From an uncultured Myxococcales bacterium (GTDB lineage: Bacteria; Myxococcota_A; UBA9042): 64,000 bases of DNA. Of the stretch, positions 1 to 64,000 are shown in pieces (the stretch's first letter is position 1; the number at the start of each line of letters is the position of its first letter). Made by a program: the position numbers and the translations under genes. The notes beneath the pieces were generated by a model. The model searched no databases and was not told where the DNA came from. It saw only the letters and a list, made by a program, of their open reading frames with translations. The stretch spans positions 1 through 64,000 of the forward strand of contig CAIMLR010000047.1 in the NCBI GenBank assembly GCA_903842345.1. The letters run 5' to 3'.

Positions 1-392
1 CCGCCGCCGCCGCTGCCGCCACGACCGCCGAAGCTGCGACCACCGCCGCCGCTGCGCTCGCCGTAGCCGCCGCCGCCGCTGCGCTCACCGCCGCCGCCGA
101 AGCCGCCGCGATCACCGCCGCCGCCGCCGCCGCCCGGACGCGGAGCGCGCTCGAGGGCTTCGCTGACCTTGACGGTACGACCGTCAATGGCCTTGCCGTC
201 CATCGAGGTGATGGCGGTGGTGGCTTCAGCGTCATTCGACATGGTCACGAAACCGAATCCGCGCGAGCGGCCCGTCTCCCGATCCTTGATGACTTTCGCG
301 TCCGCGACCGCACCGTACTGCTCAAACGCCGCGCGCAAGGACGCGTCTTCCGTATTCCAACTCAAGCCGCCCACAAACAGTTTCTTACCCAT
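1..392 (-). CDS. RRM-domain RNA-binding protein with glycine-rich tail (3' end cut by window edge)
   Basis: The protein begins MGKKLFVGGLSW. RNP2 (KLFVGGL) and RNP1 (RGFGFVTM) are both present, so this is a single RNA-recognition motif of about 80 residues binding single-stranded RNA. A Gly/Arg/Ser-rich tail (runs of G, GERSGGGG, FGGRGG) follows; no stop occurs before base 1, so the C-terminus is missing. The architecture matches the cold-inducible RbpA/Rbp family of cyanobacteria and proteobacteria, small RNA chaperones. The upstream stretch (393-645) has a long A/T-rich patch around 530-575, which would fit a long leader, but I see no defined thermosensor. The DNA of the tail is a CCG/CGC microsatellite-like repeat and may vary in length. 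Confidence 0.9.
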   Translation of the reverse strand, partial: MGKKLFVGGLSWNTEDASLRAAFEQYGAVADAKVIKDRETGRSRGFGFVTMSNDAEATTAITSMDGKAIDGRTVKVSEALERAPRPGGGGGGGDRGGFGGGGERSGGGGYGERSGGGGRSFGGRGGSGGG

Positions 393-645
393 CGAATCTT
401 CTCTCTTACCGGGGCATGTGCCCCACTCTCGCCGGGGCTTGGTCTGAGTTCATGCCCGCGTATGCAGGCAGTGCCTCAGGCTTGCGCCCGTCTTGTCTCC
501 CCCGCAACAACCAGTTTGCTCCAGAGGTACGACAAAAATAGCAGAAGATCCCGGTCTTGGGAAGCTTTTTCTTTTTGCGGTATTTGCTGGCGCGCAGACC
601 GGCGACAAATCGCCCGACCGGCCTGCCGCGTCGCTGAATGCGACG

Positions 646-1416
646 CTACTTGGGCGCCATGCGCAGTGCGCCGTCCAGACGAATGACTTCGCCGTTCAGC
701 ATCGGGTTCTCGACGATGTGCTGCGCGAGCATCGCGTACTCGCTCGGATCGCCCAGACGCGACGGGAACGGCACGGTCTTGGACAGCTCGTTTTGCACCT
801 GCTCGGGCAAGCTCGCGAGCATCGGCGTCTTGAACAGGCCGGGGGCAATCGTGCAAATGCGGATGCCAAAGCCGGAGAGGTCGCGGGCGATGGGCAGGGT
901 CATCGCCGCGATGGCGCCCTTGGACGCCGCGTACGCCGCCTGGCCGATCTGGCCGTCAAACGCGGCGACGCTGGCGGTGTCGACGATCACGCCGCGCTCG
1001 CCGTCTGGACCGGCTTCCGTTTCCGCAAGGCGCGCGGCGACGAGGCGAATGATGTTGAACGTGCCCGCGACGTTGACGTTGAGCACGCGCTGGAAGGTGG
1101 CCAGATCGTGGGCGCCCTTCTTGGACACCGTGCGCGCAGCGACGGCGATTCCGGCGCAGTTGATCGCGACGTTGATCGGCTTGCCAAAAGCGGCTTCACC
1201 GGCGGCGATGGCGGCGAGGACATCGGCTTCGCTCGTCACGTCGGTCGGACAGAAGATCGCGTTCTTGCCGAGTTCGGCCGCGACGCTCGCGCCAGCGCTG
1301 GACGGCAAGTCGCAAATCACGACGTGCGCGCCGGCTTGGGCGAAACGGGTTGCAGTGGCACGTCCAAGACCGGAAGCGCCGCCAGTGACAAGGGCGATGG
1401 CGTTTTGCAGTTGCAT
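646..1416 (-). CDS. Short-chain dehydrogenase, 3-hydroxyacyl-CoA dehydrogenase type 2-like
   Basis: A 256-residue classical SDR. The NAD-binding TGGASGLG motif is at residues 11-18, followed by the NCAG motif and the catalytic Ser and Tyr-x3-Lys (YAASK). The start [15 protein letters not shown] and overall pattern resemble human HSD17B10 / bacterial 3-hydroxyacyl-CoA dehydrogenase type 2, which oxidises short-chain 3-hydroxyacyl-CoA in beta-oxidation. The substrate is inferred. I chose the ATG at 1416 because GGGAGG lies about 6 bases upstream; an upstream in-frame extension to 1497 has no homology-like sequence. It is a cytosolic enzyme with no signal peptide. A hairpin (629-645) follows the stop but lacks a T tract. 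The upstream neighbour is a radical SAM gene on the same strand, 97 bp away. Confidence 0.92.
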
Positions 1417-1512
1417 GGTGAACCTCCCGCCGGAGTGTCTCCGGGGCGGCGGGAACTTGGCAGAAGCGGCGGCGGGATGCAACGGGCTGACGCGCAAGAA
1501 TTGTGCAGCGCG

Positions 1513-2598
1513 TCAAAACAGCCGCAGTTGGCCCTTCTGCGGCGGGCGGAAGTGGTGCGTGGCCAGCTGCCGCTCGCCGCGGTCCAGTCCAAGTCGGCGG
1601 ACCGCCGTGGCAAAACGCTGTTCAATCAACGCCGCGTACGCGCCTTGACCGCGCATCCGCACGCCAAAATCGCTGCTCCGCTCCGGTCCCGATCGCGTGT
1701 TGTCGACAAGCCCCAGCACGTGTCCCGCCTTGCCCGGCGCGTGCACCTGCAGCCAATCGCTGAACAGCGCCCGCACTTCATGCGGCAGCCGCAGCAACGT
1801 GTAGCTCGCCAACTGCGCCCCCGCCTCCTTTGCCCGCTGGAGGATCGCCTCCAGTTCGTGGTCGTTCAGGCCCGGAATCATCGGCGAGGCCATCACGCAC
1901 ACCGGCACGCCCGCCCGTGCCAGCCCCGCGATCGCCTCCAGCCGCCGCTCCGGCGTCGGTGCGCGCGGCTCCAGCTTGCGGGCGAGCGCGCGATCGAGCG
2001 TCGTCACGGTCACTTGCACCATCCCCAGATCCCGCTGCGCCAGCTCCTGCCACAGGTCCACATCGCGCAGCACCAGCGCGGACTTGGTGATCACGCCCGC
2101 CGGATGGCCGCATTCCACAAGCACTTCCAGGATTTGGCGGGTGATGCGGTGCTCGCGCTCGATGGGCTGATACGCGTCCGTATTCACGCCGATCACGATC
2201 TTCCCGGGCTTGTAGCTCTTCTTGGCCAGCTCAGCGCGCAACAGGTCGGCGGCGTTGACCTTGGCGAACAGCCGCGTCTCAAAGTCCAGGCCGGCCGATA
2301 GCCCAAGGTAGCCGTGGCTCGGCCGGGCGTAACAGTAGCTGCAGCCGTGTTCGCAGCCGCGGTACGGGTTGATCGAGCGGTCAAACGGGATGTCCGGCGA
2401 GTCGTTGTAGCTGAGGATGGACTTGGCGCGCTCGGGCGCGACGACGGTCTTGACGCGGCCCGCGTCGTCATCCAGCGAGCCCCAGCCGTCGTCAAAAGCG
2501 ATGGACTCAAACGCCTCGAACCGACCGGCGGGATTGCTGACCGCACCGCGTCCGTGTTGGGCGCTTGGCGTGTCAGGTCTGTCAATGCGTCGCGCCAT
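1513..2598 (-). CDS. PA0069-family radical SAM protein
   Basis: A 361-residue radical SAM enzyme. The [4Fe-4S] motif is CEHGCSYCYA (Cx3Cx2C) near residue 82, in the context NPYRGCEHGC typical of the PA0069 / spore-photoproduct-lyase-like group (Rv2578c family). Later conserved strands include ITKSALVLRD and MASPMIPGLND. Members are widespread single-gene proteins of unknown substrate; a DNA- or nucleotide-related role has been suggested by distant similarity to SplB, but nothing here proves it. The start is the ATG at 2598, with no strong Shine-Dalgarno. It lies upstream of the SDR on the same strand with a 97-bp gap, so co-transcription is possible. Confidence 0.88.
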   Translation of the reverse strand: MARRIDRPDTPSAQHGRGAVSNPAGRFEAFESIAFDDGWGSLDDDAGRVKTVVAPERAKSILSYNDSPDIPFDRSINPYRGCEHGCSYCYARPSHGYLGLSAGLDFETRLFAKVNAADLLRAELAKKSYKPGKIVIGVNTDAYQPIEREHRITRQILEVLVECGHPAGVITKSALVLRDVDLWQELAQRDLGMVQVTVTTLDRALARKLEPRAPTPERRLEAIAGLARAGVPVCVMASPMIPGLNDHELEAILQRAKEAGAQLASYTLLRLPHEVRALFSDWLQVHAPGKAGHVLGLVDNTRSGPERSSDFGVRMRGQGAYAALIEQRFATAVRRLGLDRGERQLATHHFRPPQKGQLRLF

Positions 2599-2722
2599 GC
2601 TGCCGAGGATGGCCGATCGGCAGCACGGCGCGCAACAGCAATTCGTTGCCCTTCAACCCTGCGCGTTGCCCGAAGTGTGGGAGCACGGCGGCCAGGCTGG
2701 GTGTCTGATACCGAACCGCACG

Positions 2723-3049
2723 CTAAACGGGCTTGGCCGCAGCGCGCTTCCGCGCTTTCGCGTGGCCGAGGAGCAGCCAACCGAGCGCGCCTGCCGTTAC
2801 GGCTGCGGAGACTGGCAGCGCCATGTCCACCAAGCCGGGCGTGAACTTCTGGACCAACTGTTCCTTGGCGGTGTCGCCAAAATCCGCATCGTGTTCGACA
2901 ACGGTGATCTGGTAGGCCGTCTGGTAGAACCAGCTCCGGCTGCCCAGCGGCACTTGCGACCACATCGTGTACCAGGTGCCGAAGATCGCGAGGTCCGCGA
3001 GGATCACAACGATTAGGGCTCGTTTCAGCCGAGTTTTGGCAGCATCCAT
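2723..3049 (-). CDS. Small two-helix membrane protein of unknown function
   Basis: 108 residues with a basic N-terminus, one hydrophobic helix near residues 11-28 (ALIVVILADLAIFGTWY) and a second near 76-95 (LPVSAAVTAGALGWLLLG), ending in a basic tail. The loop of about 45 residues between the helices contains WFYQTAYQITVVEH. I do not recognise a family. The Shine-Dalgarno AGGAGG lies 6 bases before the ATG, which supports translation. It is the last gene of a minus-strand group with the YceI, heme-barrel and tandem-Rieske genes, 37 bp after the YceI stop, so it may be an inner-membrane part of that cluster. Confidence 0.7.
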   Translation of the reverse strand: MDAAKTRLKRALIVVILADLAIFGTWYTMWSQVPLGSRSWFYQTAYQITVVEHDADFGDTAKEQLVQKFTPGLVDMALPVSAAVTAGALGWLLLGHAKARKRAAAKPV

Positions 3050-3086
3050 GGCGCCTCCTGTGGGTAAGTTGGGATGACCGGGGTGA

Positions 3087-3701
3087 CTACTTCGCCGCGG
3101 CGAACAGCGTGCATTTCACGGTGACGATCGCGGAGACCTTGTCGCCGACCGTGCCCGCGCTGCCCTTGATGCCGTATTCCAGCAGCGGCACTTTCAGGTC
3201 GGTCGTCACTTTGACCATGTTCTTCTCCGCCGAGTAGACGATTTCCACCGGCGCGGTGACGTCCTTGGTCACGCCGGCAAGCGTGAACTTGCCGTGGGCC
3301 TTGCCAGTCGCCTTGTTGCCGGTGACCTTGAGGTCGCTGACGTTGGCGATGGCGAACGTGATGGTCGGGTGCGCCGCGGCGTTCAACCATTCCGGCTTGC
3401 GCATGTGGTCGTCGCGCATCGCGTTGCCGGATTCCATCTTGGCGACGGGAACGGTGATGGTGCCGCTCGTGCCTTCCGGCGCCGCCGCGTCCGAGATGGA
3501 GAAGGAGCCGGTGATGCCCTTGGCGATGCCGCCGACTTTCTCCGCCGCGGTGTCGGCGTTGAACGAGAACTGCGACTTGGCCGCGTCCACTTCAAACTTC
3601 AGCGGTCCCGTCTTGCCGGTGAACGGCGAGTCAGCGAACGCGGGCAGGGCGACGAGGGAAGCCACGACGGTGGCGAGCGAGATAAGGAAACGGTTCTTCA
3701 T
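3087..3701 (-). CDS. YceI-family periplasmic isoprenoid-binding protein
   Basis: 204 residues with a Sec signal peptide (cleavage after LPAFA, residues 19-23). The YceI/lipocalin-like barrel signature follows: KFEVDAAKSQFSF near the start, GSFSISDA, then MRDDHMRKPEWLNAAAHPTITF and the later GVTKDVTAPVEI. YceI proteins bind long polyisoprenoids, including quinone-like molecules, in the periplasm. A strong CAGGAG lies just before the ATG. It lies 87 bp downstream of the heme-barrel gene stop and upstream of a small membrane protein. In this context a role as a periplasmic quinone or isoprenoid carrier is attractive, but that is inference. Confidence 0.92.
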   Translation of the reverse strand: MKNRFLISLATVVASLVALPAFADSPFTGKTGPLKFEVDAAKSQFSFNADTAAEKVGGIAKGITGSFSISDAAAPEGTSGTITVPVAKMESGNAMRDDHMRKPEWLNAAAHPTITFAIANVSDLKVTGNKATGKAHGKFTLAGVTKDVTAPVEIVYSAEKNMVKVTTDLKVPLLEYGIKGSAGTVGDKVSAIVTVKCTLFAAAK

Positions 3702-3788
3702 GATTTTCTCCTGAGAAATGGAGCATTGCGCTCCTTGGTGATTGAACGCCGGGACGGTGCGGAAGATTCACCGCCCAGCAGGCAGCAG

Positions 3789-5114
3789 CTAGTAGAACAA
3801 GTGAATCTGCAGCGTGTACTGGGCCATGCGATAGGCCGTCGTGTCGAGGAAGCGGTATTCCGGCCGCAGCTCAATCATCGGGAACGGAATCCACTGGACG
3901 CCAGCGACAACGGCCTGCGCGTCCGTGATCTTCCCGGAGTCAGCCTCCGCGTGCGACGTTTCATACCGCGCTTCAAGCGCCAGCCACGGCTTGACGGGAT
4001 AGTCCGCCTGCACCATCCACGCATAGCGGCTGAGCGCCAGGGTATCGTCGCGCGAGTGCGTCGCTTCCGCGAACACGGAGCCCCAGTACGTCTTGCCGAC
4101 GCCAAAATGCGCGCCTTCAATCGCGAAGTTGGGCGTGTACATCGCCGACGCGCCCGCCCAGAAATTCATGCCCACGCTGTCAATGCGCGGCCAAAAGGTC
4201 ACGCGCGCGCTCGCCAGCGGCTTTGCGGCGGCGTCAGTCTTGTTCTGGGACGCCATCGTGCCAAACCGCGCTTCGCTGAAGTTGCGCGGCCAATACGCGC
4301 CCGCGTCGATCGACAGCCAATGCAGGCCTTCCCAGTTCACTTCACCGCCCAGGTCGTTGTAGAACGCCGGGAGCACGGGTTGGCGCAGATTGGCCGCGCT
4401 GCCGTGAATCAGCATCGTGTGATCGTCGTGGCGGATGCCAAAACTGGGTTGCACCATGCCGACGCGCACGCTCGGCAGCCCGACTGGCGGTTCGGCGACA
4501 GCCGGCGCTTCCGGCGGCGGGGCGTCAAAGTCGTCGGCACCGGCTGCACCCTCGGCAGGTTCGGCGGCCTTGGTTTCAACAACCGCGGGGGCGGAGCGCT
4601 CCGGAGCCCAGCGGATCCAGCCGTCAAAATTGGATTGGCCAGGGTAAATGCTGGATCCCATCACCGTCTGATAATAAACACCCGCGAGATTCACGCTCGC
4701 CGTCGCTGAGACCGTCTTGACGATTTTCAGGTCCGCCGCGGGCGTCATCTGCATCGGCACCCACATGCGATCCGGCACCGTCGTGATGCCGGCGTCATTG
4801 ATGACGGGCCGGCCCAAGCGCGCTTCCTGGATGCGCAAGTCCCCGCCGAGGGTCAACCTGCCATCAAAAAACGTGTTGCTCTCCGCCTCATGGACTTTTT
4901 TCAGGCCGAGCTTGTCCCACGTGACCATGCCGGAGCTGGTCGTGTTCATCATGTACCAGCCGGAATTGCTGCGCAGTCCGCCGCCTTGCGGATTGACGTG
5001 ACAGTTGGAGCAGCGCGAGCCGGCGTCCAGGGTAAACCGCGGCAAAGCCTGCGCGGGCAGGGCGATCGCGACGAGCGCGACAACAAAGAGCGACTGCAAG
5101 AGGCGCTTGAACAT
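3789..5114 (-). CDS. Predicted outer-membrane beta-barrel protein with an N-terminal CxxCH heme motif
   Basis: 441 residues. A signal peptide ends around AQA (residue 23). It is followed by a single c-type heme motif CSNCH (residues 35-39) in the context NPQGGGLRSN, a signature I associate with monoheme segments at the head of outer-membrane proteins. From about residue 85 the sequence is amphipathic and strand-like, interrupted by a Pro/Ala/Glu-rich insert around residues 180-215, and it ends in an aromatic LQIHLFY typical of barrel C-termini. AGGAGG lies before the ATG. The gene starts 17 bp after the tandem-Rieske gene. A heme-tethered porin that passes electrons across the outer membrane is possible but unproven; no named family was recognised with certainty. 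Confidence 0.75.
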   Translation of the reverse strand: MFKRLLQSLFVVALVAIALPAQALPRFTLDAGSRCSNCHVNPQGGGLRSNSGWYMMNTTSSGMVTWDKLGLKKVHEAESNTFFDGRLTLGGDLRIQEARLGRPVINDAGITTVPDRMWVPMQMTPAADLKIVKTVSATASVNLAGVYYQTVMGSSIYPGQSNFDGWIRWAPERSAPAVVETKAAEPAEGAAGADDFDAPPPEAPAVAEPPVGLPSVRVGMVQPSFGIRHDDHTMLIHGSAANLRQPVLPAFYNDLGGEVNWEGLHWLSIDAGAYWPRNFSEARFGTMASQNKTDAAAKPLASARVTFWPRIDSVGMNFWAGASAMYTPNFAIEGAHFGVGKTYWGSVFAEATHSRDDTLALSRYAWMVQADYPVKPWLALEARYETSHAEADSGKITDAQAVVAGVQWIPFPMIELRPEYRFLDTTAYRMAQYTLQIHLFY

Positions 5115-5131
5115 CTGAACCTCCTGCGTCC

Positions 5132-5974
5132 TCAGACGGAAACCGAGCCTTTGCCGGTGGTGCTGTCAAACGTGACGCTGTAGCTCTTGAGCGATTTGCC
5201 CTTGGCCGGTCCGGACGTGCACATGCCCGTCGCATCGAATTTCGAGTTGTGCAGGTTGCAGGTCAACGTGCTCGTCGGCGCGTCGTAGCTGCCTTGCTGA
5301 TCGGGCGCCAGATCCGCCTGCGCGTGCGGGCAGAGCCGGGAGAACGCCAACACGGTCTTGTCCGCGGAGCGCACCAACAAGATGGAGACGGAGCCGGAAT
5401 CGAGACCGACCATGCCGCCGACCGTCGCGAGCGCCGAGAATTGCGCTTGCGTCGTGTCAAAGTCGAGCGACGTGCCGAGCGAAACGGCGCCTTTGCCCGT
5501 CGTCGCGTCAAACGTCACGCTGTAGGTCTTGAGCGACTTGCCCTTGGCCGGGCCAGAGGTGCACGCGCCGGTCGCGTCGAACTTGGAGTTGTGCAGATTG
5601 CAGGTCAACGTGCTCGTGGGCGCGTCATAGGTGCCTTGCTGGTCGGGCGCGAGATCCGCCTGCGCGTGCGGGCAGAGGCGAGAGAAGGCCGCGACTTTGT
5701 CTGCCGCCGTGCGGATCAGCAAAAGCTGCGTGGAGCCCGAGTCGACGCCGACCATGCCGCCGACGGTCGCCAGCGCGGCGAAGGTCGCCTGATTGACGTC
5801 AAAGTCGAGGGAACTGCCGCTCGCGGTGACTTTGACGGTGGCAAATTCTCCTGGCCACTGCGTGTTGCAGGCGGACAAGACCGCCATCCCCGTGATTGAA
5901 AAGCTGGTTTGCAGAAAGCTGCGACGACTTGGCAGAAGTTGTGCCAAGTCAGGGTGCGAGAGATTTTTTGACAT
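5132..5974 (-). CDS. Tat-type lipoprotein with two tandem Rieske [2Fe-2S] domains
   Basis: 280 residues from the ATG at 5974. The signal SRRSFLQ (residues 16-22) is a twin-arginine motif, followed by a lipobox with Cys36 (VLSAC). Two Rieske modules repeat with a period of 114 residues: ligands C101/H103 and C125/H128, then C215/H217 and C239/H242. Each has CPH then CNLH separated by 21 residues, slightly longer than the usual 15-17, plus one extra Cys (138 and 252). The two copies are nearly identical. Tat export is expected for a pre-folded Fe-S protein. A longer reading frame to 6130 exists, but its extra residues look non-coding. It is first in the redox cluster, 17 bp before the heme-barrel gene. 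The partner is unknown. Confidence 0.88.
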   Translation of the reverse strand: MSKNLSHPDLAQLLPSRRSFLQTSFSITGMAVLSACNTQWPGEFATVKVTASGSSLDFDVNQATFAALATVGGMVGVDSGSTQLLLIRTAADKVAAFSRLCPHAQADLAPDQQGTYDAPTSTLTCNLHNSKFDATGACTSGPAKGKSLKTYSVTFDATTGKGAVSLGTSLDFDTTQAQFSALATVGGMVGLDSGSVSILLVRSADKTVLAFSRLCPHAQADLAPDQQGSYDAPTSTLTCNLHNSKFDATGMCTSGPAKGKSLKSYSVTFDSTTGKGSVSV

Positions 5975-6161
5975 GAGCTGGCCAGTTTTGGCGAGAGAGC
6001 GCCGGGTGGGACTGTCGGAATGCGCGACGTGTTGCGATTGCGAACACATTCGACTCGACGTTGGCAAATCTCGATCGGCAATGCAACCAGCCCCGACGCG
6101 TTGCATTGCACAGCGCTCACATAAAAACACATTTCACGGATTTGTCCATGGGCGGTGCGGA

Positions 6162-7628
6162 CTATTCCGGGTCATGCGGCAAGGAGCCGCGGAGGCTGCG
6201 CAGGAACACAAAAGGCGTCTCGTAGAGAAAGTTGGAGACCCGCGAAGTGTAGATGTCCGCATGGTGTTCGATCTGCCGCGCCAGCAAGCTCTTGTCATTG
6301 CCTGTTCGCATGAGGAGGCCCCAATGGCGGTTGTGAATCTGGCCCGCCGCGGCCACCATCGGTGCGACACGGGCGTCGAGCGCAATCATCCTTTCGCGCA
6401 AATCGTTCATCGCTTCGGTCGTCGCGGCCACGGTCGTCAGGATCGGCCCGTAGCCCAAACGCTGGCGCTGGCGCTGGGCCCGCAGCTGCGAGAACTGGAA
6501 CTCCAACGCCCCCTTCTCGGCCATCAGCGCGTCGATCTGCTTCTGCTTCGGGGCCCACTTGAGCTGCGCCTCCAATTCAGCCTCCAACTCCCGCAAAATC
6601 AGCGCCGTACGCCACTGTTGCAGCTTCTTGGAGTTCAGCACGTCCGTCAGCATGTGATCGCCCACGTACATGATCTGATCGCCGTCCACGCCCAGCGTCT
6701 TTTCCAGGCGATCCGCGTTGCCGCCAAAGTAGACCTTGCCCACTTGCAGATCGCCCTCTGCGAGCCGCAGCATCCCGGTATCCTCCATCACCTCAAACAT
6801 CAGCGCCTGCGCCGAAAAGAAGCCCGGCTTGCGCGCGGAAACGACGACGTAGGAGAACAGGTCGCGCCAGGTCTGGCCCTCGGGGAGGAACCGGTCAAAG
6901 GCGTAGGACATCATCGCCTGCGTGTACGACCACTCGGAGTTGGTGATCAGCAGCAGCTTCTTGCCCGCCTCCCGCTGATCCACGAGCGCCAACGGCAGCT
7001 CCTCGTCGATCGCGACGTAGCGATCGGGATCCGCGAGGATCTCCGCCTTCAGCTCGCCTTCCACGTGCGCGCGGTCCAGCGTGAACCGCACGCGCCGGTA
7101 CAGCGCCTCATACCCGAGCGTTTCCGGCAGCAGGCGCTGGTCCAGCAACTCCACGAGCTGCGCGAACATGCAGCCTTCCGAGACTTCAAACAGGGTATTC
7201 AGGAACACGTACCGCGCGCTGTCCGCGAGGTCCACGAGCGTGCGACCATAGGACTGCCGCTGCTCGTCCATCGTCAGCATGCGCGTGCCGTGCATCGACT
7301 GCTTGATGTAGCCAAAGCGGTTGACCTTGAGGATATTGCCCAGCTGCTTGTCGATCACCAACCCGCGCTGCACGCGATCGGGCTCAAAAACCAGGTGTTC
7401 CACCGGCCAACCCTGGGCGAGCAAGCGCTGGCGCAGGTGGGCATACGCGCGACCTTCCCACTCGTCCGCGTGGTAGTGAATCAGCGTGTAGTCCATGTCG
7501 TAGCCGATGACCTTGATCGACCGCAGGTTCAGCGTGCGGTTGCAAAACAGCCGGCGCAGCGGCGGCGGTGCGGTCAGCAAGCCGTGGGCAGAGTCCGGAT
7601 CAGGCGGCAGGACGAGCTGGTCGGTCAT
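6162..7628 (-). CDS. HAD-IG family 5'-nucleotidase
   Basis: 488 residues from the ATG at 7628 (GGAG a few bases upstream). HAD motif I is YDMDYTLIHY with the DxD nucleophile pair near residue 36; later motifs include LLLITNSEWSY (motif II, LxxxTNS) and YVGDHMLTDV (motif IV, GDH). Length and motif order match the cytosolic purine 5'-nucleotidase / HAD-IG group (related to eukaryotic NT5C2), which hydrolyses IMP/GMP-like monophosphates. A coiled-coil, Arg/Gln-rich segment lies at about residues 360-420. The open frame continues to 8336 without a start or homology and was not used. No neighbour is functionally linked; the giant lipoprotein gene is divergent. Confidence 0.9.
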   Translation of the reverse strand: MTDQLVLPPDPDSAHGLLTAPPPLRRLFCNRTLNLRSIKVIGYDMDYTLIHYHADEWEGRAYAHLRQRLLAQGWPVEHLVFEPDRVQRGLVIDKQLGNILKVNRFGYIKQSMHGTRMLTMDEQRQSYGRTLVDLADSARYVFLNTLFEVSEGCMFAQLVELLDQRLLPETLGYEALYRRVRFTLDRAHVEGELKAEILADPDRYVAIDEELPLALVDQREAGKKLLLITNSEWSYTQAMMSYAFDRFLPEGQTWRDLFSYVVVSARKPGFFSAQALMFEVMEDTGMLRLAEGDLQVGKVYFGGNADRLEKTLGVDGDQIMYVGDHMLTDVLNSKKLQQWRTALILRELEAELEAQLKWAPKQKQIDALMAEKGALEFQFSQLRAQRQRQRLGYGPILTTVAATTEAMNDLRERMIALDARVAPMVAAAGQIHNRHWGLLMRTGNDKSLLARQIEHHADIYTSRVSNFLYETPFVFLRSLRGSLPHDPE

Positions 7629-7818
7629 GGGACGCTCCGCGCAGGAATTGCGCGCCTGCAGTGTGCCACGCGCCCGGAGCAGGGCAAGCGTCCGCGAGAG
7701 TGTAAAGAACTGTGAAGCTTGTGCGAAGTTCTGGGCGACAATCGATAGGCTTTGGACCGATGCAACGGCGTACGGCAGATTGCTGGGACGGTTCAGCGTC
7801 ATGATTTGCGGGGGAAAG

Positions 7819-10800
7819 ATGCGGAATTGGCTGGTGTGTCTGGGTGTCCTGACGATTGTCAGCTTGGTTGGCTGCGGCGACAACGCGAGCGTCACGCCGG
7901 TTGCGGAAGCGGACGGGATCGAGGGCGGCACGGACGCTGTGCTCGGTGAGGACGCTGCCGCGGACGCCCTGGACGCCACGTCGACGGTCGACGCCGCCGA
8001 TGCCACGGTCGCGGATGCCGCGGACGCAATCAGCCCAACCGATGTTGGAGCAGACGCCACCGCAGCGACGGACGCGACGGTCGAGGACATCGCAGCGGGC
8101 TCCGATGCGCTGCTTGGCGACGGTGCTGCAGGAACGGATGCAGCAGCCGGTTCTGACGCGGACGCCGCGGATAGTGGCGCGGACACTGCGCAGTGCGCGG
8201 GCGCCGCGGGCTGCGATGACAACAACCCGTGCACGACGGACACCTGCGATGCGGGCGCCTGCAACCACGCGGCGATCGCCAACTGCGTCCTGCCGCCGTC
8301 CGCATGCGACGCCAGCCATCCATGCGCCAGCGGCAAGTGCGACCCGGTCTCTCACGCCTGCGTCGCGTGCCTCGCTTCCGCCGACTGCGGCGCTGGCTTC
8401 CTCTGCCAGGCAAACGCGTGCGTCGCCGCGCCGGGCTGCAAGTCCGACGTCGATTGCAAGGCCACCAAGCAGGTGTGCAGCGTCAGCGACGGCGTCTGCG
8501 TCGACTGCAACGCCACGAGCGATTGCGGCACCAACCAGATCTGCAGCGCGCACCTCTGCATCGCCGCGCCGCCGTGCAAGAGCAGCAAGGACTGCATCGC
8601 CGTGTGCGACACCGCCACCGGCACGTGCGTGGATTGCCTTTCCGACACGGACTGCAAGTTGGCGCAGTTCTGCAACCTCAGTACGCACGTGTGCGCCGCG
8701 GACGTCTGCACCGGTCCGGGCTGCGCGGGCAACACCACGTTCGCGTGCCTGCCCAACGGCAGCGGCTTTGGCCCGGCCATCGCGTGCGCAGACGGCAACG
8801 CGTGCACCGACGACTCCTGCAAGTTGCTCAGCGGTTGCATCCACGCCAACAACGCGGCGGCGTGCTCCGACGGCAGCGCATGCACCACCGCGGACGCGTG
8901 CAGCGCGGGCACGTGCGTGGGACTCACGCTGGACTGCAACGACAAGAACGTCTGCACTGCCGACACCTGCGATCCGGCGACGGGCTGCACGCACACCAAC
9001 ATCACCTCAACGTGTGACGATGGCCTCGCGTGCACCGGCAATGATGGCTGCGTCGCCGGCACGTGCGCGGGCACGCCGGTCTCCTGCGACGACGGCAAGC
9101 AATGCACCGCGGACGTCTGCATCGAAGGCTCCGGCTGCGCGCACACGGACTTGAGCGGCACGCCCTGCACGGACGGCAACGCCTGCACGGCCGACGACTT
9201 GTGCAGCGCGGGCATTTGCATCGGCGGCGCGGCGCCCAGCTGCGACGACAAGAACCCGTGCACGATCGACTCGTGTGCGATCACCTCGGGCTGCGTCCAT
9301 GTGGACGCCATTGGCACGCCGTGTGACGACGCCAGCCTCTGCACCGTCAGCGACGCATGCAGCGCCGGCACATGCACCGGCACCGCGATCGTGTGCGATG
9401 ACCTCAATCCCTGCACCGACAACACGTGCGCGCCCGCCGACGGCTGCCTGTTCACCCAGAACACCGCGCCGTGCAGCGACAAGGACGCCTGCACCGGTCC
9501 GGACGTCTGCGCCGCGGGCAAATGCGTCTCCGGCGCAACCGTTGTGTGCAACGACAACAACGTCTGCACCACCGACGCGTGCGATCCGGCCAAGGGTTGC
9601 GTCTACACCGGCACGACGGGCGGCGCGTGCGACGACGGCAACTTCTGCACGGTCAGCGATGTCTGCACGGCCGGCGTCTGCGGCGGCGCGCCCAACACGT
9701 GTGACGACGGCAACGCCTGCACCCTGGACAGCTGCGGCAGCAACGCGTGCGCCCACAGCAACACGGTCGACGGCACAAGCTGCGGCACCTTTGACGGCTG
9801 CACGGGCGACTTCTGCACCGCGGGCACGTGCCTCAAAGCGTCCGACCGGTTGTGGGAGAAAGCGATCGACGGGCCGAGCAGCACGGACACCTTTGCCGGC
9901 GCGGCGCGCACGAGCGACGGCGGCTTCATCCTCGCGGGCGAGACCGGCGTCGCGGGCAACAGTCAAAACGGCTGGCTGGTCAAGCTCGACGGCGGCGGCA
10001 CGCAGAAGTGGGCGAAGAGCTATGGCGGCGCCTCGGAAGACCGCTTGCGCGGCGTGGTCGCCAACGCAGACGGCAGCATCACCGGCGTCGGCGCGCACGG
10101 CGGCAACGGCGGCGATGGCTGGCTCCTGCAGGTCGACAGCGCGGGCACCAGCACGATCGACGCGGTCTTTGGCTCCGGCAACAGCGACCAATTCCGCGGC
10201 ATCGCGGCGGCGCCGGGCGGCGGCTGGATCGTCGTGGGCAACAAGTCGGTTGCGCAGTTCCCCAATTTCTACACCGACGACGGCTGGCTGATGCGCTTCG
10301 CGGCGGACGGCGGCACGACGTGGGAGAAGACCTACGGCAGCGGCCAGGCGGGGGACGTGCTCTACGCGGTCGTTGCGCTCGCTGACGGATCGTTTGTCGC
10401 CGCCGGCTCACGCGGCTTGAACGCCGGCTTTGGCGCGGGCTGGCTCCTGAAAGTCGACGCCAACGGCGCGCAGGTCTGGAGTCGCACGTACAACCAGAAT
10501 TTTGGCGTGGACTTCCGCGGCCTCGCTGTCGACGGCGCGGGCTTTGCCATCGTTGGCTCAACAACCGGAAATAACGGCGCGGACGCGTTGCTGCAGTTCG
10601 CCGGCGCGGACGGCAACGGGACCGACCAGCGCACGTACAACAAGTCCCCCCAGGACGCGCTCTTTGGCATCTCACCCATCCCGACGGGCGGTTTCCTCCT
10701 TGCAGGCCAGCAGTCGGGCGGCAACGGCACCGGCTGGTTCATGCGCGCAGACAGCTTTGGCAACGAGCAGTGGAGCAGGACGTGGGGCGGCAACAACAAC

Positions 10801-11097
10801 GACGCCGCGCTCGCCATTGAGGTCGAAGCCGATTTCACCGCCATCGTCGCGGGCGTTTACAGCACGGGCAACAACGCCGGCGATGGCTTTGTCCGGCACA
10901 TCGACCTGTTTGGCAACGCCGGCTGCGCCGCGTCCGGGACGTGCATCAGCAAGCAGCCCAATGACTGCGACGACAAGAACCCGTGCACGTTGGACCTCTG
11001 CGGCGCGGGCGTGTGCTCGCACAGCAACCTCGCCAACGGCACGATTTGCGCTGCCGCTGGCGACCAATGCGACAACGGCGTTTGCGTCCCGAACTGA
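7819..11097 (+). CDS. Giant Cys-rich surface lipoprotein: Asp/Ala stalk, CTDC-like repeats, propeller repeats
   Basis: 1092 residues from the ATG at 7819, with GGGGGA just upstream. The lipobox is LVGC (Cys19). Residues about 28-125 are a low-complexity Asp/Ala/Thr stalk. Residues about 125-670 hold roughly 20 short cysteine repeats; the later ones alternate between type A (CDDxNxCTxDxC, then GCxH) and type B (CxDGxxCTxxDxC, then AGxC), resembling Dictyostelium CTDC repeats. Residues about 675-1030 contain six or seven propeller-like repeats of 50-60 residues with GGF/GGW and GWLVKLD/GWLLKVD motifs (delta-60-like). One or two Cys repeats close the protein. Expected location is the envelope surface; the binding target is unknown. 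It converges on the radical SAM-SPASM gene with a 10-bp gap. Confidence 0.88.
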   Translation: MRNWLVCLGVLTIVSLVGCGDNASVTPVAEADGIEGGTDAVLGEDAAADALDATSTVDAADATVADAADAISPTDVGADATAATDATVEDIAAGSDALLGDGAAGTDAAAGSDADAADSGADTAQCAGAAGCDDNNPCTTDTCDAGACNHAAIANCVLPPSACDASHPCASGKCDPVSHACVACLASADCGAGFLCQANACVAAPGCKSDVDCKATKQVCSVSDGVCVDCNATSDCGTNQICSAHLCIAAPPCKSSKDCIAVCDTATGTCVDCLSDTDCKLAQFCNLSTHVCAADVCTGPGCAGNTTFACLPNGSGFGPAIACADGNACTDDSCKLLSGCIHANNAAACSDGSACTTADACSAGTCVGLTLDCNDKNVCTADTCDPATGCTHTNITSTCDDGLACTGNDGCVAGTCAGTPVSCDDGKQCTADVCIEGSGCAHTDLSGTPCTDGNACTADDLCSAGICIGGAAPSCDDKNPCTIDSCAITSGCVHVDAIGTPCDDASLCTVSDACSAGTCTGTAIVCDDLNPCTDNTCAPADGCLFTQNTAPCSDKDACTGPDVCAAGKCVSGATVVCNDNNVCTTDACDPAKGCVYTGTTGGACDDGNFCTVSDVCTAGVCGGAPNTCDDGNACTLDSCGSNACAHSNTVDGTSCGTFDGCTGDFCTAGTCLKASDRLWEKAIDGPSSTDTFAGAARTSDGGFILAGETGVAGNSQNGWLVKLDGGGTQKWAKSYGGASEDRLRGVVANADGSITGVGAHGGNGGDGWLLQVDSAGTSTIDAVFGSGNSDQFRGIAAAPGGGWIVVGNKSVAQFPNFYTDDGWLMRFAADGGTTWEKTYGSGQAGDVLYAVVALADGSFVAAGSRGLNAGFGAGWLLKVDANGAQVWSRTYNQNFGVDFRGLAVDGAGFAIVGSTTGNNGADALLQFAGADGNGTDQRTYNKSPQDALFGISPIPTGGFLLAGQQSGGNGTGWFMRADSFGNEQWSRTWGGNNNDAALAIEVEADFTAIVAGVYSTGNNAGDGFVRHIDLFGNAGCAASGTCISKQPNDCDDKNPCTLDLCGAGVCSHSNLANGTICAAAGDQCDNGVCVPN

Positions 11098-11107
11098 GCG
11101 ATTCGCC

Positions 11108-12223
11108 TCAGATTTCCCCGCGGATCGCCGCGACCGCCCGCCGCACCTGGGCAACGCGCCAGCCGACATCCTGACTCGCGCGGAAGACGTGGTTCTGCAG
11201 CGGCGTGAGGATCTGCCCGGTTTCGTTGGCAAAGCAGCGGGTGTCTTCGCCAAACAGGTTGCCTGCCGCGAGCGCGTGGACGCGGCAGCCGCCGCAGTTG
11301 TGGCGCAACTGGCAACGGCCGCATTGGCCGTCGAGCTGGCGGTTGCGCAGGCGGGTCATCACCTCGCCAAACCACATCGCGGGCAAGTCGTCGACGTGGC
11401 CGACCCGATAGCCGAGGGGCCGACACGGATAGACGTCGCCGTCGACGTCGATGCAGAAATGGTTGCGGCCGGCGACGCAGCCTGCCTGCGCGTGCGCGTA
11501 CACCGGCGAGACCGAGCAGTGCACGGGATCCTCGATCCCGACCGTCGACGCGCCCTGCCAGGCAATCGCCCACTCGGCCAACTGCCGCCGTTGCGTCGGC
11601 GTGATGACCTGCAGTTCCGTGCCGCCGCCCACCGCGAAGACTTCGCGGATGTGGAAATGCAGCTGCATCGCGTCCAGCCCGGCGACGAAATCAAAGAGCG
11701 ACGGGAAGTTCTGCGCGGTCACGGTGATGCTGACCGTCAGGCGAAAGCCCAGCTCCGCCAGCATGTGAAGCGTCTGCATCGCCTTGGCGTACGACCCGGC
11801 GCCGCGCACGTCGTCATTCAGGGGCTCCGGACCTTCCAGGCTGATCTGCACGAACCGCAGCCCCGCGTCCCAGAGTTGCCGCGCCAGCTGCCGCGAAAAG
11901 CGCGTGCCATTGCTGAACAGCAGCGCGTCGCCTTCATGTGTCTGGAGGACGTGCTCCACGATGGCGACAAGGTCGCGGCGCAGCGTGGGCTCGCCGCCGG
12001 AGAGATGAATATCCGGCGTCACGCCGAGCTGATGGCCAAGCGCGTAGACGTTGTCGATGCGCCGCTTCACCTCATCGGTCGACGGCATGGCCAGCGAGGG
12101 ATGATCGATGTCGTAGCAGTGCGCGCACGCCAGATTGCAGGCGTGGAGCAAGTGCATCTGCACGGAGAAGTACTCAGGAATGATGGCTTTGGCGAGGCGG
12201 GCGTCAAGGGACGTGGGGCGCAT
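11108..12223 (-). CDS. Radical SAM protein with SPASM-type C-terminus
   Basis: 371 residues. The radical SAM cluster CNLACAHC is at residues 29-36 (Cx3Cx2C), the SAM-binding GGEP motif follows (HLSGGEPTLRRD), and the C-terminal part (about residues 235-340) carries many Cys residues (GCVAG, FCIDVDGDVYPCRP, CGRCQLRHNCGGC, TRCF) like SPASM/twitch auxiliary clusters. Such enzymes mature peptides (PqqE, AnSME and RiPP maturases) or act as heme-pathway relatives. No short precursor peptide, RRE-like gene or B12 domain is visible nearby. It converges with the giant Cys-rich lipoprotein, so the two are not an operon. The substrate is unknown. Confidence 0.9.
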   Translation of the reverse strand: MRPTSLDARLAKAIIPEYFSVQMHLLHACNLACAHCYDIDHPSLAMPSTDEVKRRIDNVYALGHQLGVTPDIHLSGGEPTLRRDLVAIVEHVLQTHEGDALLFSNGTRFSRQLARQLWDAGLRFVQISLEGPEPLNDDVRGAGSYAKAMQTLHMLAELGFRLTVSITVTAQNFPSLFDFVAGLDAMQLHFHIREVFAVGGGTELQVITPTQRRQLAEWAIAWQGASTVGIEDPVHCSVSPVYAHAQAGCVAGRNHFCIDVDGDVYPCRPLGYRVGHVDDLPAMWFGEVMTRLRNRQLDGQCGRCQLRHNCGGCRVHALAAGNLFGEDTRCFANETGQILTPLQNHVFRASQDVGWRVAQVRRAVAAIRGEI

Positions 12224-12309
12224 GTCAGGATCCGGCGCACAGGTCGCGCCTCAAGAGGCTAACGCACCTGCGCACCGGAAACTGTCAGCAAACTGTCACG
12301 CGCAACGGG

Positions 12310-13869
12310 TCAATACCAATCGCGCACGATGGGATCGCGCCGCGGGGCCGCTTCACCGCGCTGCGTCTCAGCCGGCAGGCGGGTCTCCTGCGGACGCTGG
12401 CGCGGCTGGCTGTCTGGACCGCGCGGCTGTTCCGGCGGACGCGGCGGCTGCTGCTGCTGCTGCTGTTGCGGCTGCTGCTGCGGGCGATTCGGCCGCGGAC
12501 CGTCGTTGCCGCGCGGCGCATCGTGCTGCCGCGGGGCGTCCTGGCGCGGACCGTCATGCCGCGGGCCGTCATGCCGCGGGCCGTCGTTGTAGCGACCGCG
12601 CGACTCCTGCCGCGGACCCGGGCCATTGGCCGGGCGCTGCTGGTGCTGCGGATGCTGGCGCTGCTGCACATGGTGCACCGCGGGCGCGCTCGGGCCACGC
12701 GCGGAGGGCGCACCCGGAACAAACGTCTGCGGCGGCTGGTGCATGGAGCGGAACGGGTGGTCGGTAACCACTGGAATCGCCTTGCGGATCAGCTTCTCGA
12801 TGTCGCGCAGGAACGGCCGCTCTTCCATCTCGCAGAACGCAATGGCGATGCCATCCGCGCTCGCCCGCGCCGTGCGACCGATGCGGTGCACGTAGCTGTC
12901 GGAGATGTTGGGCAGGTCGTAGTTGATGACGTGGGTGATGCCGTCCACGTCGATGCCGCGCGCCGCGATGTCCGTCGCGACGAGCACGCGCACATGGCCG
13001 TTCTTGAAGTCGTCGAGCGCGCGCGTGCGGGCGCTTTGCGACTTGTTGCCGTGAATCGCCGCGGACGGGACGCGCGAGCGCTCCAGACCTTGAACAACTT
13101 TGTTGGCGCCGTGCTTGGTGCGCGAGAACACGATGACGCGGGAAAGCGCCGGATCTTCCAGCAGTTTTTCCAGCAGCAAGCGCTTGTCGCCGCGTTCCAC
13201 AAAGTACACCGACTGGTCGATGCGCTCCACGGTCGTCGCCGGCGGCGTAACGGAAATGCTCACGGGATTCTTGAGCATCGAGCGCGACAGCTGCTGCACT
13301 TCCGGCGACAGCGTCGCGGAGAAGAACAGGGTCTGGCGCTCGGTCGGCAGGACCGCGAGGATCTTCTGCACGTCGCGGATGAAGCCCATGTCGAGCATGC
13401 GATCCGCTTCATCGAGCACCAGGTAGCGCACCGTGGACAGGTTGATGAGCCGCTGCTGCATCAGGTCCAGCAGGCGCCCGGGGGTCGCAACGAGAATTTC
13501 CACGCCGCGGCGGATCGCCCGCACCTGCGGTTCCTGGCCAACGCCGCCGAAGATGACGGTATTGGTCAGGCGGGTGTACTTGCCGTATTCCGTGAAGGAC
13601 GCGCCAATTTGCGCGGCGAGTTCACGCGTCGGCGCCAACACAAGGACAGAAATGCCCGGTGCGCGCTTGGGATCCTGGTGCAGACGCTGCAAGAGCGGAA
13701 GGGCAAACGCGGCCGTTTTGCCCGTGCCGGTCTGGGCACAACCAAGGATATCGCTGCCGGCAAGGGCCGGCGGAATGGCTTGGACTTGGATAGGGGTCGG
13801 AGTCTCGTAACCCGCTTCAGCAACCGCGCGCTGGATGGGCTCAATCAGGTCAAAATCACGAAAAAACAT
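12310..13869 (-). CDS. rhlE: DEAD-box RNA helicase, RhlE type, with low-complexity tail
   Basis: 519 residues from the ATG at 13869. All helicase motifs are present: Q motif (TPTPIQVQ), I (AQTGTGKT), Ia (PTRELA), Ib (TPGR), II (DEAD), III (SAT), and VI (HRIGRTAR). The core ends near residue 375. The remaining 145 residues are disordered, with DGPRH repeats near residues 425-445, a glutamine tract around residue 470 encoded by CAG/CTG triplets, and Pro/Arg/Gln-rich sequence. RhlE helicases remodel RNA in ribosome assembly and the degradosome and are often cold-related. The tail is much longer than in compact RhlE and may mediate RNA binding or condensation (inference). The gene stands alone. 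Confidence 0.93.
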
Positions 13870-14001
13870 CAATACTCATGCGTGGCTCGCAGCCACCTAA
13901 TTGCCCGAACGAATCTGCAAGGGCGCAGACAGGATAGGAGGCGCGACGGTCGCGGTCAAGGAAAATCGCCACTTGCACACGCGAACGTCACCCGCGGCGC
14001 G

Positions 14002-16374
14002 CTAGGGCGCGGTTGGCGTATTGGCGGCAACGGCGGAGGGACGGCACTCCTGACCGCGCAGGGACGGGCAGGGCGGCAGCAACGCCGTGGCCGGAATCGC
14101 CGTACCACTGAGCACCGGCAGCGCCATGCTCGACGGATAGGCCGCGGAGTGCGCTACGTCATACGTTGCGGGATGCGCGTAGGTCTGCAAGGTGAAACGC
14201 CAATCCGCGCGGCTGTCGCCTGGCGTGTCGATCGCGATGCGAATGCGGGTGCCCTTGCGGAACGCGTGGCCAAAACCGGCGATGGCGACGCGGACCTGCT
14301 GCCATTTGCCGATCTCCAGCGGCTTGATGTCGCCCTTGAGCAGCGTCGGCTCTGGCCAAAGCTCGGTCGATTGCGCCGTCAGCTGGCGAAAACTGGCGCG
14401 GAGCCAACCGCTCTGGATGTAGCGCTCCTGGCCGTCCGCGCGCACTTCCGTCAGGTTCACTTCAATGTCCGCGTCGGTCACGTCAGCGGCCAGGCTGCGA
14501 ATCCAGAAGTCGACGCTGCCCGTGCCCATCATCACCAAGTCGTCGTCCAGCGGCGCGGACGTGAAGACGACCTCGTCACCCGTCGGCGGAATCAGCCAGT
14601 TGTAGTCCGGCAGCGCGCTCCACAAACCGCCCTTGGGTCCCATGATGCCGCGGTCGCCCGCCGTCGGATCGAGCGCGAACGTCGAGGCGCCATCTGCGAC
14701 CGTCGGCGCCGTTGCACCCAGCGAGCCATCGGGCTGGAAAAACCAGCGCTGCGCCTTCGTCTCCTTGGGCGGCCATTGTGAAAACGCCAGGTCAAAGTTG
14801 TCGTGCGGCGCGCCCAACGGCGCGGTGGCGCCATTCTCAAAGAACGCGTGCACTTCCGGCTCCGCCTCCCACTTCGCCTTCGCGTCCTCATACGACGCGA
14901 CGCCGGTCCAGCGATCCGGCGGCAGCGCCACTTCCACGCCATAGATCTGCTTGGTCAGCTGCGGCGCCAGGACGCCCATCAAGCCGCCCGTGCTGGGCTT
15001 CTGGTGCGCGACGTAGATGTCCAGGAACGCCTTCCATTCGACAAGCACTTCGGGCGCGAAACCGTCGGCGTGCACGCCGTTGTAGACCGTGAACCGACGG
15101 CTCGGCGAGGCGGTGAACTTGTCCAGGAGCGTCACGAAAAACGGCCCCGTCTGCTCGTCCTGCCATGCGCCGGCGAGGAAGACCGGGACGTTGATTTGAT
15201 TGACCCATTTGGTTGGATCCAGCGGGTCGATGTTTGCGGGGTCGTAGTAATTCGGATCCTTGGCTTGATCGACGTTGTTGACGCGCTGATCGTGGAGTAG
15301 CTGATTCTCCTTGCAAATCATGTCGCCGCCGTCGACGCGCTCCTGTTCCCAACCCTGGCCGTACGGCGCGGCGCGCTTGTAGACCATGTTGATCCAATTG
15401 AGCGCGAAGCCGCTGTTCAAGATGCCGCCGGGTACGAGCGTGGTGACCGTATTGCCGATGACGCTGAGCGGTGTGATGGCGGCGAGGCTCGGCGGCTGGG
15501 TCTTGGCGACGAAGAGCTGCGTGATGCCGGGGTAGGAAAGGCCGGTCATGCCGACTTTGTGGAACGCGACCCACGGCTGCGCCGCGACGGTCTCGATGAT
15601 GTCGTAGCCGTCCAGCAATTGCAGGGTTTCAAAGTAGTCGTACGCGCCGCCGGAGCAGCCCGTGCCGCGGATGTTGACGCTGACGGTCGCGTACCCAAAG
15701 ACGGCGGCGATCATCGCGCTGGCGTCCGAGGGCGCGTTGCAAAGGACGGGGATCGCGTCGCACAGCGAGGCTTGGTCGCCACTGACGACGGCCTTGCCGG
15801 GGCGTCCCGGGTCGTAGCCGGAGTAGTTGACGATGGTCGGGTAGGGGCCGTCGCTCGCGGGTCCGGGCATCGTGGCGAAGTAAGCCAGTGTCGTGCCGTC
15901 GCGCGTTGTGATGTAGCCGTTCCCGGGGGCGATGACCTGCGAGGCGTAGAAGGATTGCGGCGGGAGGCTGGCGGCGACGTCCAGGACGGTCACGGGGCCG
16001 GAGTGGCGTGTCGCGGCGTTGACTGTGTAGACGCGATAGCCGGTGCCGGGGGCAACGTTGCGAAAGACGAAGCTGCCCAGATGGTCGGCCACGCCGGTCG
16101 CGACGGGCTTGCCTGCGGCGTCGCGCACTTCAAGTTGCAGGGTCGGATCGGCGTGCGTCACGAAGATCTGCAGGACGCTGCCCTGGACGGTGAAGGTTGC
16201 GTCACCGGGATCGCTGACGACGTCGCTGCCTGCGCCCGTGTCGTTGCTGGCTGTGTCCGCCGCGTCGCTGCCCGTCGCGCTGACGTCGTCGTCGGGGCTG
16301 GCGGTGGTGCTCGACGTGCTGCAGCTGGCAGCGAGGAGGCCGGTGGCCACCCAGAGGAGAGCGCGTGTCTTCAT
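14002..16374 (-). CDS. CocE/NonD-family hydrolase (X-Pro dipeptidyl-peptidase-like) lipoprotein
   Basis: 790 residues from the ATG at 16374. The lipobox is AASC (Cys18), followed by a short Ser/Asp/Ala stalk to about residue 65. The alpha/beta-hydrolase nucleophile motif is GLSYPG, then LAGAWQDEQT holds a likely catalytic Asp and NGVHADGF the likely His, matching the CocE / X-Pro dipeptidyl-peptidase S15 triad. A C-terminal jelly-roll (PepX_C-like) domain is suggested by VDFWIRSLAADVTDADIEVNLTE (read in short pieces: VDFWIRS, DADIEVNLTEV) and WRFTLQTYAHP near the end. Family members hydrolyse esters or N-terminal dipeptides with Pro. The substrate is unknown; the lipid anchor and stalk put it at the envelope. 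The divergent neighbour is a TPR protein. Confidence 0.85.
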   Translation of the reverse strand: MKTRALLWVATGLLAASCSTSSTTASPDDDVSATGSDAADTASNDTGAGSDVVSDPGDATFTVQGSVLQIFVTHADPTLQLEVRDAAGKPVATGVADHLGSFVFRNVAPGTGYRVYTVNAATRHSGPVTVLDVAASLPPQSFYASQVIAPGNGYITTRDGTTLAYFATMPGPASDGPYPTIVNYSGYDPGRPGKAVVSGDQASLCDAIPVLCNAPSDASAMIAAVFGYATVSVNIRGTGCSGGAYDYFETLQLLDGYDIIETVAAQPWVAFHKVGMTGLSYPGITQLFVAKTQPPSLAAITPLSVIGNTVTTLVPGGILNSGFALNWINMVYKRAAPYGQGWEQERVDGGDMICKENQLLHDQRVNNVDQAKDPNYYDPANIDPLDPTKWVNQINVPVFLAGAWQDEQTGPFFVTLLDKFTASPSRRFTVYNGVHADGFAPEVLVEWKAFLDIYVAHQKPSTGGLMGVLAPQLTKQIYGVEVALPPDRWTGVASYEDAKAKWEAEPEVHAFFENGATAPLGAPHDNFDLAFSQWPPKETKAQRWFFQPDGSLGATAPTVADGASTFALDPTAGDRGIMGPKGGLWSALPDYNWLIPPTGDEVVFTSAPLDDDLVMMGTGSVDFWIRSLAADVTDADIEVNLTEVRADGQERYIQSGWLRASFRQLTAQSTELWPEPTLLKGDIKPLEIGKWQQVRVAIAGFGHAFRKGTRIRIAIDTPGDSRADWRFTLQTYAHPATYDVAHSAAYPSSMALPVLSGTAIPATALLPPCPSLRGQECRPSAVAANTPTAP

Positions 16375-16969
16375 GGCATGGATCCTGTTGGATGACGCGG
16401 TTGAACTTACCACGCCATCCGGCAGGCTAGTGACTGACGTCGCAAAGGGCAACGATGCACTGTCATTTCTTGGTCATGGCGCGGCAATCCAGGGGTCCCC
16501 AGCGGACTTGGGCGGTTGGGATGGTCGGCTTCTGGGACTTTCGCGGCGATTCGGGCGGGGGGTGGGCTTTCGCGGCGGGGCCCACCCGTCTTTTGCGCCC
16601 ACCCCGCCGAACGCGCCGGACCGACGTCCGGGCACGACTCATCTATGCGATCCCACGACGGTTTTACGCGTCGTGTCGCCCATCCTTCGGCGGCTCGCGG
16701 AGGTCCTTTGGGCCCCGCAGCCACGCCGGCTTGGTAGATGAAGGCAGGGCCTTGCGATCGGTTCGGCCAGCTGCCAGCGCGCCTCGGTCGACGCGCCAAT
16801 CAAGTGTTCGGCGATTCCAGGATTTTGCCGCGGAACTTTCTGCTCCGCAGTGACAAATTTCCGCCGTCGCCGGGCCAGCGACCTACCCTTGACGCGCGCT
16901 TGGCTGCGGGCGGACGATACGCTGACCTCGCCACGTCCGATGCGGTGCCCGCAGGCCAGAGGAGCGCTC
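16375..16969. other. Intergenic region between divergent genes
   Basis: About 595 bp with no convincing gene. It must hold the promoters of the CocE lipoprotein (minus) and the TPR protein (plus), but no clear -35/-10 pair stands out. One inverted repeat was seen: GGGTGGGC at 16560-16567 and its complement GCCCACCC at 16580-16587 with a 12-base loop, followed by GTCTTTT. No RNA gene was recognised. Confidence 0.5.
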
Positions 16970-17935
16970 ATGACCGATAACACGACCGATCCGCCCAAGC
17001 CCAGGAGCATTCCGTCGCCGGAGCAGCGCCCCGATCTCGACGGCGAGGGCAAGGATGCGCCATCCAGTCGGGGCGCGATCTCCCCGCGGTTGGCTGCGCT
17101 CATCGCGGGCAAGACCGCGCGAAAACACGCAGCGCGAGGCGGTGGAAGGCCGCGGCCGCCGGCGGATCCCGTACAGGAAGCCATCGCGATCCGTCGGGAA
17201 GGTGACCTCGTCGGGGCCATTCGCCACTTGTACGATGCGTTGGCGAGCAACCTGAACAACAGCCACCTGTACATCACGCTGGCGACGATGCTGGCGGAAA
17301 ACGAGGAGTTCGACCGCGCTGAGCGGATTTTCCAGCGCGCGTTTGCCGCCGATTTGGATGAACCCCTGCTGCGTCTCAACTACGCGACTTTTCTCGCGGC
17401 GTCCGGGCGGGCGGGCGCGCAAGTCGCGGCCTTTCGCAGCTTTGGCGGGCAGATCGTGCGGGAGCTGACCGCGGTTGATAACGCCGAGGAAGGCTGGTCG
17501 CTGCACGCGTTGTTCAGCCAGTGGGCTGCGGCGGACTGCAACCTTGCGCGACTGCGGCTGAGTGAGAACAACGCCGATGCGGCGCGCGACTTGGCGGAGA
17601 AGTGGCTCGTGCACCCGGAGACCTGGCAAAAGGCCGACGAGGTCGTGGTGGGCTGCATTCCCAATGGCGAGGAACTTTCGACTTTCGCGGAGTTGCACGC
17701 GAGCCACCGCGCCTCCCCGCAGATGGTCGCCGCGCTGGTGGACGAGGCGAAGCGCGACGATCTGGGCCGCGCGCTCGCGATTGCCGCCGAGGCGTCGGCG
17801 TATTTGAGGTGGAATTGGGTGGCGGAAGTCGACGGTTTTGAAGCCGATTTGCGCGAAATTTTGGCCGACGTGGGGCGTGGCGCCGACCGGAGCGGCGCAA
17901 TCCTGCGTCAGCTGCTGGATCCTCCTGCGGAGTAG
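16970..17935 (+). CDS. TPR-repeat protein of unknown function
   Basis: 321 residues from the ATG at 16970, preceded by AGAGGAG at a good distance; an upstream in-frame ATG at 16850 was rejected because its 40 extra residues look non-coding. The first 65 residues are polar and probably disordered. Residues about 68-150 form two or three TPR-like helical pairs (EGDLVGAIRHLYDAL, NLNNSHLYITLATML, EFDRAERIFQRAF). The C-terminal part is alpha-helical and acidic. No signal peptide, so cytosolic. I do not recognise a specific family; a scaffold or adaptor role would be typical of TPR proteins. Stands alone between two minus-strand genes. Confidence 0.72.
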   Translation: MTDNTTDPPKPRSIPSPEQRPDLDGEGKDAPSSRGAISPRLAALIAGKTARKHAARGGGRPRPPADPVQEAIAIRREGDLVGAIRHLYDALASNLNNSHLYITLATMLAENEEFDRAERIFQRAFAADLDEPLLRLNYATFLAASGRAGAQVAAFRSFGGQIVRELTAVDNAEEGWSLHALFSQWAAADCNLARLRLSENNADAARDLAEKWLVHPETWQKADEVVVGCIPNGEELSTFAELHASHRASPQMVAALVDEAKRDDLGRALAIAAEASAYLRWNWVAEVDGFEADLREILADVGRGADRSGAILRQLLDPPAE

Positions 17936-17995
17936 TCGCGCCTGATTCTGAGCAGCCTGGGCGCGCAGTCGCCGCGAAGGCGCCGCCCGCAGATC

Positions 17996-18763
17996 TCAAG
18001 GCCGGCGCGGGCTATTCATGAAATGAAACCGCGGCGCGTAGCCCAGCTCCATTCCGACCACCCGTCCGGAATCCTGCCAGCCGCCCATTACGCCAACGCG
18101 CGTCGATCCCCACTTGCCGACGTCCAACTCCAAGTCCACGGTCGCAATTGCGTCGATATTGCCCTCGCCGTGCACGGTCATTGCAAGGGAAGGCGCGATG
18201 TCCCAGTCATCGTTGATGTCGACGCTCCAATCGAGCCCCGCAAGCAGTCCCGTCGGCCGTGCGTACGTGTTGACGTCCTGCGGATCGATGAAGCCGCCCA
18301 GGCTGAAAACGCCCTGCCAATGCAGCGCCCGCACGCTCAGCAAGCCGATTGCTTGGTAGCCAAAGCCCCAAGTGCTTGGGATGACGGCGAACCGCGGTCC
18401 ATGCTGCACGCCAAGCGCCCACGCTTTGTCTTTGCCATGGTCATCCCAAATCATCTGCTTGAGAGAAAACCACAACTGATCCTGCGCCAGCCATTGCCCA
18501 GTCGCCAAATCCATGCCTGCTTGCGCGTCTAAATCCAATTCCAGGCGCCGATTGATGCCGAAATCCAGGGCAAAATCCGGCACGACCAGATTGGTCGTGT
18601 CCTGCGTGTGCAAGAAACCGATGCGCGTGTCGAGCTCCGCGTCGCCGGCTTCCTCCATGTCCAAGTCTTTGGGAAAAAACGTCGCGCGGCGCCGCGCCGC
18701 CTCCGCCGGGAGCGCGAGGAGCGTCAGCAGGAGCGTCAGCAGCAGCCACCGCGCGCGTTGCAT
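17996..18763 (-). CDS. Predicted outer-membrane protein of unknown family
   Basis: 255 residues with a Sec signal peptide (LLLTLLLTLLALPAEA). The mature part is rich in alternating aromatic/hydrophobic residues and Asp (RLELDLDAQAG, DLELDVGKWG, YAPRFHFM), the pattern of a small beta-barrel. A similar style is seen in transporter-like outer-membrane proteins of deltaproteobacteria. It starts 3 bp after the DUF1993 gene, so the two are almost certainly co-transcribed, and both may be read through from the B12 operon upstream. Function not recognised. Confidence 0.7.
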   Translation of the reverse strand: MQRARWLLLTLLLTLLALPAEAARRRATFFPKDLDMEEAGDAELDTRIGFLHTQDTTNLVVPDFALDFGINRRLELDLDAQAGMDLATGQWLAQDQLWFSLKQMIWDDHGKDKAWALGVQHGPRFAVIPSTWGFGYQAIGLLSVRALHWQGVFSLGGFIDPQDVNTYARPTGLLAGLDWSVDINDDWDIAPSLAMTVHGEGNIDAIATVDLELDVGKWGSTRVGVMGGWQDSGRVVGMELGYAPRFHFMNSPRRP

Positions 18764-18766
18764 TGC

Positions 18767-19279
18767 CTACGGACGGTCCAGCAGCTGGAGCTCGCCCAGA
18801 TAGTCCGTCTTGCCGATCTCGACGCCGCCCTTGCGCAGCAGGTCATACGCGGTCGTCACGTGGAAGAAGAAGTTCGGCACCGCGCGCGCCAGCAGCGCTT
18901 CCTGCGCATGCATCGACTTGTTGGGCGGATACGGCACCGGAACGACGGTCATCGGCGTTGTCTTGGCGAAATCCTCGGCCTTGAACGCCGCAAGGTAATC
19001 GCGGCTCTTCTGGATGCGCGCGCGCATGTCAGCGAACGTCTGGTCGCCCTCGTCTTGCTTCGGGACTTCCGTGCCCGAAGTCGCCGCAGCGGCACCCTTG
19101 GCGGTGTCGCAGGCAATGCGGATCTGCGCGGTGAACGGCAGCATGTCCGGCGCCATGCGCATCGTCAGGAAGTTGTCTGGGCTGAATTTGCGCGCTTCCG
19201 CGTGCTTCTCCGCCTTGGCCAGGATGGCGTCCAGGTTGGTGAGGGTCTTGCTGAACTGCTGAATGATCTCGAAAAACAT
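18767..19279 (-). CDS. DUF1993 (DinB-like fold) protein
   Basis: 170 residues from the ATG at 19279 with GGAGACG upstream. The sequence begins MFFEIIQQFSKTLTNLDAIL and contains the conserved DUF1993 features: a FSPDNFLTMRMAPDMLPF segment (read as SPDNFL and MAPDMLPF) and HVTTAYDLLRKGGVEIGK near the C-terminus, where short-range His and Asp residues are typical of the DinB-like four-helix bundle. The biochemical role of DUF1993 is unknown. It lies 70 bp after the fused B12 transporter gene and 3 bp before the outer-membrane gene; operon membership with the B12 genes is uncertain because 70 bp leaves room for a promoter. Confidence 0.85.
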   Translation of the reverse strand: MFFEIIQQFSKTLTNLDAILAKAEKHAEARKFSPDNFLTMRMAPDMLPFTAQIRIACDTAKGAAAATSGTEVPKQDEGDQTFADMRARIQKSRDYLAAFKAEDFAKTTPMTVVPVPYPPNKSMHAQEALLARAVPNFFFHVTTAYDLLRKGGVEIGKTDYLGELQLLDRP

Positions 19280-19349
19280 GTTGCGTCTCCTGTTTGCGCC
19301 AAAACGAGCGCGGATAGTGTCTGCGCTGTTCAGGCAGGTCAAGGCATTG

Positions 19350-21176
19350 CTACGTCGGCCACTGCAGGCCCGCCAAATCGCTGATGGAAGGGCCGAATGC
19401 TGCCTCCAACGCCCGTCGCAGCCCCGGGGAAGAGGGCGCGAACGGCCCGAGGCTCCGGCCGGCGTGCAGCACGACGATCGCGTCGGCATGGCGCGTCGCC
19501 AGCCGCAAGTCGTGCACCGCGGCGATGACCAGCCGGTGCTGGGCGTGCGCGACGTCCGCCAGCATCGCCAACATCTGCTCGGCCTGCGGCAGGTCCAGGG
19601 ACGCGGACGGCTCGTCCAGCAGCACCACCTCCGCTTCCCGGGCCAGCACCATCGCGACGAATGCGCGCTGCAGTTGTCCACCGGACAGCGCGGCGCACGG
19701 CTCCTGCGCGCGGTCGGCGAGCTGACACTGCACAAGCGCCCGCTGCACCGCCAACAGGTCGTCCGGCGGCAGATCCGCGCGCCATGGCTGCTGGCTGAGG
19801 AACGCGGTGCGACCCAGCGCGACCAGCGCCTGCACCGTCAGCCCGGGCTCCGCACGCGGATCCTGAGGCAGGAACGCGACGTGGTCCGGGGCGCGCGTCA
19901 TCTGCGTGCGCACGTGCCCGTGGTCGAGCACCAGCCCGGACGTCGCCGGCGCCACCCCTGCGAGTACCCGCAGCAGCGTCGACTTGCCCGCGCCGTTGGC
20001 GCCCACCAGCAGCAGCAACTGCCCGCCGTGCAGGTCGAGATTCACCTGTCGCAGCGTCGGCGTCGCCTGCCCGGGATGCTGCAGCAACAAGTCGCGCGTC
20101 GCCAGAACGCCGTCCGTTGTCGCACCCCGCGGCGTCGGTGTGGACCGCAGCACCGCCGTGCGCCGATGCAGGCCCAGCAGCACCACCAGAACTGGCGCGC
20201 CGGCCAAGGCAGTCAGGATGCCCACCGGCAACTCCGCGGGCGCCACGAGCACGCGGGCGAGCGCATCGCACAACATCAGGAACGCCGCGCCAAACAGCGC
20301 CGCGCCCGGCAGCAGCGCACGGTGGTCGCGGCCCAACCAACCGCGGAGCGCGTGCGGCACCAGCAGGCCGACAAAACCGATGATGCCGCCGAGCGAAACC
20401 GCAATCGCCGCCAGCGCGCTGGACCACCACAGCGCGTGCTTTGCCAGCGTCGCCTCGTCCACGCCCAAGCCGCGCGCTGCATCGCTCCCCAGACCCAGCG
20501 CATTGAGTCCAGCTGCCGCGCGCAGGGACCAAAGCAGCGCGGCGACAAGGAGCAGCGTCATCGGCACGGCGAGCCGCCAATCGGGCAGGGACACGCCGCC
20601 CATGAGCCACAAAGTCGCGGCGCGCAGGCGCATGTCGCTGAACTGGTAGAGAATGAAGGATGTGGCGGCGCCGGCAAATGCCGTCAGAACCAGCCCAGCG
20701 AGCAGCACACGCTCCGGCCGCAGCGGCCCGCCGGCCCGGGCGATTGCGAAAGCCAGCGACACCGCCGCCAGCGCCCCGCCGAACGCCGCAAGCGGCTGCA
20801 GCCAAGGCAGCACCTGCTCAAACGGCAGCGCGAGCAGCCCGGACAGCCACGCCGCCAAGGGCGCAGCGAGCACGGCTGCCGTCGTTGCGCCCGCGCTCGT
20901 GCCGACAAGGTAGGGATCGGCGACGGGATTGCGCGTCGCCGCCTGCAGCAGCACGCCCGACAGCGACAGGGACGCGCCGACGAGGAGCGCGGCAAACGCC
21001 CGTGGCAGCCGGACATCGCGCAGGATCGCCAGCGCGACTGGATCGCCTTCGCGGATTTGCTGCAGCAGGCGCCAAATCGGCATGTGGCCCGCGCCAAAGG
21101 ACAACGTCACCGCGCCCGCCGCCAAGAGCACGGCAAAACCGAGGAGCCACGCGCGGATTGGACTGGACCGGACCAA
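19350..21176 (-). CDS. btuCD: Fused cobalamin ABC transporter: BtuC permease plus BtuD ATPase
   Basis: 608 residues. Residues about 10-335 are a FecCD/BtuC-type permease with ILRDVRLPRAFAALLVG and later LGGIIGFVGLLVPH. Residues about 357-600 are an ABC ATPase: Walker A GANGAGKST (392-400), Q-loop LPQD, signature LSGGQ (497-501), Walker B VVLLDEP (517-523) and the switch His555. In most bacteria these are two proteins. The start is a TTG at 21176 with AGGGAG upstream, overlapping the end of btuF by spacing only (9 bp); no ATG is available before the first membrane helix. It imports corrinoid from the periplasm into the cytosol. B12 specificity is inferred from the riboswitch and btuB in the same operon; siderophore permeases are close relatives. 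Confidence 0.92.
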   Translation of the reverse strand: MVRSSPIRAWLLGFAVLLAAGAVTLSFGAGHMPIWRLLQQIREGDPVALAILRDVRLPRAFAALLVGASLSLSGVLLQAATRNPVADPYLVGTSAGATTAAVLAAPLAAWLSGLLALPFEQVLPWLQPLAAFGGALAAVSLAFAIARAGGPLRPERVLLAGLVLTAFAGAATSFILYQFSDMRLRAATLWLMGGVSLPDWRLAVPMTLLLVAALLWSLRAAAGLNALGLGSDAARGLGVDEATLAKHALWWSSALAAIAVSLGGIIGFVGLLVPHALRGWLGRDHRALLPGAALFGAAFLMLCDALARVLVAPAELPVGILTALAGAPVLVVLLGLHRRTAVLRSTPTPRGATTDGVLATRDLLLQHPGQATPTLRQVNLDLHGGQLLLLVGANGAGKSTLLRVLAGVAPATSGLVLDHGHVRTQMTRAPDHVAFLPQDPRAEPGLTVQALVALGRTAFLSQQPWRADLPPDDLLAVQRALVQCQLADRAQEPCAALSGGQLQRAFVAMVLAREAEVVLLDEPSASLDLPQAEQMLAMLADVAHAQHRLVIAAVHDLRLATRHADAIVVLHAGRSLGPFAPSSPGLRRALEAAFGPSISDLAGLQWPT

Positions 21177-21185
21177 ACGAACTCC

Positions 21186-22151
21186 CTACAGCGGCGCCAA
21201 GAGCGGCAGGTCCAGCAGCGCCAACGGGTGCAGCAGCCGGGCGATTTCCTCCACGCCCAAAGCCAGCCGGGGCCCCGGTCGCGCCACGAGATCCGCGTGC
21301 AAAGCAAAGACCTGACCCTCGCGAACGGCCCGCAGGAGCGCCATCGTCGGCCGCCGGCGCAGCGTCGCGAGGGATTGCGGTTGGTCCTGCACGTCCGCGT
21401 CGCCCAGCAGCACGACGTCCGGGTCGGCGGTCAACACGGCCTCCGGCGAGACCTGAAACCATTCGCGCGGCTCCGCGCCAAAGAGGTTCTGGCCGCCGGC
21501 GCGCGTCAGCACCTCGTGGCCAAAGGTCGCTTGGCCGATCGTGTAGGGCTGGCCGCCAATCCCCGCGTCCATTTCGTAGAACACCACAGGTGATGCACGT
21601 CCTTGCACACGGGTCTCAATCACCTTGATTCGATTCTCAAAAGCGCTCGCCAACGCCTCGCCATTTTGGCGTTTGCCGCAAGCCAGACCGACGGCGCGCA
21701 GCGTCTGCGCCACCTCGGCAATGTGCTTGGGCGCGAACGCCAGCCACGGCACATGCGCGCCATCCAGCGCGGCCGCGAGCGCGGGCGGCGGAAAGTTGCT
21801 GAGCACCAGGTCCGGGCGCATCGCGAGGATCGCTTCCGCGCTCGGCGCAAAACCCTGCACAGCCGGGATCGCGCGGGCCTGCGCCGGATAGTCGCTCCAC
21901 CCGTCGCGCAGCACGACCTGACCGCCACAGCCGACAGCAAACAGCGTCTCCGTCAGCGCGGGCGAGAGCGAGACAATGCGCCGCGCGGGCTGGGCGAGCG
22001 TGACGGAATGGCCGCGCTGATCGACGACGGTCGCCGGCCCGGTCGCTTCCACGGCCATCTGGGGCTGAGTTATCTTGTATTCAACGGGAGATGACGGCTC
22101 ATTTCTCGAGCAAGCCATCACCAAGGATAGTCCAAGCAGCTGCCATCGCAT
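21186..22151 (-). CDS. btuF: Periplasmic cobalamin-binding lipoprotein (BtuF-like)
   Basis: 321 residues. An N-terminal lipobox (VMAC, Cys14) suggests membrane tethering. The body is a class III periplasmic-binding protein: RIVSLSPALTETLFAVG opens lobe 1, AILAMRPDLVLSN follows, and a long helix connects to lobe 2 (PDVVLLGDADVQ). This is the standard BtuF/FecB fold that delivers B12 to the permease. The start codon overlaps the stop of the upstream propeller gene by one base, and the fused permease/ATPase begins 9 bp downstream, so all are translationally coupled. An Asp/Glu-lined cleft cannot be judged from sequence alone. Confidence 0.9.
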   Translation of the reverse strand: MRWQLLGLSLVMACSRNEPSSPVEYKITQPQMAVEATGPATVVDQRGHSVTLAQPARRIVSLSPALTETLFAVGCGGQVVLRDGWSDYPAQARAIPAVQGFAPSAEAILAMRPDLVLSNFPPPALAAALDGAHVPWLAFAPKHIAEVAQTLRAVGLACGKRQNGEALASAFENRIKVIETRVQGRASPVVFYEMDAGIGGQPYTIGQATFGHEVLTRAGGQNLFGAEPREWFQVSPEAVLTADPDVVLLGDADVQDQPQSLATLRRRPTMALLRAVREGQVFALHADLVARPGPRLALGVEEIARLLHPLALLDLPLLAPL

Positions 22152-23374
22152 CAGAAGACTCCAAAGTCGATGGCGCCGAGGCCGCCGGGATTGCTCGTCG
22201 TCGCGGGCTTTTCCACGGTGCCGGTGGCGGATAATTCAAAGACGCGCACGTCGCCTGCTGCGTTGGTGCGGTCGCCGACGAGGATGCGGTGGCTGGCGGC
22301 GATCGCGGTCATCCCGCTGACGGCAAACGGACCGCTGCCTTCGCCGATTTGCACGGGCGCGCCGCCGGTGAGTTCAAAGCGCCAGATGCGGTCGTGCGTG
22401 CCGCTGTCCGGTTCGCCGGGCGTGGCGACGAGGCAATGGCCGCCGGGCAGGCAGGCGACGTCCCGGCCGAGCGTTGTCGCGCCGCCGAAGTCCTTCGCGG
22501 CAAAGGCGAGCGTTGTGGTCGACGTCACGTCTCCCGGCGCGAGCACGACGATCCCTGCATGGTCGCCCTGAGCGGCTCTGTCGACATACGCGCCGGGGCA
22601 AACCGCCACCAGCCGCTGCAGATCCGGGAGCCACGCCATCTCAATGCAGTTCTTGACGCTTGGCGCGTCAACAATTTGAATGACCGTATCTTTCTTTGTT
22701 TCGATCGCCAGAAAACGCGTCGCCCCCTGATGGCTGAAATCCGCCGCCAACGACTGCAGCGGAATCCACACACGGTCGGCGATCCGCACCGCGCGGCTTC
22801 CCGCGGCGACGTAGCCGGGCAGCGTCGCCCAGGGGGAGAGGTCAATGCGCCCGAGCAGCTTCCCGTCGCTCGGGTCCACGATGAGCACGTCGTCGCCCTC
22901 ATCAAAGTCTCCCGGATCCGCCGTCGGCTGCACGTTGCGCTTCATCCGCACGACGTACATTTTGTGCGCGTCGATCGGCACCGCGTCCTGCGGATTGCTG
23001 TAGAAGCCTGTGCTCACGGGGATCTGCTGGATCGCGCGCGTCAGTGGGTCCCAGAAGCTGACGACGGCCGACCCGCGGTCGATCACGATGATTCGGCCGT
23101 CGCTCATCGCCGTTTGGCCGAGCGCGACGTCGCCGGAAAGCGCCGTTGTCGCGGCGGAAACGAGCGATCCGGAATGCCAAAGCGCGGCGCCGACGCGTTG
23201 TTGCGAATCGGCGGCGAGGAGGGACAACGCGGAGCTCTTGTAGTCGGAACCGAGCACGGCGAGGCGATCGCCGACGGCCGGAACGGCAGCTTCATACGTA
23301 CCGTCGCCACCGGCCGACCGCGTGTCATCGGCACATGCAGCCGCCCAGAGACACGCGAGGAGAGCCCATCTCAT
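22151..23374 (-). CDS. Beta-propeller lipoprotein in the B12 operon, candidate BtuG analogue
   Basis: 407 residues. The signal peptide ends at Cys14 (AAAC, a weak lipobox). The mature chain shows repeated four-strand-like segments of about 45-55 residues: RLAVLGSDYKSSALSLL, RIIVIDRGSAVVSFWDP, KMYVVRMKRN, DVLIVDPSDGKLLGRIDL, RLVAVCPGAYVD, RIWRFELTGG, DVRVFELSATG. This is a seven-bladed propeller style (YVTN/WD-like) with phrases such as NPQDAVPIDAHKMYVV. The start overlaps the btuB stop (ATGA) and its stop overlaps the btuF start. Bacteroidota BtuG is a surface propeller lipoprotein that binds B12 beside BtuB; position, anchor and fold type here match, but direct homology is not established. 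Confidence 0.8.
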   Translation of the reverse strand: MRWALLACLWAAACADDTRSAGGDGTYEAAVPAVGDRLAVLGSDYKSSALSLLAADSQQRVGAALWHSGSLVSAATTALSGDVALGQTAMSDGRIIVIDRGSAVVSFWDPLTRAIQQIPVSTGFYSNPQDAVPIDAHKMYVVRMKRNVQPTADPGDFDEGDDVLIVDPSDGKLLGRIDLSPWATLPGYVAAGSRAVRIADRVWIPLQSLAADFSHQGATRFLAIETKKDTVIQIVDAPSVKNCIEMAWLPDLQRLVAVCPGAYVDRAAQGDHAGIVVLAPGDVTSTTTLAFAAKDFGGATTLGRDVACLPGGHCLVATPGEPDSGTHDRIWRFELTGGAPVQIGEGSGPFAVSGMTAIAASHRILVGDRTNAAGDVRVFELSATGTVEKPATTSNPGGLGAIDFGVF

Positions 23375-25479
23375 GGCGCGACCTCGGCGATATCGTGAGT
23401 CTGCGGTTGGGTCTCAACCGGCTGCGGCGTTTCGTCGTCTCGCCACATGTGCCAGCCCAGTTGCAGCCAAACCGTGCGCCCCGGCAGCGGATAGCCCACG
23501 AGGTCCACGACCGGCGCATTGAGCGCGTTGTCGACGCGCAGCTCCAGGAAGACCTGCCACGGCTTGTGCTCCACCCGCAGCCCGCCGCCCACCAATGTGT
23601 GCGCCGGCACCGCCACGAGGTTCGCCGCATCGAGGAAGTGCCCAGCTTGCCACTGCCCCGTCACAAACGGCCGCCACGCGAGCACGCCCGCGCGCTTGAG
23701 CCAGTCCGCCCGCAGGGACCAGCGCGTCCGCGGCCGCATTGGCAGCGCTTTGCCGTCATAGGCGGGCCGCCCTGACGTGTCCTCGGCAACAAGCGTCGTG
23801 TGCTGGCCGACCAGCCGCAATTGCTTGAACAGCCGCGTGGACGCCTGCACCTCGACGCCAAACAGCCGCGCGCTGGCGATGTTGTCAAACCGCGCCTGGT
23901 GGGCGTTGACGGACGAGAGCTGGATGAGGTCGTCGACCTGCTTGTAGAACCCGCTCGCGTCCACCGCGACGGTCCACTGGTCCGCCTCGTAGCGCGCGCC
24001 GGCGCCCACGTCCCACGTCATCGCCGTTTCAGGCAGCAGCGTCGCGTTGCCACGGATTACGCCGTCGTTGCCATAGAGCTCCATCAGCGTCGGCGCCCGC
24101 GTGCCCCGGGTCCACGCCACGCGCGGCGCCAGCCACGGCAGCACCTGCCACGCCGCCGCCAATCGCGTCGTCCACAGCGCGTTTTCCGCGACCGTGACTT
24201 CGCGCGTCGTGAACGGATAGCTCTCGTCCGTCGTGCGCCGGCTGTGCTGCGCTTCCACGCTCACGGACGGCACAATCTGGATGCCCGACTCCTGCCAGTG
24301 CAGCGGCAAGCCCAGACCGGCCTGCAGCGATTGTCGGGAGGACGTCGGTTGGTCCGTGCCCGTCAGCCCGTCGTGCGTCGCCACGTCGCCCGCCATTGCC
24401 GACAGCCGCGTCACCGCGCTCAGCACGCCGGCGATGGGCGTCTGCCACACCGTTTGCAGTCCCATCGTGCGCACAGCCTGCGTCGTCTGCCACGGCATGC
24501 CCAATTCGCCGTGCGGGTCATTCACGCCCGTGCCCAGCCAATTGCCCTGGAGGGACACGCGCACACGGTCGTCCTGCCGCCAGATGTTTTGCCCCAGCAG
24601 CGACACCGCCGCCAACTGGCGATCGCGCGTGAGGTTCGCCGTCGTCGATTCGAACAGCGCTGGACCGGGAATGCCTTGTTTCAGCCCGGCGCCAAACCAG
24701 CGGCCCTGCAGCGACCAGCGCTTGTTGATTTGCCACTGCGCGCCCAGCGTGCCGCCGAGGCGGTCCAGCGCGTTGTTCTGGCGGATGCGCGTCGCGTCGT
24801 CGCTGGTGTTGTAGAGCGTGCCGTTGTCAAAACGAAACGGGAAATCGCCGTCGGCGTGCACCCAGCGGATGCCGCCGGAGATGCGCAGCGCATCCGAGTG
24901 CCACGCCACCGCCGCTTCCGTTTGCCGCGCGCCGTAGCTGCCTGTTCCGCCATTCACTTCGCCGCCCACGCCGTTGGGCTGGCGCAACGTGAGGCGCAGC
25001 GTGCCGCCGACCGATTGGCTGCCCAACGCCGACGGCGTCATCCCGCGGTAGATTTCCAGCCTCTCAATTTGTCCCGACGGCAAGTCGGCAAGGTCCAGCG
25101 GCGAGCCGTCCAAGGACAGCACCGGCACGTCGTCGATGTACACGTCAACCTGCTCGGACGAACAGCCGCGGATGCTGAGCAGTGCCGGCGCGCCAAAGCC
25201 GCTCAATTGCTGCACGCGCAGGCCGGCCTGGGCATCCAGCGCTTCAGGTATGGACAGGTGGTGGTCGCGCAAGTCCTCCCCGGTCAGGACGTTGGCCGCC
25301 GCAGTCGGGTCCAGTTCCGCCGCGGGCAGGTCCGGCTTGCGGCCATGGACGCGCGAGGCAGGCAGGCGCCAAGTGGGCAGGGTGCTCGGCGTGGCTTGGT
25401 CCGGCAAATCCGCAGCAAGCGCCGCATGCGACGCGCAAGCGAACAGGCAAAGCAGCAAGGGACGGACGCGCAGCGACAT
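23371..25479 (-). CDS. btuB: TonB-dependent outer-membrane receptor, BtuB-type
   Basis: 702 residues from the ATG at 25479; GAGGG lies in front. A signal peptide (LLLCLFACASHAALA) precedes a plug domain with EALDAQAGLRVQQLSG, LLSIRGCSSEQVDVYIDDVP and IERLEIYRGMTPS, and then a 22-strand barrel-like region (VAWTRGTRAPTLMELYG is the typical TonB-receptor segment). The last barrel strand (RTVWLQLGWHMW) is followed by about 20 polar residues, whereas most receptors end on an aromatic residue. Specificity for cobalamin is inferred from the riboswitch directly upstream and the BtuF/BtuCD genes downstream. The stop overlaps the next start (ATGA). Confidence 0.9.
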   Translation of the reverse strand: MSLRVRPLLLCLFACASHAALAADLPDQATPSTLPTWRLPASRVHGRKPDLPAAELDPTAAANVLTGEDLRDHHLSIPEALDAQAGLRVQQLSGFGAPALLSIRGCSSEQVDVYIDDVPVLSLDGSPLDLADLPSGQIERLEIYRGMTPSALGSQSVGGTLRLTLRQPNGVGGEVNGGTGSYGARQTEAAVAWHSDALRISGGIRWVHADGDFPFRFDNGTLYNTSDDATRIRQNNALDRLGGTLGAQWQINKRWSLQGRWFGAGLKQGIPGPALFESTTANLTRDRQLAAVSLLGQNIWRQDDRVRVSLQGNWLGTGVNDPHGELGMPWQTTQAVRTMGLQTVWQTPIAGVLSAVTRLSAMAGDVATHDGLTGTDQPTSSRQSLQAGLGLPLHWQESGIQIVPSVSVEAQHSRRTTDESYPFTTREVTVAENALWTTRLAAAWQVLPWLAPRVAWTRGTRAPTLMELYGNDGVIRGNATLLPETAMTWDVGAGARYEADQWTVAVDASGFYKQVDDLIQLSSVNAHQARFDNIASARLFGVEVQASTRLFKQLRLVGQHTTLVAEDTSGRPAYDGKALPMRPRTRWSLRADWLKRAGVLAWRPFVTGQWQAGHFLDAANLVAVPAHTLVGGGLRVEHKPWQVFLELRVDNALNAPVVDLVGYPLPGRTVWLQLGWHMWRDDETPQPVETQPQTHDIAEVAP

Positions 25480-25542
25480 GTGACCCTCGCGCCCCAATCC
25501 CCGGGGACGCAGTCCGTCCGAGTTCCCACTCGGATGGCAGTC

Positions 25543-25737
25543 CTTGCGCGCGACCGGTCTCCTGACTCGCAGCGTGGGTCCAACCGCCTTCCCGTCGCCC
25601 ATTTTCATGGAGCTGCCCAGTTTGACCCGGGCCGACAGTGGCTTTGTGGTTGGCCGATGTGCTGCCTACAGTGGCGGGTCCGTGCCGGCTTGGGTCTTGG
25701 CGACCTTTCCCGGCTTCCCTCGTGATGTCAGGAAGAT
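25543..25737 (-). promoter_or_regulatory. Cobalamin riboswitch upstream of btuB
   Basis: On the minus strand the leader contains, in 5' to 3' order, GAGGGAAGCCGGG (near 25725), CGGACCCGCCACTGT (25668-25682), a second GCCACTGT (25635-25642), GGGAAGGCGGTTGG (about 25583-25596) and the B12 box AGTCAGGAGACCGG (25554-25567). Order and spacing match the AdoCbl riboswitch core. Downstream, CCGAGT/ACTCGG forms a 6-bp hairpin (25518-25533) before the ribosome-binding region of btuB, so translational or transcriptional control is expected, with repression when cobalamin is abundant. Exact ends are approximate. The rest of the gap (25738-25846) shows no gene. Confidence 0.95.
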
Positions 25738-25846
25738 GTGACTCTCCACTGGCATCCGGCGTCTCCGTGGAGACGCATCGCGAGCGGGGCGCACGCTAGC
25801 CCGAAGTGCGGGGCTGCGTCAATCGCCAAAGTCCGGACCGGGGCTG

Positions 25847-27328
25847 CTACTGGCAGAGCGGATCGCCGCCAGAGCAAGCCTGCAGCGCGATCGGTGAATT
25901 CACCTTGGTCAGCTTGCCGTCGGACAGCCCGGTCACGTCCATCTTGGCGGCGTAGCTGATTGTGTTGTTGACGATGCCGTGCGCCTGGATCGTCAACTTG
26001 CTGATCCCATGGGCGTTGCAGATGACGAGGCCGGTCGCGCCGGGCGGCACGGCGCAGGCGGCCGGGGAGTTGTCGAGGTCGATCACGCGCTGCTTGTAGT
26101 TCATGCCCGTGAGGTCGCAAGGCTTGGTCGCGTCGGCATCGTTGAACGGCACGATGAGCTTGTCATTGCCGATGATTTGATACTGGACGTTGCCGACGCC
26201 ATGGCTGCCGCAGGAACCGCCGTCGGCGAATGCCAGCGGGATCGCGATGAGCGTGCGCTGGCCGATGTCGATCGGCGTGGTGACGTTGCTGGTCTGGTTC
26301 GCGAGGATGGCGAACGGCCCGCCGAGGTTGACGTTGCCATACGCGGACGTGTCCGGCGGATTGGCTTCGTCGATGCGCAGGTAGACGTTGCCGGCTGGGA
26401 GGTTGCTGAAGGAAATCTGCCCGGAGCCGCAGCTCACCTGCGCAGATCCGAGTTCCGTGGTCCGGTCGGCGGCGAGCACGGTCACGTTCAGCTTGTCGAT
26501 GGAGTAGGTCGTGCATCCGGACGCCGCGGCTTTGCCGAAGACGGTCCAGCCGAGCGAGAGCCCGCCCACCGTGGTCGTCGCGCCGAGCTTGGTGATGTCG
26601 AGCGGCGTGTTGAACGTCAGGTCCGTGTTGGCGCCAAGTGAGAGCGGGCCTTTCAGGCCGGGCGTGCCCCACGACGGTTGGCCGGACGCATCGCCGGCGG
26701 TGTAGCCGTCCAACTGCACGTAGTAAGTGCCGGAGCCGAGGTTGCCGACCGTCGCGTACCCGCTGGCGCAGTTGGCCTGCGCGGTTGCCAGCACCTTGGT
26801 CTGGCTGGCGTCGATGATGCTCAGCACCACGGTCTTGACGCCGTTTGCGCCGCAGCCGCTGATGGCCGATTGGCCGGCGATTGTCCAGGTTGCCTGGATG
26901 CTGCTCAGGCCGTTGTTGACCGGCGTCGTCGGGTCGAGCTCAAGGATGGCGGTCGAGACCGTCGAATAGGCGAGGGCGGGGACGCTGACGGTCGGGCTCA
27001 CGGCGATGACGGTGCCGTCGTACGCGATGCCTTCCACGTGGACCGCGTAGGAGCCCTCGACGACCTCGATGGTCATCGCGCCCGCGGCGCAGGCGCCTTT
27101 GCTGAATGTGCCGTAGGGCATGCCGTTGTGGGCGACCACGACGTTGACGCTCGCGATGCCCATGGAGTTGCACGAGGTGCCCGGCGGCGTGTCCCAGTAC
27201 ACGAGGATGCTGCCGCGCGACGAGCCGTTGTCGACGATGCACCCTTGCAGCGGCAGGGCAACGGCGAGCAGGGCCAGCGCAACGGCGCGCAAACGACCCT
27301 GAAGCAAATCAATGACGGTATTCCACAT
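25847..27328 (-). CDS. Lipoprotein built from four related beta-sandwich-like domains
   Basis: 493 residues from the ATG at 27328, with GGAGGA upstream. The lipobox is LQGC (Cys30). After SSRGS, four units of about 100-120 residues repeat: each opens with a strand motif ending in W or F (ILVYWDTPPGTSC, IQATWTIAGQSAISGC, LSLGWTVFGKAAASGC, PLAFADGGSC), contains a second Cys about 40 residues later (ACAAGAMTIEVVEG, NCASGYATVGNL, SCGSGQISFSNL), then a strand such as GTYYVQLDGY or GNVYLRIDEA. The paired Cys probably form a disulfide per domain. I do not recognise the family; the pattern resembles carboxypeptidase-regulatory/Ig-like surface modules. Divergent from the NlpC-like lipoprotein gene. 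Confidence 0.78.
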   Translation of the reverse strand: MWNTVIDLLQGRLRAVALALLAVALPLQGCIVDNGSSRGSILVYWDTPPGTSCNSMGIASVNVVVAHNGMPYGTFSKGACAAGAMTIEVVEGSYAVHVEGIAYDGTVIAVSPTVSVPALAYSTVSTAILELDPTTPVNNGLSSIQATWTIAGQSAISGCGANGVKTVVLSIIDASQTKVLATAQANCASGYATVGNLGSGTYYVQLDGYTAGDASGQPSWGTPGLKGPLSLGANTDLTFNTPLDITKLGATTTVGGLSLGWTVFGKAAASGCTTYSIDKLNVTVLAADRTTELGSAQVSCGSGQISFSNLPAGNVYLRIDEANPPDTSAYGNVNLGGPFAILANQTSNVTTPIDIGQRTLIAIPLAFADGGSCGSHGVGNVQYQIIGNDKLIVPFNDADATKPCDLTGMNYKQRVIDLDNSPAACAVPPGATGLVICNAHGISKLTIQAHGIVNNTISYAAKMDVTGLSDGKLTKVNSPIALQACSGGDPLCQ

Positions 27329-27494
27329 GTTCCATCCTCCGCAGTTCAACTCGCACTTCCTGACTCGTTAACGCGTCGCGGCGCAGTGTATTCAATGCGC
27401 CGCCCAGCGCCAGCCAGTATAGGACGAACTTGACGAAAAAACTGACGGCCGCATTCTGTTGCGGTCGAGGCCGTCTCGACGTGGGAATGCTGAC

Positions 27495-28487
27495 TTGCAG
27501 CAACCTTTGCGGAATCGCTTGCGCTTGGCCCTGATCGCCGCTGGACTCCTCGTCCTGCCGATGGCGCAGGGCTGTACCGGCGCGACCCAGGTCGTCGACG
27601 GCTATGCGTATGGCGCCGGTGCGTTGAACCTCGATTCGTGGGCCCCGCGTCCGCGCCCGCGGCCGTCCCACGCAGGTGGACCCGAGCCTGCGCCCGTGAC
27701 CCATGCCGCGCCGCTGAAGGCGCCGCAGCACGTTGACACGGCACAGCATGGGGACCCGCTCCAGCATCCGGAGTCGCCGCAGCCGCAAGCGCGCGCCCAG
27801 CCAGCGCCCATCCAGAAAGAACATGTGCGGCCGGAAATGGCGCGCGCCGAACCCACGCAGCGTGAGCCTCCGCGCAGTGAACCGCCGCCGCGCGTTGTGG
27901 CTGCGCCGATCGCGGAATCGCCGCGTCCGCCGCCGGAGCCGCCCAAGTTGGATCCGCCGCGCGAACAACAGCAGCCGCTGGTGGGCACGACGCGGACGGA
28001 GGCGGACCTGCGCGGCATCCAGCGCGTGGAGTCGGCGTCCGCGCTGCTGGGTACACCTGGCTTGCAGGATCGCGCGTTCGTGGCGCATGTGTTGCGTGCG
28101 GCGGGGCAGGATCTGGAAGTCGACCGCAATCGGCCCTACGCGCCGGCGCTGTACGAACTGCTGCAGAAACGCGGCCTCCTCGTTTCGTCCGGGGTTGCGC
28201 TGCCCGGCGATCTTATCTTCTTCAAGAATACCGCGGATCTGAACAGCAACGGTCGCCCCGACGACGGCGTGACGCTCGTCGGCGTTGTGGAGCGTATTGA
28301 CGGTTCGCGCATCGTGCTCATCGCCCAACGCGCCGGCAAAGTGCGGCGGCTGGCGGTGGATGCATCACGGCCTGAGCTCGTGCGCGATGCCCGCGGCGAG
28401 GTCGTCAATACGCGGCTCGTGCGCTGGCCGGGCTCAGAAGGGCCGCTGACCGCGGGGCAATGCCTCGCCGGATTCGCCCGCCCGTAG
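27495..28487 (+). CDS. Lipoprotein with proline-rich linker and degenerate NlpC/P60-like domain
   Basis: 330 residues if the TTG at 27495 is used (GTGGGAA upstream); a TTG at 27459 is the alternative, and no ATG fits. The lipobox is AQGC (Cys27). Residues about 45-160 are a Pro/Ala/Glu/Gln-rich, presumably cell-wall-spanning linker. Residues about 185-300 resemble a NlpC/P60 or CHAP cysteine peptidase: the GDLIFF motif is present. The expected DCSGF active-site segment reads DRAFV, and the usual His position (SHVGI) reads TLVGV, so catalytic Cys and His are absent. It is probably a peptidoglycan-binding pseudoenzyme, if the family assignment is right. Confidence 0.68.
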   Translation: MQQPLRNRLRLALIAAGLLVLPMAQGCTGATQVVDGYAYGAGALNLDSWAPRPRPRPSHAGGPEPAPVTHAAPLKAPQHVDTAQHGDPLQHPESPQPQARAQPAPIQKEHVRPEMARAEPTQREPPRSEPPPRVVAAPIAESPRPPPEPPKLDPPREQQQPLVGTTRTEADLRGIQRVESASALLGTPGLQDRAFVAHVLRAAGQDLEVDRNRPYAPALYELLQKRGLLVSSGVALPGDLIFFKNTADLNSNGRPDDGVTLVGVVERIDGSRIVLIAQRAGKVRRLAVDASRPELVRDARGEVVNTRLVRWPGSEGPLTAGQCLAGFARP

Positions 28488-28630
28488 CCGCGTCCAGACA
28501 CGCCAACCGAAGTTCGAGCGCAAACCGCTTCCATCCGCGGCGTCCCACCGGAGGTCCACGCGCGCGGATCCAGCCCGAAACGCAACAGGTCTGACTGGAA
28601 AAGGCTGGGGTTGGACACAGGTCAGCCTGG

Positions 28631-31024
28631 CTAAGCCAGCCACACGAACGTCGCTCCGTCGCCGCCTTCACCCTGTCGCCCGGAGCGAAACCGCTTCACC
28701 TGCTTGTTCATCTTGACAGCCTTGCGTGCCGCTTCCCGCATCGCGCCCGTCCCCATGCCGTGGACAATGCACAGCCCCGGCGTCCCGTGCAGCACCGCCT
28801 GATCCAGCGCAACCGCCAGCTTCTCCAGGCCTTCCTCCACCCGCATTCCGCGCAGGTCGATGGTCCGCTCGGGAATCCGCAGCGTCATCGTCTCGTCGTC
28901 CACCGGCTCCGGAACGTGCGCCGGCAGGCTCGACTGCTGCGTCCGCGCTTGTTGACGCGGCAAATCCGCCGGCAGGGCCACACGCAGCTCGGCAAAAGCC
29001 GCGTTGACGGACAGCGGCCCCGCCTGCACCTTGGCCTTCTGGCGAATCGCGTCGATCTCCAGGATCTGCACAACGCGTCCCAGCCCCTGATGCCACACGA
29101 AACCGTCGGGCCGCTGCTGCTGCGGCGTCCACGGCTTGCGCATCGGCCCCGTCGGCGGCGCGACGCCCTGCCGCAGTTGCGTCAGCTCCTGATGCCCCTG
29201 ACTCAAGGCTTTTTGCGATGCCACGAGCGCCTCCTTGTCCTGTTCGCGCAGCGCCCGCCGCGCTTCGTCCAATTGCCGCTGCACGTCCGCGACCTGCGCC
29301 AACGCATCCGCCGCCGCACGCTCGATCCGCCGATCCGCCGCCGCCTTTTCGCGCTGCCGCTGGTCCTCCAGCATCGCCCGCTGCCGGTCCAACTGCGTCC
29401 GTTGCTGCTCCAGCTCCAGCAGTTGGTTGTGCACCAGCGCGCGCTCCGCCCGCAGCTTGTCCACCAATTGCGCCGACTCCCCGCCCGCGCCGCCCGCCAG
29501 CTCGCGCGCGCGTTCGACAATCGCCGGGCTCAGCCCCACGCGCGCCGCCAGTGCCAGCGGATTGGAGGAACCGAATTCGCCCAGCTGCAGGCGGTAGGTC
29601 GGCGTCAGCGTCCCCGGATCGAGCTGCAGCGCCGCGTTCTGGAACGCCTCGTCGCGCAGGGGCAGGAGCTTGAGCGACTCAAAGTGCGTCGTCGCCGCGC
29701 CATACGTGCCCGCCGCACCAAACGATTCCAACAGCGCCGTCGCCAGCGCCGCGCCCGCCAGCGGCTCCGTGCCGCCCGCGAGCTCATCCAGCAGCACGAG
29801 CACGCGCTCCTGTGGCCGCTGCGCCTGCACCAGCGCGTGCTGCACTGCGCGCAGGTGGCCTTCAAAGGTCGACAAACCGCGCTCGATGTTCTGGGCGTCG
29901 CCCAGCACGACCTCCACCGCGTCAAACCACGGCAGCATCGCGCCTTCCGCCGCGCACACCGGCAGGCCGAGCCGCGCCATCTGCACCGCCAGACCCAGCG
30001 CGGTCAGCACCACCGTCTTGCCGCCGCCGTTGGGCCCGCTGATCACAAGCCATCGCGCGCCGTTGTCCAGCTTGATGTCGTTGGCGACCACGTTGGCGCC
30101 ATCCAGCACCAGCAGCGGATGGCGGGCTTGCCGCAGCAGGATCCGCCCGTCCAGCGCGAACTCCGGCCGCGTCGCGCGCAGCTCGTGCGCCAAAAGCGCG
30201 CCCGCGTGCCACAGGTCCAGGTCCGCCAGCACGCGCGTCGCCGTCGCCAGCGATTCGGACTCTTCCGCCACAAGCGCTGACAGCTCGGCCAGGATCCGCC
30301 GCTCTTCGCGCCGCACCGCTTCGTACGCCAGCGCCAGCTGGTTGTTGCCGTCGACCATCTCCTGCGGCTCCACGTAGACCGTCAGCCCCGTGTGCGACGT
30401 GCCGTGGATGATGCCGCCCATCACGCGCTTGTCCGACGACTTGACCGGCAGCACGTACCGGTCGTCCCGCAGCGTGAAATACTCGTCCTGCAGGATCCCG
30501 TCGTCGTCTGCCTCCTTGACCATCTCCGCAATCCGCTTGCGCAGCCGCGTCGCCAATTGCACAACCTCATGGCGCAGGCGCTTCAGGTCCGGCGACGCCG
30601 CATCCAGCAGTTGCCCGTCGTCGTTGAGCGCATCGCCCAGGAGCGTCGCGAGCAGGTCCAGCGCCGGCAGCGTCCGCACGTCCTCCCGCAGCGCGCCCAT
30701 CGACTCGGGCCACGCCTGGGCTTCCCGCCGCAGCCGCGTCGCCACCCGCGCCACGCGCGCCACGGCCACGAGCTCCAGTCCGTCCAGCGAACTGCCGCGC
30801 TGCGCCCGCGCCGCCAGCGCCGCGAGATCCAGCACTTCTGGCAACTGCAGGCGCTGCGCCGCTTGCAGCAGCAGCTCGCACGCGGCGATCCGATCCAGCC
30901 GCAGCTCCGCGTCGGCGGAATGCCCAGCGGGCTGGAGCGTCCGCGCGCGGGCGTGCGCCAAATCCGTCTGACACAGCGTCGCGAGGCGATGGAGAATTCG
31001 ATGGAGGTGCAGGGCGTCAGTCAT
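28631..31024 (-). CDS. mutS2: MutS2 family DNA-binding ATPase/endonuclease
   Basis: About 797 residues from the ATG at 31024 (the ATG at 31036 is an alternative; neither has a strong Shine-Dalgarno). The N-terminal helical core is followed by the MutS ATPase: Walker A GPNGGGKT, then LLDELAGGTEP as Walker B and GAATTHFESLK. A long coiled coil (EQQRTQLDRQRAMLEDQ) and a C-terminal SMR nuclease domain (IDLRGMRVEEGLEKL, then HGMGTGAMREAARK) complete the MutS2 architecture. MutS2 rescues collided ribosomes and/or suppresses recombination rather than acting in mismatch repair. The gene overlaps nothing and is divergent from the STAND-like ATPase. Confidence 0.95.
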   Translation of the reverse strand: MTDALHLHRILHRLATLCQTDLAHARARTLQPAGHSADAELRLDRIAACELLLQAAQRLQLPEVLDLAALAARAQRGSSLDGLELVAVARVARVATRLRREAQAWPESMGALREDVRTLPALDLLATLLGDALNDDGQLLDAASPDLKRLRHEVVQLATRLRKRIAEMVKEADDDGILQDEYFTLRDDRYVLPVKSSDKRVMGGIIHGTSHTGLTVYVEPQEMVDGNNQLALAYEAVRREERRILAELSALVAEESESLATATRVLADLDLWHAGALLAHELRATRPEFALDGRILLRQARHPLLVLDGANVVANDIKLDNGARWLVISGPNGGGKTVVLTALGLAVQMARLGLPVCAAEGAMLPWFDAVEVVLGDAQNIERGLSTFEGHLRAVQHALVQAQRPQERVLVLLDELAGGTEPLAGAALATALLESFGAAGTYGAATTHFESLKLLPLRDEAFQNAALQLDPGTLTPTYRLQLGEFGSSNPLALAARVGLSPAIVERARELAGGAGGESAQLVDKLRAERALVHNQLLELEQQRTQLDRQRAMLEDQRQREKAAADRRIERAAADALAQVADVQRQLDEARRALREQDKEALVASQKALSQGHQELTQLRQGVAPPTGPMRKPWTPQQQRPDGFVWHQGLGRVVQILEIDAIRQKAKVQAGPLSVNAAFAELRVALPADLPRQQARTQQSSLPAHVPEPVDDETMTLRIPERTIDLRGMRVEEGLEKLAVALDQAVLHGTPGLCIVHGMGTGAMREAARKAVKMNKQVKRFRSGRQGEGGDGATFVWLA

Positions 31025-31114
31025 GGTCGGGGTCATCCGCGGCGTCTTGCCGTTCAGAGCCGCCGCTTCTATCATTTCCCGCGCGTGTCGGGAACGATGG
31101 CCGAGGAAGAGCGA

Positions 31115-34069
31115 ATGGCGGCAAAGCGAAACAAGAGTTCCCAGATGCCGCCGGCGATGCCTGCGCGTGAACAGTCTGACGTGCTTGAGCAAATCGATGT
31201 GACGTCAGAGGAACTCGTCGCGCTCGACGACGAAGAAATCGAGACGATTTCCGGCATCATCGAAATTGATTTCGACTCCGCCGACGCGCAGGCGATGGCC
31301 GCGGACATCCTCCACCGGAACGCGAGCGCTGAGCCGATCTTGCGCACGGAACAGCAGCCGATCGCGGCGCCCATGGGCTGGGGCGAAATTTCCCGCGAGC
31401 CGCTGCAGGCGAGAATCGCGCTGAGTGAATCGGCGCCGATCGATGACGCGACGCCGCTTGTGGCCACGCAGTCGCGCCATACGTGGACGGAATTCCGCGA
31501 CGGTCACCGCGAATCGGAGCTGTTTGGCGGGCCGATTCCGCTGATCGGCCGGCGGGCGGAGATTGAAGCGGTCTACAACCCGCTGCGGGCGGCGCTCAAT
31601 AGCCGGAAGTTCAAGGCGATTTGGCTCGTTGGCCCGAGCGGCGTCGGGCGTTCGCGCCTCGTGAGCACGGTGGAGCGCGCGGCGGCGCCGGAGAAGCGCG
31701 GGATTGGCTGGTACCGGATTGGCGCGGAGGAACAGCTCGTCGGTCCGCCCAATCTCGCCGGTCGCCTGCTGCTGGAGCTGATCGGTGGGCCCGATCTGCT
31801 CCGCGATGCCCAGCCCTTTGAGCGGGTGCGGCGTCACGTGGCGGCGCTGCTGGGCGAATCGAGCGCGGCTGTTGCGATGACGGTCGTGGCCCCGTTGCTG
31901 GGGCTGCAGGCGCCGGGCGATCGCATCAGCGGGGAAGTCGCGGTGGAAGCGCCGATGACGGTCTCCATGGAGTTTGTGGCGACGCTCCTGCGCCAGCGCG
32001 GCCGCGCGGGGCCGTGCGTTGTGTACCTGGACGCGGGCCAGACGCTGCATTTGGCCGAACTGACGGCGCTTGTGCAGGCGCTGCAAAAGGCGCTGTCGGC
32101 GTCCCCGGTGGCGCTGCTGGTGGACACGTCCGAGGAGCCTGATCCGGCGCTGGACGTCGAGCGCGTGGCGTTGCGGCCTCTCGATCAGGCGGCCACGCTG
32201 CAGCTGGCGCAGAAGCTGTTGCAGCGCGTGAGCAACGCCCCGGATACGCTCGCGGTCTGGGTTGCGGAGAAATCCGCGGGGCTGCCGGGGCGACTTGTGG
32301 ACGCGCTGCGCGGGATGACGGCGGCGGGGGAAATTGTCGAGCGCGGCGGGCAATGGACCTGGCGCGGCGAATGGCAGTCGGAGCAGACGAGCTTCCCGAG
32401 CGAGAACGAGGCGCTGCCAGGGCGGTTGGCGCGCTTGCCGCTGCATTTGCGCGAAGTGGTGGACGCGGCGGCGATCTTTGGCCAGAACCTATGGTTTGGC
32501 GGGCTGTTGTCGGTCCTGCGCGGCAGCCGGCCGGACGATCCGGATATCCTGTCCGAGCGCGACCGCACGGCGCTGAAGGCGCTCCTCCTGCAATTGCAGC
32601 AGCTGGACGTGCTGAAGTTCGTGGAGCAGTCGGCGGTGGAGCGCGACCTGGAATTCGCGTTCGCGCATCCGGCGGATCCGGGCTTGCTGGTGCAGCAGAT
32701 GCAGGACGAAAAGCGCCGGCTGCTGTCCCGTCTTGCGGCGCAATGGCTGGCGCGGCGGCCGCGGCAGGATCCGGTGGCGGAGAGCGCGCGGATTGCCGAG
32801 CTGTACGAGCAGGGCGGTCGGCGGCGGCTGGCGGCGCAGCATTTTCTGGAGGCGGGCAACGCGGCGCGGACGGTTGGCCAGGTCCACCGGGCGATTGCGC
32901 TCTTTGCTGCGGGCGCGCGGAGTGCCCACGCGGACAACGCGGATCTGGCGGCGGACCTGCGGCTGGCGCACGGCGGCAGTCTGCTGCGGTTGGGGCGGTA
33001 TGCGGAGGCGGAGACCGTGCTGCTGGAGTCCCTGCGCATGGCGCGGTGCCTGGATGACGACCTCCGCTCGGGTACCGCGCAGCTGCGGATCGCCCAGGTG
33101 GCACGCGGCGCCGGTCGGTACGACGTGGCGGAGGAGTTCCTGGAGGCGGCGCTCCGGCATCTGCGCGTGGCCGGCGCGCATCGCTGGATCGCGGACGTGA
33201 ACGACGAACTCGGCGCGGTGCACCTCATCCGCGGCGGCCAGGACGCGTACGCGCAGGCGCTGCAGCACTTCAACAAGGCGCTGGCGCTGCGGCGGCGGGT
33301 GGAGGATCTGCGGGTCGTGGCGCGCTCGCTGTGCCACATCGCGCGGGTGCAGACGGGGCGCGGGTACTTTACCGCGGCGATGGATGCGGTCAGCGAGGCG
33401 ACTCAGCTCTGCGAGCAAGTTCAGGAGCGCTGGGGCCTGGCGGAAGCGCGGATGGTGATGGGCGAGGTCATGGCCGCGTCGGGCAAGATCAAGGGCGCGA
33501 TGCAGATGTGGTCGCAGGCGTCCGAACTGGCGAGCGAAGTGGGTGACCGCGCGCGGCAGCTGGAGATCGCGGTGCTGCAGTCCGAGACGCAGTTGGCGCT
33601 GGGCAAGTGGCAGGACGCGGCGGCGCGGATGGTCGATGCGATTGACGTGGCGCGCGAATTGGCGAACCCGGAGCTGCTGTCGAGCGTGTACCGCGTGCTT
33701 GCCAACATCTCGCTGGCGCGGGAAGCGCTGGAGACGGCCGATATGGACAGCGAAAAGGCTGTGGAGATCGCCCGTGGCAGCGGCGCGCAGATGGCGGTGG
33801 CGCGGGCGCAGATTGTCCGCGGGTGTGTGCTGGGCACGCGCGCGCTGGCGGAGAAGGGGCCGCGCGCGACGGTGATTGACCGGCGTACGACGGAGGCGTT
33901 TGAGGAGGCGTTCGATACGCTGTTCCAGATGGGCGACCTGGTGCGACTGGCGGGCGGACTGCGGTCGTGCGTGGACTATCTGGCGCAGCGCGGCGGCGGG
34001 CCCCGTCTGACGGCGGTGCAGGGGCGGCTGCAGGAGATTGAGGGGGAGTTGGCGCGGGTTGGGGGGTAG
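31115..34069 (+). CDS. STAND-like ATPase with TPR array, degenerate nucleotide-binding motifs
   Basis: 984 residues from the ATG at 31115 with AGGA 7 bases upstream (the ATG at 31097 is a weaker alternative). Residues 1-135 are acidic and probably disordered. An AAA/STAND module follows: PLIGRRAEIEAVYNPL, then a P-loop GPSGVGRS (173-180) in which the usual Lys is Arg, and a Walker B position VVYLDAGQ (302-309) without the acidic pair. Residues about 540-960 form a long TPR array (AEAETVLLESLRMARC, ALQHFNKALALRRRVEDLR, AARMVDAIDVARELAN). Myxococcota often fuse such modules to Ser/Thr kinases; here the kinase is missing. It is probably a cytosolic signalling scaffold with reduced or no ATPase activity. 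Confidence 0.8.
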   Translation: MAAKRNKSSQMPPAMPAREQSDVLEQIDVTSEELVALDDEEIETISGIIEIDFDSADAQAMAADILHRNASAEPILRTEQQPIAAPMGWGEISREPLQARIALSESAPIDDATPLVATQSRHTWTEFRDGHRESELFGGPIPLIGRRAEIEAVYNPLRAALNSRKFKAIWLVGPSGVGRSRLVSTVERAAAPEKRGIGWYRIGAEEQLVGPPNLAGRLLLELIGGPDLLRDAQPFERVRRHVAALLGESSAAVAMTVVAPLLGLQAPGDRISGEVAVEAPMTVSMEFVATLLRQRGRAGPCVVYLDAGQTLHLAELTALVQALQKALSASPVALLVDTSEEPDPALDVERVALRPLDQAATLQLAQKLLQRVSNAPDTLAVWVAEKSAGLPGRLVDALRGMTAAGEIVERGGQWTWRGEWQSEQTSFPSENEALPGRLARLPLHLREVVDAAAIFGQNLWFGGLLSVLRGSRPDDPDILSERDRTALKALLLQLQQLDVLKFVEQSAVERDLEFAFAHPADPGLLVQQMQDEKRRLLSRLAAQWLARRPRQDPVAESARIAELYEQGGRRRLAAQHFLEAGNAARTVGQVHRAIALFAAGARSAHADNADLAADLRLAHGGSLLRLGRYAEAETVLLESLRMARCLDDDLRSGTAQLRIAQVARGAGRYDVAEEFLEAALRHLRVAGAHRWIADVNDELGAVHLIRGGQDAYAQALQHFNKALALRRRVEDLRVVARSLCHIARVQTGRGYFTAAMDAVSEATQLCEQVQERWGLAEARMVMGEVMAASGKIKGAMQMWSQASELASEVGDRARQLEIAVLQSETQLALGKWQDAAARMVDAIDVARELANPELLSSVYRVLANISLAREALETADMDSEKAVEIARGSGAQMAVARAQIVRGCVLGTRALAEKGPRATVIDRRTTEAFEEAFDTLFQMGDLVRLAGGLRSCVDYLAQRGGGPRLTAVQGRLQEIEGELARVGG

Positions 34070-34175
34070 GTTTGGGCGCTGGCCGCGCGGGCTTTTTGCG
34101 CTGCCGCGCGGGGTTTGGCGGAATGGCGGGTACGCGAGCCTGTTTATAGGGATTTTTCAAAGAAACTTTCGCGAT

Positions 34176-34214
34176 GCGAGAGAGAAACCAGCTCGCCGCT
34201 GGTTTCTCTCTCGC
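34176..34214 (+). terminator. Perfect 17-bp inverted repeat, probable terminator or structured RNA
   Basis: The arm at 34176-34192 (GCGAGAGAGAAACCAGC) is the exact reverse complement of 34198-34214 with a 5-base loop (TCGCC). A pyrimidine-rich run (GCTCTCTCTCTTCCTTGG) follows but is not a classic T tract. It lies 105 bp after the STAND gene stop. Factor-independent termination, or an mRNA 3'-end stabiliser, is likely; a transposon-end remnant is the alternative. Confidence 0.6.
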
Positions 34215-34417
34215 GCTCTCTCTTCCTTGGCCCGGGCATCTGGTGGTGGGGAGGTCGGCTGTGCTGAGGGTGGCCTGTGCTTGCGCTGCGCGCAGTGCTC
34301 GGCCCGGCATGGGGCCGGTGCGGGGCATGTATGAACTTCGGTAGCTGCGCTTACCCGACGCGCTGCGCGCGGGGTGCTCGCTTGGGAAGGGCGCTCTTGG
34401 GGGGATTCGCGGCTGCG

Positions 34418-34603
34418 ATGGGAGATGGGCGGCTCCCCGCTTCGCGTGTCGCTCACGGATTGGTGGAATGGGAGATGGGCGGCTCCCCGCTTCGCGTGTC
34501 GCTCACGGGTTGGTGGAATGGGAGATGGGCGGCTCCTCGCTTCGCGCGTCGCTCACGGATTGGCGGAATGGGAGATGAACGGCTCCTCGCTTCGCGCGTC
34601 GCT
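34418..34603. repeat. 50-bp direct tandem repeat, 3.7 copies
   Basis: Units begin at 34418, 34468, 34518 and 34568, each opening with ATGGGAGATG. Copies 1 and 2 differ at a single base; copies 3 and 4 carry more substitutions (CCC to CTC, GTG to GCG, GGG to GAA), and copy 4 stops after 36 bp. The period of 50 is not a multiple of three, so it is not a protein repeat. It sits 67 bp before the start of the DUF2062 gene. Confidence 0.95.
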
Positions 34604-34669
34604 GGATAGGGTGGCGGGTCGGCGGATTTGGCTTGTCGCGGTGCTTTGGCCCTGCTACACCTTCTGGTC

Positions 34670-35152
34670 ATGGCGAACTTCTTCCGCAACCGTATCCTCG
34701 ATCCGCTTCTCCTTCAGCTCAAGGCCGGCATCACGCCGCAGAAGCTGGCGACCAGCGTCGCGATTGGCGCTGTCGTTGGTACGTTCCCGGTCCTGGGGTC
34801 TACGACGCTGCTGGGCCTTGCTTCTGGTTTGGTTTTTCGCCTCAATCATCTCGCGGTGCAGGTCGCGCTCAACGTCACTTATCCGCTGCAACTGCTTTTC
34901 CTGATTCCGCTTCTCGCGGCTGGGGGGACGTTATTGCATGCGCCGGTCCCGGCTTCTTTGGACGCTTTGCAGGTGCAGTTTCAGGCGGGCGTTTGGGCGA
35001 CTTTGCAGACTTTTGCCATGGCGACCGTCGGGGCCATTCTGGTTTGGCTGGTCGTGGCGATTCCGCTCATTTTGCTTTTGCGGGTCGTGCTGTTGCCGGT
35101 GTTGACGCGCCTTGTGCCGCCGGCGGCGGCTGCGTTAGATGCGGACTTGTAG
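34670..35152 (+). CDS. DUF2062 membrane protein
   Basis: 160 residues from the ATG at 34670. It begins MANFFRNRILDPLLLQLKAG, then TPQKLATSVAIGAVVGTFPVLGSTTLL (read as SVAIGAVVG and FPVLGSTT), the conserved DUF2062 opening, followed by three to four membrane helices to residue 145. Function is unknown; DUF2062 is often fused to or next to glycosyltransferases and envelope genes, but here it is alone. Its 3' end overlaps the 3' end of the convergent porin gene by 18 bp. It lies just after the 50-bp tandem repeat, so its promoter probably lies in or near the repeat. Confidence 0.85.
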   Translation: MANFFRNRILDPLLLQLKAGITPQKLATSVAIGAVVGTFPVLGSTTLLGLASGLVFRLNHLAVQVALNVTYPLQLLFLIPLLAAGGTLLHAPVPASLDALQVQFQAGVWATLQTFAMATVGAILVWLVVAIPLILLLRVVLLPVLTRLVPPAAAALDADL

Positions 35153-36349
35153 CTGCACGACGACGCGGGTGAAGTCGACGTCGTAGAAGGGTTTCCAGGT
35201 GCCTGTGTCTGTGTCGCCCGCGGGTTTTTTGCCCAGCGGCATCGTTCCGGAATCGACCCATTGGTGGGTCACGTCCAGGAGCAGACGCACGCGTGGGTCA
35301 AAGTCCAGGTTCAGGGAGCCGCTCAGGAGGAAGTGGTTGCCGACGTTGTGTTGGCGGTCGCTGTCCAGCCACTCGAATTTCACGCCGGGCATGACGACCG
35401 ACTTGCCGACGGGGATGCGGTACAGGCCGAGGAGCCAGCTGCCGAGGTAGGACGTTGCTGGCGCGCTGAAGTCCGGGTTGAAGCGGTTCTTGACGTCCGT
35501 GCGATCGCCGCCGAGCACTTCGCCGCGGACGATGAAGCGCGGGTAATCGACGATGGCGTCTGCGCTCCAGGCCCAGCCATCGCTTTGGGCGCCGTCGGAA
35601 GTGCCGTAATCGGCGACGCTGGCTTTGCGGCGCCACACGGCGTCGGCGCCAAAGTGGATGTGCTTGGTCGGCGAGCTCTCCAGCCGCGCTGTCAGCAGCC
35701 CGTTCACCGCGGCGGTGACGTCCGCATGGCCGCCCTGGAACGCGCCGAGTGAGACCTTCAGGTATTTCTTGCGCGGCAACGGCGAGAAATCGACTTGCGC
35801 GCCGACGTCGCGGCCGCCAAAGCCGAGATCCTTGATCAGGCCATCGGTCGGACCGTTGTCGCCGAACTCGTATTCGCCGATGGGCAGCAGTTCCAGCAGC
35901 GAATAGGACCGTTTGAACAGGCCAGCCGAGAGCGCGATGCGCGGATGGAGCTGGATCGTCGCGTAGGCGAGCTTCACGCTCTGCGGCAGGTCTTCCGTGC
36001 GCAGCGCGGCGAAATCCAGCAGCACTTTGCCGCTCAGCCAGGACGTCGGCTTGGCGACGACGCGCAGGAATGCGCGGTTCAGCACCCAGCCATCGGGATC
36101 CTGGGCCAGCGCGCGCTCGCCCGGTCGCGAGGAACTCGGCGCGGTCTCGCCATAGCGCGTCTGGATGAGCACGCGCAGCTCCGTACCGGCATCCGCTTCA
36201 TCGCCAAACGCATCGCCCATCGTCGTCGTGACCTTGGACGGGATGGGCAGGGCGTCTTCCAGCGCGCTCGGCGTCAACGCGACGGGCGGGACAGTCTGGG
36301 CAAGCGCGCAAAACGGCAGGGAAAGGAGCAGGGCGAGGAGGAAACGCAT
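35135..36349 (-). CDS. Predicted outer-membrane porin
   Basis: 404 residues from the ATG at 36349, with a signal peptide (LLALLLSLPFCALA). The mature chain alternates charged and hydrophobic residues with many Gly and aromatic turns (GLFKRSYSLLELLPIG, YEFGDNGPTDG, WSADAIVDYPRFIVRGEVLGG, DFDPRVRLLLDVTHQW) and ends in VVQLQVRI, a beta-strand terminus. This is the style of phosphate-selective/OprP-like or DcaP-like porins of Gram-negative bacteria; the exact family and the substrate are not determined. It is monocistronic and convergent with the DUF2062 gene. Confidence 0.78.
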   Translation of the reverse strand: MRFLLALLLSLPFCALAQTVPPVALTPSALEDALPIPSKVTTTMGDAFGDEADAGTELRVLIQTRYGETAPSSSRPGERALAQDPDGWVLNRAFLRVVAKPTSWLSGKVLLDFAALRTEDLPQSVKLAYATIQLHPRIALSAGLFKRSYSLLELLPIGEYEFGDNGPTDGLIKDLGFGGRDVGAQVDFSPLPRKKYLKVSLGAFQGGHADVTAAVNGLLTARLESSPTKHIHFGADAVWRRKASVADYGTSDGAQSDGWAWSADAIVDYPRFIVRGEVLGGDRTDVKNRFNPDFSAPATSYLGSWLLGLYRIPVGKSVVMPGVKFEWLDSDRQHNVGNHFLLSGSLNLDFDPRVRLLLDVTHQWVDSGTMPLGKKPAGDTDTGTWKPFYDVDFTRVVVQLQVRI

Positions 36350-36521
36350 GGGCGGCCTTGGCATGCGCGCAGGATCGCGCGTTGCCGCAGCATTGGATTG
36401 GGTTTGCTGGAGTTTGGCAAGCGGAAAGGGCGGTCACACCGCGATGCAGTGCGGCCGATCGCGCGGCAATTTCTGCCGATCGGCAAGGCCCCGACTTTCT
36501 CACGCGGTGCAGGAACTGATC

Positions 36522-37265
36522 TCAACCTGCATCCCGGTACTTCGCATAGATCGCATCCCGCCACGCCAGCAAATCGGGATACTGCGCGGCAATTTGCCCA
36601 TCCGTAAACGCCGCGCGATTGGCGTGACCGATCTTCAGGCCGCTGTCGGGCGGCATCACGAACGCGAGGACTTGCGTCATCGTGATGTCGGCGTAGGAAA
36701 ACTCCGCCAACAGGGTGCGCGGCTCCGCCTGACTCGGCGACTGCGCCAGATCGCGGCGCAATCCGTTCAGCACGTCGACGAGCACCTCGGCGTTGCCTTG
36801 CGCCGTCGCCCCGTATTTGGCCAATGTCCGCTTCACGCCGGCAGCGGCGATTTGGGCGGCGCCGGGCATCGTGCGCAACGGTCGCGGAACCATTTCTTTG
36901 AGCGCCGCGGGATCCCGCAACACGCGCGCGAGCGACAAAGACCGTCCCGCGGCCAGACCGCGCTCGCTCTCCGCGTTCCACGCCGCAATCGCGCGCTCCT
37001 GACCCGCCGGAAACAGCGTCGGACCGTCGCCCTGCGCCGCGGCAAACTGCGCGATGCGCCAGGAATCAGCGAGCGCGCCCGTTTCGGTCAGCAGCACGGG
37101 CACCGAAACGGGTCCCGACCACTGCTTGAGCCGCCAACGCAGCTCCGGTTCACCCAGGAGCGGCGAGTAGGGCCGCAGCGTGAACGCCACGCCGCGGCTT
37201 TGCAGGGCCCACCGGGCGCGTTCAGACCAAGGTGAATAGGCAATGGCGAGGAGTTGGTTTGACAT
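36522..37265 (-). CDS. Glutathione S-transferase-like protein
   Basis: 247 residues. The N-terminal thioredoxin-fold half begins LLAIAYSPWSERARWALQSRG, the position of the glutathione-activating Ser/Cys in bacterial GSTs, and carries VPVLLTETGALADSWRIAQF (the conserved cis-Pro VPVL and ADS motifs). The C-terminal helical half (about residues 85-240) includes FSYADITMTQVL, matching the GST_C N-capping SxAD motif. It is cytosolic. The exact substrate (detoxification or a glutathione-linked reaction) is not inferable. No operon partner: the neighbouring porin is 172 bp downstream on the same strand. Confidence 0.85.
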   Translation of the reverse strand: MSNQLLAIAYSPWSERARWALQSRGVAFTLRPYSPLLGEPELRWRLKQWSGPVSVPVLLTETGALADSWRIAQFAAAQGDGPTLFPAGQERAIAAWNAESERGLAAGRSLSLARVLRDPAALKEMVPRPLRTMPGAAQIAAAGVKRTLAKYGATAQGNAEVLVDVLNGLRRDLAQSPSQAEPRTLLAEFSYADITMTQVLAFVMPPDSGLKIGHANRAAFTDGQIAAQYPDLLAWRDAIYAKYRDAG

Positions 37266-37537
37266 GCCGCGAGCCTAGGGGGATGCGCGCGGGTTGGCAA
37301 TCCGTCTTGTCCAGGAGGCATGGCAAAACGAGGTGGTAACGGGCCTGGACGTGCGGCTTCGGCCGGCAATTCTGCGAAAGCATCCGAGCGGTGCGACCGC
37401 ATGGCGTTGCGAACACTGATCTGTGCAAAAACCGCCGCGGCTCGATGACTTGGCGAAGTCCCGGCGATTGACACGGAGCAGAGAGATGGGAAACTGACGT
37501 CTCCTGAATCCGGCGATAGTCCAGGCAAGCGTGGAGA

Positions 37538-38506
37538 GTGAAAGTGACCTGCAACTCCGGCTCCTACGCCCGATCGGCGGTTTCAAGCGCGTGCGGCAGG
37601 TTGCCATTTGCATTCAGGCACCTTGGACTTGTCTGCAGCCTCGCGCTGTTCCTTTGCGCGTTTTCCGCATGCAGCACGCACACGGCCGGCCCTTCTGCTG
37701 ATGCTGCCAAAACTGAGTCTGGTCATCCTGAGTGCGCCGCATGTGCCGATCCATTTCCCCGCTGCATCGGCGTCAAGGACGCGTGGTTTTGCGTTGGCTG
37801 CGTGTCTGACGCGGATTGCGCAGAAAACAACCGCGGCGTCTGCCTCAAGCCCAGCTACATGTGTTCGGGCGCCGGGACGCTGCCCGCGGAGTGCGCAGTC
37901 TGCACGGGCGCGACGCCGAGCTGCGTCTACATGGACAAGACTTGGTATTGCGCTGGTTGCGTGACAGATGGCGATTGCGCCGACAAGAAGCAAGGCTACT
38001 GCATGCCCGGGGTTCTGGCGTGCTCGATGGCGCCGAGCGGCTGCATGACGGACGGGGATTGCCACAACGTCGGGGCGAGCGCGTTTGACCTCGCGTGCGA
38101 CGTCACCCGCCATCAGTGCTACGACACGGGCGGACGCTGCGATAACGTTTCGGCATTTTGTCGCGAGGATGAATGGTCAAACTGCCAGTTGCCCTCGACC
38201 GCGACGGGGACGACCGCGCCAATGGGCCGATGCACCTGCGGGCGCGCGCCTGGACCAAGCAGCAACCCGGCTTGTGCCATCGCTTCGCCGGCCTGCGACT
38301 GCTTCAAGGACGCTGCCGATCCGGCATGCCATCCAAATGGGGGCGATTGCTGTGCATTTGCCAAGCCCATCGCGCCGAGCTGCGCCGCGCCGGTTCCCGC
38401 GACCTCTGCCCCGACGGGCTGCTACGGCAGTTTGAACTGCGGCTGCGACTTGCCCGCGCTGGCATCCGGCACAACGGCCAGCTTGACCGGGTTCTGCGGG
38501 TTGTAG
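37538..38506 (+). CDS. Cys-rich lipoprotein with a duplicated 50-residue module
   Basis: 322 residues from a GTG at 37538 (GTG at 37544, with GGAGAG upstream, is equally possible). The lipobox is FSAC (Cys45). Two similar modules follow: ECAACADPFPRC then GCVSDADC, and ECAVCTGATPSC then GCVTDGDC, each about 47 residues and with six or more Cys. The C-terminal half has further Cys clusters (CDCFKDAADPAC, GDCCAF, NCGCDLP). It is a secreted disulfide-rich surface protein of unknown function, similar in style to the two giant lipoproteins of this window. No domain was named with certainty. Confidence 0.7.
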   Translation: MKVTCNSGSYARSAVSSACGRLPFAFRHLGLVCSLALFLCAFSACSTHTAGPSADAAKTESGHPECAACADPFPRCIGVKDAWFCVGCVSDADCAENNRGVCLKPSYMCSGAGTLPAECAVCTGATPSCVYMDKTWYCAGCVTDGDCADKKQGYCMPGVLACSMAPSGCMTDGDCHNVGASAFDLACDVTRHQCYDTGGRCDNVSAFCREDEWSNCQLPSTATGTTAPMGRCTCGRAPGPSSNPACAIASPACDCFKDAADPACHPNGGDCCAFAKPIAPSCAAPVPATSAPTGCYGSLNCGCDLPALASGTTASLTGFCGL

Positions 38507-38743
38507 ACCGGATGCGATGCCGTCGGGCGATGCTGGCCGGACTGTCAGCGGTGCGTCACTTCAGCCATGGCGCAGCGTGATGGCGCTTGAACCGCCAACG
38601 CAGCCCCGATCGTCCTCGCGGTGAGGTCCCCGCGCCTTGACAACCCCCGCGCGCCACTTTCCGTTGGGGCTGGCATCGACCACAAAAGCCGCGAACCGTC
38701 GCGTCGCCGGCGTGACCGTCCAGCATGACCAGCGGGGCTGAAA

Positions 38744-40498
38744 ATGACGACGCGAACTCCTACGATTCTCTCGGCTCGCGCCATGTGGCGACGCGCGTTG
38801 GCCGTGGCCGTCCTTGCGCTGGCAGTCGTGGGCGGTCCAAGACCTGCCGCCGCCGCGGAGCTGGGCCCGCGCTATGAGCACAAGGAGACGCGCGACCTCG
38901 TCGCCTTGGTGACGGAAGCCGCCGACTTGGTCCAGACCCAAGGGGAGGCCGCGTTCTCTGACTTCCGGGCCACGGGTAGCCGCTGGCGGCAAGAAGCGAC
39001 GTACATCTTCGTCCTCGATCTGCAAGGCAACATGCTCGTGCACCTCGATCCGGCCATGGAAGGCCGCAACCAGCTCGATCTCAAAGACATCAACGGCAAG
39101 CCCATCATCCTCGGCCTGCTGCAAGCGGCAACGGCGGTGCCGGAGAAGCAAGAAGGCTGGTTCCACTATCAATGGCCGATTCCGGGCGGGATCCTGCCGC
39201 GCTGGAAGAGCAGCTACGTGCGGCTCGCCATCGCGCCATCGGGCAAGCGCTACGTCGTCGGCAGCGGTGTCTACAACGACCGCATGGAGCGGATGTTCGT
39301 CGTGGACGAGGTGAATGACGCGGTCAACCTCATCGAGCGCCACGGCGACCAGGCATTTGCCCGCTTTCACGATCCGACCGGGCCCTTCCTCGTCAAGGAC
39401 AGTTACATCTTCGTCATCGATCCGAGCGGCATCGAACGCGTCAATCCGGCGTTTCCCAATCTGGAGGGACGCGATCTCCTGGACCTGAAGGACGCGCAGG
39501 GCAAACCAGTGATCCGCTCCATGTTCAAGGCGGTTGAATCCGCCGACGCAGGCTGGGTCGACTACATGTGGCCCAAGCCGGGTGAGAGCGTTTCGACGTT
39601 GAAATCGGCTTATGTGCGCAAGGCCAAGTGGGGCGACAAGTGGTTCCTGGTCGGCTGCGGCGTGTACCTGGCCGATGCCCCCAAAGCACAGCGTCCTGCC
39701 GGCGAGATGACCGCGCCCAAGCTGGCGACGCTGGTACGCGAGGGCGCGGCGGTATTTGAGCGGAAGGGCGAGAAGGCCTACCCGGAGTTTCGCAAGAAAG
39801 GCGCCAAGTGGTTCCACGGCGATACCTACTTCTTCGTTTGGGCAATGGACGGCTCCCGCGAATTTCACGCCGCGGACGCCACGCTCGAGGGCCGCAATGG
39901 CCGCACGGTCAAGGACGCGCTGGGCCGGCCGTATGGCCAAATGTTCCTGGAGATCGCCGCGAGTCCAGCCGGCGAGGGTTGGATTCACTACATGTACCCG
40001 GAGCCGGGCGGCATCTTCCCGATCTGGAAGTCCGTCTTCCTGAAGCGCGTGACCTTTCCGTCCGGCAAGCAGCACCTGATCGGCTGCGGCGTCTACAACC
40101 TGCAGATCGATCAGGCGATTATCAAGGACGTCGTCGATCGCGCCGCCGCGCTCGTCGCAGAGCGAGGCAAGGGCGCGTTTGGCGCGTTGCGCGACAAGAC
40201 CGGGCCATTTCTCTTCATGGACACCTACGTGTTTGTCGATAGTCCCGACGGCATCGAACTCGTGAACGCCGCTCAACCGAGCTTGGAAGGCAAGAACGTC
40301 AGTGACTTGCGGGACCTGAGCGGCAAGGCCGTGGCACGGGAGTATCTGGCGCTGGCTTTGCGCGACGGCGAGGGATGGGTGGAATACCACTGGTACAAAC
40401 CGGGGCAGAATACGCCCTCGCTCAAGCGCACCTACGTGCGCAAGGTCCAGGCGGGCGGCGAGACGTACATCGTTGGCGCGGGGATCTGTGCCGATTGA
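38744..40498 (+). CDS. Secreted protein with four tandem single-Cache domains
   Basis: 584 residues. A signal peptide (ALAVAVLALAVVGGPRPAAAA) is followed by four copies of a sCache_2-like unit of about 130 residues: each has YIFV/YFFV + D..G + N..EGRN/EGRD + LKDINGK/LKDAQGK, then EGW..Y.W..PGG and a final GSGVY/GCGVY/GAGIC. Cache domains usually sit in front of kinases or chemoreceptors and sense small ligands such as carboxylates. Here no membrane helix, HAMP or output domain is present; the chain ends right after the fourth Cache. It is probably a soluble periplasmic or extracellular ligand binder. Flanked by other secreted-protein genes on the same strand but 230 bp or more apart. Confidence 0.85.
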   Translation: MTTRTPTILSARAMWRRALAVAVLALAVVGGPRPAAAAELGPRYEHKETRDLVALVTEAADLVQTQGEAAFSDFRATGSRWRQEATYIFVLDLQGNMLVHLDPAMEGRNQLDLKDINGKPIILGLLQAATAVPEKQEGWFHYQWPIPGGILPRWKSSYVRLAIAPSGKRYVVGSGVYNDRMERMFVVDEVNDAVNLIERHGDQAFARFHDPTGPFLVKDSYIFVIDPSGIERVNPAFPNLEGRDLLDLKDAQGKPVIRSMFKAVESADAGWVDYMWPKPGESVSTLKSAYVRKAKWGDKWFLVGCGVYLADAPKAQRPAGEMTAPKLATLVREGAAVFERKGEKAYPEFRKKGAKWFHGDTYFFVWAMDGSREFHAADATLEGRNGRTVKDALGRPYGQMFLEIAASPAGEGWIHYMYPEPGGIFPIWKSVFLKRVTFPSGKQHLIGCGVYNLQIDQAIIKDVVDRAAALVAERGKGAFGALRDKTGPFLFMDTYVFVDSPDGIELVNAAQPSLEGKNVSDLRDLSGKAVAREYLALALRDGEGWVEYHWYKPGQNTPSLKRTYVRKVQAGGETYIVGAGICAD

Positions 40499-40734
40499 GC
40501 CACGCCGCCGCGGTTGACTCCGCGTCGCGACGATTCGCGGCGCGCCCGGCGTCGATTGACAGCGATCCGTCCGCTCCGCATGCTGCCGGAACCTTCGCAA
40601 TTTCCTGCCCGACACGGCGGCAGGTGGCCATTGGCAGAATGTCCGGGCCGCACGGCGATGGATCCTCGCAAGGATCGCGACACAGCGCGGCCGCCGCAAC
40701 TTGAAACCGGCCACGTCCTGGCGCGGAGATGACC

Positions 40735-42612
40735 ATGAACACGCTCCTTGTTGCCCTCGGTCTCGACGCACGCGCGGCTCAGCCTGCACATGCAGGCGTG
40801 CGGCTCCTGACAGTGCTGGCAGTCCTCGTTGGCTGCAGCTCCGGCACCGCTGCTGGCGGGGCGACCGCGACCTCGGGCAGCGATGATTCCAGCACGTGGC
40901 ACGCCATCCCGCTGGGACCAACGGCCGACCTGTTGGGCGTCGCGCGCTCGCCGACTTTGTATGTCGCAACCGCTGAGGATGGCTCCGTGCTGACCTCGCC
41001 GGACGCCGTCACGTGGACATCGCGCAGTTCAGGCGCAAAGTTCGCCCTGCGCGGCGTCACCTGGTCGGGCAGCCTGTTCGCCGCCGCCTGCGCCGATGGC
41101 AGCATCTACACTTCGCCAGACGGCATCACCTGGACCCGGCGCGAGACCGGTTCGACGACGGAGCTGTTCGCCATTGCCGCCTCCGGTTCCCGGATCGTCG
41201 CGACGGGCTACAACGGCGCCATCGTCGCCTCAGCCGACGGCATCACCTGGTCGGTCCAGAAATCCGGCATCACCGACCCCAACATGGTGGACAGCCCGAA
41301 CCTCGACCGCCATTTCCTCTACGCGATCGTTTGGACCGGCAGTCAATTTGTCACCGTGGGCGAGAAAGGCGCGGTCCTCACTTCCCCGGATGGCCTCAAC
41401 TGGACCAACCGCACGACGTTGCGCACCTACACAAGCACGGGCTTGGCGTGGTCGGGCAACTTGCTCGTCGCGACCGGAGGCGTCGTCCAGACGTCGTCCG
41501 ACGGCATCTCCTGGCAGGTCAGCTTCGCTGGCTTCAGCGGCTCGCCCACTGGCCAACAGCCCTCGTTCAACGCCGTCACGTGGGCCGGATCGGCGTTCAT
41601 CAGCGTGCTTTCCAATGGCATGATCATGAGCTCACCCAACGGCGTCGATTGGACGCAGCGGAATTCGCCCAGCACCGTCGCGCTGAACGCCATTGCCGGC
41701 ACGGACACGGGCGCGGTTTTCGTCGGCGCGGGCGGCACGGTCGGTTCGAGCACCGATGGCATCACGTGGAACGTCCGGCCTCTCGGCACGGATCAAATCC
41801 TCTACGCCATGGCCGGTTCGCCCGGTCACTACGCCGCCGTCGGCGTTGGCGGCACCATCCTCACGTCAAGCGATGGCACGAGTTGGACCGTCCGCGCGAC
41901 CGCCTGGAAAGCCGATCTCCACGCGATCGCCTGGTCGGGTACGACGTTCGTCGCCGTCGGGAATTCGGGCGGCACGCTTGCCTCCAAGGACGGCGTCACT
42001 TGGCAGCTGTCCAGCACCAAGCAGGGCTTGACGTTGTTCGGCATCATCTGGACCGGAACCCAGTTCCTCGCGGTCGGCGGAGAAGGCTCGATGGTCACGT
42101 CCCTGGACGGGATCACGTGGAAGACCTTGCCACCGACCCAGCCCGCCGGCCTCGCTGCCGTGGCCACTTCCGGGCAAGTCATCGTCGCAGTGGGTGACGG
42201 CGGCACCATCCTCACCTCCAAGGACGGCATCACCTGGACAACCCAGATGGTCGGCCCCGTGGAACGCCTCGCCGCCGTGGTCTGGACCGGTACCCGATTT
42301 GTCACGGCTGGCGGAACCAGCGTCTTCACTTCGATCGATGGCGTCGTCTGGCAACCGGCGCCGATCGCACCCGCAACGTTCCTCGGCGGCGCGTTCGGCC
42401 TGGCATCATCGGGCAAGGGCGTCGTCGCTGTAGGCGCAGGAGGCGACATCGCCACGTCCGACGATGGCATCAACTGGAGCGCATCCGTACCGTTCCCCCA
42501 TTCCTTTGACGGCCCGCCATTCTCCTGGTTCGGCGTGGCGTGGCTGGGCGATCGCTACGAAGTGGTTGGCGCGCGCGGCACGATTGCCCAGTCTCCTGCC
42601 GGCCTGTTGTAG
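40735..42612 (+). CDS. Lipoprotein with repeated LTSPDGxTW propeller motifs
   Basis: 625 residues from the ATG at 40735 (GGAG 6 bases upstream; an ATG at 40729 is less likely). The lipobox is LVGC (Cys34). The mature chain repeats a 40-45-residue unit about 13 times: FxAVG or FVAVG, then G.ILTSxDGxTW/SPDGITWT, then LxAIxWSG. This is the photosynthesis-system-II-assembly-factor (Ycf48)/BNR-sialidase style beta-propeller used in many secreted proteins. Asp-box motifs (S-x-D-G-x-T-W) are evident in every repeat. The ligand is unknown. It converges with the DUF1295 gene. Confidence 0.85.
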   Translation: MNTLLVALGLDARAAQPAHAGVRLLTVLAVLVGCSSGTAAGGATATSGSDDSSTWHAIPLGPTADLLGVARSPTLYVATAEDGSVLTSPDAVTWTSRSSGAKFALRGVTWSGSLFAAACADGSIYTSPDGITWTRRETGSTTELFAIAASGSRIVATGYNGAIVASADGITWSVQKSGITDPNMVDSPNLDRHFLYAIVWTGSQFVTVGEKGAVLTSPDGLNWTNRTTLRTYTSTGLAWSGNLLVATGGVVQTSSDGISWQVSFAGFSGSPTGQQPSFNAVTWAGSAFISVLSNGMIMSSPNGVDWTQRNSPSTVALNAIAGTDTGAVFVGAGGTVGSSTDGITWNVRPLGTDQILYAMAGSPGHYAAVGVGGTILTSSDGTSWTVRATAWKADLHAIAWSGTTFVAVGNSGGTLASKDGVTWQLSSTKQGLTLFGIIWTGTQFLAVGGEGSMVTSLDGITWKTLPPTQPAGLAAVATSGQVIVAVGDGGTILTSKDGITWTTQMVGPVERLAAVVWTGTRFVTAGGTSVFTSIDGVVWQPAPIAPATFLGGAFGLASSGKGVVAVGAGGDIATSDDGINWSASVPFPHSFDGPPFSWFGVAWLGDRYEVVGARGTIAQSPAGLL

Positions 42613-42688
42613 GCTGCAGCGTAGCGGCAAACCGTTGGACGTCAGGTCAGGCCGGTTGCCGGTGCCCGCGACAGCACGTCGAACCGAT

Positions 42689-43468
42689 CTACTTCCAAAA
42701 CCGCGGCATCAACGCCCCCGTCCGCGCGACATACGCCGCATAGCCCGGACGCGCGGCCATGCCCGCCTCCAGCAACGGCACGCCGGACACGCGCATCAAC
42801 AGGAACTGGATGAGCGCGGGGCCCAGAAGGCCCGGAAGGGCGCCCGGCGCGCCTGCTGCAAACAGACCGATTCCCCACCAGAGCACGATTTCACCGAAGT
42901 AGTTGGGATGACGGCTGAGCGACCACAGCCCGCGCGTCATCACTTGACCGCGGCTCGCGGGATCGCGTTTGAACAGCCACAACTGCGCGTCGGCGACGCT
43001 TTCCCACAGCCAACCGGTCAGGAAGAGCGCGAGTCCAAGGCCATCGAGCACGCCAAATGCCGCATCGCGCGGCTGCTGGCCCAGAACCAGCGGCAGGCCG
43101 ACAATCAGCGTCAGGAAACCCTGGAAGAGGAAGACGATGAAGAAGCTCTTCCACCAAAACGGCTGGTTCCGCGCCCGGATGGCCATGTAGCGCTTGTCCT
43201 CGCCGTGGCCAAGGTTGCGCACTGCGAGGTAACCGGCCAGACGGATGCCCCAGAGCAGCGCCATCGCGGTCAGGACGTCAGCATGCCAGCCGCCGGGGAC
43301 CTGCAAGCGGGTGCCAACGGCCACGATGCCAAAGCCGAGGCCCCAAAAGATGTCGATGATGCTGGCGTTGCGGATCGCGAGGCTGATGAGCCACAGCGCG
43401 GTCAGGCAACTGAACAGGGGGCCCGCTGGCAGGAGGTACAGTTGAAGAATCGCCACGTTCGACCCCAT
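42689..43468 (-). CDS. DUF1295 / steroid 5-alpha-reductase-like membrane protein
   Basis: 259 residues from the ATG at 43468. Six or seven hydrophobic helices (LLPAGPLFSCLTALWLISL near the start, GGWHADVLTAMALLWGIRLAGY in pieces) and the conserved C-terminal motif LSRHPNYFGEIVLWWGIGLF, the DUF1295/steroid-reductase NADPH-binding signature, identify the family. Such proteins are integral membrane reductases, often of lipid or polyprenol substrates; the substrate here is unknown. A longer open frame upstream (to 44161) overlaps the next plus-strand gene and is not used. It is convergent with the propeller lipoprotein gene. Confidence 0.86.
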   Translation of the reverse strand: MGSNVAILQLYLLPAGPLFSCLTALWLISLAIRNASIIDIFWGLGFGIVAVGTRLQVPGGWHADVLTAMALLWGIRLAGYLAVRNLGHGEDKRYMAIRARNQPFWWKSFFIVFLFQGFLTLIVGLPLVLGQQPRDAAFGVLDGLGLALFLTGWLWESVADAQLWLFKRDPASRGQVMTRGLWSLSRHPNYFGEIVLWWGIGLFAAGAPGALPGLLGPALIQFLLMRVSGVPLLEAGMAARPGYAAYVARTGALMPRFWK

Positions 43469-43636
43469 TTTGGCAAGGCCCACAACGCCGCGCTGTCCGC
43501 GCGCCGGATCGCTTTCGCCAAAGATAGGATGACACGAGTGCGGGCGCGATGCGCAGGAGCCTGAGACTGGACGGATATCCGCCTCGGCGCCCCTGCCGCC
43601 GGTGACACGCCGCCGCACCCGCGCTATCCTCACCCC

Positions 43637-44011
43637 ATGCAGCAGACGCCCAAAGCCCTCTTTGCCCTTTATCACCTCGGACTCGATGCGGGCGGCGCGT
43701 ATGCGTTCCGCAACATGGCGCAATGCGCGCGGCACCTGCAGATCGAGACGCAGCGGCTCCAGGCGCTCCTCGCGGCGGCGCACATCGACGCGGATACAGT
43801 CGGCCATGTCGATTTCGCGCTCTCCAAGTGGCACGCGCAGGCGCAATTCGTTACGCCCGAGACCGCTGCGGCGCTGATCGACGAGGCATGGAACGGCTAT
43901 CAGGAAGCGCTCGCGCGCATCGACACGACGCAATTCTTCCACAGCGTCAACTACGACGACCTGTGGGGCGACGGCTGGGATAGCGACGACGACAATCGGG
44001 GGAATCGATGA
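43637..44011 (+). CDS. Hypothetical protein coupled to ridA
   Basis: 124 residues, soluble, mostly helical: FALYHLGLDAGGAYAFRNMAQCA, IETQRLQALLAAAHIDADTVG (short phrases), a conserved-looking WHAQAQF, and an acidic C-terminus (YDDLWGDGWDSDDD). I do not recognise a family. Its stop overlaps the start of ridA (ATGA, 44008-44011), so the two are translationally coupled and it probably has a related role in amine/enamine metabolism, but that is inference only. No promoter was clearly seen upstream; the DUF1295 gene is divergent. Confidence 0.65.
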   Translation: MQQTPKALFALYHLGLDAGGAYAFRNMAQCARHLQIETQRLQALLAAAHIDADTVGHVDFALSKWHAQAQFVTPETAAALIDEAWNGYQEALARIDTTQFFHSVNYDDLWGDGWDSDDDNRGNR

Positions 44012-44388
44012 AGCAGGCCATTGCCACAACGTCCGCTCCGGCGGCGATTGGTCCGTATTCGCAGGCGATTCGCGCCGGCCAGACGCTGTATCTCTCCGGG
44101 CAGATTCCGCTGGATCCGGCGACTGGCCAGATCGTGGAAGGCGACGTGCGCGCGCAGACATTGCAGGTGATGCAGAATCTTCAGGCGGTGTTGCAAGCGG
44201 CGGGCACAGGCTTCCCGTCGCTGGTCAAGACGACGATCTTCCTGCGCGACTTGGCGGACTTTGCCGTCGTGAATGAAGTGTATGCGAGCTTCCTGACGCC
44301 GCCGTTCCCAGCGCGCGCGACGGTGCAAGTGGCCCGCCTGCCGCGGGATGTCGCGGTGGAAATCGATGGGATTGCGGTGCTGGCATAG
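44008..44388 (+). CDS. ridA: RidA-family enamine/imine deaminase
   Basis: 126 residues with the classic RidA signature: APAAIGPYSQAIRAG at the start, SGQIPLDPATGQIV, then the RDLADFAVVNEVYASFL region and the C-terminal PARATVQVARLPRDVAVEIDGIAV containing the conserved Arg (PARATV) and Glu. RidA hydrolyses reactive 2-aminoacrylate and related enamines made by PLP enzymes, protecting them. Length is exactly typical. The start overlaps the upstream stop. Downstream, after 66 bp, begins the IS1182 element. Confidence 0.95.
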   Translation: MKQAIATTSAPAAIGPYSQAIRAGQTLYLSGQIPLDPATGQIVEGDVRAQTLQVMQNLQAVLQAAGTGFPSLVKTTIFLRDLADFAVVNEVYASFLTPPFPARATVQVARLPRDVAVEIDGIAVLA

Positions 44389-44454
44389 ATCCGTTCGCGA
44401 CGCTGCCATCGGCGCCGCTGGACGTCCGTTGCCCCTTTCCGTTCGCGTGGAGGC

Positions 44455-46135
44455 CTAGGAGGGTGTTGCCAATTGCAGACGCCGCACCGCGTAGCCGCAC
44501 CGTAACCGCCCAAGCTATTGGCAGAAGCCCCGCCAGCACTTCACCCCGGCCGACAGCATTTCTGCCCGCACATCGATGAATACGGTCCTGGCGGCAATTT
44601 TGCGCGCCCTGAGGCCACTTTCAGGCCATCGCCGGGGACTCGCTGGCGCCAAACAGCTTGAGCAGGTTGTGTATCAGGCAAACCAGCGCCCATTCGCCGC
44701 GCACTTTTTGTTTGCCCCGCATCGAGAAGGTCCGGAAACCACGCGCTGACTTGATCTGGCCAAAGACCGGCTCGACCTCTGTCTTCCGCCGTCGATACAG
44801 CGCCCTGCCGGCTGGCGTCGAGAGCCTTTCATTCATGTTTGCACGTAGTTTGGCGTTGGCTGGCATCGCCTGCGACATCTCACCGTCCGCGTGGCGCTGT
44901 CGCCCGGTCGCGATGTACGGCGTCACGCCGCGCTCGATACAGCCATCGACGTTTTCGCCGCAGAAATAGCCCGTATCCGCCAGAATCGCTTCAGGAAATC
45001 GCCCCAGATTCTGCCCGATCCGCGTCACCATCGGCACCATGTGCTCGCTGTCCGGCGCCTGGTTGCTCACACCTTGCGCCACGATCACCTGCCCGTCGAC
45101 CGCGACCTGCGCATTGTATCCCTGCACAAACGCACCCTTGCTCGTCATGATTCGGCTGTCGGAATCAGTAAAATTGCGCTGCGCCTTCGGCTTGGGCTTG
45201 CCGTCCGGCTCGGTGGGCACGCTGTGATGCGGCATGCCTTCGTCGTCGTCCTTGCGCTCGGGCGCGAGTTCGTCCGCCTGCGCGCGTGACTTGCCGGCGC
45301 GCGTGTACAGCCGCTTGACCTCAGTCGGATCGTCGTGCGATTGCGCTTTCTTCTCCAAGGCTTCGGCATTGTCGCGCAGTTCGTCCGCACGCGCCTGGGC
45401 CGCCTCTTCTTCGAGCGATTTCTGCAGCTGCGCGATCCGCTCCAGCCGCTTCTCGCGCCGCACCAGCTCCTTGGGCAAGTCGTCCTCGCTCACGCCCTTG
45501 CCGATGCGCCGGTCTTCGTCAGCATCCGCCGCTTCTGCTTTGCCCGTGAGCACTTCGACCTCACGCCGCAAACGCGCCTGCTCCTCATGCATCCGCTGGT
45601 AACTCATGGCTTTGTGCTTACTCGCCGACGCCAGGATCTTGGTCCCGTCCAGCGACACGTGGCCCAGCTTGCACAGCCCGGCGCGCGCGCAGAGCTGCAA
45701 GACCTGCACGAACAGCGCGTCGAACGCCGCGATGTGCACCCGGCGAAAGTCCGCGATGCAGCTGTGATCCGGCTGCGTATTGCCCGAAAGCACTCGAAAT
45801 GCCACGTCTTCCCAGCAAGCCCGCTCGATTTTGCGCGACGAGTACATGCCGTGCGCGTACGCGTAAAACAGCACCGCCAGCAGCATCCGCGGATTCAACG
45901 GCCGAACGCCGCGCGGATCCTTCTTCTGGATGACAGTTTCAATCGCCGCGATGTCCAGCTGCTCGACGACGTCCAGGATGAACCACGCAACGTGGTTTTC
46001 CGGCAGCCAGTCAGACGGCGAGGGCGGAAAGAGGTAGCTTTGAGTGGGCGTCCAAGCGCGGTAAGGCTTCATGGGCGTAGGAGATCACAGGTCGGGGCGG
46101 CTGTCGATCCCTTGGAATCGGCGACACGCTCCTAG
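44455..46135. mobile_element. IS1182-family insertion sequence with CTAG at both ends
   Basis: Imperfect terminal inverted repeats: the left end (44459-44477) reads GAGGGTGTTGCCAATTGCA, and the reverse complement of 46131-46113 reads GAGCGTGTCGCCGATTCCA, 15 of 19 identical. Both ends are flanked by CTAG (44455-44458 and 46132-46135), probably a 4-bp target duplication. The element of 1673 bp carries one transposase gene (44621-46072, minus). It lies just after ridA, and its right CTAG contains the stop codon of the hybrid kinase. Confidence 0.85.
44621..46072 (-). CDS. IS1182-family DDE transposase
   Basis: 483 residues. The N-terminal DUF772-type domain begins FFPPSPSDWLP-like (SYLFPPSPSDWLPENHVA in pieces) with LLAVLFYAYAHGMYSSRKIE and the DHSCIADFRR motif. 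The catalytic DDE residues are plausible in LDGTKI, LADTGYFCGEN and EPVFGQIKSARGF. A coiled-coil acidic insert (residues about 170-270) separates the first two. Full-length with no frameshift, so it may still be active. The transposase lies inside the inverted repeats on the minus strand. Confidence 0.95.
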   Translation of the reverse strand: MKPYRAWTPTQSYLFPPSPSDWLPENHVAWFILDVVEQLDIAAIETVIQKKDPRGVRPLNPRMLLAVLFYAYAHGMYSSRKIERACWEDVAFRVLSGNTQPDHSCIADFRRVHIAAFDALFVQVLQLCARAGLCKLGHVSLDGTKILASASKHKAMSYQRMHEEQARLRREVEVLTGKAEAADADEDRRIGKGVSEDDLPKELVRREKRLERIAQLQKSLEEEAAQARADELRDNAEALEKKAQSHDDPTEVKRLYTRAGKSRAQADELAPERKDDDEGMPHHSVPTEPDGKPKPKAQRNFTDSDSRIMTSKGAFVQGYNAQVAVDGQVIVAQGVSNQAPDSEHMVPMVTRIGQNLGRFPEAILADTGYFCGENVDGCIERGVTPYIATGRQRHADGEMSQAMPANAKLRANMNERLSTPAGRALYRRRKTEVEPVFGQIKSARGFRTFSMRGKQKVRGEWALVCLIHNLLKLFGASESPAMA

Positions 46136-49100
46136 CTCGGCGGATTGTCGGCCAGCCGGTCATCGGTCGCGACCTTGGCGCGCAGCAGCACCAGCGCCCT
46201 GTCAAAGTCGAACGCTTCCACCGCGCGCCGCAGATCTGTCTCCGTCGCGCCCAGCGCTGCCCGAAAGGTCGCCGCATTCTCCCGAACGCTCTTGAGCGCC
46301 CGCACGTCATCGGTATCCAGCAGCGTTTCAAGTTCTGCCAACGCGCGGCGCGCTTGCGGCCAGTCCGCAGCTTCTGCGATGCCAACGGCGATCGGTGGCA
46401 GGGCGTGGCGCAGCGCGGACACAAGGGTCTGGAGCTCCATCTCCAGCGCATCCACTTGCGGCTGCAGCGCTTCCCGGTCGGTTTCGCCGCGGCTGATGGC
46501 CGTTTCCACGGCGAACGCGGCCCGACGCAGCGGCTCCGCACCCATCGTCGCCGCCAAGCCTTTGAGCGTATGGGCGATCCGCCGCGCATCATTCCAGCTA
46601 CCCAGCTTCACTTCCTCGCGCAGGTCGCTGACGGCGTCGCCGCGCTCAGCGCAGAACCGTTGCAGCAGCCGCTGGTAGGCCTCCCAGTCGCCCTGAACGA
46701 CGCTCAACCCCATCGCGGGGTTCAAGCCCGGAATGGCCCGCAGGACGTCGGCCACGCCACCGACCGGAACCGCGACCGGACGGGCCAGCGCGGGCGGACG
46801 CACCGGAAGCACAGTGCCGGTCCAGCGGCAAATCGTCGCGATGAGCGCGTCTGGCTGAATTGGCTTGGCGACAAAATCGTCCATGCCCGCCTCCTGGCAG
46901 GCTTCCTTGTCGTCGGCGAAGACGCTCGCCGTCATCGCCAGGATCGGCATGTTGGCGGACGCGTGGCGTTTGCGCAGCTCGCGGGTTGCCGTCAGTCCAT
47001 CCATCACCGGCATTTGCACATCCATGAGAATGGCGTCGTAGTGCAGGGCGGCGGCGCGATCCAGCGCGATGGCACCGTTTTCGGCGACGTCGACGGAAAA
47101 TCCGCGGGAGCGCAGCAGGTCCGTTGCGACCTCCTGATTGATGGGATCGTCTTCCACGAGCAGCAGCCGCACGTGTTCAGGCGACACCCCCGCGCGCATC
47201 GACCGCACAACGCCGCTCAGCGACGCATGCGCCGCCTGTTGCGCATCGTGCTGGGCGCGGCCGAACGGCAATTCGAACCAGAACGTGCTCCCCACGCCGG
47301 GCTGGCTGGTCACGCCAATCTCGCCGCCGAGCAGGTCAATCAGCCCGCGGCAGATGGCCAGTCCCAGGCCAGTGCCGCCATATTTTCGCGTCGTCGAGAC
47401 GTCCGCCTGCTCAAACGGCTGGAACAACCGCGCGGTCTGCTCAGGCTCGAGGCCAATGCCCGAATCCTCTACCTCAAACCGCAGCCGCAGCGTGCCGTGC
47501 GCGCCCGTCGCCCGTTTGACCCGCAGGCGTACCGCGCCGTGCGCCGTGAACTTGACCGCGTTTGTGCCCAGATTCAACAGGATCTGGCTGAGCCGCAGGG
47601 AATCGCCGCACAGCCGGCGCGGCAAATCGGGCGCGGTCTCGACGGCGAACTGCAGGCCCTTCTCGTGCGCCCGGTCGCTCAGCGTGTCCGTGACGTTGCC
47701 CAGCACGTCGGCCAGCGTAAAATCCGCCTGCTCCGTGCGCAGCTTGCCCGACTCCACTTTGGACAGGTCCAGGATGTCGTTGACAATGGACAGCAAGTGC
47801 CGCGCCGACCTGTCGATCTTGCGCAGCCGATCCGCCTGATCCGGCCGCGGTTCCGCTTCCTCCAGCAGGTGCGTCAGGCCGATGATCGCGTTCATCGGCG
47901 TCCGGATTTCGTGGCTCATGTTGGCCAGGAACGCGCTCTTGGCCATGTTGGCCGACTCCGCCCGCCGCTGCGCTTCAGCCAGCTCTTCCGTCCGGCTGAC
48001 GACCAGCTCCTCCAGATGCTGCCGGTACACGGCCAGTTCGTCGTTCATCCGCTTGCTGTCCGTGATGTCGTCCTTGATCGCGAGGTAATGGGTAATCCGG
48101 CCATCTTCCTGACGAATCGGCGCGAGCGTCGCGAGCTCCACGTACTCGGAGCCATCCTTGCGCTTGTTGATCAGCTCGCCCTGCCACACTTCACCGCGCA
48201 GCAACGTCGCCCACATCGCCTCGTACAGCTCTGGCGGCGTCTTGCCGGATTGCAGCGTCCGCGGGTTTTGCGCCATGATTTCCGCGCGCGTGTAGCCGGT
48301 CTGCCGCAGGAACGCCGGGTTCACGTACTCGATGTGCGCCTCCAGATCGGTGATCGCAATGCTCTCCGGGCTCTGTTCCACCGCCATCGACAGCTTGCGG
48401 TTCTCCGCCTCCGCCGCGCGCACGCCCTTCGCATCGCGCAGCGCCGTCAGGCCAAAGGCGACGTTCTCCGCGAGGCTGGCGAGCAGGCGGATTTCCTCGG
48501 CATCAAAGGCCATGGGATTGCTGGAATAGCAGGCCAGGCACATCGTCGCGTGGCCTTCGTGCGGCAGCATCGGCACCGTCAGGCTCGATCGATAGTCGTG
48601 CTCCAGCGCAGCGGCGCGCCAAGGGGCAAAATTCGTTTCGGTATCGATGTGCTGGGCGGCCACGGGCCGGAATTCGCGGATGGAAGTGCCGCTCGGCCCG
48701 CGGCCGCGCTCGTCATCCCGCCAACTGACGTTCAAGTCGCGCACGTAATCGGCGCCATTGCCGGCTTGGACAATCACCGTCACGGATTTTTCGGCATTGT
48801 GCTCCGCGCGTCCCGCCCAGCACATCCGGTAGCCGCCCAGTTCAACCATGGCGTTGCACACGGTCTGCAGCATCTCGCGCTCGTCCGCCGCATACAGGAT
48901 CGCGCGGTTTGCCGCCGCCAACATCCGCTGCTCGCGGTTGATCCGCTGGAGCGTCGCTTCCGCGGCTTTGGCTTCCGTGACGTCGATCCAGATCGCGGCG
49001 AGGAAGACGTCCGTGCCAACCTTGATCGGCTTGGCGCTCACGCGGACGGTGCAGGGCCCGCCATCGCGTCGCCGCATCACCGTTTCCACGGTTCCGCCGT

Positions 49101-51384
49101 CCGGCCGCATCATGCGCTGGATCAGGCTGCGCAGTTCGGTCTCCGGCATGCGATCCAACAGCTCCCTGGCGGGCAGGGCGGCGAATTCTTCCCGCGAATA
49201 ACCGAGGCTCGTGTGGGCGGCTTCATTGAATTCAACGATTTTTCCCTTGCGCGGATCGAGCATCACAACGGCGTCCCGCGCTTGACCGACGATGGCGGCA
49301 TAGATCGCTTCGCGCTCTGCCAACGCTGTCCGCGCCGAGATTTCCACAGTAATGTCGCGGATCATCCCGACGGCGCCGATGAGCTTGCCCGACGCGTCAA
49401 AATTCGGCTTCGACCGTCCGTGGACATGGCGAACTTCGCCGTCGGGCTTCACGATGCGGTATTCATGCTCCCCTTCCGCGTGCGCGCTGACCGTTCCCGC
49501 CCAGCCGCGCTGCATCCTCGGCTTGTCATCCGGGTGGATGGCATTGAACAGCGCGTCGGGCGTCGCGCCATCCTTTCCGCGTTCCCAGCCGAGGATGCGG
49601 AACAGTTCGTCGGAACCGACGAGGACGTTGCGGGTCACGTCAATGGACCAGGAGCCGGTGCGGCCAATGGCTTCCGCGCTTGCGAGGCTCAATTCATTGG
49701 CTGCGAGGGCCTCCTGCGCGAGCCGACGCTCACGGCGCGTGCGCAGGGCCTCCAACTTGCTCATGACGTCCGCTGCGGTCTCCGCCAGGAGCTTCGCCTC
49801 CGTCTCGCCAAACGCCCGCGGTTCGGTCGCGTAGATGCTGAGCGCGCCGTAGACCTGACCGTCGAGGTAGAGCGGCAGCGCGATGGCCGATTGCACGCCG
49901 AGTTCGTCCAGCATCGCATGCCAGCGCGCAGGGACGTGGGCCTTCAGGTCTTCGCCAATCGTGACGATGCGGCGTTCGCGCATGGCGATCGCGCAGGGCC
50001 CGCGACCGACGTCGCCGTCGTCCCAAGTGGTGTCCTCGCCAGCGCCCGACGGTGGCCTTCCGCCCCAGCGCGCGACGCGGGTGATGGTGTGTGTCGCGTG
50101 CTCGGACGCGAGGCCAACCCATGCGTCCTTGTACTCGCCGGCTTCCACGATGCTCCGGCAAATGGCGGTCAAGAGGGCGGATTCATCCTCGCTCTCCGCG
50201 TAGGTCCCGCGCACTGCCAGCAGCACCTTGAGCGCCCGGTTGGAGCGGACCGTCACATCCATCCGCTGCAGCGATTCGGCCATCGCGTCAAAGGTTCCGC
50301 CCAGCGCGCTCAGCTCGCCAGCCTCGCTGTCAATCTGGGACCGCGCCGTCAGATCGCCGGTGCCGACGCGTTTGGCCACGTCGGTCAGCACGGCCACCGG
50401 TCGCACAATCAGCCGATCCGTCAGTCGCCAAATCATCATCGACAGCAGGATGAGCAGCACGAGCGCAACAAACCCGGCGACGGAAAGCGACGTCGGCATC
50501 GCCGCCAACATGCTGGAGGTCGGCTCGCTGAGCCACAGCAGCAACGGCTCGCCGCCACTCTTGCCTGCGAGCATGAACGCGAAGATGCGCGGCGTTCCGT
50601 CCAGTCCGCCCTCCTCGAGGACGCCCTGAAAGCCGCGCTGCTTCGCCTTGACGAATGCTGGAACCGTCTCGATCGAGCGCCCGCCCCAACCGCCGTCGGG
50701 ATCGCGGAACAGCACGTGCCCGTCGGTTTGGGCGAGGCCAATCACGCGCTCGCGGTCAAATGGCCGGGTCGTCAGTGCGCCGCCCAGCCAGGTCAGGTCC
50801 AATTCAATCAGGACGAGACGGGAAGTCTGGCCGTCCGGCGCGACGACGGCGGCGACGATCGGCAGGATCGGCTTGCGTAGGATCGGTGACAGAAAGGCGT
50901 TGCCGATGGCTGGAGCACTGCCGTTCAACGCGGGCGCAAGCAAGGCTATGGGATTGTTGGCAACTGGCCCAGCCTGGCGAATGGCGCTGCAGAGCAGTTG
51001 GCCATCCGGACTCAGCAGCGCGATGTTGGCGATCTGGAATTCCCGGCCGATCCGCGCCTGCCTCAGCAGGTCGTCGCAACGCTCGGGATCCCGCTCCTGG
51101 GCCCGCGGGTCGATCGTGAGCATCCGCGCCACGTGGCGGCCAAAATCGACGAGGCGATCTTGCCGTTCGGCGAGCTCCTTCACTGAATGCAGGAGCTTTT
51201 CCCGCTCATAGTCAACCGCCTGCATCCGGCCGGTCTGAATGAGCACAAGGGTGACCACGACGCCCGGCAGCATGGCGAAAAGGAACAGCAGGCTCAAACG
51301 CGTGCGCAGACCGGTAAACCGGCTGTTCGCGCCAATCGGCATCCGCACGCCGGTCTTTGGCCTGTCAACGCCCCAGAATCCCAT
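46132..51384 (-). CDS. Large hybrid sensor histidine kinase (periplasmic sensor, HAMP, GAF, PAS, HisKA, REC, HPt)
   Basis: 1750 residues from the ATG at 51384 (GAGGGGC upstream). TM1 about 30-50; periplasmic sensor 51-298; TM2 about 299-319; HAMP 320-375; GAF 395-550; PAS about 570-690 and 700-810; second GAF 825-985; PAS 1000-1110; coiled coil; HisKA with His1158 ([14 protein letters not shown]); HATPase with N1275, DSGIG and GGTGLGLA; receiver with Asp1455 ([11 protein letters not shown]) and Lys1507; HPt with His1605 ([13 protein letters not shown]). A complete internal phosphorelay. Signal and downstream regulator are unknown; no separate response regulator is adjacent. The stop codon TAG lies within the CTAG at the right end of the IS1182 element. 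Confidence 0.95.
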
Positions 51385-51611
51385 TTCTGCCCCTCACCGG
51401 AAGGCGTCCCACCGCCATGCACAGTCTTCGACCGCGCGGCATTTCGTGTAAACCTTCATGCCAATTGTTTGCCACAAGTCCGTCACAAATAGCCGTTGTC
51501 CTTGCGGTTAGACTACACGACGCACGAGTCCTGGACACCGTAAATTCGCGAAAATCGCCCGACTGCAGACAACCCTGCGCGCGCGGCCGGCGTGGCGTGC
51601 TGATCGGCGCT

Positions 51612-53624
51612 CTAGACGACTTCAATCGTCATCGGAACGCCGCGTCGGTCTGGCAAGTCCAACGTGTCAATGCGCGCCTGGAACCAGGACTCCAGCACGA
51701 CGAGCGACCAAAGATGCCACGTGTGGTCGCGGTGGCCTTGCGCGTGCTCCGCCTGCATCTGCGCCACTGCCTCGGGACGCACCAGCCCGCGCGCGCGCAA
51801 TCGCTCGGGCGAAAGCGCGTCCTCGGCGAGAGGCCGCAGCGGTCCGGCCAGCCAGGCGCCCATGGGCGCGACAAAGCCCTGCTTGGGCAATTTGGCCACG
51901 TCTTCCGGCACGTAGCGACTCGCGACGGCGCGCAGGACGCGTTTGGCGGCATGTTTGCCCGACGAACCGATGAGCGCGGCAGGCGTGGACTTGAGCAGGA
52001 CCGGCAGGCGGAGGCCAAAATCGATGACGCGGCGGTCAGCGAACGGCACACGCAGTTCCAGGGCGTGGCGCATCGACATGCGATCCGAGAGCGCGAGCAC
52101 GTTGTCCGGCAGGAACCCGTGGACGTCAGCGTAGCAAGCCGCATCCAGCGGCGCGGTGTGGGGCGGCAGCTCCGCGAGGACGGCGAGCGTGCGGCCCAGA
52201 TCGTCCGGCAAGCCGCTGTACTGCGCGGCGATGTGGTCAAGCGCCGCCGGGGTCAACTGCGCCCAGAGGCCGGGCAGGGTGTGCTGACTCAGCCAATCGC
52301 GGTATGTCGCCGCGAAATTGCCGCCTGACGCGGTGAGAAAACGCCGCAGACGGCGGGCAAAGGGCTGGTCATCGCGGCCCTCCGGAAGATGCGCCGCGAG
52401 CTGTGGCAGCCACTGCGACCGCACCGTCGCCGGCAACCGCTGCCACGCCCACAGCGGCCAGGTCGCCCGGTAGCGCGGATAGCCGCCAAAAGCCTCGTCG
52501 CCGCCGTCGCCTGTCACCGCCACCGTCACCGTCTTGCGCGCCTGCTGGCACAGCACGTCGATCATCAGCGCGGTCGGATTGGCAAATGGCGCGTCAAAGT
52601 GCTGCACCACGTGAGCCAGGCCATCCGCGGCAATCGCCGCATCCACGCGCAGGATTTCATGTGCCACGCCCAGCTTGCGGGCAATCTCCGCCGCGCGCGC
52701 CGTTTCATCCAGCCCCATGCCCTCCTGACCAAAGCCGACGGTAAACGTCTGCAGCGGACCCACGGCGCCCGACTGCTGCCGCAGCCGCTGCATCATGGCC
52801 ACCAGCAGGCCGGAATCAATGCCACCCGAGAGGAACGCGCCCACCGGCACGTCGGCGATCATGTGTTCTGCCAGCACCTTTTGCAGCAGCGCTTCAAGCT
52901 GGTTGGCGGCATCGTTCAGACCGCGGACCGCCAGCTTTGGCTTCACGGCGTACTGGGCAAAGCGCGTGACCGTCTGCACGCCGTTTTGCACCACCATTTT
53001 ATGGCCGGGCAGCAGCTGGGAAAGCCCGACAAATGGCGTCCCCGGCGGCGGCACGTACAGGTAGTTGAGGTAGCCCGCCAGCGCCGCCACGTCCGGCTCA
53101 CGCGGGCACTGCGGGTCAAGCAGCAGCGCCTTCATCTCGCTGGCAAACGTCAGCCCTTGCGCGGTTTTGCGCCAGAACAGCGGCTTGATGCCCGTCGGGT
53201 CGCGCGCCAGCAGCAGGCGTGTTTTCTGGCGATCCCAGAGCGCGATCGCAAACATGCCTTCCAACATCTCCAGCATCGCATCGCCATGCAGGGCATAGAG
53301 GTGCAGAATCACCTCCGTATCGCTGTGTGACTTGAATTGCCGTCCGGCCTGCTCCAGCTGCCGCCGCAGCGTCAGGAAGTTGTAGATTTCGCCATTGAAA
53401 GCGAGCGCCAGGTTGTTATCGGCCGATAACATCGGCTGTCGGCCCGCGTCCGTGAGGTCGACAATCGCCAGCCGCGCGTGCCCCAGCGTCAACACGCGGT
53501 CGTCGAGACGCTGCGTGTCGATCCACAGGCCCGCAGCGTCCGGACCGCGGTGGTGCAGGCTCTGCGTGGCCTTCTGGTCCAACGCGTCGTCGCGCTTGCC
53601 AATCCTGCCGTAAATGCCGCACAT
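51612..53624 (-). CDS. asnB: Glutamine-hydrolysing asparagine synthetase
   Basis: 670 residues. It begins MCGIYGRIG, so Cys2 is the free glutaminase nucleophile after Met removal. Glutaminase half about 1-210 with RGPDAAGLW and FNGEIYNF; synthetase half with the PP-loop SGGIDS (266-271) and TGDGGDEAFGGYPRY. It converts aspartate, glutamine and ATP to asparagine. AsnB proteins of this length also act in capsule/LPS modification (WbpS-like), so either role is possible. No biosynthetic partners adjoin it. Upstream on the same strand lie the GNAT and thrS genes, 36 bp away; 227 bp without a gene separate it from the kinase. Confidence 0.93.
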   Translation of the reverse strand: MCGIYGRIGKRDDALDQKATQSLHHRGPDAAGLWIDTQRLDDRVLTLGHARLAIVDLTDAGRQPMLSADNNLALAFNGEIYNFLTLRRQLEQAGRQFKSHSDTEVILHLYALHGDAMLEMLEGMFAIALWDRQKTRLLLARDPTGIKPLFWRKTAQGLTFASEMKALLLDPQCPREPDVAALAGYLNYLYVPPPGTPFVGLSQLLPGHKMVVQNGVQTVTRFAQYAVKPKLAVRGLNDAANQLEALLQKVLAEHMIADVPVGAFLSGGIDSGLLVAMMQRLRQQSGAVGPLQTFTVGFGQEGMGLDETARAAEIARKLGVAHEILRVDAAIAADGLAHVVQHFDAPFANPTALMIDVLCQQARKTVTVAVTGDGGDEAFGGYPRYRATWPLWAWQRLPATVRSQWLPQLAAHLPEGRDDQPFARRLRRFLTASGGNFAATYRDWLSQHTLPGLWAQLTPAALDHIAAQYSGLPDDLGRTLAVLAELPPHTAPLDAACYADVHGFLPDNVLALSDRMSMRHALELRVPFADRRVIDFGLRLPVLLKSTPAALIGSSGKHAAKRVLRAVASRYVPEDVAKLPKQGFVAPMGAWLAGPLRPLAEDALSPERLRARGLVRPEAVAQMQAEHAQGHRDHTWHLWSLVVLESWFQARIDTLDLPDRRGVPMTIEVV

Positions 53625-53660
53625 GCTTCTGACCCCGCCCGCGTTGGCTCTTGTGTTGCG

Positions 53661-54104
53661 TCAGCGCGCGTTGCGGATCATTTTGACGTGCGGGATGTTG
53701 GCCTCGTCGTAGACGTCGCCCACGCGCTGCCAGCCCACGCGGCTGTACCACGCTTCCAGGTGTGCCTGCGCGCTCATGGCCGCGGGGCGGTCGCCGATGA
53801 TGCCGTTGACGTAGGTCATCAGCGCCGTGCCCCTGCCGCTGCGTTGCAGGTCCGTGAGCACCGCGACGCGGCCGACCTTGATGGGCGCCTTGCCGAGGAA
53901 CAGCCGCGCGGTCGCGACAATCCGCCCGGCGTCGTCGCGGCCGATGACGTGGGTGCACGCCCGGTCCTCGCCATCGACCTCGCTCTCCGCGGTAATGCCT
54001 TGCCCGACGACGAAGACGATGTCCCGCAGCCACAGGACGTCATAGAGCTCGTCGAGCGTCAGCTCAGCGAACGGCTTGTGCGTGAACGTCAGCGCGTGCG
54101 CCAT
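53661..54104 (-). CDS. GNAT N-acetyltransferase, ElaA-like
   Basis: 147 residues from the ATG at 54104. The ElaA-like opening FAELTLDELYDVLWLRDIVFVVGQ, then CTHVIGRDDAGRIVATARL and the acetyl-CoA-binding R/Q-x-x-G-x-G/A region LQRSGRGTALM, identify the family. The ElaA substrate is unknown. The start lies one base after the thrS stop (TGA at 54106-54108), so translation is probably coupled; co-occurrence with thrS is likely incidental. asnB follows 36 bp downstream. Confidence 0.9.
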   Translation of the reverse strand: MAHALTFTHKPFAELTLDELYDVLWLRDIVFVVGQGITAESEVDGEDRACTHVIGRDDAGRIVATARLFLGKAPIKVGRVAVLTDLQRSGRGTALMTYVNGIIGDRPAAMSAQAHLEAWYSRVGWQRVGDVYDEANIPHVKMIRNAR

Positions 54105-54105
54105 C

Positions 54106-56010
54106 TCAATACTCGTCGGCGTCCGCGCCCGCCGTCTCATCTTCCACGTCAAACGTGCGCAGCGGCGTGATGGTCACATCAAACTCACGCGTCGTCATGC
54201 GCTCCACAATCGTCGCGAGGACTTCTGCCGCCGGCGTCGTCGGCTGCTGGCCGTCGCGGTACGTGCGCAGGGAAACCGTGCCGTCCGCCGCCTCTTTTTC
54301 GCCCACGACGAGCATGAACGGCGTCTTGCGCATTTCCGCTTCGCGAATCTTGTAGCCCATTTTTTCGTTGCGATCGTCCACTTCCGCGCGAATTCCCATG
54401 TCGGTCGCCTGTTTGCACAGCTCGAACGCGTAATCCAGCACTTTGTCGGAAATCGGCACGATGATCGCCTGAACCGGGCTCATCCACGTCGGCAGCGCGC
54501 CGCCCGTGTGTTCCAGCAGCACGCCGATGAAGCGCTCGATGCTGCCAAAGACCGCGCGGTGAATGACGATTGGCCGCGCCGGCGCGTTGTCCGACGCCGT
54601 GTATTTCATGTCAAAGTTGATCGGCTGCTGGAAATCCAGCTGGATGGTCGCGCACTGCCATTTGCGGCCGAGGCAATCGTCGATCTTGATGTCGATCTTC
54701 GGGCCATAGAACGCGCCGCCGCCTTCCTCAATCGCGTACGTCAGTCCAGCCTTGTCCAACGCTGACTTCAGGTCGCTCTCCGCCTTGTCCCACACTTCCG
54801 GCTCGCCCATGAAGCTTTCCGGACGCGTCGACAGCGTAAAGCCGTACGTCAGGCCAAACAGGCTGTAGACCTCGCGGACGATGTCCAGCACGGCGAAAAT
54901 CTCCGACTCGACCTGCTCAGGCGTGACGAAAATATGCGCGTCGTCCTGCATGAATTGCCGCACGCGGAAGAGCCCGTTGAGCGCGCCCGCCAATTCATTG
55001 CGGTGCAAGATGCCACCCTCGGCGATGCGCAGCGGCAATTCGCGGAAAGAGCGGCGCTTGCTGGTGTAGAAAAGGAAGGTGTCGGGGCAATTCATCGGCT
55101 TCAGGCAGTACTCGGTGTCCTCCTGATGGATGATGAACATGTCCTCTTTGTAGTGCGTGTAATGCCCCGATTTGATGTACAGGTCTTTCTTGTACAGCAT
55201 CGGATTGAAGATTTCCTTGTAGCCGCGCTTGACGTTCAGCTCCCGCCAATACGTGAGCAGCGACTGGAAAACGATGAAGCCGCGCGGGGTCCAGAACGCC
55301 GCGCCAGGCGCTTCCTGATGGAAGTGGAACAGGTCCAACTGCTCGCCGAGCCGCTTGTGATTGCGCTTCTTGGCTTCTTCCAGAAAGTTCAGGTACGCGT
55401 CCAGGTCGTCCTGCGTCTCCCACGCCGTTCCATAAATCCGCTGCAGCATTGGGCGGGTCGCGTCGCCGCGCCAGTACGCGCCCGAGGAGCGCAACAGCTT
55501 GAAGTGTTTCAGGCGCACCGTGTTGTGCACGTGCGGACCCGCGCAGAGGTCGCAAAATGCGCCCTGGCGATAGAGCGTCACCGTCTCAGGCTTCTGCGTC
55601 TCGGCGATCTTGTCGATGACCTCAACCTTGTACGTCTGGTTGGTCGCGAGAAAGCGCTTGCGCGCCTCGGCGATCGGAATCTCGGTAATCTCAAAACGGT
55701 TGGCGCGCTTGGCGGCCTTTTTCATCCGCTTCTCAAGGTCTTCCAGATCCTCGGGCGTCAACGGCCGCGGCAGGTCAAAATCGTAGTAAAAGCCGTTCTC
55801 AATCGCCGGACCGGTGGCAACCTTGGCATCCGGGAACACCTGCAGCACGGCCTCCGCCATCAAGTGCGCGGCGGAGTGGCGCAGCCGGTGGAGGCGCTTG
55901 GCGCGGGCTTCCTCTTCAGCGGCCTTGGTCGGCTGGAACTCCAGGCCTTCAACAAGTTGCAGGTACTGCTGCGGGAGGGAAGACGACGGGGATTCGGGCT
56001 GCTCGGACAT
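54106..56010 (-). CDS. thrS: Threonyl-tRNA synthetase lacking the N-terminal TGS domain
   Basis: 634 residues from the ATG at 56010 (GGAGCG upstream). After 40 polar residues it goes straight to the N2 editing-domain start RLRHSAAHLMAEAV and IENGFYYDFDLP. The editing residues (HSAAHL) and the core motifs GILHRNELAGAL (motif 2) and VRQFMQDDAHIF are present; zinc ligands are plausible in MNCPDTF, LHRNE and VIHRAVFGSIERF. The roughly 60-residue TGS domain of Escherichia coli ThrRS is absent. It charges tRNA-Thr. Length would otherwise be normal. Divergent from nothing; it heads a minus-strand group with GNAT and asnB. Confidence 0.95.
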   Translation of the reverse strand: MSEQPESPSSSLPQQYLQLVEGLEFQPTKAAEEEARAKRLHRLRHSAAHLMAEAVLQVFPDAKVATGPAIENGFYYDFDLPRPLTPEDLEDLEKRMKKAAKRANRFEITEIPIAEARKRFLATNQTYKVEVIDKIAETQKPETVTLYRQGAFCDLCAGPHVHNTVRLKHFKLLRSSGAYWRGDATRPMLQRIYGTAWETQDDLDAYLNFLEEAKKRNHKRLGEQLDLFHFHQEAPGAAFWTPRGFIVFQSLLTYWRELNVKRGYKEIFNPMLYKKDLYIKSGHYTHYKEDMFIIHQEDTEYCLKPMNCPDTFLFYTSKRRSFRELPLRIAEGGILHRNELAGALNGLFRVRQFMQDDAHIFVTPEQVESEIFAVLDIVREVYSLFGLTYGFTLSTRPESFMGEPEVWDKAESDLKSALDKAGLTYAIEEGGGAFYGPKIDIKIDDCLGRKWQCATIQLDFQQPINFDMKYTASDNAPARPIVIHRAVFGSIERFIGVLLEHTGGALPTWMSPVQAIIVPISDKVLDYAFELCKQATDMGIRAEVDDRNEKMGYKIREAEMRKTPFMLVVGEKEAADGTVSLRTYRDGQQPTTPAAEVLATIVERMTTREFDVTITPLRTFDVEDETAGADADEY

Positions 56011-56094
56011 GAAACGCTCCTGGCTGGCGCGCAGACAATCGCGCGGCGCGGCCAATGAGTGTAGCAGAGGTTGTGGCGGGACGGTAGGCGCGGC

Positions 56095-58110
56095 CTACTT
56101 GGCGGTCAGCTCTTTCACGAGTCCATGGGCGCCATAGACCGTATCCAGCGCCTCCAGCAGCGCCGGCGCCGCGACGCTGATCGCGCGGTTGTAGCGCTCG
56201 TCATAGGCAAAATTGCCGGCGAGCGACTGGATGTTGCCGTCAAAAATCAGGCCAACCAGTTCGCCCGCCCGGTTCAGCACCGGACTGCCAGAATTGCCGC
56301 CGATGATGTCGTTTGTCGTCGCGAGGTTCATCGGCGTCTGCGGATTCAGCTTGCCGCTCGCCGCCTGCCACTTCTTGGGCAGATTCCACGGATGCGCGCC
56401 CTTGGCGGCGGCAGTCTTGGCAAAAAGCCCGCCAAACGTCGTCCACGGCGGAACTTGCTGGCCATTTTCCTCGTAGCCGGCGATCTTGCCAAAGGAAAGC
56501 CGCAGCGTGAACGTGGCGTCCGGGTAGGTGTCCGCCGTGCCTTTGGCGTTGCGCGCGGCTTGGATCTGCGCTTGCGCGCCCTTGACCTGGCCCTCGACCT
56601 CATCCTCAAACCGCTTGCGCAGCTGCCGCGCCTGCGGGTCGAGCAGCCGCGCCAGCGCGATCATCGCGTCAGTCGACGCCGCCAGCGCCTTGGGATCGGC
56701 CGCGAGCTGCTTGCGCACCGCCACATCCAGCAGCCCACAACCGGCGATGAGCTCCTTGGCGCGCGCGTCGGGCGTCTTGCCCGCCAGCACGCTGACGACG
56801 GCCGGATCCTGCGCGCCCAACCGCCGCTGGAAATCCGCCAGCCCGGAAGTCAGTTGCGCAATCTCCAGCTCCGGATAGATCGGCGCGGGTGAAAAGAGCG
56901 CGAGTTCCAGCGAATTCAGGTTCGACTCGCGGTACTCGCGCAGCCGCTGATCATTGGGCTTCTGCTTCTCGTCGCTGAGCCGGACGAGCTGCTTGGCGAT
57001 CCCGAACAACTTGGAGCCAAACGTGTTGTTCTCCGTCTCGTACCACGGCACAAAGAACGTGCGGAAATTGGCCTGCGCCTTGGCGATTGTCGCAAACCCC
57101 GGCGACGCGAGCGTCGTTTCCTCCCCGCGCTTGCGGGCCATCAGCGTCTCGTCGTGCAGCCCGGTCAGGTAGCCCGTAATCGCTTTCAAGGCATTCTCCA
57201 CGCCAAACAGCGGGGTATGCGCCTGCCGTTCGTAGTCGTCGCCGCGCGCCATGTAGTCCTGCAGCACCTTGCGCACGCGCGTCAGGTCCTCGTGCCGGTA
57301 CGCGAGCGTCAGGTCGCGCAGCGCCTCCAGCTGCGCCGCGGTCAGGAGACGCGAGGTATTGCCCGGATTGCCCGACGTGAACACCAGCTCGCCGTCGTGC
57401 AGCGGATTCGTCAGCCATTTCAGGAAGTGCTGCGGCTTGAGCGGCTGGTCCTTGTCGTAGACGCGAAACAGCGCCATGTCGTAGTCAAAGCGCGGATACG
57501 TGAAGTTGTCCTCGTCGCCGCCAAAGAACGCGATCTGCCCCTCAGGCGCAAAAACCAGCCGCACATCCGTGTACTTGTGGTAGCGATAGAGATCAAACGC
57601 CGCACCCTGGTACAGCGTCACAACGTCGCAACGGTCGCCGCTCGCTTTGGCGCAGGCCTGCTCCAGTTCCGTCATCTTCTGCTTCTGCGCCTTATTGACG
57701 TCAGCCGCGGACATGCCGGGCTTCTCCACGCCTTTGACGTCCGCCGTCACTTCCGTAATCGCCGCCAGCACGTTCAGTTCCAGATCCGGGCAGCGCGGCT
57801 CGTCCTTCTGCGCGGCGGCGTGGAAGCCGTCTTCAATCAAATTCGCGTCTTTTCTTCCCAGCTTGTTGATGCAATCCGCGCCTACATGATGATTGGTAAG
57901 AACCAAACCACTTGAAGATACGAACGATCCAGATCCACCAGAATTGAACCGGACCGAGGCCAGACGCACGTGCTCCAGCCATTTCGCGTCCGGCTTGAAC
58001 TTGTAGCGCTCGGCCATCGGCGCGAGCGGCGGCCGGTTGAAGGTCCACATGCCTTCATCCGCGAACGCGGGCAGGGCGAGGAAGAGCAGCGCAATCGGGG
58101 CGAGACGCAT
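56095..58110 (-). CDS. S46-family serine dipeptidyl-peptidase
   Basis: 671 residues with a short signal peptide (LALPAFA). The DPP7/DPP11 signature opens DEGMWTFNRPP; the catalytic His is in LTNHHVGADC (residue 75), the Asp region is YDMALFRVY, and the Ser is in IIGGNSGSPVLN. S46 peptidases release dipeptides from N-termini in the periplasm of Bacteroidota and some proteobacteria. The S1 specificity residue cannot be assigned from here. The upstream GT2 gene ends 19 bp before its start, so they may be co-transcribed. Confidence 0.94.
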   Translation of the reverse strand: MRLAPIALLFLALPAFADEGMWTFNRPPLAPMAERYKFKPDAKWLEHVRLASVRFNSGGSGSFVSSSGLVLTNHHVGADCINKLGRKDANLIEDGFHAAAQKDEPRCPDLELNVLAAITEVTADVKGVEKPGMSAADVNKAQKQKMTELEQACAKASGDRCDVVTLYQGAAFDLYRYHKYTDVRLVFAPEGQIAFFGGDEDNFTYPRFDYDMALFRVYDKDQPLKPQHFLKWLTNPLHDGELVFTSGNPGNTSRLLTAAQLEALRDLTLAYRHEDLTRVRKVLQDYMARGDDYERQAHTPLFGVENALKAITGYLTGLHDETLMARKRGEETTLASPGFATIAKAQANFRTFFVPWYETENNTFGSKLFGIAKQLVRLSDEKQKPNDQRLREYRESNLNSLELALFSPAPIYPELEIAQLTSGLADFQRRLGAQDPAVVSVLAGKTPDARAKELIAGCGLLDVAVRKQLAADPKALAASTDAMIALARLLDPQARQLRKRFEDEVEGQVKGAQAQIQAARNAKGTADTYPDATFTLRLSFGKIAGYEENGQQVPPWTTFGGLFAKTAAAKGAHPWNLPKKWQAASGKLNPQTPMNLATTNDIIGGNSGSPVLNRAGELVGLIFDGNIQSLAGNFAYDERYNRAISVAAPALLEALDTVYGAHGLVKELTAK

Positions 58111-58128
58111 GAACAGACTCCAAAAGTT

Positions 58129-58842
58129 TCAAGGATTTTCAGCGGCGAGTCGGGATCGAAGCTTGATGACTTCCTCCGCAACACGTTTGATTTGCTTCAA
58201 ATTAGCCACGCGCGATCCGCCGCCGTCCAGCCGTGGCAGGCTGGCGATGACGGAATCCGCGGTCCGGTAGCCCAGTCGCTTGGCGCGGACAATGAGCTCA
58301 AAACTGAAGAAAAATGTATTGGCGCCAATAACTTCCAGGCCAATCTCATCGCGGGCGACGGCGACCGGAAAGAGGTACGTGCCCTCCAGTGCGAAGTCGA
58401 CGCCGATCGCCGCGCGCATGAAGAGCCTGAAACTGCGGGAGATTGCCGTGCGCACCGCGTTGTTCGGGCGATTGCCGTAGGTCGAGAGCACGATGGGCGC
58501 CTCAGCCAGCTTGGGCAGCATCTTGGCGACTTCCGCCGCGGGGATCTGGCCGTCCGCAGCCAGCATGCAGAAATAGGCCTTTGTTGACGCGGTGATGCCG
58601 GTCTTGAGGCCCGCGCCCATGCCGAGATTGCGCGGGTGCTGCAGCAGGCGCACGCGCGGCTCACGCATGGCGTATGCGCGCACAATCTCGGCGCTGGTGT
58701 CGGTTGAGCCGTCGTCGACGACAAGGATCTCCCAATCCGGCAGCTGCGCGCGACAATACGCGAGCGCCTCGTCGAGGGTTCGGGGCAGCGCCTGCTGCTC
58801 ATTGAGGCACAGGTAGATGAGCGAAAGGGAGGGCGTTGACAA
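58129..58842 (-). CDS. Family 2 glycosyltransferase
   Basis: 237 residues from a TTG at 58842, as no ATG is available and the open frame begins here. GT-A fold: LSLIYLCLNEQQALPRTL, WEILVVDDGSTDTSAEIV with the DDGS motif, GMGAGLKTGI, and MLAADGQIP at the place of the DxD-like metal motif. The family transfers sugar from nucleotide-sugars to lipid or protein acceptors (dolichol-phosphate-mannose-synthase-like length). No membrane helix, so cytosolic face. It lies 18 bp upstream of the S46 gene on the same strand, and 11 bp from the giant lipoprotein stop. Confidence 0.85.
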   Translation of the reverse strand: MSTPSLSLIYLCLNEQQALPRTLDEALAYCRAQLPDWEILVVDDGSTDTSAEIVRAYAMREPRVRLLQHPRNLGMGAGLKTGITASTKAYFCMLAADGQIPAAEVAKMLPKLAEAPIVLSTYGNRPNNAVRTAISRSFRLFMRAAIGVDFALEGTYLFPVAVARDEIGLEVIGANTFFFSFELIVRAKRLGYRTADSVIASLPRLDGGGSRVANLKQIKRVAEEVIKLRSRLAAENP

Positions 58843-58853
58843 CGTCTTGTGGC

Positions 58854-61800
58854 CTACGGGAGCGAGTCGGGAACGGGGACGGGCACGGTGCTGGCGGGCA
58901 TTCCGGGGATGCCGCCAGTGCCCCAGCAGAAGACTGCGCCGTCAAAGCGTCGGGCGCAAGCGTGGCTTCCGCGGGCGGTGATTTGGACGGTGCCGGTGAG
59001 GTCGGGGACTACCAGCGGGCTGGCGTTGCCGGTGTTGCCGCCGTTGCCCATCTGGCCGAGCGATCCGTCGCCCCAGCACGCGACCTCGCCGTCTGTCGCC
59101 AGCATGCAGGTGAAAGCGTCGCCCGCGGCGAGTTGCGCGGCCTTGCTGCTGCCCGCCGACGTGGCACCGGCGAACGCGGGGATCCCGACCGTGCCGTTGC
59201 CAAGCTGGCCGACGTCGTTCGCGCCCCAGCAGCGCACGGTGCCATTGCTCACGATGCCGCAGCCGTGCTGTGCCCCAATCGCGAGGGTGGCGACGGTCCC
59301 GAGGCCGAGGACCGTCAGCGGCGCCGTCGAGCCGCCCGCCGCGCTGTTCCCCGTGTGCCACGCGCCGGCCATGGCGCCCCAGCACTGGACCGTACCGTCG
59401 GCCTGCACCGCGCACGAGTTGTCGCCGCCCACGCCGATCGCCTGGACGACGCCGAGGCCGGTGATGGCGACGGCCGACATCCCGGCGGAGTTGACGCCGC
59501 TGACTTGGCCGAAGTCCGACTTGCCCCAGCAGCTGACCGCGCCGGCCTTGTCCAGCGAGCAGCCGTGGTTGGCGCCGAGGCTGATGCTGGCGAAGGCGCC
59601 GAGGCCGCTGGCGACCGTCTGTGGCGTGGCCGTCATCGTGAAGGTGCTGGCCAGGGCGACGTCGGCCTGGAACGCGTTGCTTCGGCCCCAACCGAGGGCG
59701 CTGCCGTAGCCGTCGATCCACGCGACGTTGAAGCCGTTGCCCGCCCCGAGCACGACGCTGGATGGCGCCCAGTTGCTGCTGCCGGGGACTTCCAGGGGGA
59801 TGAAGGAGCCCGCAACGTCAGAATCGCCGAGCGCGTGAAAGGCGTTGTCGCCCCAACAGAAGATCCGCCCGTCGGGACGCACGGCGCACGTGTGCTGGCC
59901 GCCGGCGACGACGTCTGCCGCCCAAGGTTGCACGCACCGGCCGTCCGCGATGCACAGGTTGCCGTTGCCGCACCCGACGCCGACGACCTGCGTCGCTGCG
60001 ATGCTGCACGCGCCGGCGATGCAGTGGGTGATGGTCGTGCAGCTGTTGCCGTCGTCGCAGTTGGTGTTCTCGGCGGTCGGCGTGAACGTGCATCCGGTGG
60101 CGTCGCAGGCGTCCAGCGTGCACGGATTGTTGTCCTGGCAGGCGATGGTCGCCCCGGCGACGCAGGCCCCCGAGGCGCACTTGTCGCCGCCGGTGCAGGG
60201 ATCGCCGTCCTCGCAGAGCGTGCGGGATGTGTGCATGCAGCCGGTCACGTCGCACCAGTCGTTGGTGCAAGGTTTGCCGTCTGAGCAGGCGCTCGCGGAC
60301 GCACACGGAGCGCCGTTGCTGCACGTCTCCGCGCCCCAGAGGTCGGTGCGCGCGACGATGCCGCCGGTGCTTGCGGATGGCCACGGCGCCGTCAAAGCGC
60401 TGCTCGCGCCGGCCAGCCAGAGTCCGCTGTCGTCGCGCATGGCGTGCAGCCACGCGCCGGGTCCGTAGGTGCGCATGCCGATGAGTGTCGCATCGTCGTC
60501 CAGCCGCCACATCGCGGCGTCCTGGCCCGTGGTGCCAAACAGCCAGGAGCTGCCGTCGGTTTCCTGGATCGCGCCAAAGACTGCGCCTTGCGTGCCGCCA
60601 ACCGGTGACGCGATCTTGAGCAGCTTGCCCTTCGCGTCGACGCCGATCAGCAGCGTGGGCGCGTACGCGTCGGATGCGTGGCCGACGTACCAGACATGGC
60701 CGTCCGCGCGCAGGGAGGCTGTGACCGCCGTAAACGCGAGCGGCACCGGCGGTGACGTCCGTTGCGTGGAAAGCACCTTGCCCGTCGCGCTGAACGTCGC
60801 GCGAAAATAGTCTGCGGAATCCTTGACGTCGCACGTGCCAACCAGCACGCCGTCGCGGATCAGGACCGCGACGCACCCCTCGTTGCCTTCGCCCAAGCTG
60901 TGCCACGCCGGCTTGCTGCCGGCCTCAATCGAGTAGAACGCGTGCCGCGTCGTGTTGCCGATGGTCGCGCTGTCGACCGAGGTGAACCACCGCGTGAATG
61001 ACGCGCCGCCGCCGGGTGGCACAATCGTCAGGCCAAACGCCGTGCGCGGCATTCCGCCCGTGGCATCGGACGTCGGCGGGTCGTACGTGCCCGACTGGAA
61101 CAGCTGATCGCTGTCGTCCAGCAGCCCGTACCACGGATGCGTGACGCCCGGGCTCTCCACGCGGAAACCGTGCACCAGCACGTCCGTGCCGTTTGTCGCC
61201 ACGTGGTCGATCACCAGATCGTTCAGCGACGGCTCGACCTGGAGCGGCCCTTGCGGCTCGCCCGAACCGTTGATGCGCTGGAGGATCATCTGTCGCTGCG
61301 GAGGCGCGCCGGCGACCGTTTGCCACCCGATCAGCAGCCGCGTGCCATCCTTGCGCGGCGCGATGCCGACCCATTGACCGTTGCCGCCGGGCAGGGCGGT
61401 GGGCTTGAACCAATGGGTGACTTCGCCCTTGCACGTTCCGTTCGCGCACGCGTCCAGGCTTGTGCAGTCGTCGCCGTCATCGCACGGCGTCGCGTCCAGC
61501 GGGACGTGCGTGCAGCCCTGGCTCGCATCGCAGGCGTCCTGGGTGCACGTGTTGTCGTCGTCGCACGCGGTGGCTGCCAGTGGCGCAGAGACGCAGCCAG
61601 TGGGCGAAACGCAGACGTCGATCGTGCACGCGTCGTTGTCGCTGCAAGCGGTCGCATCGACGGCGATGTGGACGCAGCCCGTGGCGGCGGTGCAGTTGTC
61701 GACGGTGCACGCATCGGTGTCCTTGCAGTCCACGGCCGTGTGCGTACAACCCAGCGCGGGATCGCAAGCGTCAACGGTGCATGCGTTGCCATCCGCGCAA

Positions 61801-62441
61801 TTGTCGGCTGGTACAAGGACGTGGCTACAGCCAAAGCCGGACGTGCAGACGTCCTGCGTGCACGCGTTGGTGTCGTTGCAGGAGACCGCGCCGTGGACGC
61901 AGCCGGTGCTCGCGCCGCACGTGTCGTCGGTGCAAACGTCGCCGTCGTCGCAGGCGCTTGCGGGTTGCAGGGCGTGCACGCAGCCGGTCGCGTCGTCGCA
62001 CAAGTCTACGGTGCACGGGTCGCCGTCCTCACACGCGGTCGCGGACCACGGCAGATGCACGCAAGCGCCGCCGGCGTCGCACGTGTCCGTCGTACAGGCC
62101 TTGCCGTCGTCGCATGCGCTGGCGTTGGTGCAGCCCACGTCCGGCGTCGCGTCGGCATCATCCGCGGCATCCGTGTCGACCGGCGCAATCGCGTCGGTCG
62201 CCGCGCTGTCCAGTCCGGCATCCGTGGCCGCATCCGCCGCATCGACAGTCGTCTCCGCCGCATCAGGCGTCGCATCCGCCGCGGCGTCTGCCGCAACGTC
62301 GGCGTCCGGGGCGGCTGCCGCATCAGCCAGATCGCCCCCGACTTGACTCAATCCGCAGGCTGACAGCGCTACACAAAGCAGCGCAACCGTTGCGGAATGC
62401 GCCCATGCCACTGACCCTGCGACTGCGGAAAGTGCTCTCAT
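58854..62441 (-). CDS. Giant Cys-rich surface lipoprotein with RCC1-type propeller
   Basis: 1195 residues from the ATG at 62441 (TTG at 62450 in frame is possible). Lipobox LSAC (Cys29), then an Asp/Ala stalk (about 35-105). Nine CTDC-like Cys repeats (about 108-310), a propeller-like region without Cys repeats (about 315-640), four further Cys repeats, and a C-terminal half (about 860-1190) of RCC1-type repeats: CAVRPDGRIFCWGDN, VSCWGKSDFGQVSG, VQCWGAMAG, VRCWGANDVGQLGNG, VACWGDGSLGQMGNG, VFCWGTGG. RCC1 repeats form a seven-bladed propeller. It is presumably displayed on the envelope surface; the target is unknown. Same overall plan as the 7.8-11.1 kb protein, with different propellers. Confidence 0.87.
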   Translation of the reverse strand: MRALSAVAGSVAWAHSATVALLCVALSACGLSQVGGDLADAAAAPDADVAADAAADATPDAAETTVDAADAATDAGLDSAATDAIAPVDTDAADDADATPDVGCTNASACDDGKACTTDTCDAGGACVHLPWSATACEDGDPCTVDLCDDATGCVHALQPASACDDGDVCTDDTCGASTGCVHGAVSCNDTNACTQDVCTSGFGCSHVLVPADNCADGNACTVDACDPALGCTHTAVDCKDTDACTVDNCTAATGCVHIAVDATACSDNDACTIDVCVSPTGCVSAPLAATACDDDNTCTQDACDASQGCTHVPLDATPCDDGDDCTSLDACANGTCKGEVTHWFKPTALPGGNGQWVGIAPRKDGTRLLIGWQTVAGAPPQRQMILQRINGSGEPQGPLQVEPSLNDLVIDHVATNGTDVLVHGFRVESPGVTHPWYGLLDDSDQLFQSGTYDPPTSDATGGMPRTAFGLTIVPPGGGASFTRWFTSVDSATIGNTTRHAFYSIEAGSKPAWHSLGEGNEGCVAVLIRDGVLVGTCDVKDSADYFRATFSATGKVLSTQRTSPPVPLAFTAVTASLRADGHVWYVGHASDAYAPTLLIGVDAKGKLLKIASPVGGTQGAVFGAIQETDGSSWLFGTTGQDAAMWRLDDDATLIGMRTYGPGAWLHAMRDDSGLWLAGASSALTAPWPSASTGGIVARTDLWGAETCSNGAPCASASACSDGKPCTNDWCDVTGCMHTSRTLCEDGDPCTGGDKCASGACVAGATIACQDNNPCTLDACDATGCTFTPTAENTNCDDGNSCTTITHCIAGACSIAATQVVGVGCGNGNLCIADGRCVQPWAADVVAGGQHTCAVRPDGRIFCWGDNAFHALGDSDVAGSFIPLEVPGSSNWAPSSVVLGAGNGFNVAWIDGYGSALGWGRSNAFQADVALASTFTMTATPQTVASGLGAFASISLGANHGCSLDKAGAVSCWGKSDFGQVSGVNSAGMSAVAITGLGVVQAIGVGGDNSCAVQADGTVQCWGAMAGAWHTGNSAAGGSTAPLTVLGLGTVATLAIGAQHGCGIVSNGTVRCWGANDVGQLGNGTVGIPAFAGATSAGSSKAAQLAAGDAFTCMLATDGEVACWGDGSLGQMGNGGNTGNASPLVVPDLTGTVQITARGSHACARRFDGAVFCWGTGGIPGMPASTVPVPVPDSLP

Positions 62442-62578
62442 AGCGCGCAATCTTGCAGCGTTCGCGGCTGAAACGGAAGCCCCTTTGCGGCCCGCGCGAA
62501 ATCCGCGTTCTACCGCTGGACGCGCTTCTCCCTTTGCCGCAAAATGGGCTACCCCTATGCGGGTTGAGTTTGAGGGGC

Positions 62579-63502
62579 ATGTCCACAGTCGCGGTCGTTG
62601 ATATCGGTTCCAACTCGGTCTGCTTGCTCGTGGCGCGCCGCGAGGCGAACGGCCAGGTGACGATCCTGGACAAGTTGAAGGACACGCCCCGGCTGCGCGA
62701 TGAGATCGACGCGGACGGCCAGCTCTCCGAGATCGGCGCGGCGCGCACGCTCGCGGCGCTGCGGCTGTTTGCCCAAGTGATCGGCCAGCACAATGCGCGG
62801 GTCCGCGTGGTGGCGACGGCGGCGCTGCGGGCGGCCAAGAACGCGCAGGACTTCATCGATCGCGCCGAGCGGGAAGCCGGGCTGCGGGTGGAAATCGTCA
62901 CGGGCGACGAGGAGGCGCGGCTGGCGTTCCTCGGCGCGCTGTCCGGGCTCGGCGAATTGGACGGCGAGACGCTGGTGGCGGACGTCGGTGGCGGCTCGAC
63001 TGAACTGGTGCTCGGCATCGATGGCCGCGCAGTGCAGACGATGAGTGAGCCGCTGGGTGCGCTGACCGTGACCCGCGATTGGCTGGGTCCGGACCCGGTT
63101 TCGCCCGCAGCCGTGGCGCACGCTCGGGCGGAGATTCGCGCGATGTTGGCGCCCGTCGTGGGCGCGTTCCGCAATCGGCCCCACCTGCGCGCGGTCGCGA
63201 CGTCCGGGACGATCCAGCGGGTGGCGCGCATCGCGTGCGTGCAAGCCGGCGATCCGCGCGTGGACGTGCACGGCCTCCATTTGACCGCGCCGGCGCTGCG
63301 CCACGTCACGACCACGCTGCAAGCCGCGCCGACGCTGGCGGACCGACTGCGCATTCCCGGGATGGACGCAAGCCGGGCGGACATCCTGCTCGGCGGTACG
63401 TTGATCTATGAAGGCCTGACGGATCTGCTGGACCTGCCGCAGTGGACGGTGTCGATGGCCGGGCTGCGGATGGGCGTGATCTACGAGTTGCTGGGGCAAT
63501 AG
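62579..63502 (+). CDS. Ppx/GppA-family exopolyphosphatase
   Basis: 307 residues from the ATG at 62579 with GAGGGGC upstream. The ASKHA/actin-like fold motifs are clear: VAVVDIGSNSVCLLV, VVATAALRAAKN, and ETLVADVGGGSTELV, then GALTVTRDWL. Length matches the short Ppx/GppA form lacking the C-terminal HD domain. It hydrolyses terminal phosphate from polyphosphate and/or the gamma/5' phosphate of pppGpp; which one is not decided. It is divergent from the giant lipoprotein, and the gap 62442-62578 must hold both promoters. Confidence 0.92.
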   Translation: MSTVAVVDIGSNSVCLLVARREANGQVTILDKLKDTPRLRDEIDADGQLSEIGAARTLAALRLFAQVIGQHNARVRVVATAALRAAKNAQDFIDRAEREAGLRVEIVTGDEEARLAFLGALSGLGELDGETLVADVGGGSTELVLGIDGRAVQTMSEPLGALTVTRDWLGPDPVSPAAVAHARAEIRAMLAPVVGAFRNRPHLRAVATSGTIQRVARIACVQAGDPRVDVHGLHLTAPALRHVTTTLQAAPTLADRLRIPGMDASRADILLGGTLIYEGLTDLLDLPQWTVSMAGLRMGVIYELLGQ

Positions 63503-63508
63503 GCGAAG

Positions 63509-64000
63509 TTACACGACCGGCCCGTGCTCCAATTCCGCATCCAAGCGCCACGGTCCGGGCGGAAAGGGCATCGCGACCGCGCGCGCAACCTCCGCCAGAA
63601 ACGCGTTCCGCGGCATCATCTGCGCGCCCAGAGCCGCCAGGTGCGGCGTCTCCACCTGCGCGTCCAGCAGCGTAAAGCCCCAGCGCGCCAATTGCTGGCA
63701 CAGCGTCGCGAGCGCGATCTTGCTGGCGTCGTCGGCACGCGCGAACATCGATTCGCCGCAGAACATCCCGCCGATCGCGAGGCCATAGAGCCCGCCGACG
63801 AGGCGCCCATCGAGCCACGCCTCCGCGCAATGCGCCCAGCCGCGGCGATGCAGTTCCGTAAACGAAGTGCGCAGCTCCGGCGTCAACCACGTGCCATCCT
63901 GGCCTGGCCGCGGCGCTTCCTGGCACCCCTGAATAACCTGGGCAAACGCGGTGTCGAGGCGAATCTCATAGGGCCGCTTGCGGATGGCTTTGGCCAGCGA
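63509..64000 (-). CDS. aat: Leucyl/phenylalanyl-tRNA--protein transferase (5' end cut by window edge)
   Basis: The frame is open to the window edge on the minus strand, so the N-terminal third is missing. Visible sequence SLAKAIRKRPYEIRLDTAFAQVIQGC, then WLTPELRTSF, GWAHCAEAW and GGLYGLAIGGMFCGESMF are hallmarks of Aat, which adds Leu or Phe from tRNA to N-terminal Arg/Lys of proteins for ClpS/ClpAP degradation (N-degron pathway). The C-terminal part is complete (stop at 63509-63511). Near the opposite-strand Ppx gene, with a 6-bp gap between stops. Confidence 0.93.
   Translation of the reverse strand, partial: SLAKAIRKRPYEIRLDTAFAQVIQGCQEAPRPGQDGTWLTPELRTSFTELHRRGWAHCAEAWLDGRLVGGLYGLAIGGMFCGESMFARADDASKIALATLCQQLARWGFTLLDAQVETPHLAALGAQMMPRNAFLAEVARAVAMPFPPGPWRLDAELEHGPVV

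Follow-up and report, generated by a model that had tools for sequence, protein, structure and literature searches.

A family of BtuG-like propeller lipoproteins encoded beside btuB in Myxococcota is a candidate vitamin B12 lid

The minus strand of the 64-kb window, by which we mean the whole stretch of DNA analysed, carries a B12 uptake operon in which a gene for a propeller lipoprotein lies between btuB and btuF. Its features are the following.

25556..25719, minus strand: cobalamin riboswitch (RF00174) at the operon head; Rfam score 55.7 bits, gathering score 31.5
23371..25479, minus strand: btuB, TonB-dependent B12 receptor with Plug and barrel domains
22151..23374, minus strand: gene for the BtuG-like seven-bladed propeller lipoprotein, 407 aa, ATG start
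23333..23335, minus strand: codon of the predicted lipid-anchor Cys14 (WAAAC-ADDT), from the sequence; at least 90% of members have Cys here
22646..22648, minus strand: codon of invariant Cys243, loop between blades 4 and 5; 36 of 36 members
22598..22600, minus strand: codon of invariant Cys259, end of strand B of blade 5; 36 of 36 members
21186..22151, minus strand: btuF, periplasmic corrinoid-binding (lipo)protein; Peripla_BP_2, E 6.6e-27
19350..21176, minus strand: btuC-btuD fusion (permease and ATPase); FecCD at 17-334 and ABC_tran at 375-524 of a 608-aa ORF

The riboswitch is the sole Rfam match across the window; it scores above the gathering threshold and lies upstream on the operon strand. 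The btuB stop codon (23371-23373) and the propeller start at 23374 overlap as ATGA, and the propeller gene shares one base (TGATG) with btuF at 22151. Open reading frame, sequence and Rfam thus confirm the first-pass annotation of an intact 407-codon lipoprotein gene joined by these overlaps to btuB and btuF below a cobalamin riboswitch. Because the listed btuB start, 25608, falls within the riboswitch, we moved it to 25479, which is probably the true start and gives the receptor the signal peptide MSLRVRPLLLCLFACASHA. The btuF product matches the BtuF model NF002894 with E 1.8e-24, under the cut-off of that model. The btuC-btuD fusion recurs among the closer relatives of the family, and three loci (L047, L082, L107) have the two as separate genes. 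Just upstream of the riboswitch, a gene for a lipoprotein of about 500 aa (window 25847-27349, minus strand) shows weak prealbumin- and SpaA-like matches and holds the same position in many relatives.

Pfam and NCBIfam scans of the 407-aa propeller protein returned zero family matches. Homologues of similar length, 76 to 21% identical, are nevertheless encoded in 35 other loci, and 22151-23374 is therefore not a chance ORF; a homologue is encoded by 36 among 138 relatives. A profile of 36 members found strong matches (E < 1e-65) in 58 of 284 sampled Myxococcota genomes, by our own tally from the profile-search table, and the next-best group dropped to 1e-21 and weaker. This gap marks a clear family edge, and as judged by sequence the propeller proteins form a discrete family. 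Carriers named in a genome-collection scan include uncultured Myxococcales, Polyangiaceae, Sorangium cellulosum and Corallococcus llansteffanensis, relatives that support the Myxococcota-like host suggested at first reading; as the scan relied on a narrow alignment and a single peptide pattern, the family may also occur in other phyla. A tblastn search of plasmids with the window protein gave no match. One record titled as a Klebsiella pneumoniae MAG (L070) carries a family gene and is apparently a misnamed Myxococcota record.

A strict lipobox pattern matches 30 of 35 members, so the protein bears a lipoprotein signal and its lipidation is predicted. Cys243 and Cys259, present in every member, likely form a disulfide pair. 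One genome holds a divergent second copy (L066:3781-5325, minus strand) in which several conserved residues are gone and which has no btuB; it is possibly a paralogue with another ligand.

The neighbourhood of the gene is conserved. After removal of duplicates we retained 64 non-redundant family genes, 60 of them with usable upstream sequence. In 48 of the 60, by the distance rule of our script, the gene immediately upstream in the same orientation encodes a BtuB-type receptor; this count should be read as at least 48, since the rule missed L095 and L111, where the ORFs overlap. Among the 48 is Sorangium cellulosum L094, in which just a 50-bit BtuB remnant (L094:5232-5792) precedes the btuG-like gene and may reflect decay of the receptor gene. 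Of 49 loci scanned for a cobalamin riboswitch, 35 have one upstream in the same orientation; since genomes of this group have a base rate of one or two such riboswitches each, the linkage goes beyond chance. The riboswitch upstream of btuB is likewise conserved in relatives. By both counts, then, the gene adjoins btuB in a cobalamin-riboswitch locus, and the survey of btuB-btuF neighbourhoods proposed in the first-pass annotation did not end in the lack of conservation that would have spoken against a BtuG-like protein.

Several copies stand apart from the receptor. Three orphans without btuB (L054, L061, L062) lie about 100-140 bp below a cobalamin riboswitch of their own, and the first of these adjoins divergent genes for a B12-dependent methylmalonyl-CoA mutase and MeaB. 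At least four further orphan copies (L057, L060, L093 and L101, the last outside the riboswitch scan) have no BtuB nearby, which counts against a lid for that receptor. At another locus (L109:1362-8333), btuB and the btuG-like gene are followed by exbB, exbD and tonB, making a B12 uptake cluster that includes the system to energise it.

An AlphaFold2 model computed from the family alignment (pLDDT 91.2, pTM 0.89) has 28 strands in seven blades, and the propeller-blade strands first noticed in the sequence are thus real. Blade 1 is completed by the C-terminal strand, as it is in BtuG2 by our reading of its sequence. When the model was compared with the whole PDB using Foldseek, ranks 1-14 were all BtuG1, BtuG2, BtuG3 or their homologues, mostly B12-bound (E 1e-11 to 4e-10), and XusB came next. 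VIA-align likewise placed BtuG at all of ranks 1-8 (Z 29-31, top 31.4; 310-324 residues, rmsd 3.2-3.6); the YVTN propeller 1l0q reached Z 29.0 against that 31.4, and on the model the fold margin of BtuG over generic propellers is real but modest. Model, Foldseek and VIA-align agree on a seven-bladed propeller with the BtuG strand order. Comparison with BtuG and YVTN propellers, the check suggested at the outset, therefore put BtuG first and gave no confident match to an unrelated propeller.

BtuG2 binds the corrin side chains through 13 hydrogen bonds contributed by blades 1 to 4, and the residues named as surrounding the ligand are Trp194, Tyr239, Trp272, Tyr316 and Tyr335 (PMC10404256). In our own strand assignment each of these five falls in a B-C or D-A loop. 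Across the Myxococcota family, the loops of this BtuG-ligand face have 27 of their 128 positions above 2.5 bits, as against 0 of 63 for the loops of the other face (rank difference between the two faces, p 1.3e-4). Conservation is highest in loops of blades 1 to 4 (D44/Y45, D82, R100, F124/N127 and the C243 loop). At the loops corresponding to those of BtuG2 Trp194, Tyr239 and Tyr316, the family has F213, Y263 and F350, with an aromatic residue at these positions in 97, 83 and 97% of the members, respectively; the correspondence is one of loops, not of superposed residues. A crude count of loop charges did not reproduce the charged face of BtuG, and as BtuG2 itself fails the count it is uninformative. 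From conservation and the parallel with BtuG we infer a B12 site on the face of the B-C and D-A loops, mostly in blades 1-4.

Relation to BtuG is invisible to ordinary sequence search, since neither phmmer nor a profile search of PDB sequences with the propeller protein found a BtuG match. DUF5074, which matches BtuG2 (73.6 bits) and the BtuG of Persicobacter, matched 0 of 36 Myxococcota members at E 0.01, and a DUF5074 search in Myxococcota yielded just weak matches to unrelated propellers. DUF4374, the XusB family, had no match at E 0.01 in 36 of 36 members, and XusB-type membership was rejected on this ground. A search of viral contigs for Bacteroides btuG found none. When profiles of mature sequences were compared, six Bacteroidota BtuG sequences (two from PDB entries 8bmx and 8p97, the further members from plasmid records) aligned co-linearly with the family over 278 columns (E 7e-8, probability 94.5); among four control propeller sets, none did better than 1.5e-4. 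BtuG3 or DUF5074 alone showed little similarity in such comparisons. The profile similarity suggests that the Myxococcota propeller is likely a remote homologue of BtuG; alternatively, a propeller may have been recruited independently.

Propellers are common, single members of the family touch PQQ_2 or Lactonase weakly, and a YVTN control was on a par with BtuG2 alone in profile comparison when signal peptides were left on. These observations would fit a generic propeller of YVTN, lactonase or PQQ type that has some structural or enzymatic role and sits in the operon by chance. We regard this explanation as highly improbable, given that linkage extends across tens of genera and includes orphan copies under their own riboswitch, that BtuG outscores the YVTN and lactonase controls once signal peptides are removed, and that invariant residues occupy the ligand face.

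A profile of the partner receptor found E. coli BtuB as the best match among PDB sequences (E 8.5e-51), followed by BtuB1, BtuB3 and others, and the protein matches TIGR01779 with E 1.3e-31, under the equivalog cut-off. For the receptor model (pLDDT 88.2), VIA-align ranked BtuB1 of the BtuB1G1 complex first (Z 38.6) and BtuB2 second, both above E. coli BtuB; the BtuB1 and BtuB2 structures were both solved with BtuG. By sequence and fold, the btuB product is a TonB-dependent B12 receptor. The best Foldseek match of the receptor model was XusA (E 7e-36), and together with the place of XusB behind BtuG in the propeller search this could point to a XusAB-like system, or one for a related tetrapyrrole or precursor, in which the propeller captures a siderophore, heme or cobinamide for the receptor. 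Such a system seems very unlikely, however, with the cobalamin riboswitch at 35 of 49 loci, BtuB as the best profile match of the receptor and XusA only at rank 22 in VIA-align. Cobinamide as an extra ligand is compatible with a B12 lid.

The protein had initially been proposed as a BtuG analogue or ortholog. Fold, BtuB partner and conserved linkage to btuB and the riboswitch are three largely independent lines that support the former; with no DUF5074 match and a profile similarity that is weak, though better than to control propellers, the latter is not supported as proposed.

The host genome (95.7% complete) encodes a full-length B12-dependent methionine synthase, MetH. Neither MetE nor CobB/CbiA was detected in it, and it has no CbiF match above cut-off, where a weaker tetrapyrrole-methylase match exists. 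With MetH present and both MetE and CobB/CbiA undetected, the host probably must import B12 and would thus need a capture system. A second, weaker cobalamin riboswitch occurs elsewhere in this genome (G000:C26:1790-1922, minus strand, 34.8 bits).

Taken together, the data make it probable that the propeller is an outer-membrane lipoprotein serving as a B12-capturing lid for BtuB, BtuG-like in function and belonging to a separate sequence family. The ON/OFF logic of cobalamin riboswitches is well established; upon B12 shortage, the riboswitch would let btuB, the propeller gene, btuF and btuCD be expressed together. The propeller, lipidated at Cys14, would then form a lid on the outer side of BtuB, capture B12 and probably other cobamides too, and pass the ligand to BtuB in the manner of Bacteroides BtuG. 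By analogy with Bacteroides BtuBG (PMC10404256), the loops of BtuB would loosen B12, TonB would open the receptor, and BtuF and BtuCD would complete import. In this scheme B12 binding, the complex with BtuB and lipidation of the propeller are predictions, as is the surface location, which is the weakest step.

The protein could instead face the periplasm, binding B12 there and passing it from BtuB to BtuF. Lipoproteins of most Gram-negative bacteria are periplasm-facing by default, and the position of the gene between btuB and btuF would suit such a shuttle. So would the absence of the Bacteroidota-type signal for lipoprotein surface export after the anchor Cys, where the residues read CADDT. 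We nonetheless consider this arrangement unlikely: the propeller gene stays by btuB in the many loci that keep the BtuB-BtuG pair alone, with btuF not adjoining; the closest folds are surface lids; and the BtuB model most resembles the lid-bearing BtuB1 and BtuB2.

That Myxococcota evolved a B12-capturing propeller lid of their own, or split one off very anciently, as a family apart from DUF5074, is a possibility to which we give somewhat less than even weight. Our results suggest that B12 capture by a surface lid extends beyond Bacteroidota. If so, such capture would be a wider strategy of soil and lake bacteria, found in about a fifth of the sampled Myxococcota genomes, and Bacteroidota would not be alone in capping TonB receptors with surface propeller lipoproteins. 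Myxococcota would then need some route, yet to be discovered, for bringing lipoproteins to the cell surface, and an unnamed protein family would gain a testable function. Corallococcus llansteffanensis (L085), a culturable carrier of the family gene, is a candidate organism for such a test.

Among known systems, the closest parallel is BtuG (BtuG1, BtuG2 and BtuG3 of Bacteroides thetaiotaomicron; DUF5074; PMC6143338, PMC10404256). Both are lipoproteins with a seven-bladed propeller whose C-terminal strand serves as strand A of blade 1, both are encoded next to btuB, in an operon that has a cobalamin riboswitch, btuF and btuCD, and both have conserved ligand-face loops, most strongly so in blades 1-4. 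In contrast to BtuG, with which it shares about 14% identity, the Myxococcota protein is not a DUF5074 member, is longer (407 as against about 350 aa), contains the invariant Cys pair and lacks the Bacteroidota export signal. The description of BtuG as confined to Bacteroidetes came from 313 human gut genomes only (PMC6143338), and in the literature searched we found neither BtuG nor a protein like it reported from Myxococcota. The propellers of YVTN/YncE and lactonase type share the seven-bladed fold but rank lower in fold comparison, have weaker profile scores and are without B12 linkage. XusB and XusA, which serve siderophore piracy in Bacteroides (PMC13142918), are likewise a pair of propeller lipoprotein and TonB-dependent receptor; XusB, however, is a DUF4374 protein that binds siderophores, whereas the present family has no DUF4374 match, and the operon of the window is under a cobalamin riboswitch. 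Finally, BtuH and BtuJ (DUF4465; PMC8941943, PMC13398666) are accessory B12-binding surface lipoproteins, as the propeller would be if its predicted location and ligand are correct, but their folds are different and not propellers. The DUF4465 B12-binding family has recently been reported in Myxococcota too (PMC13398666).
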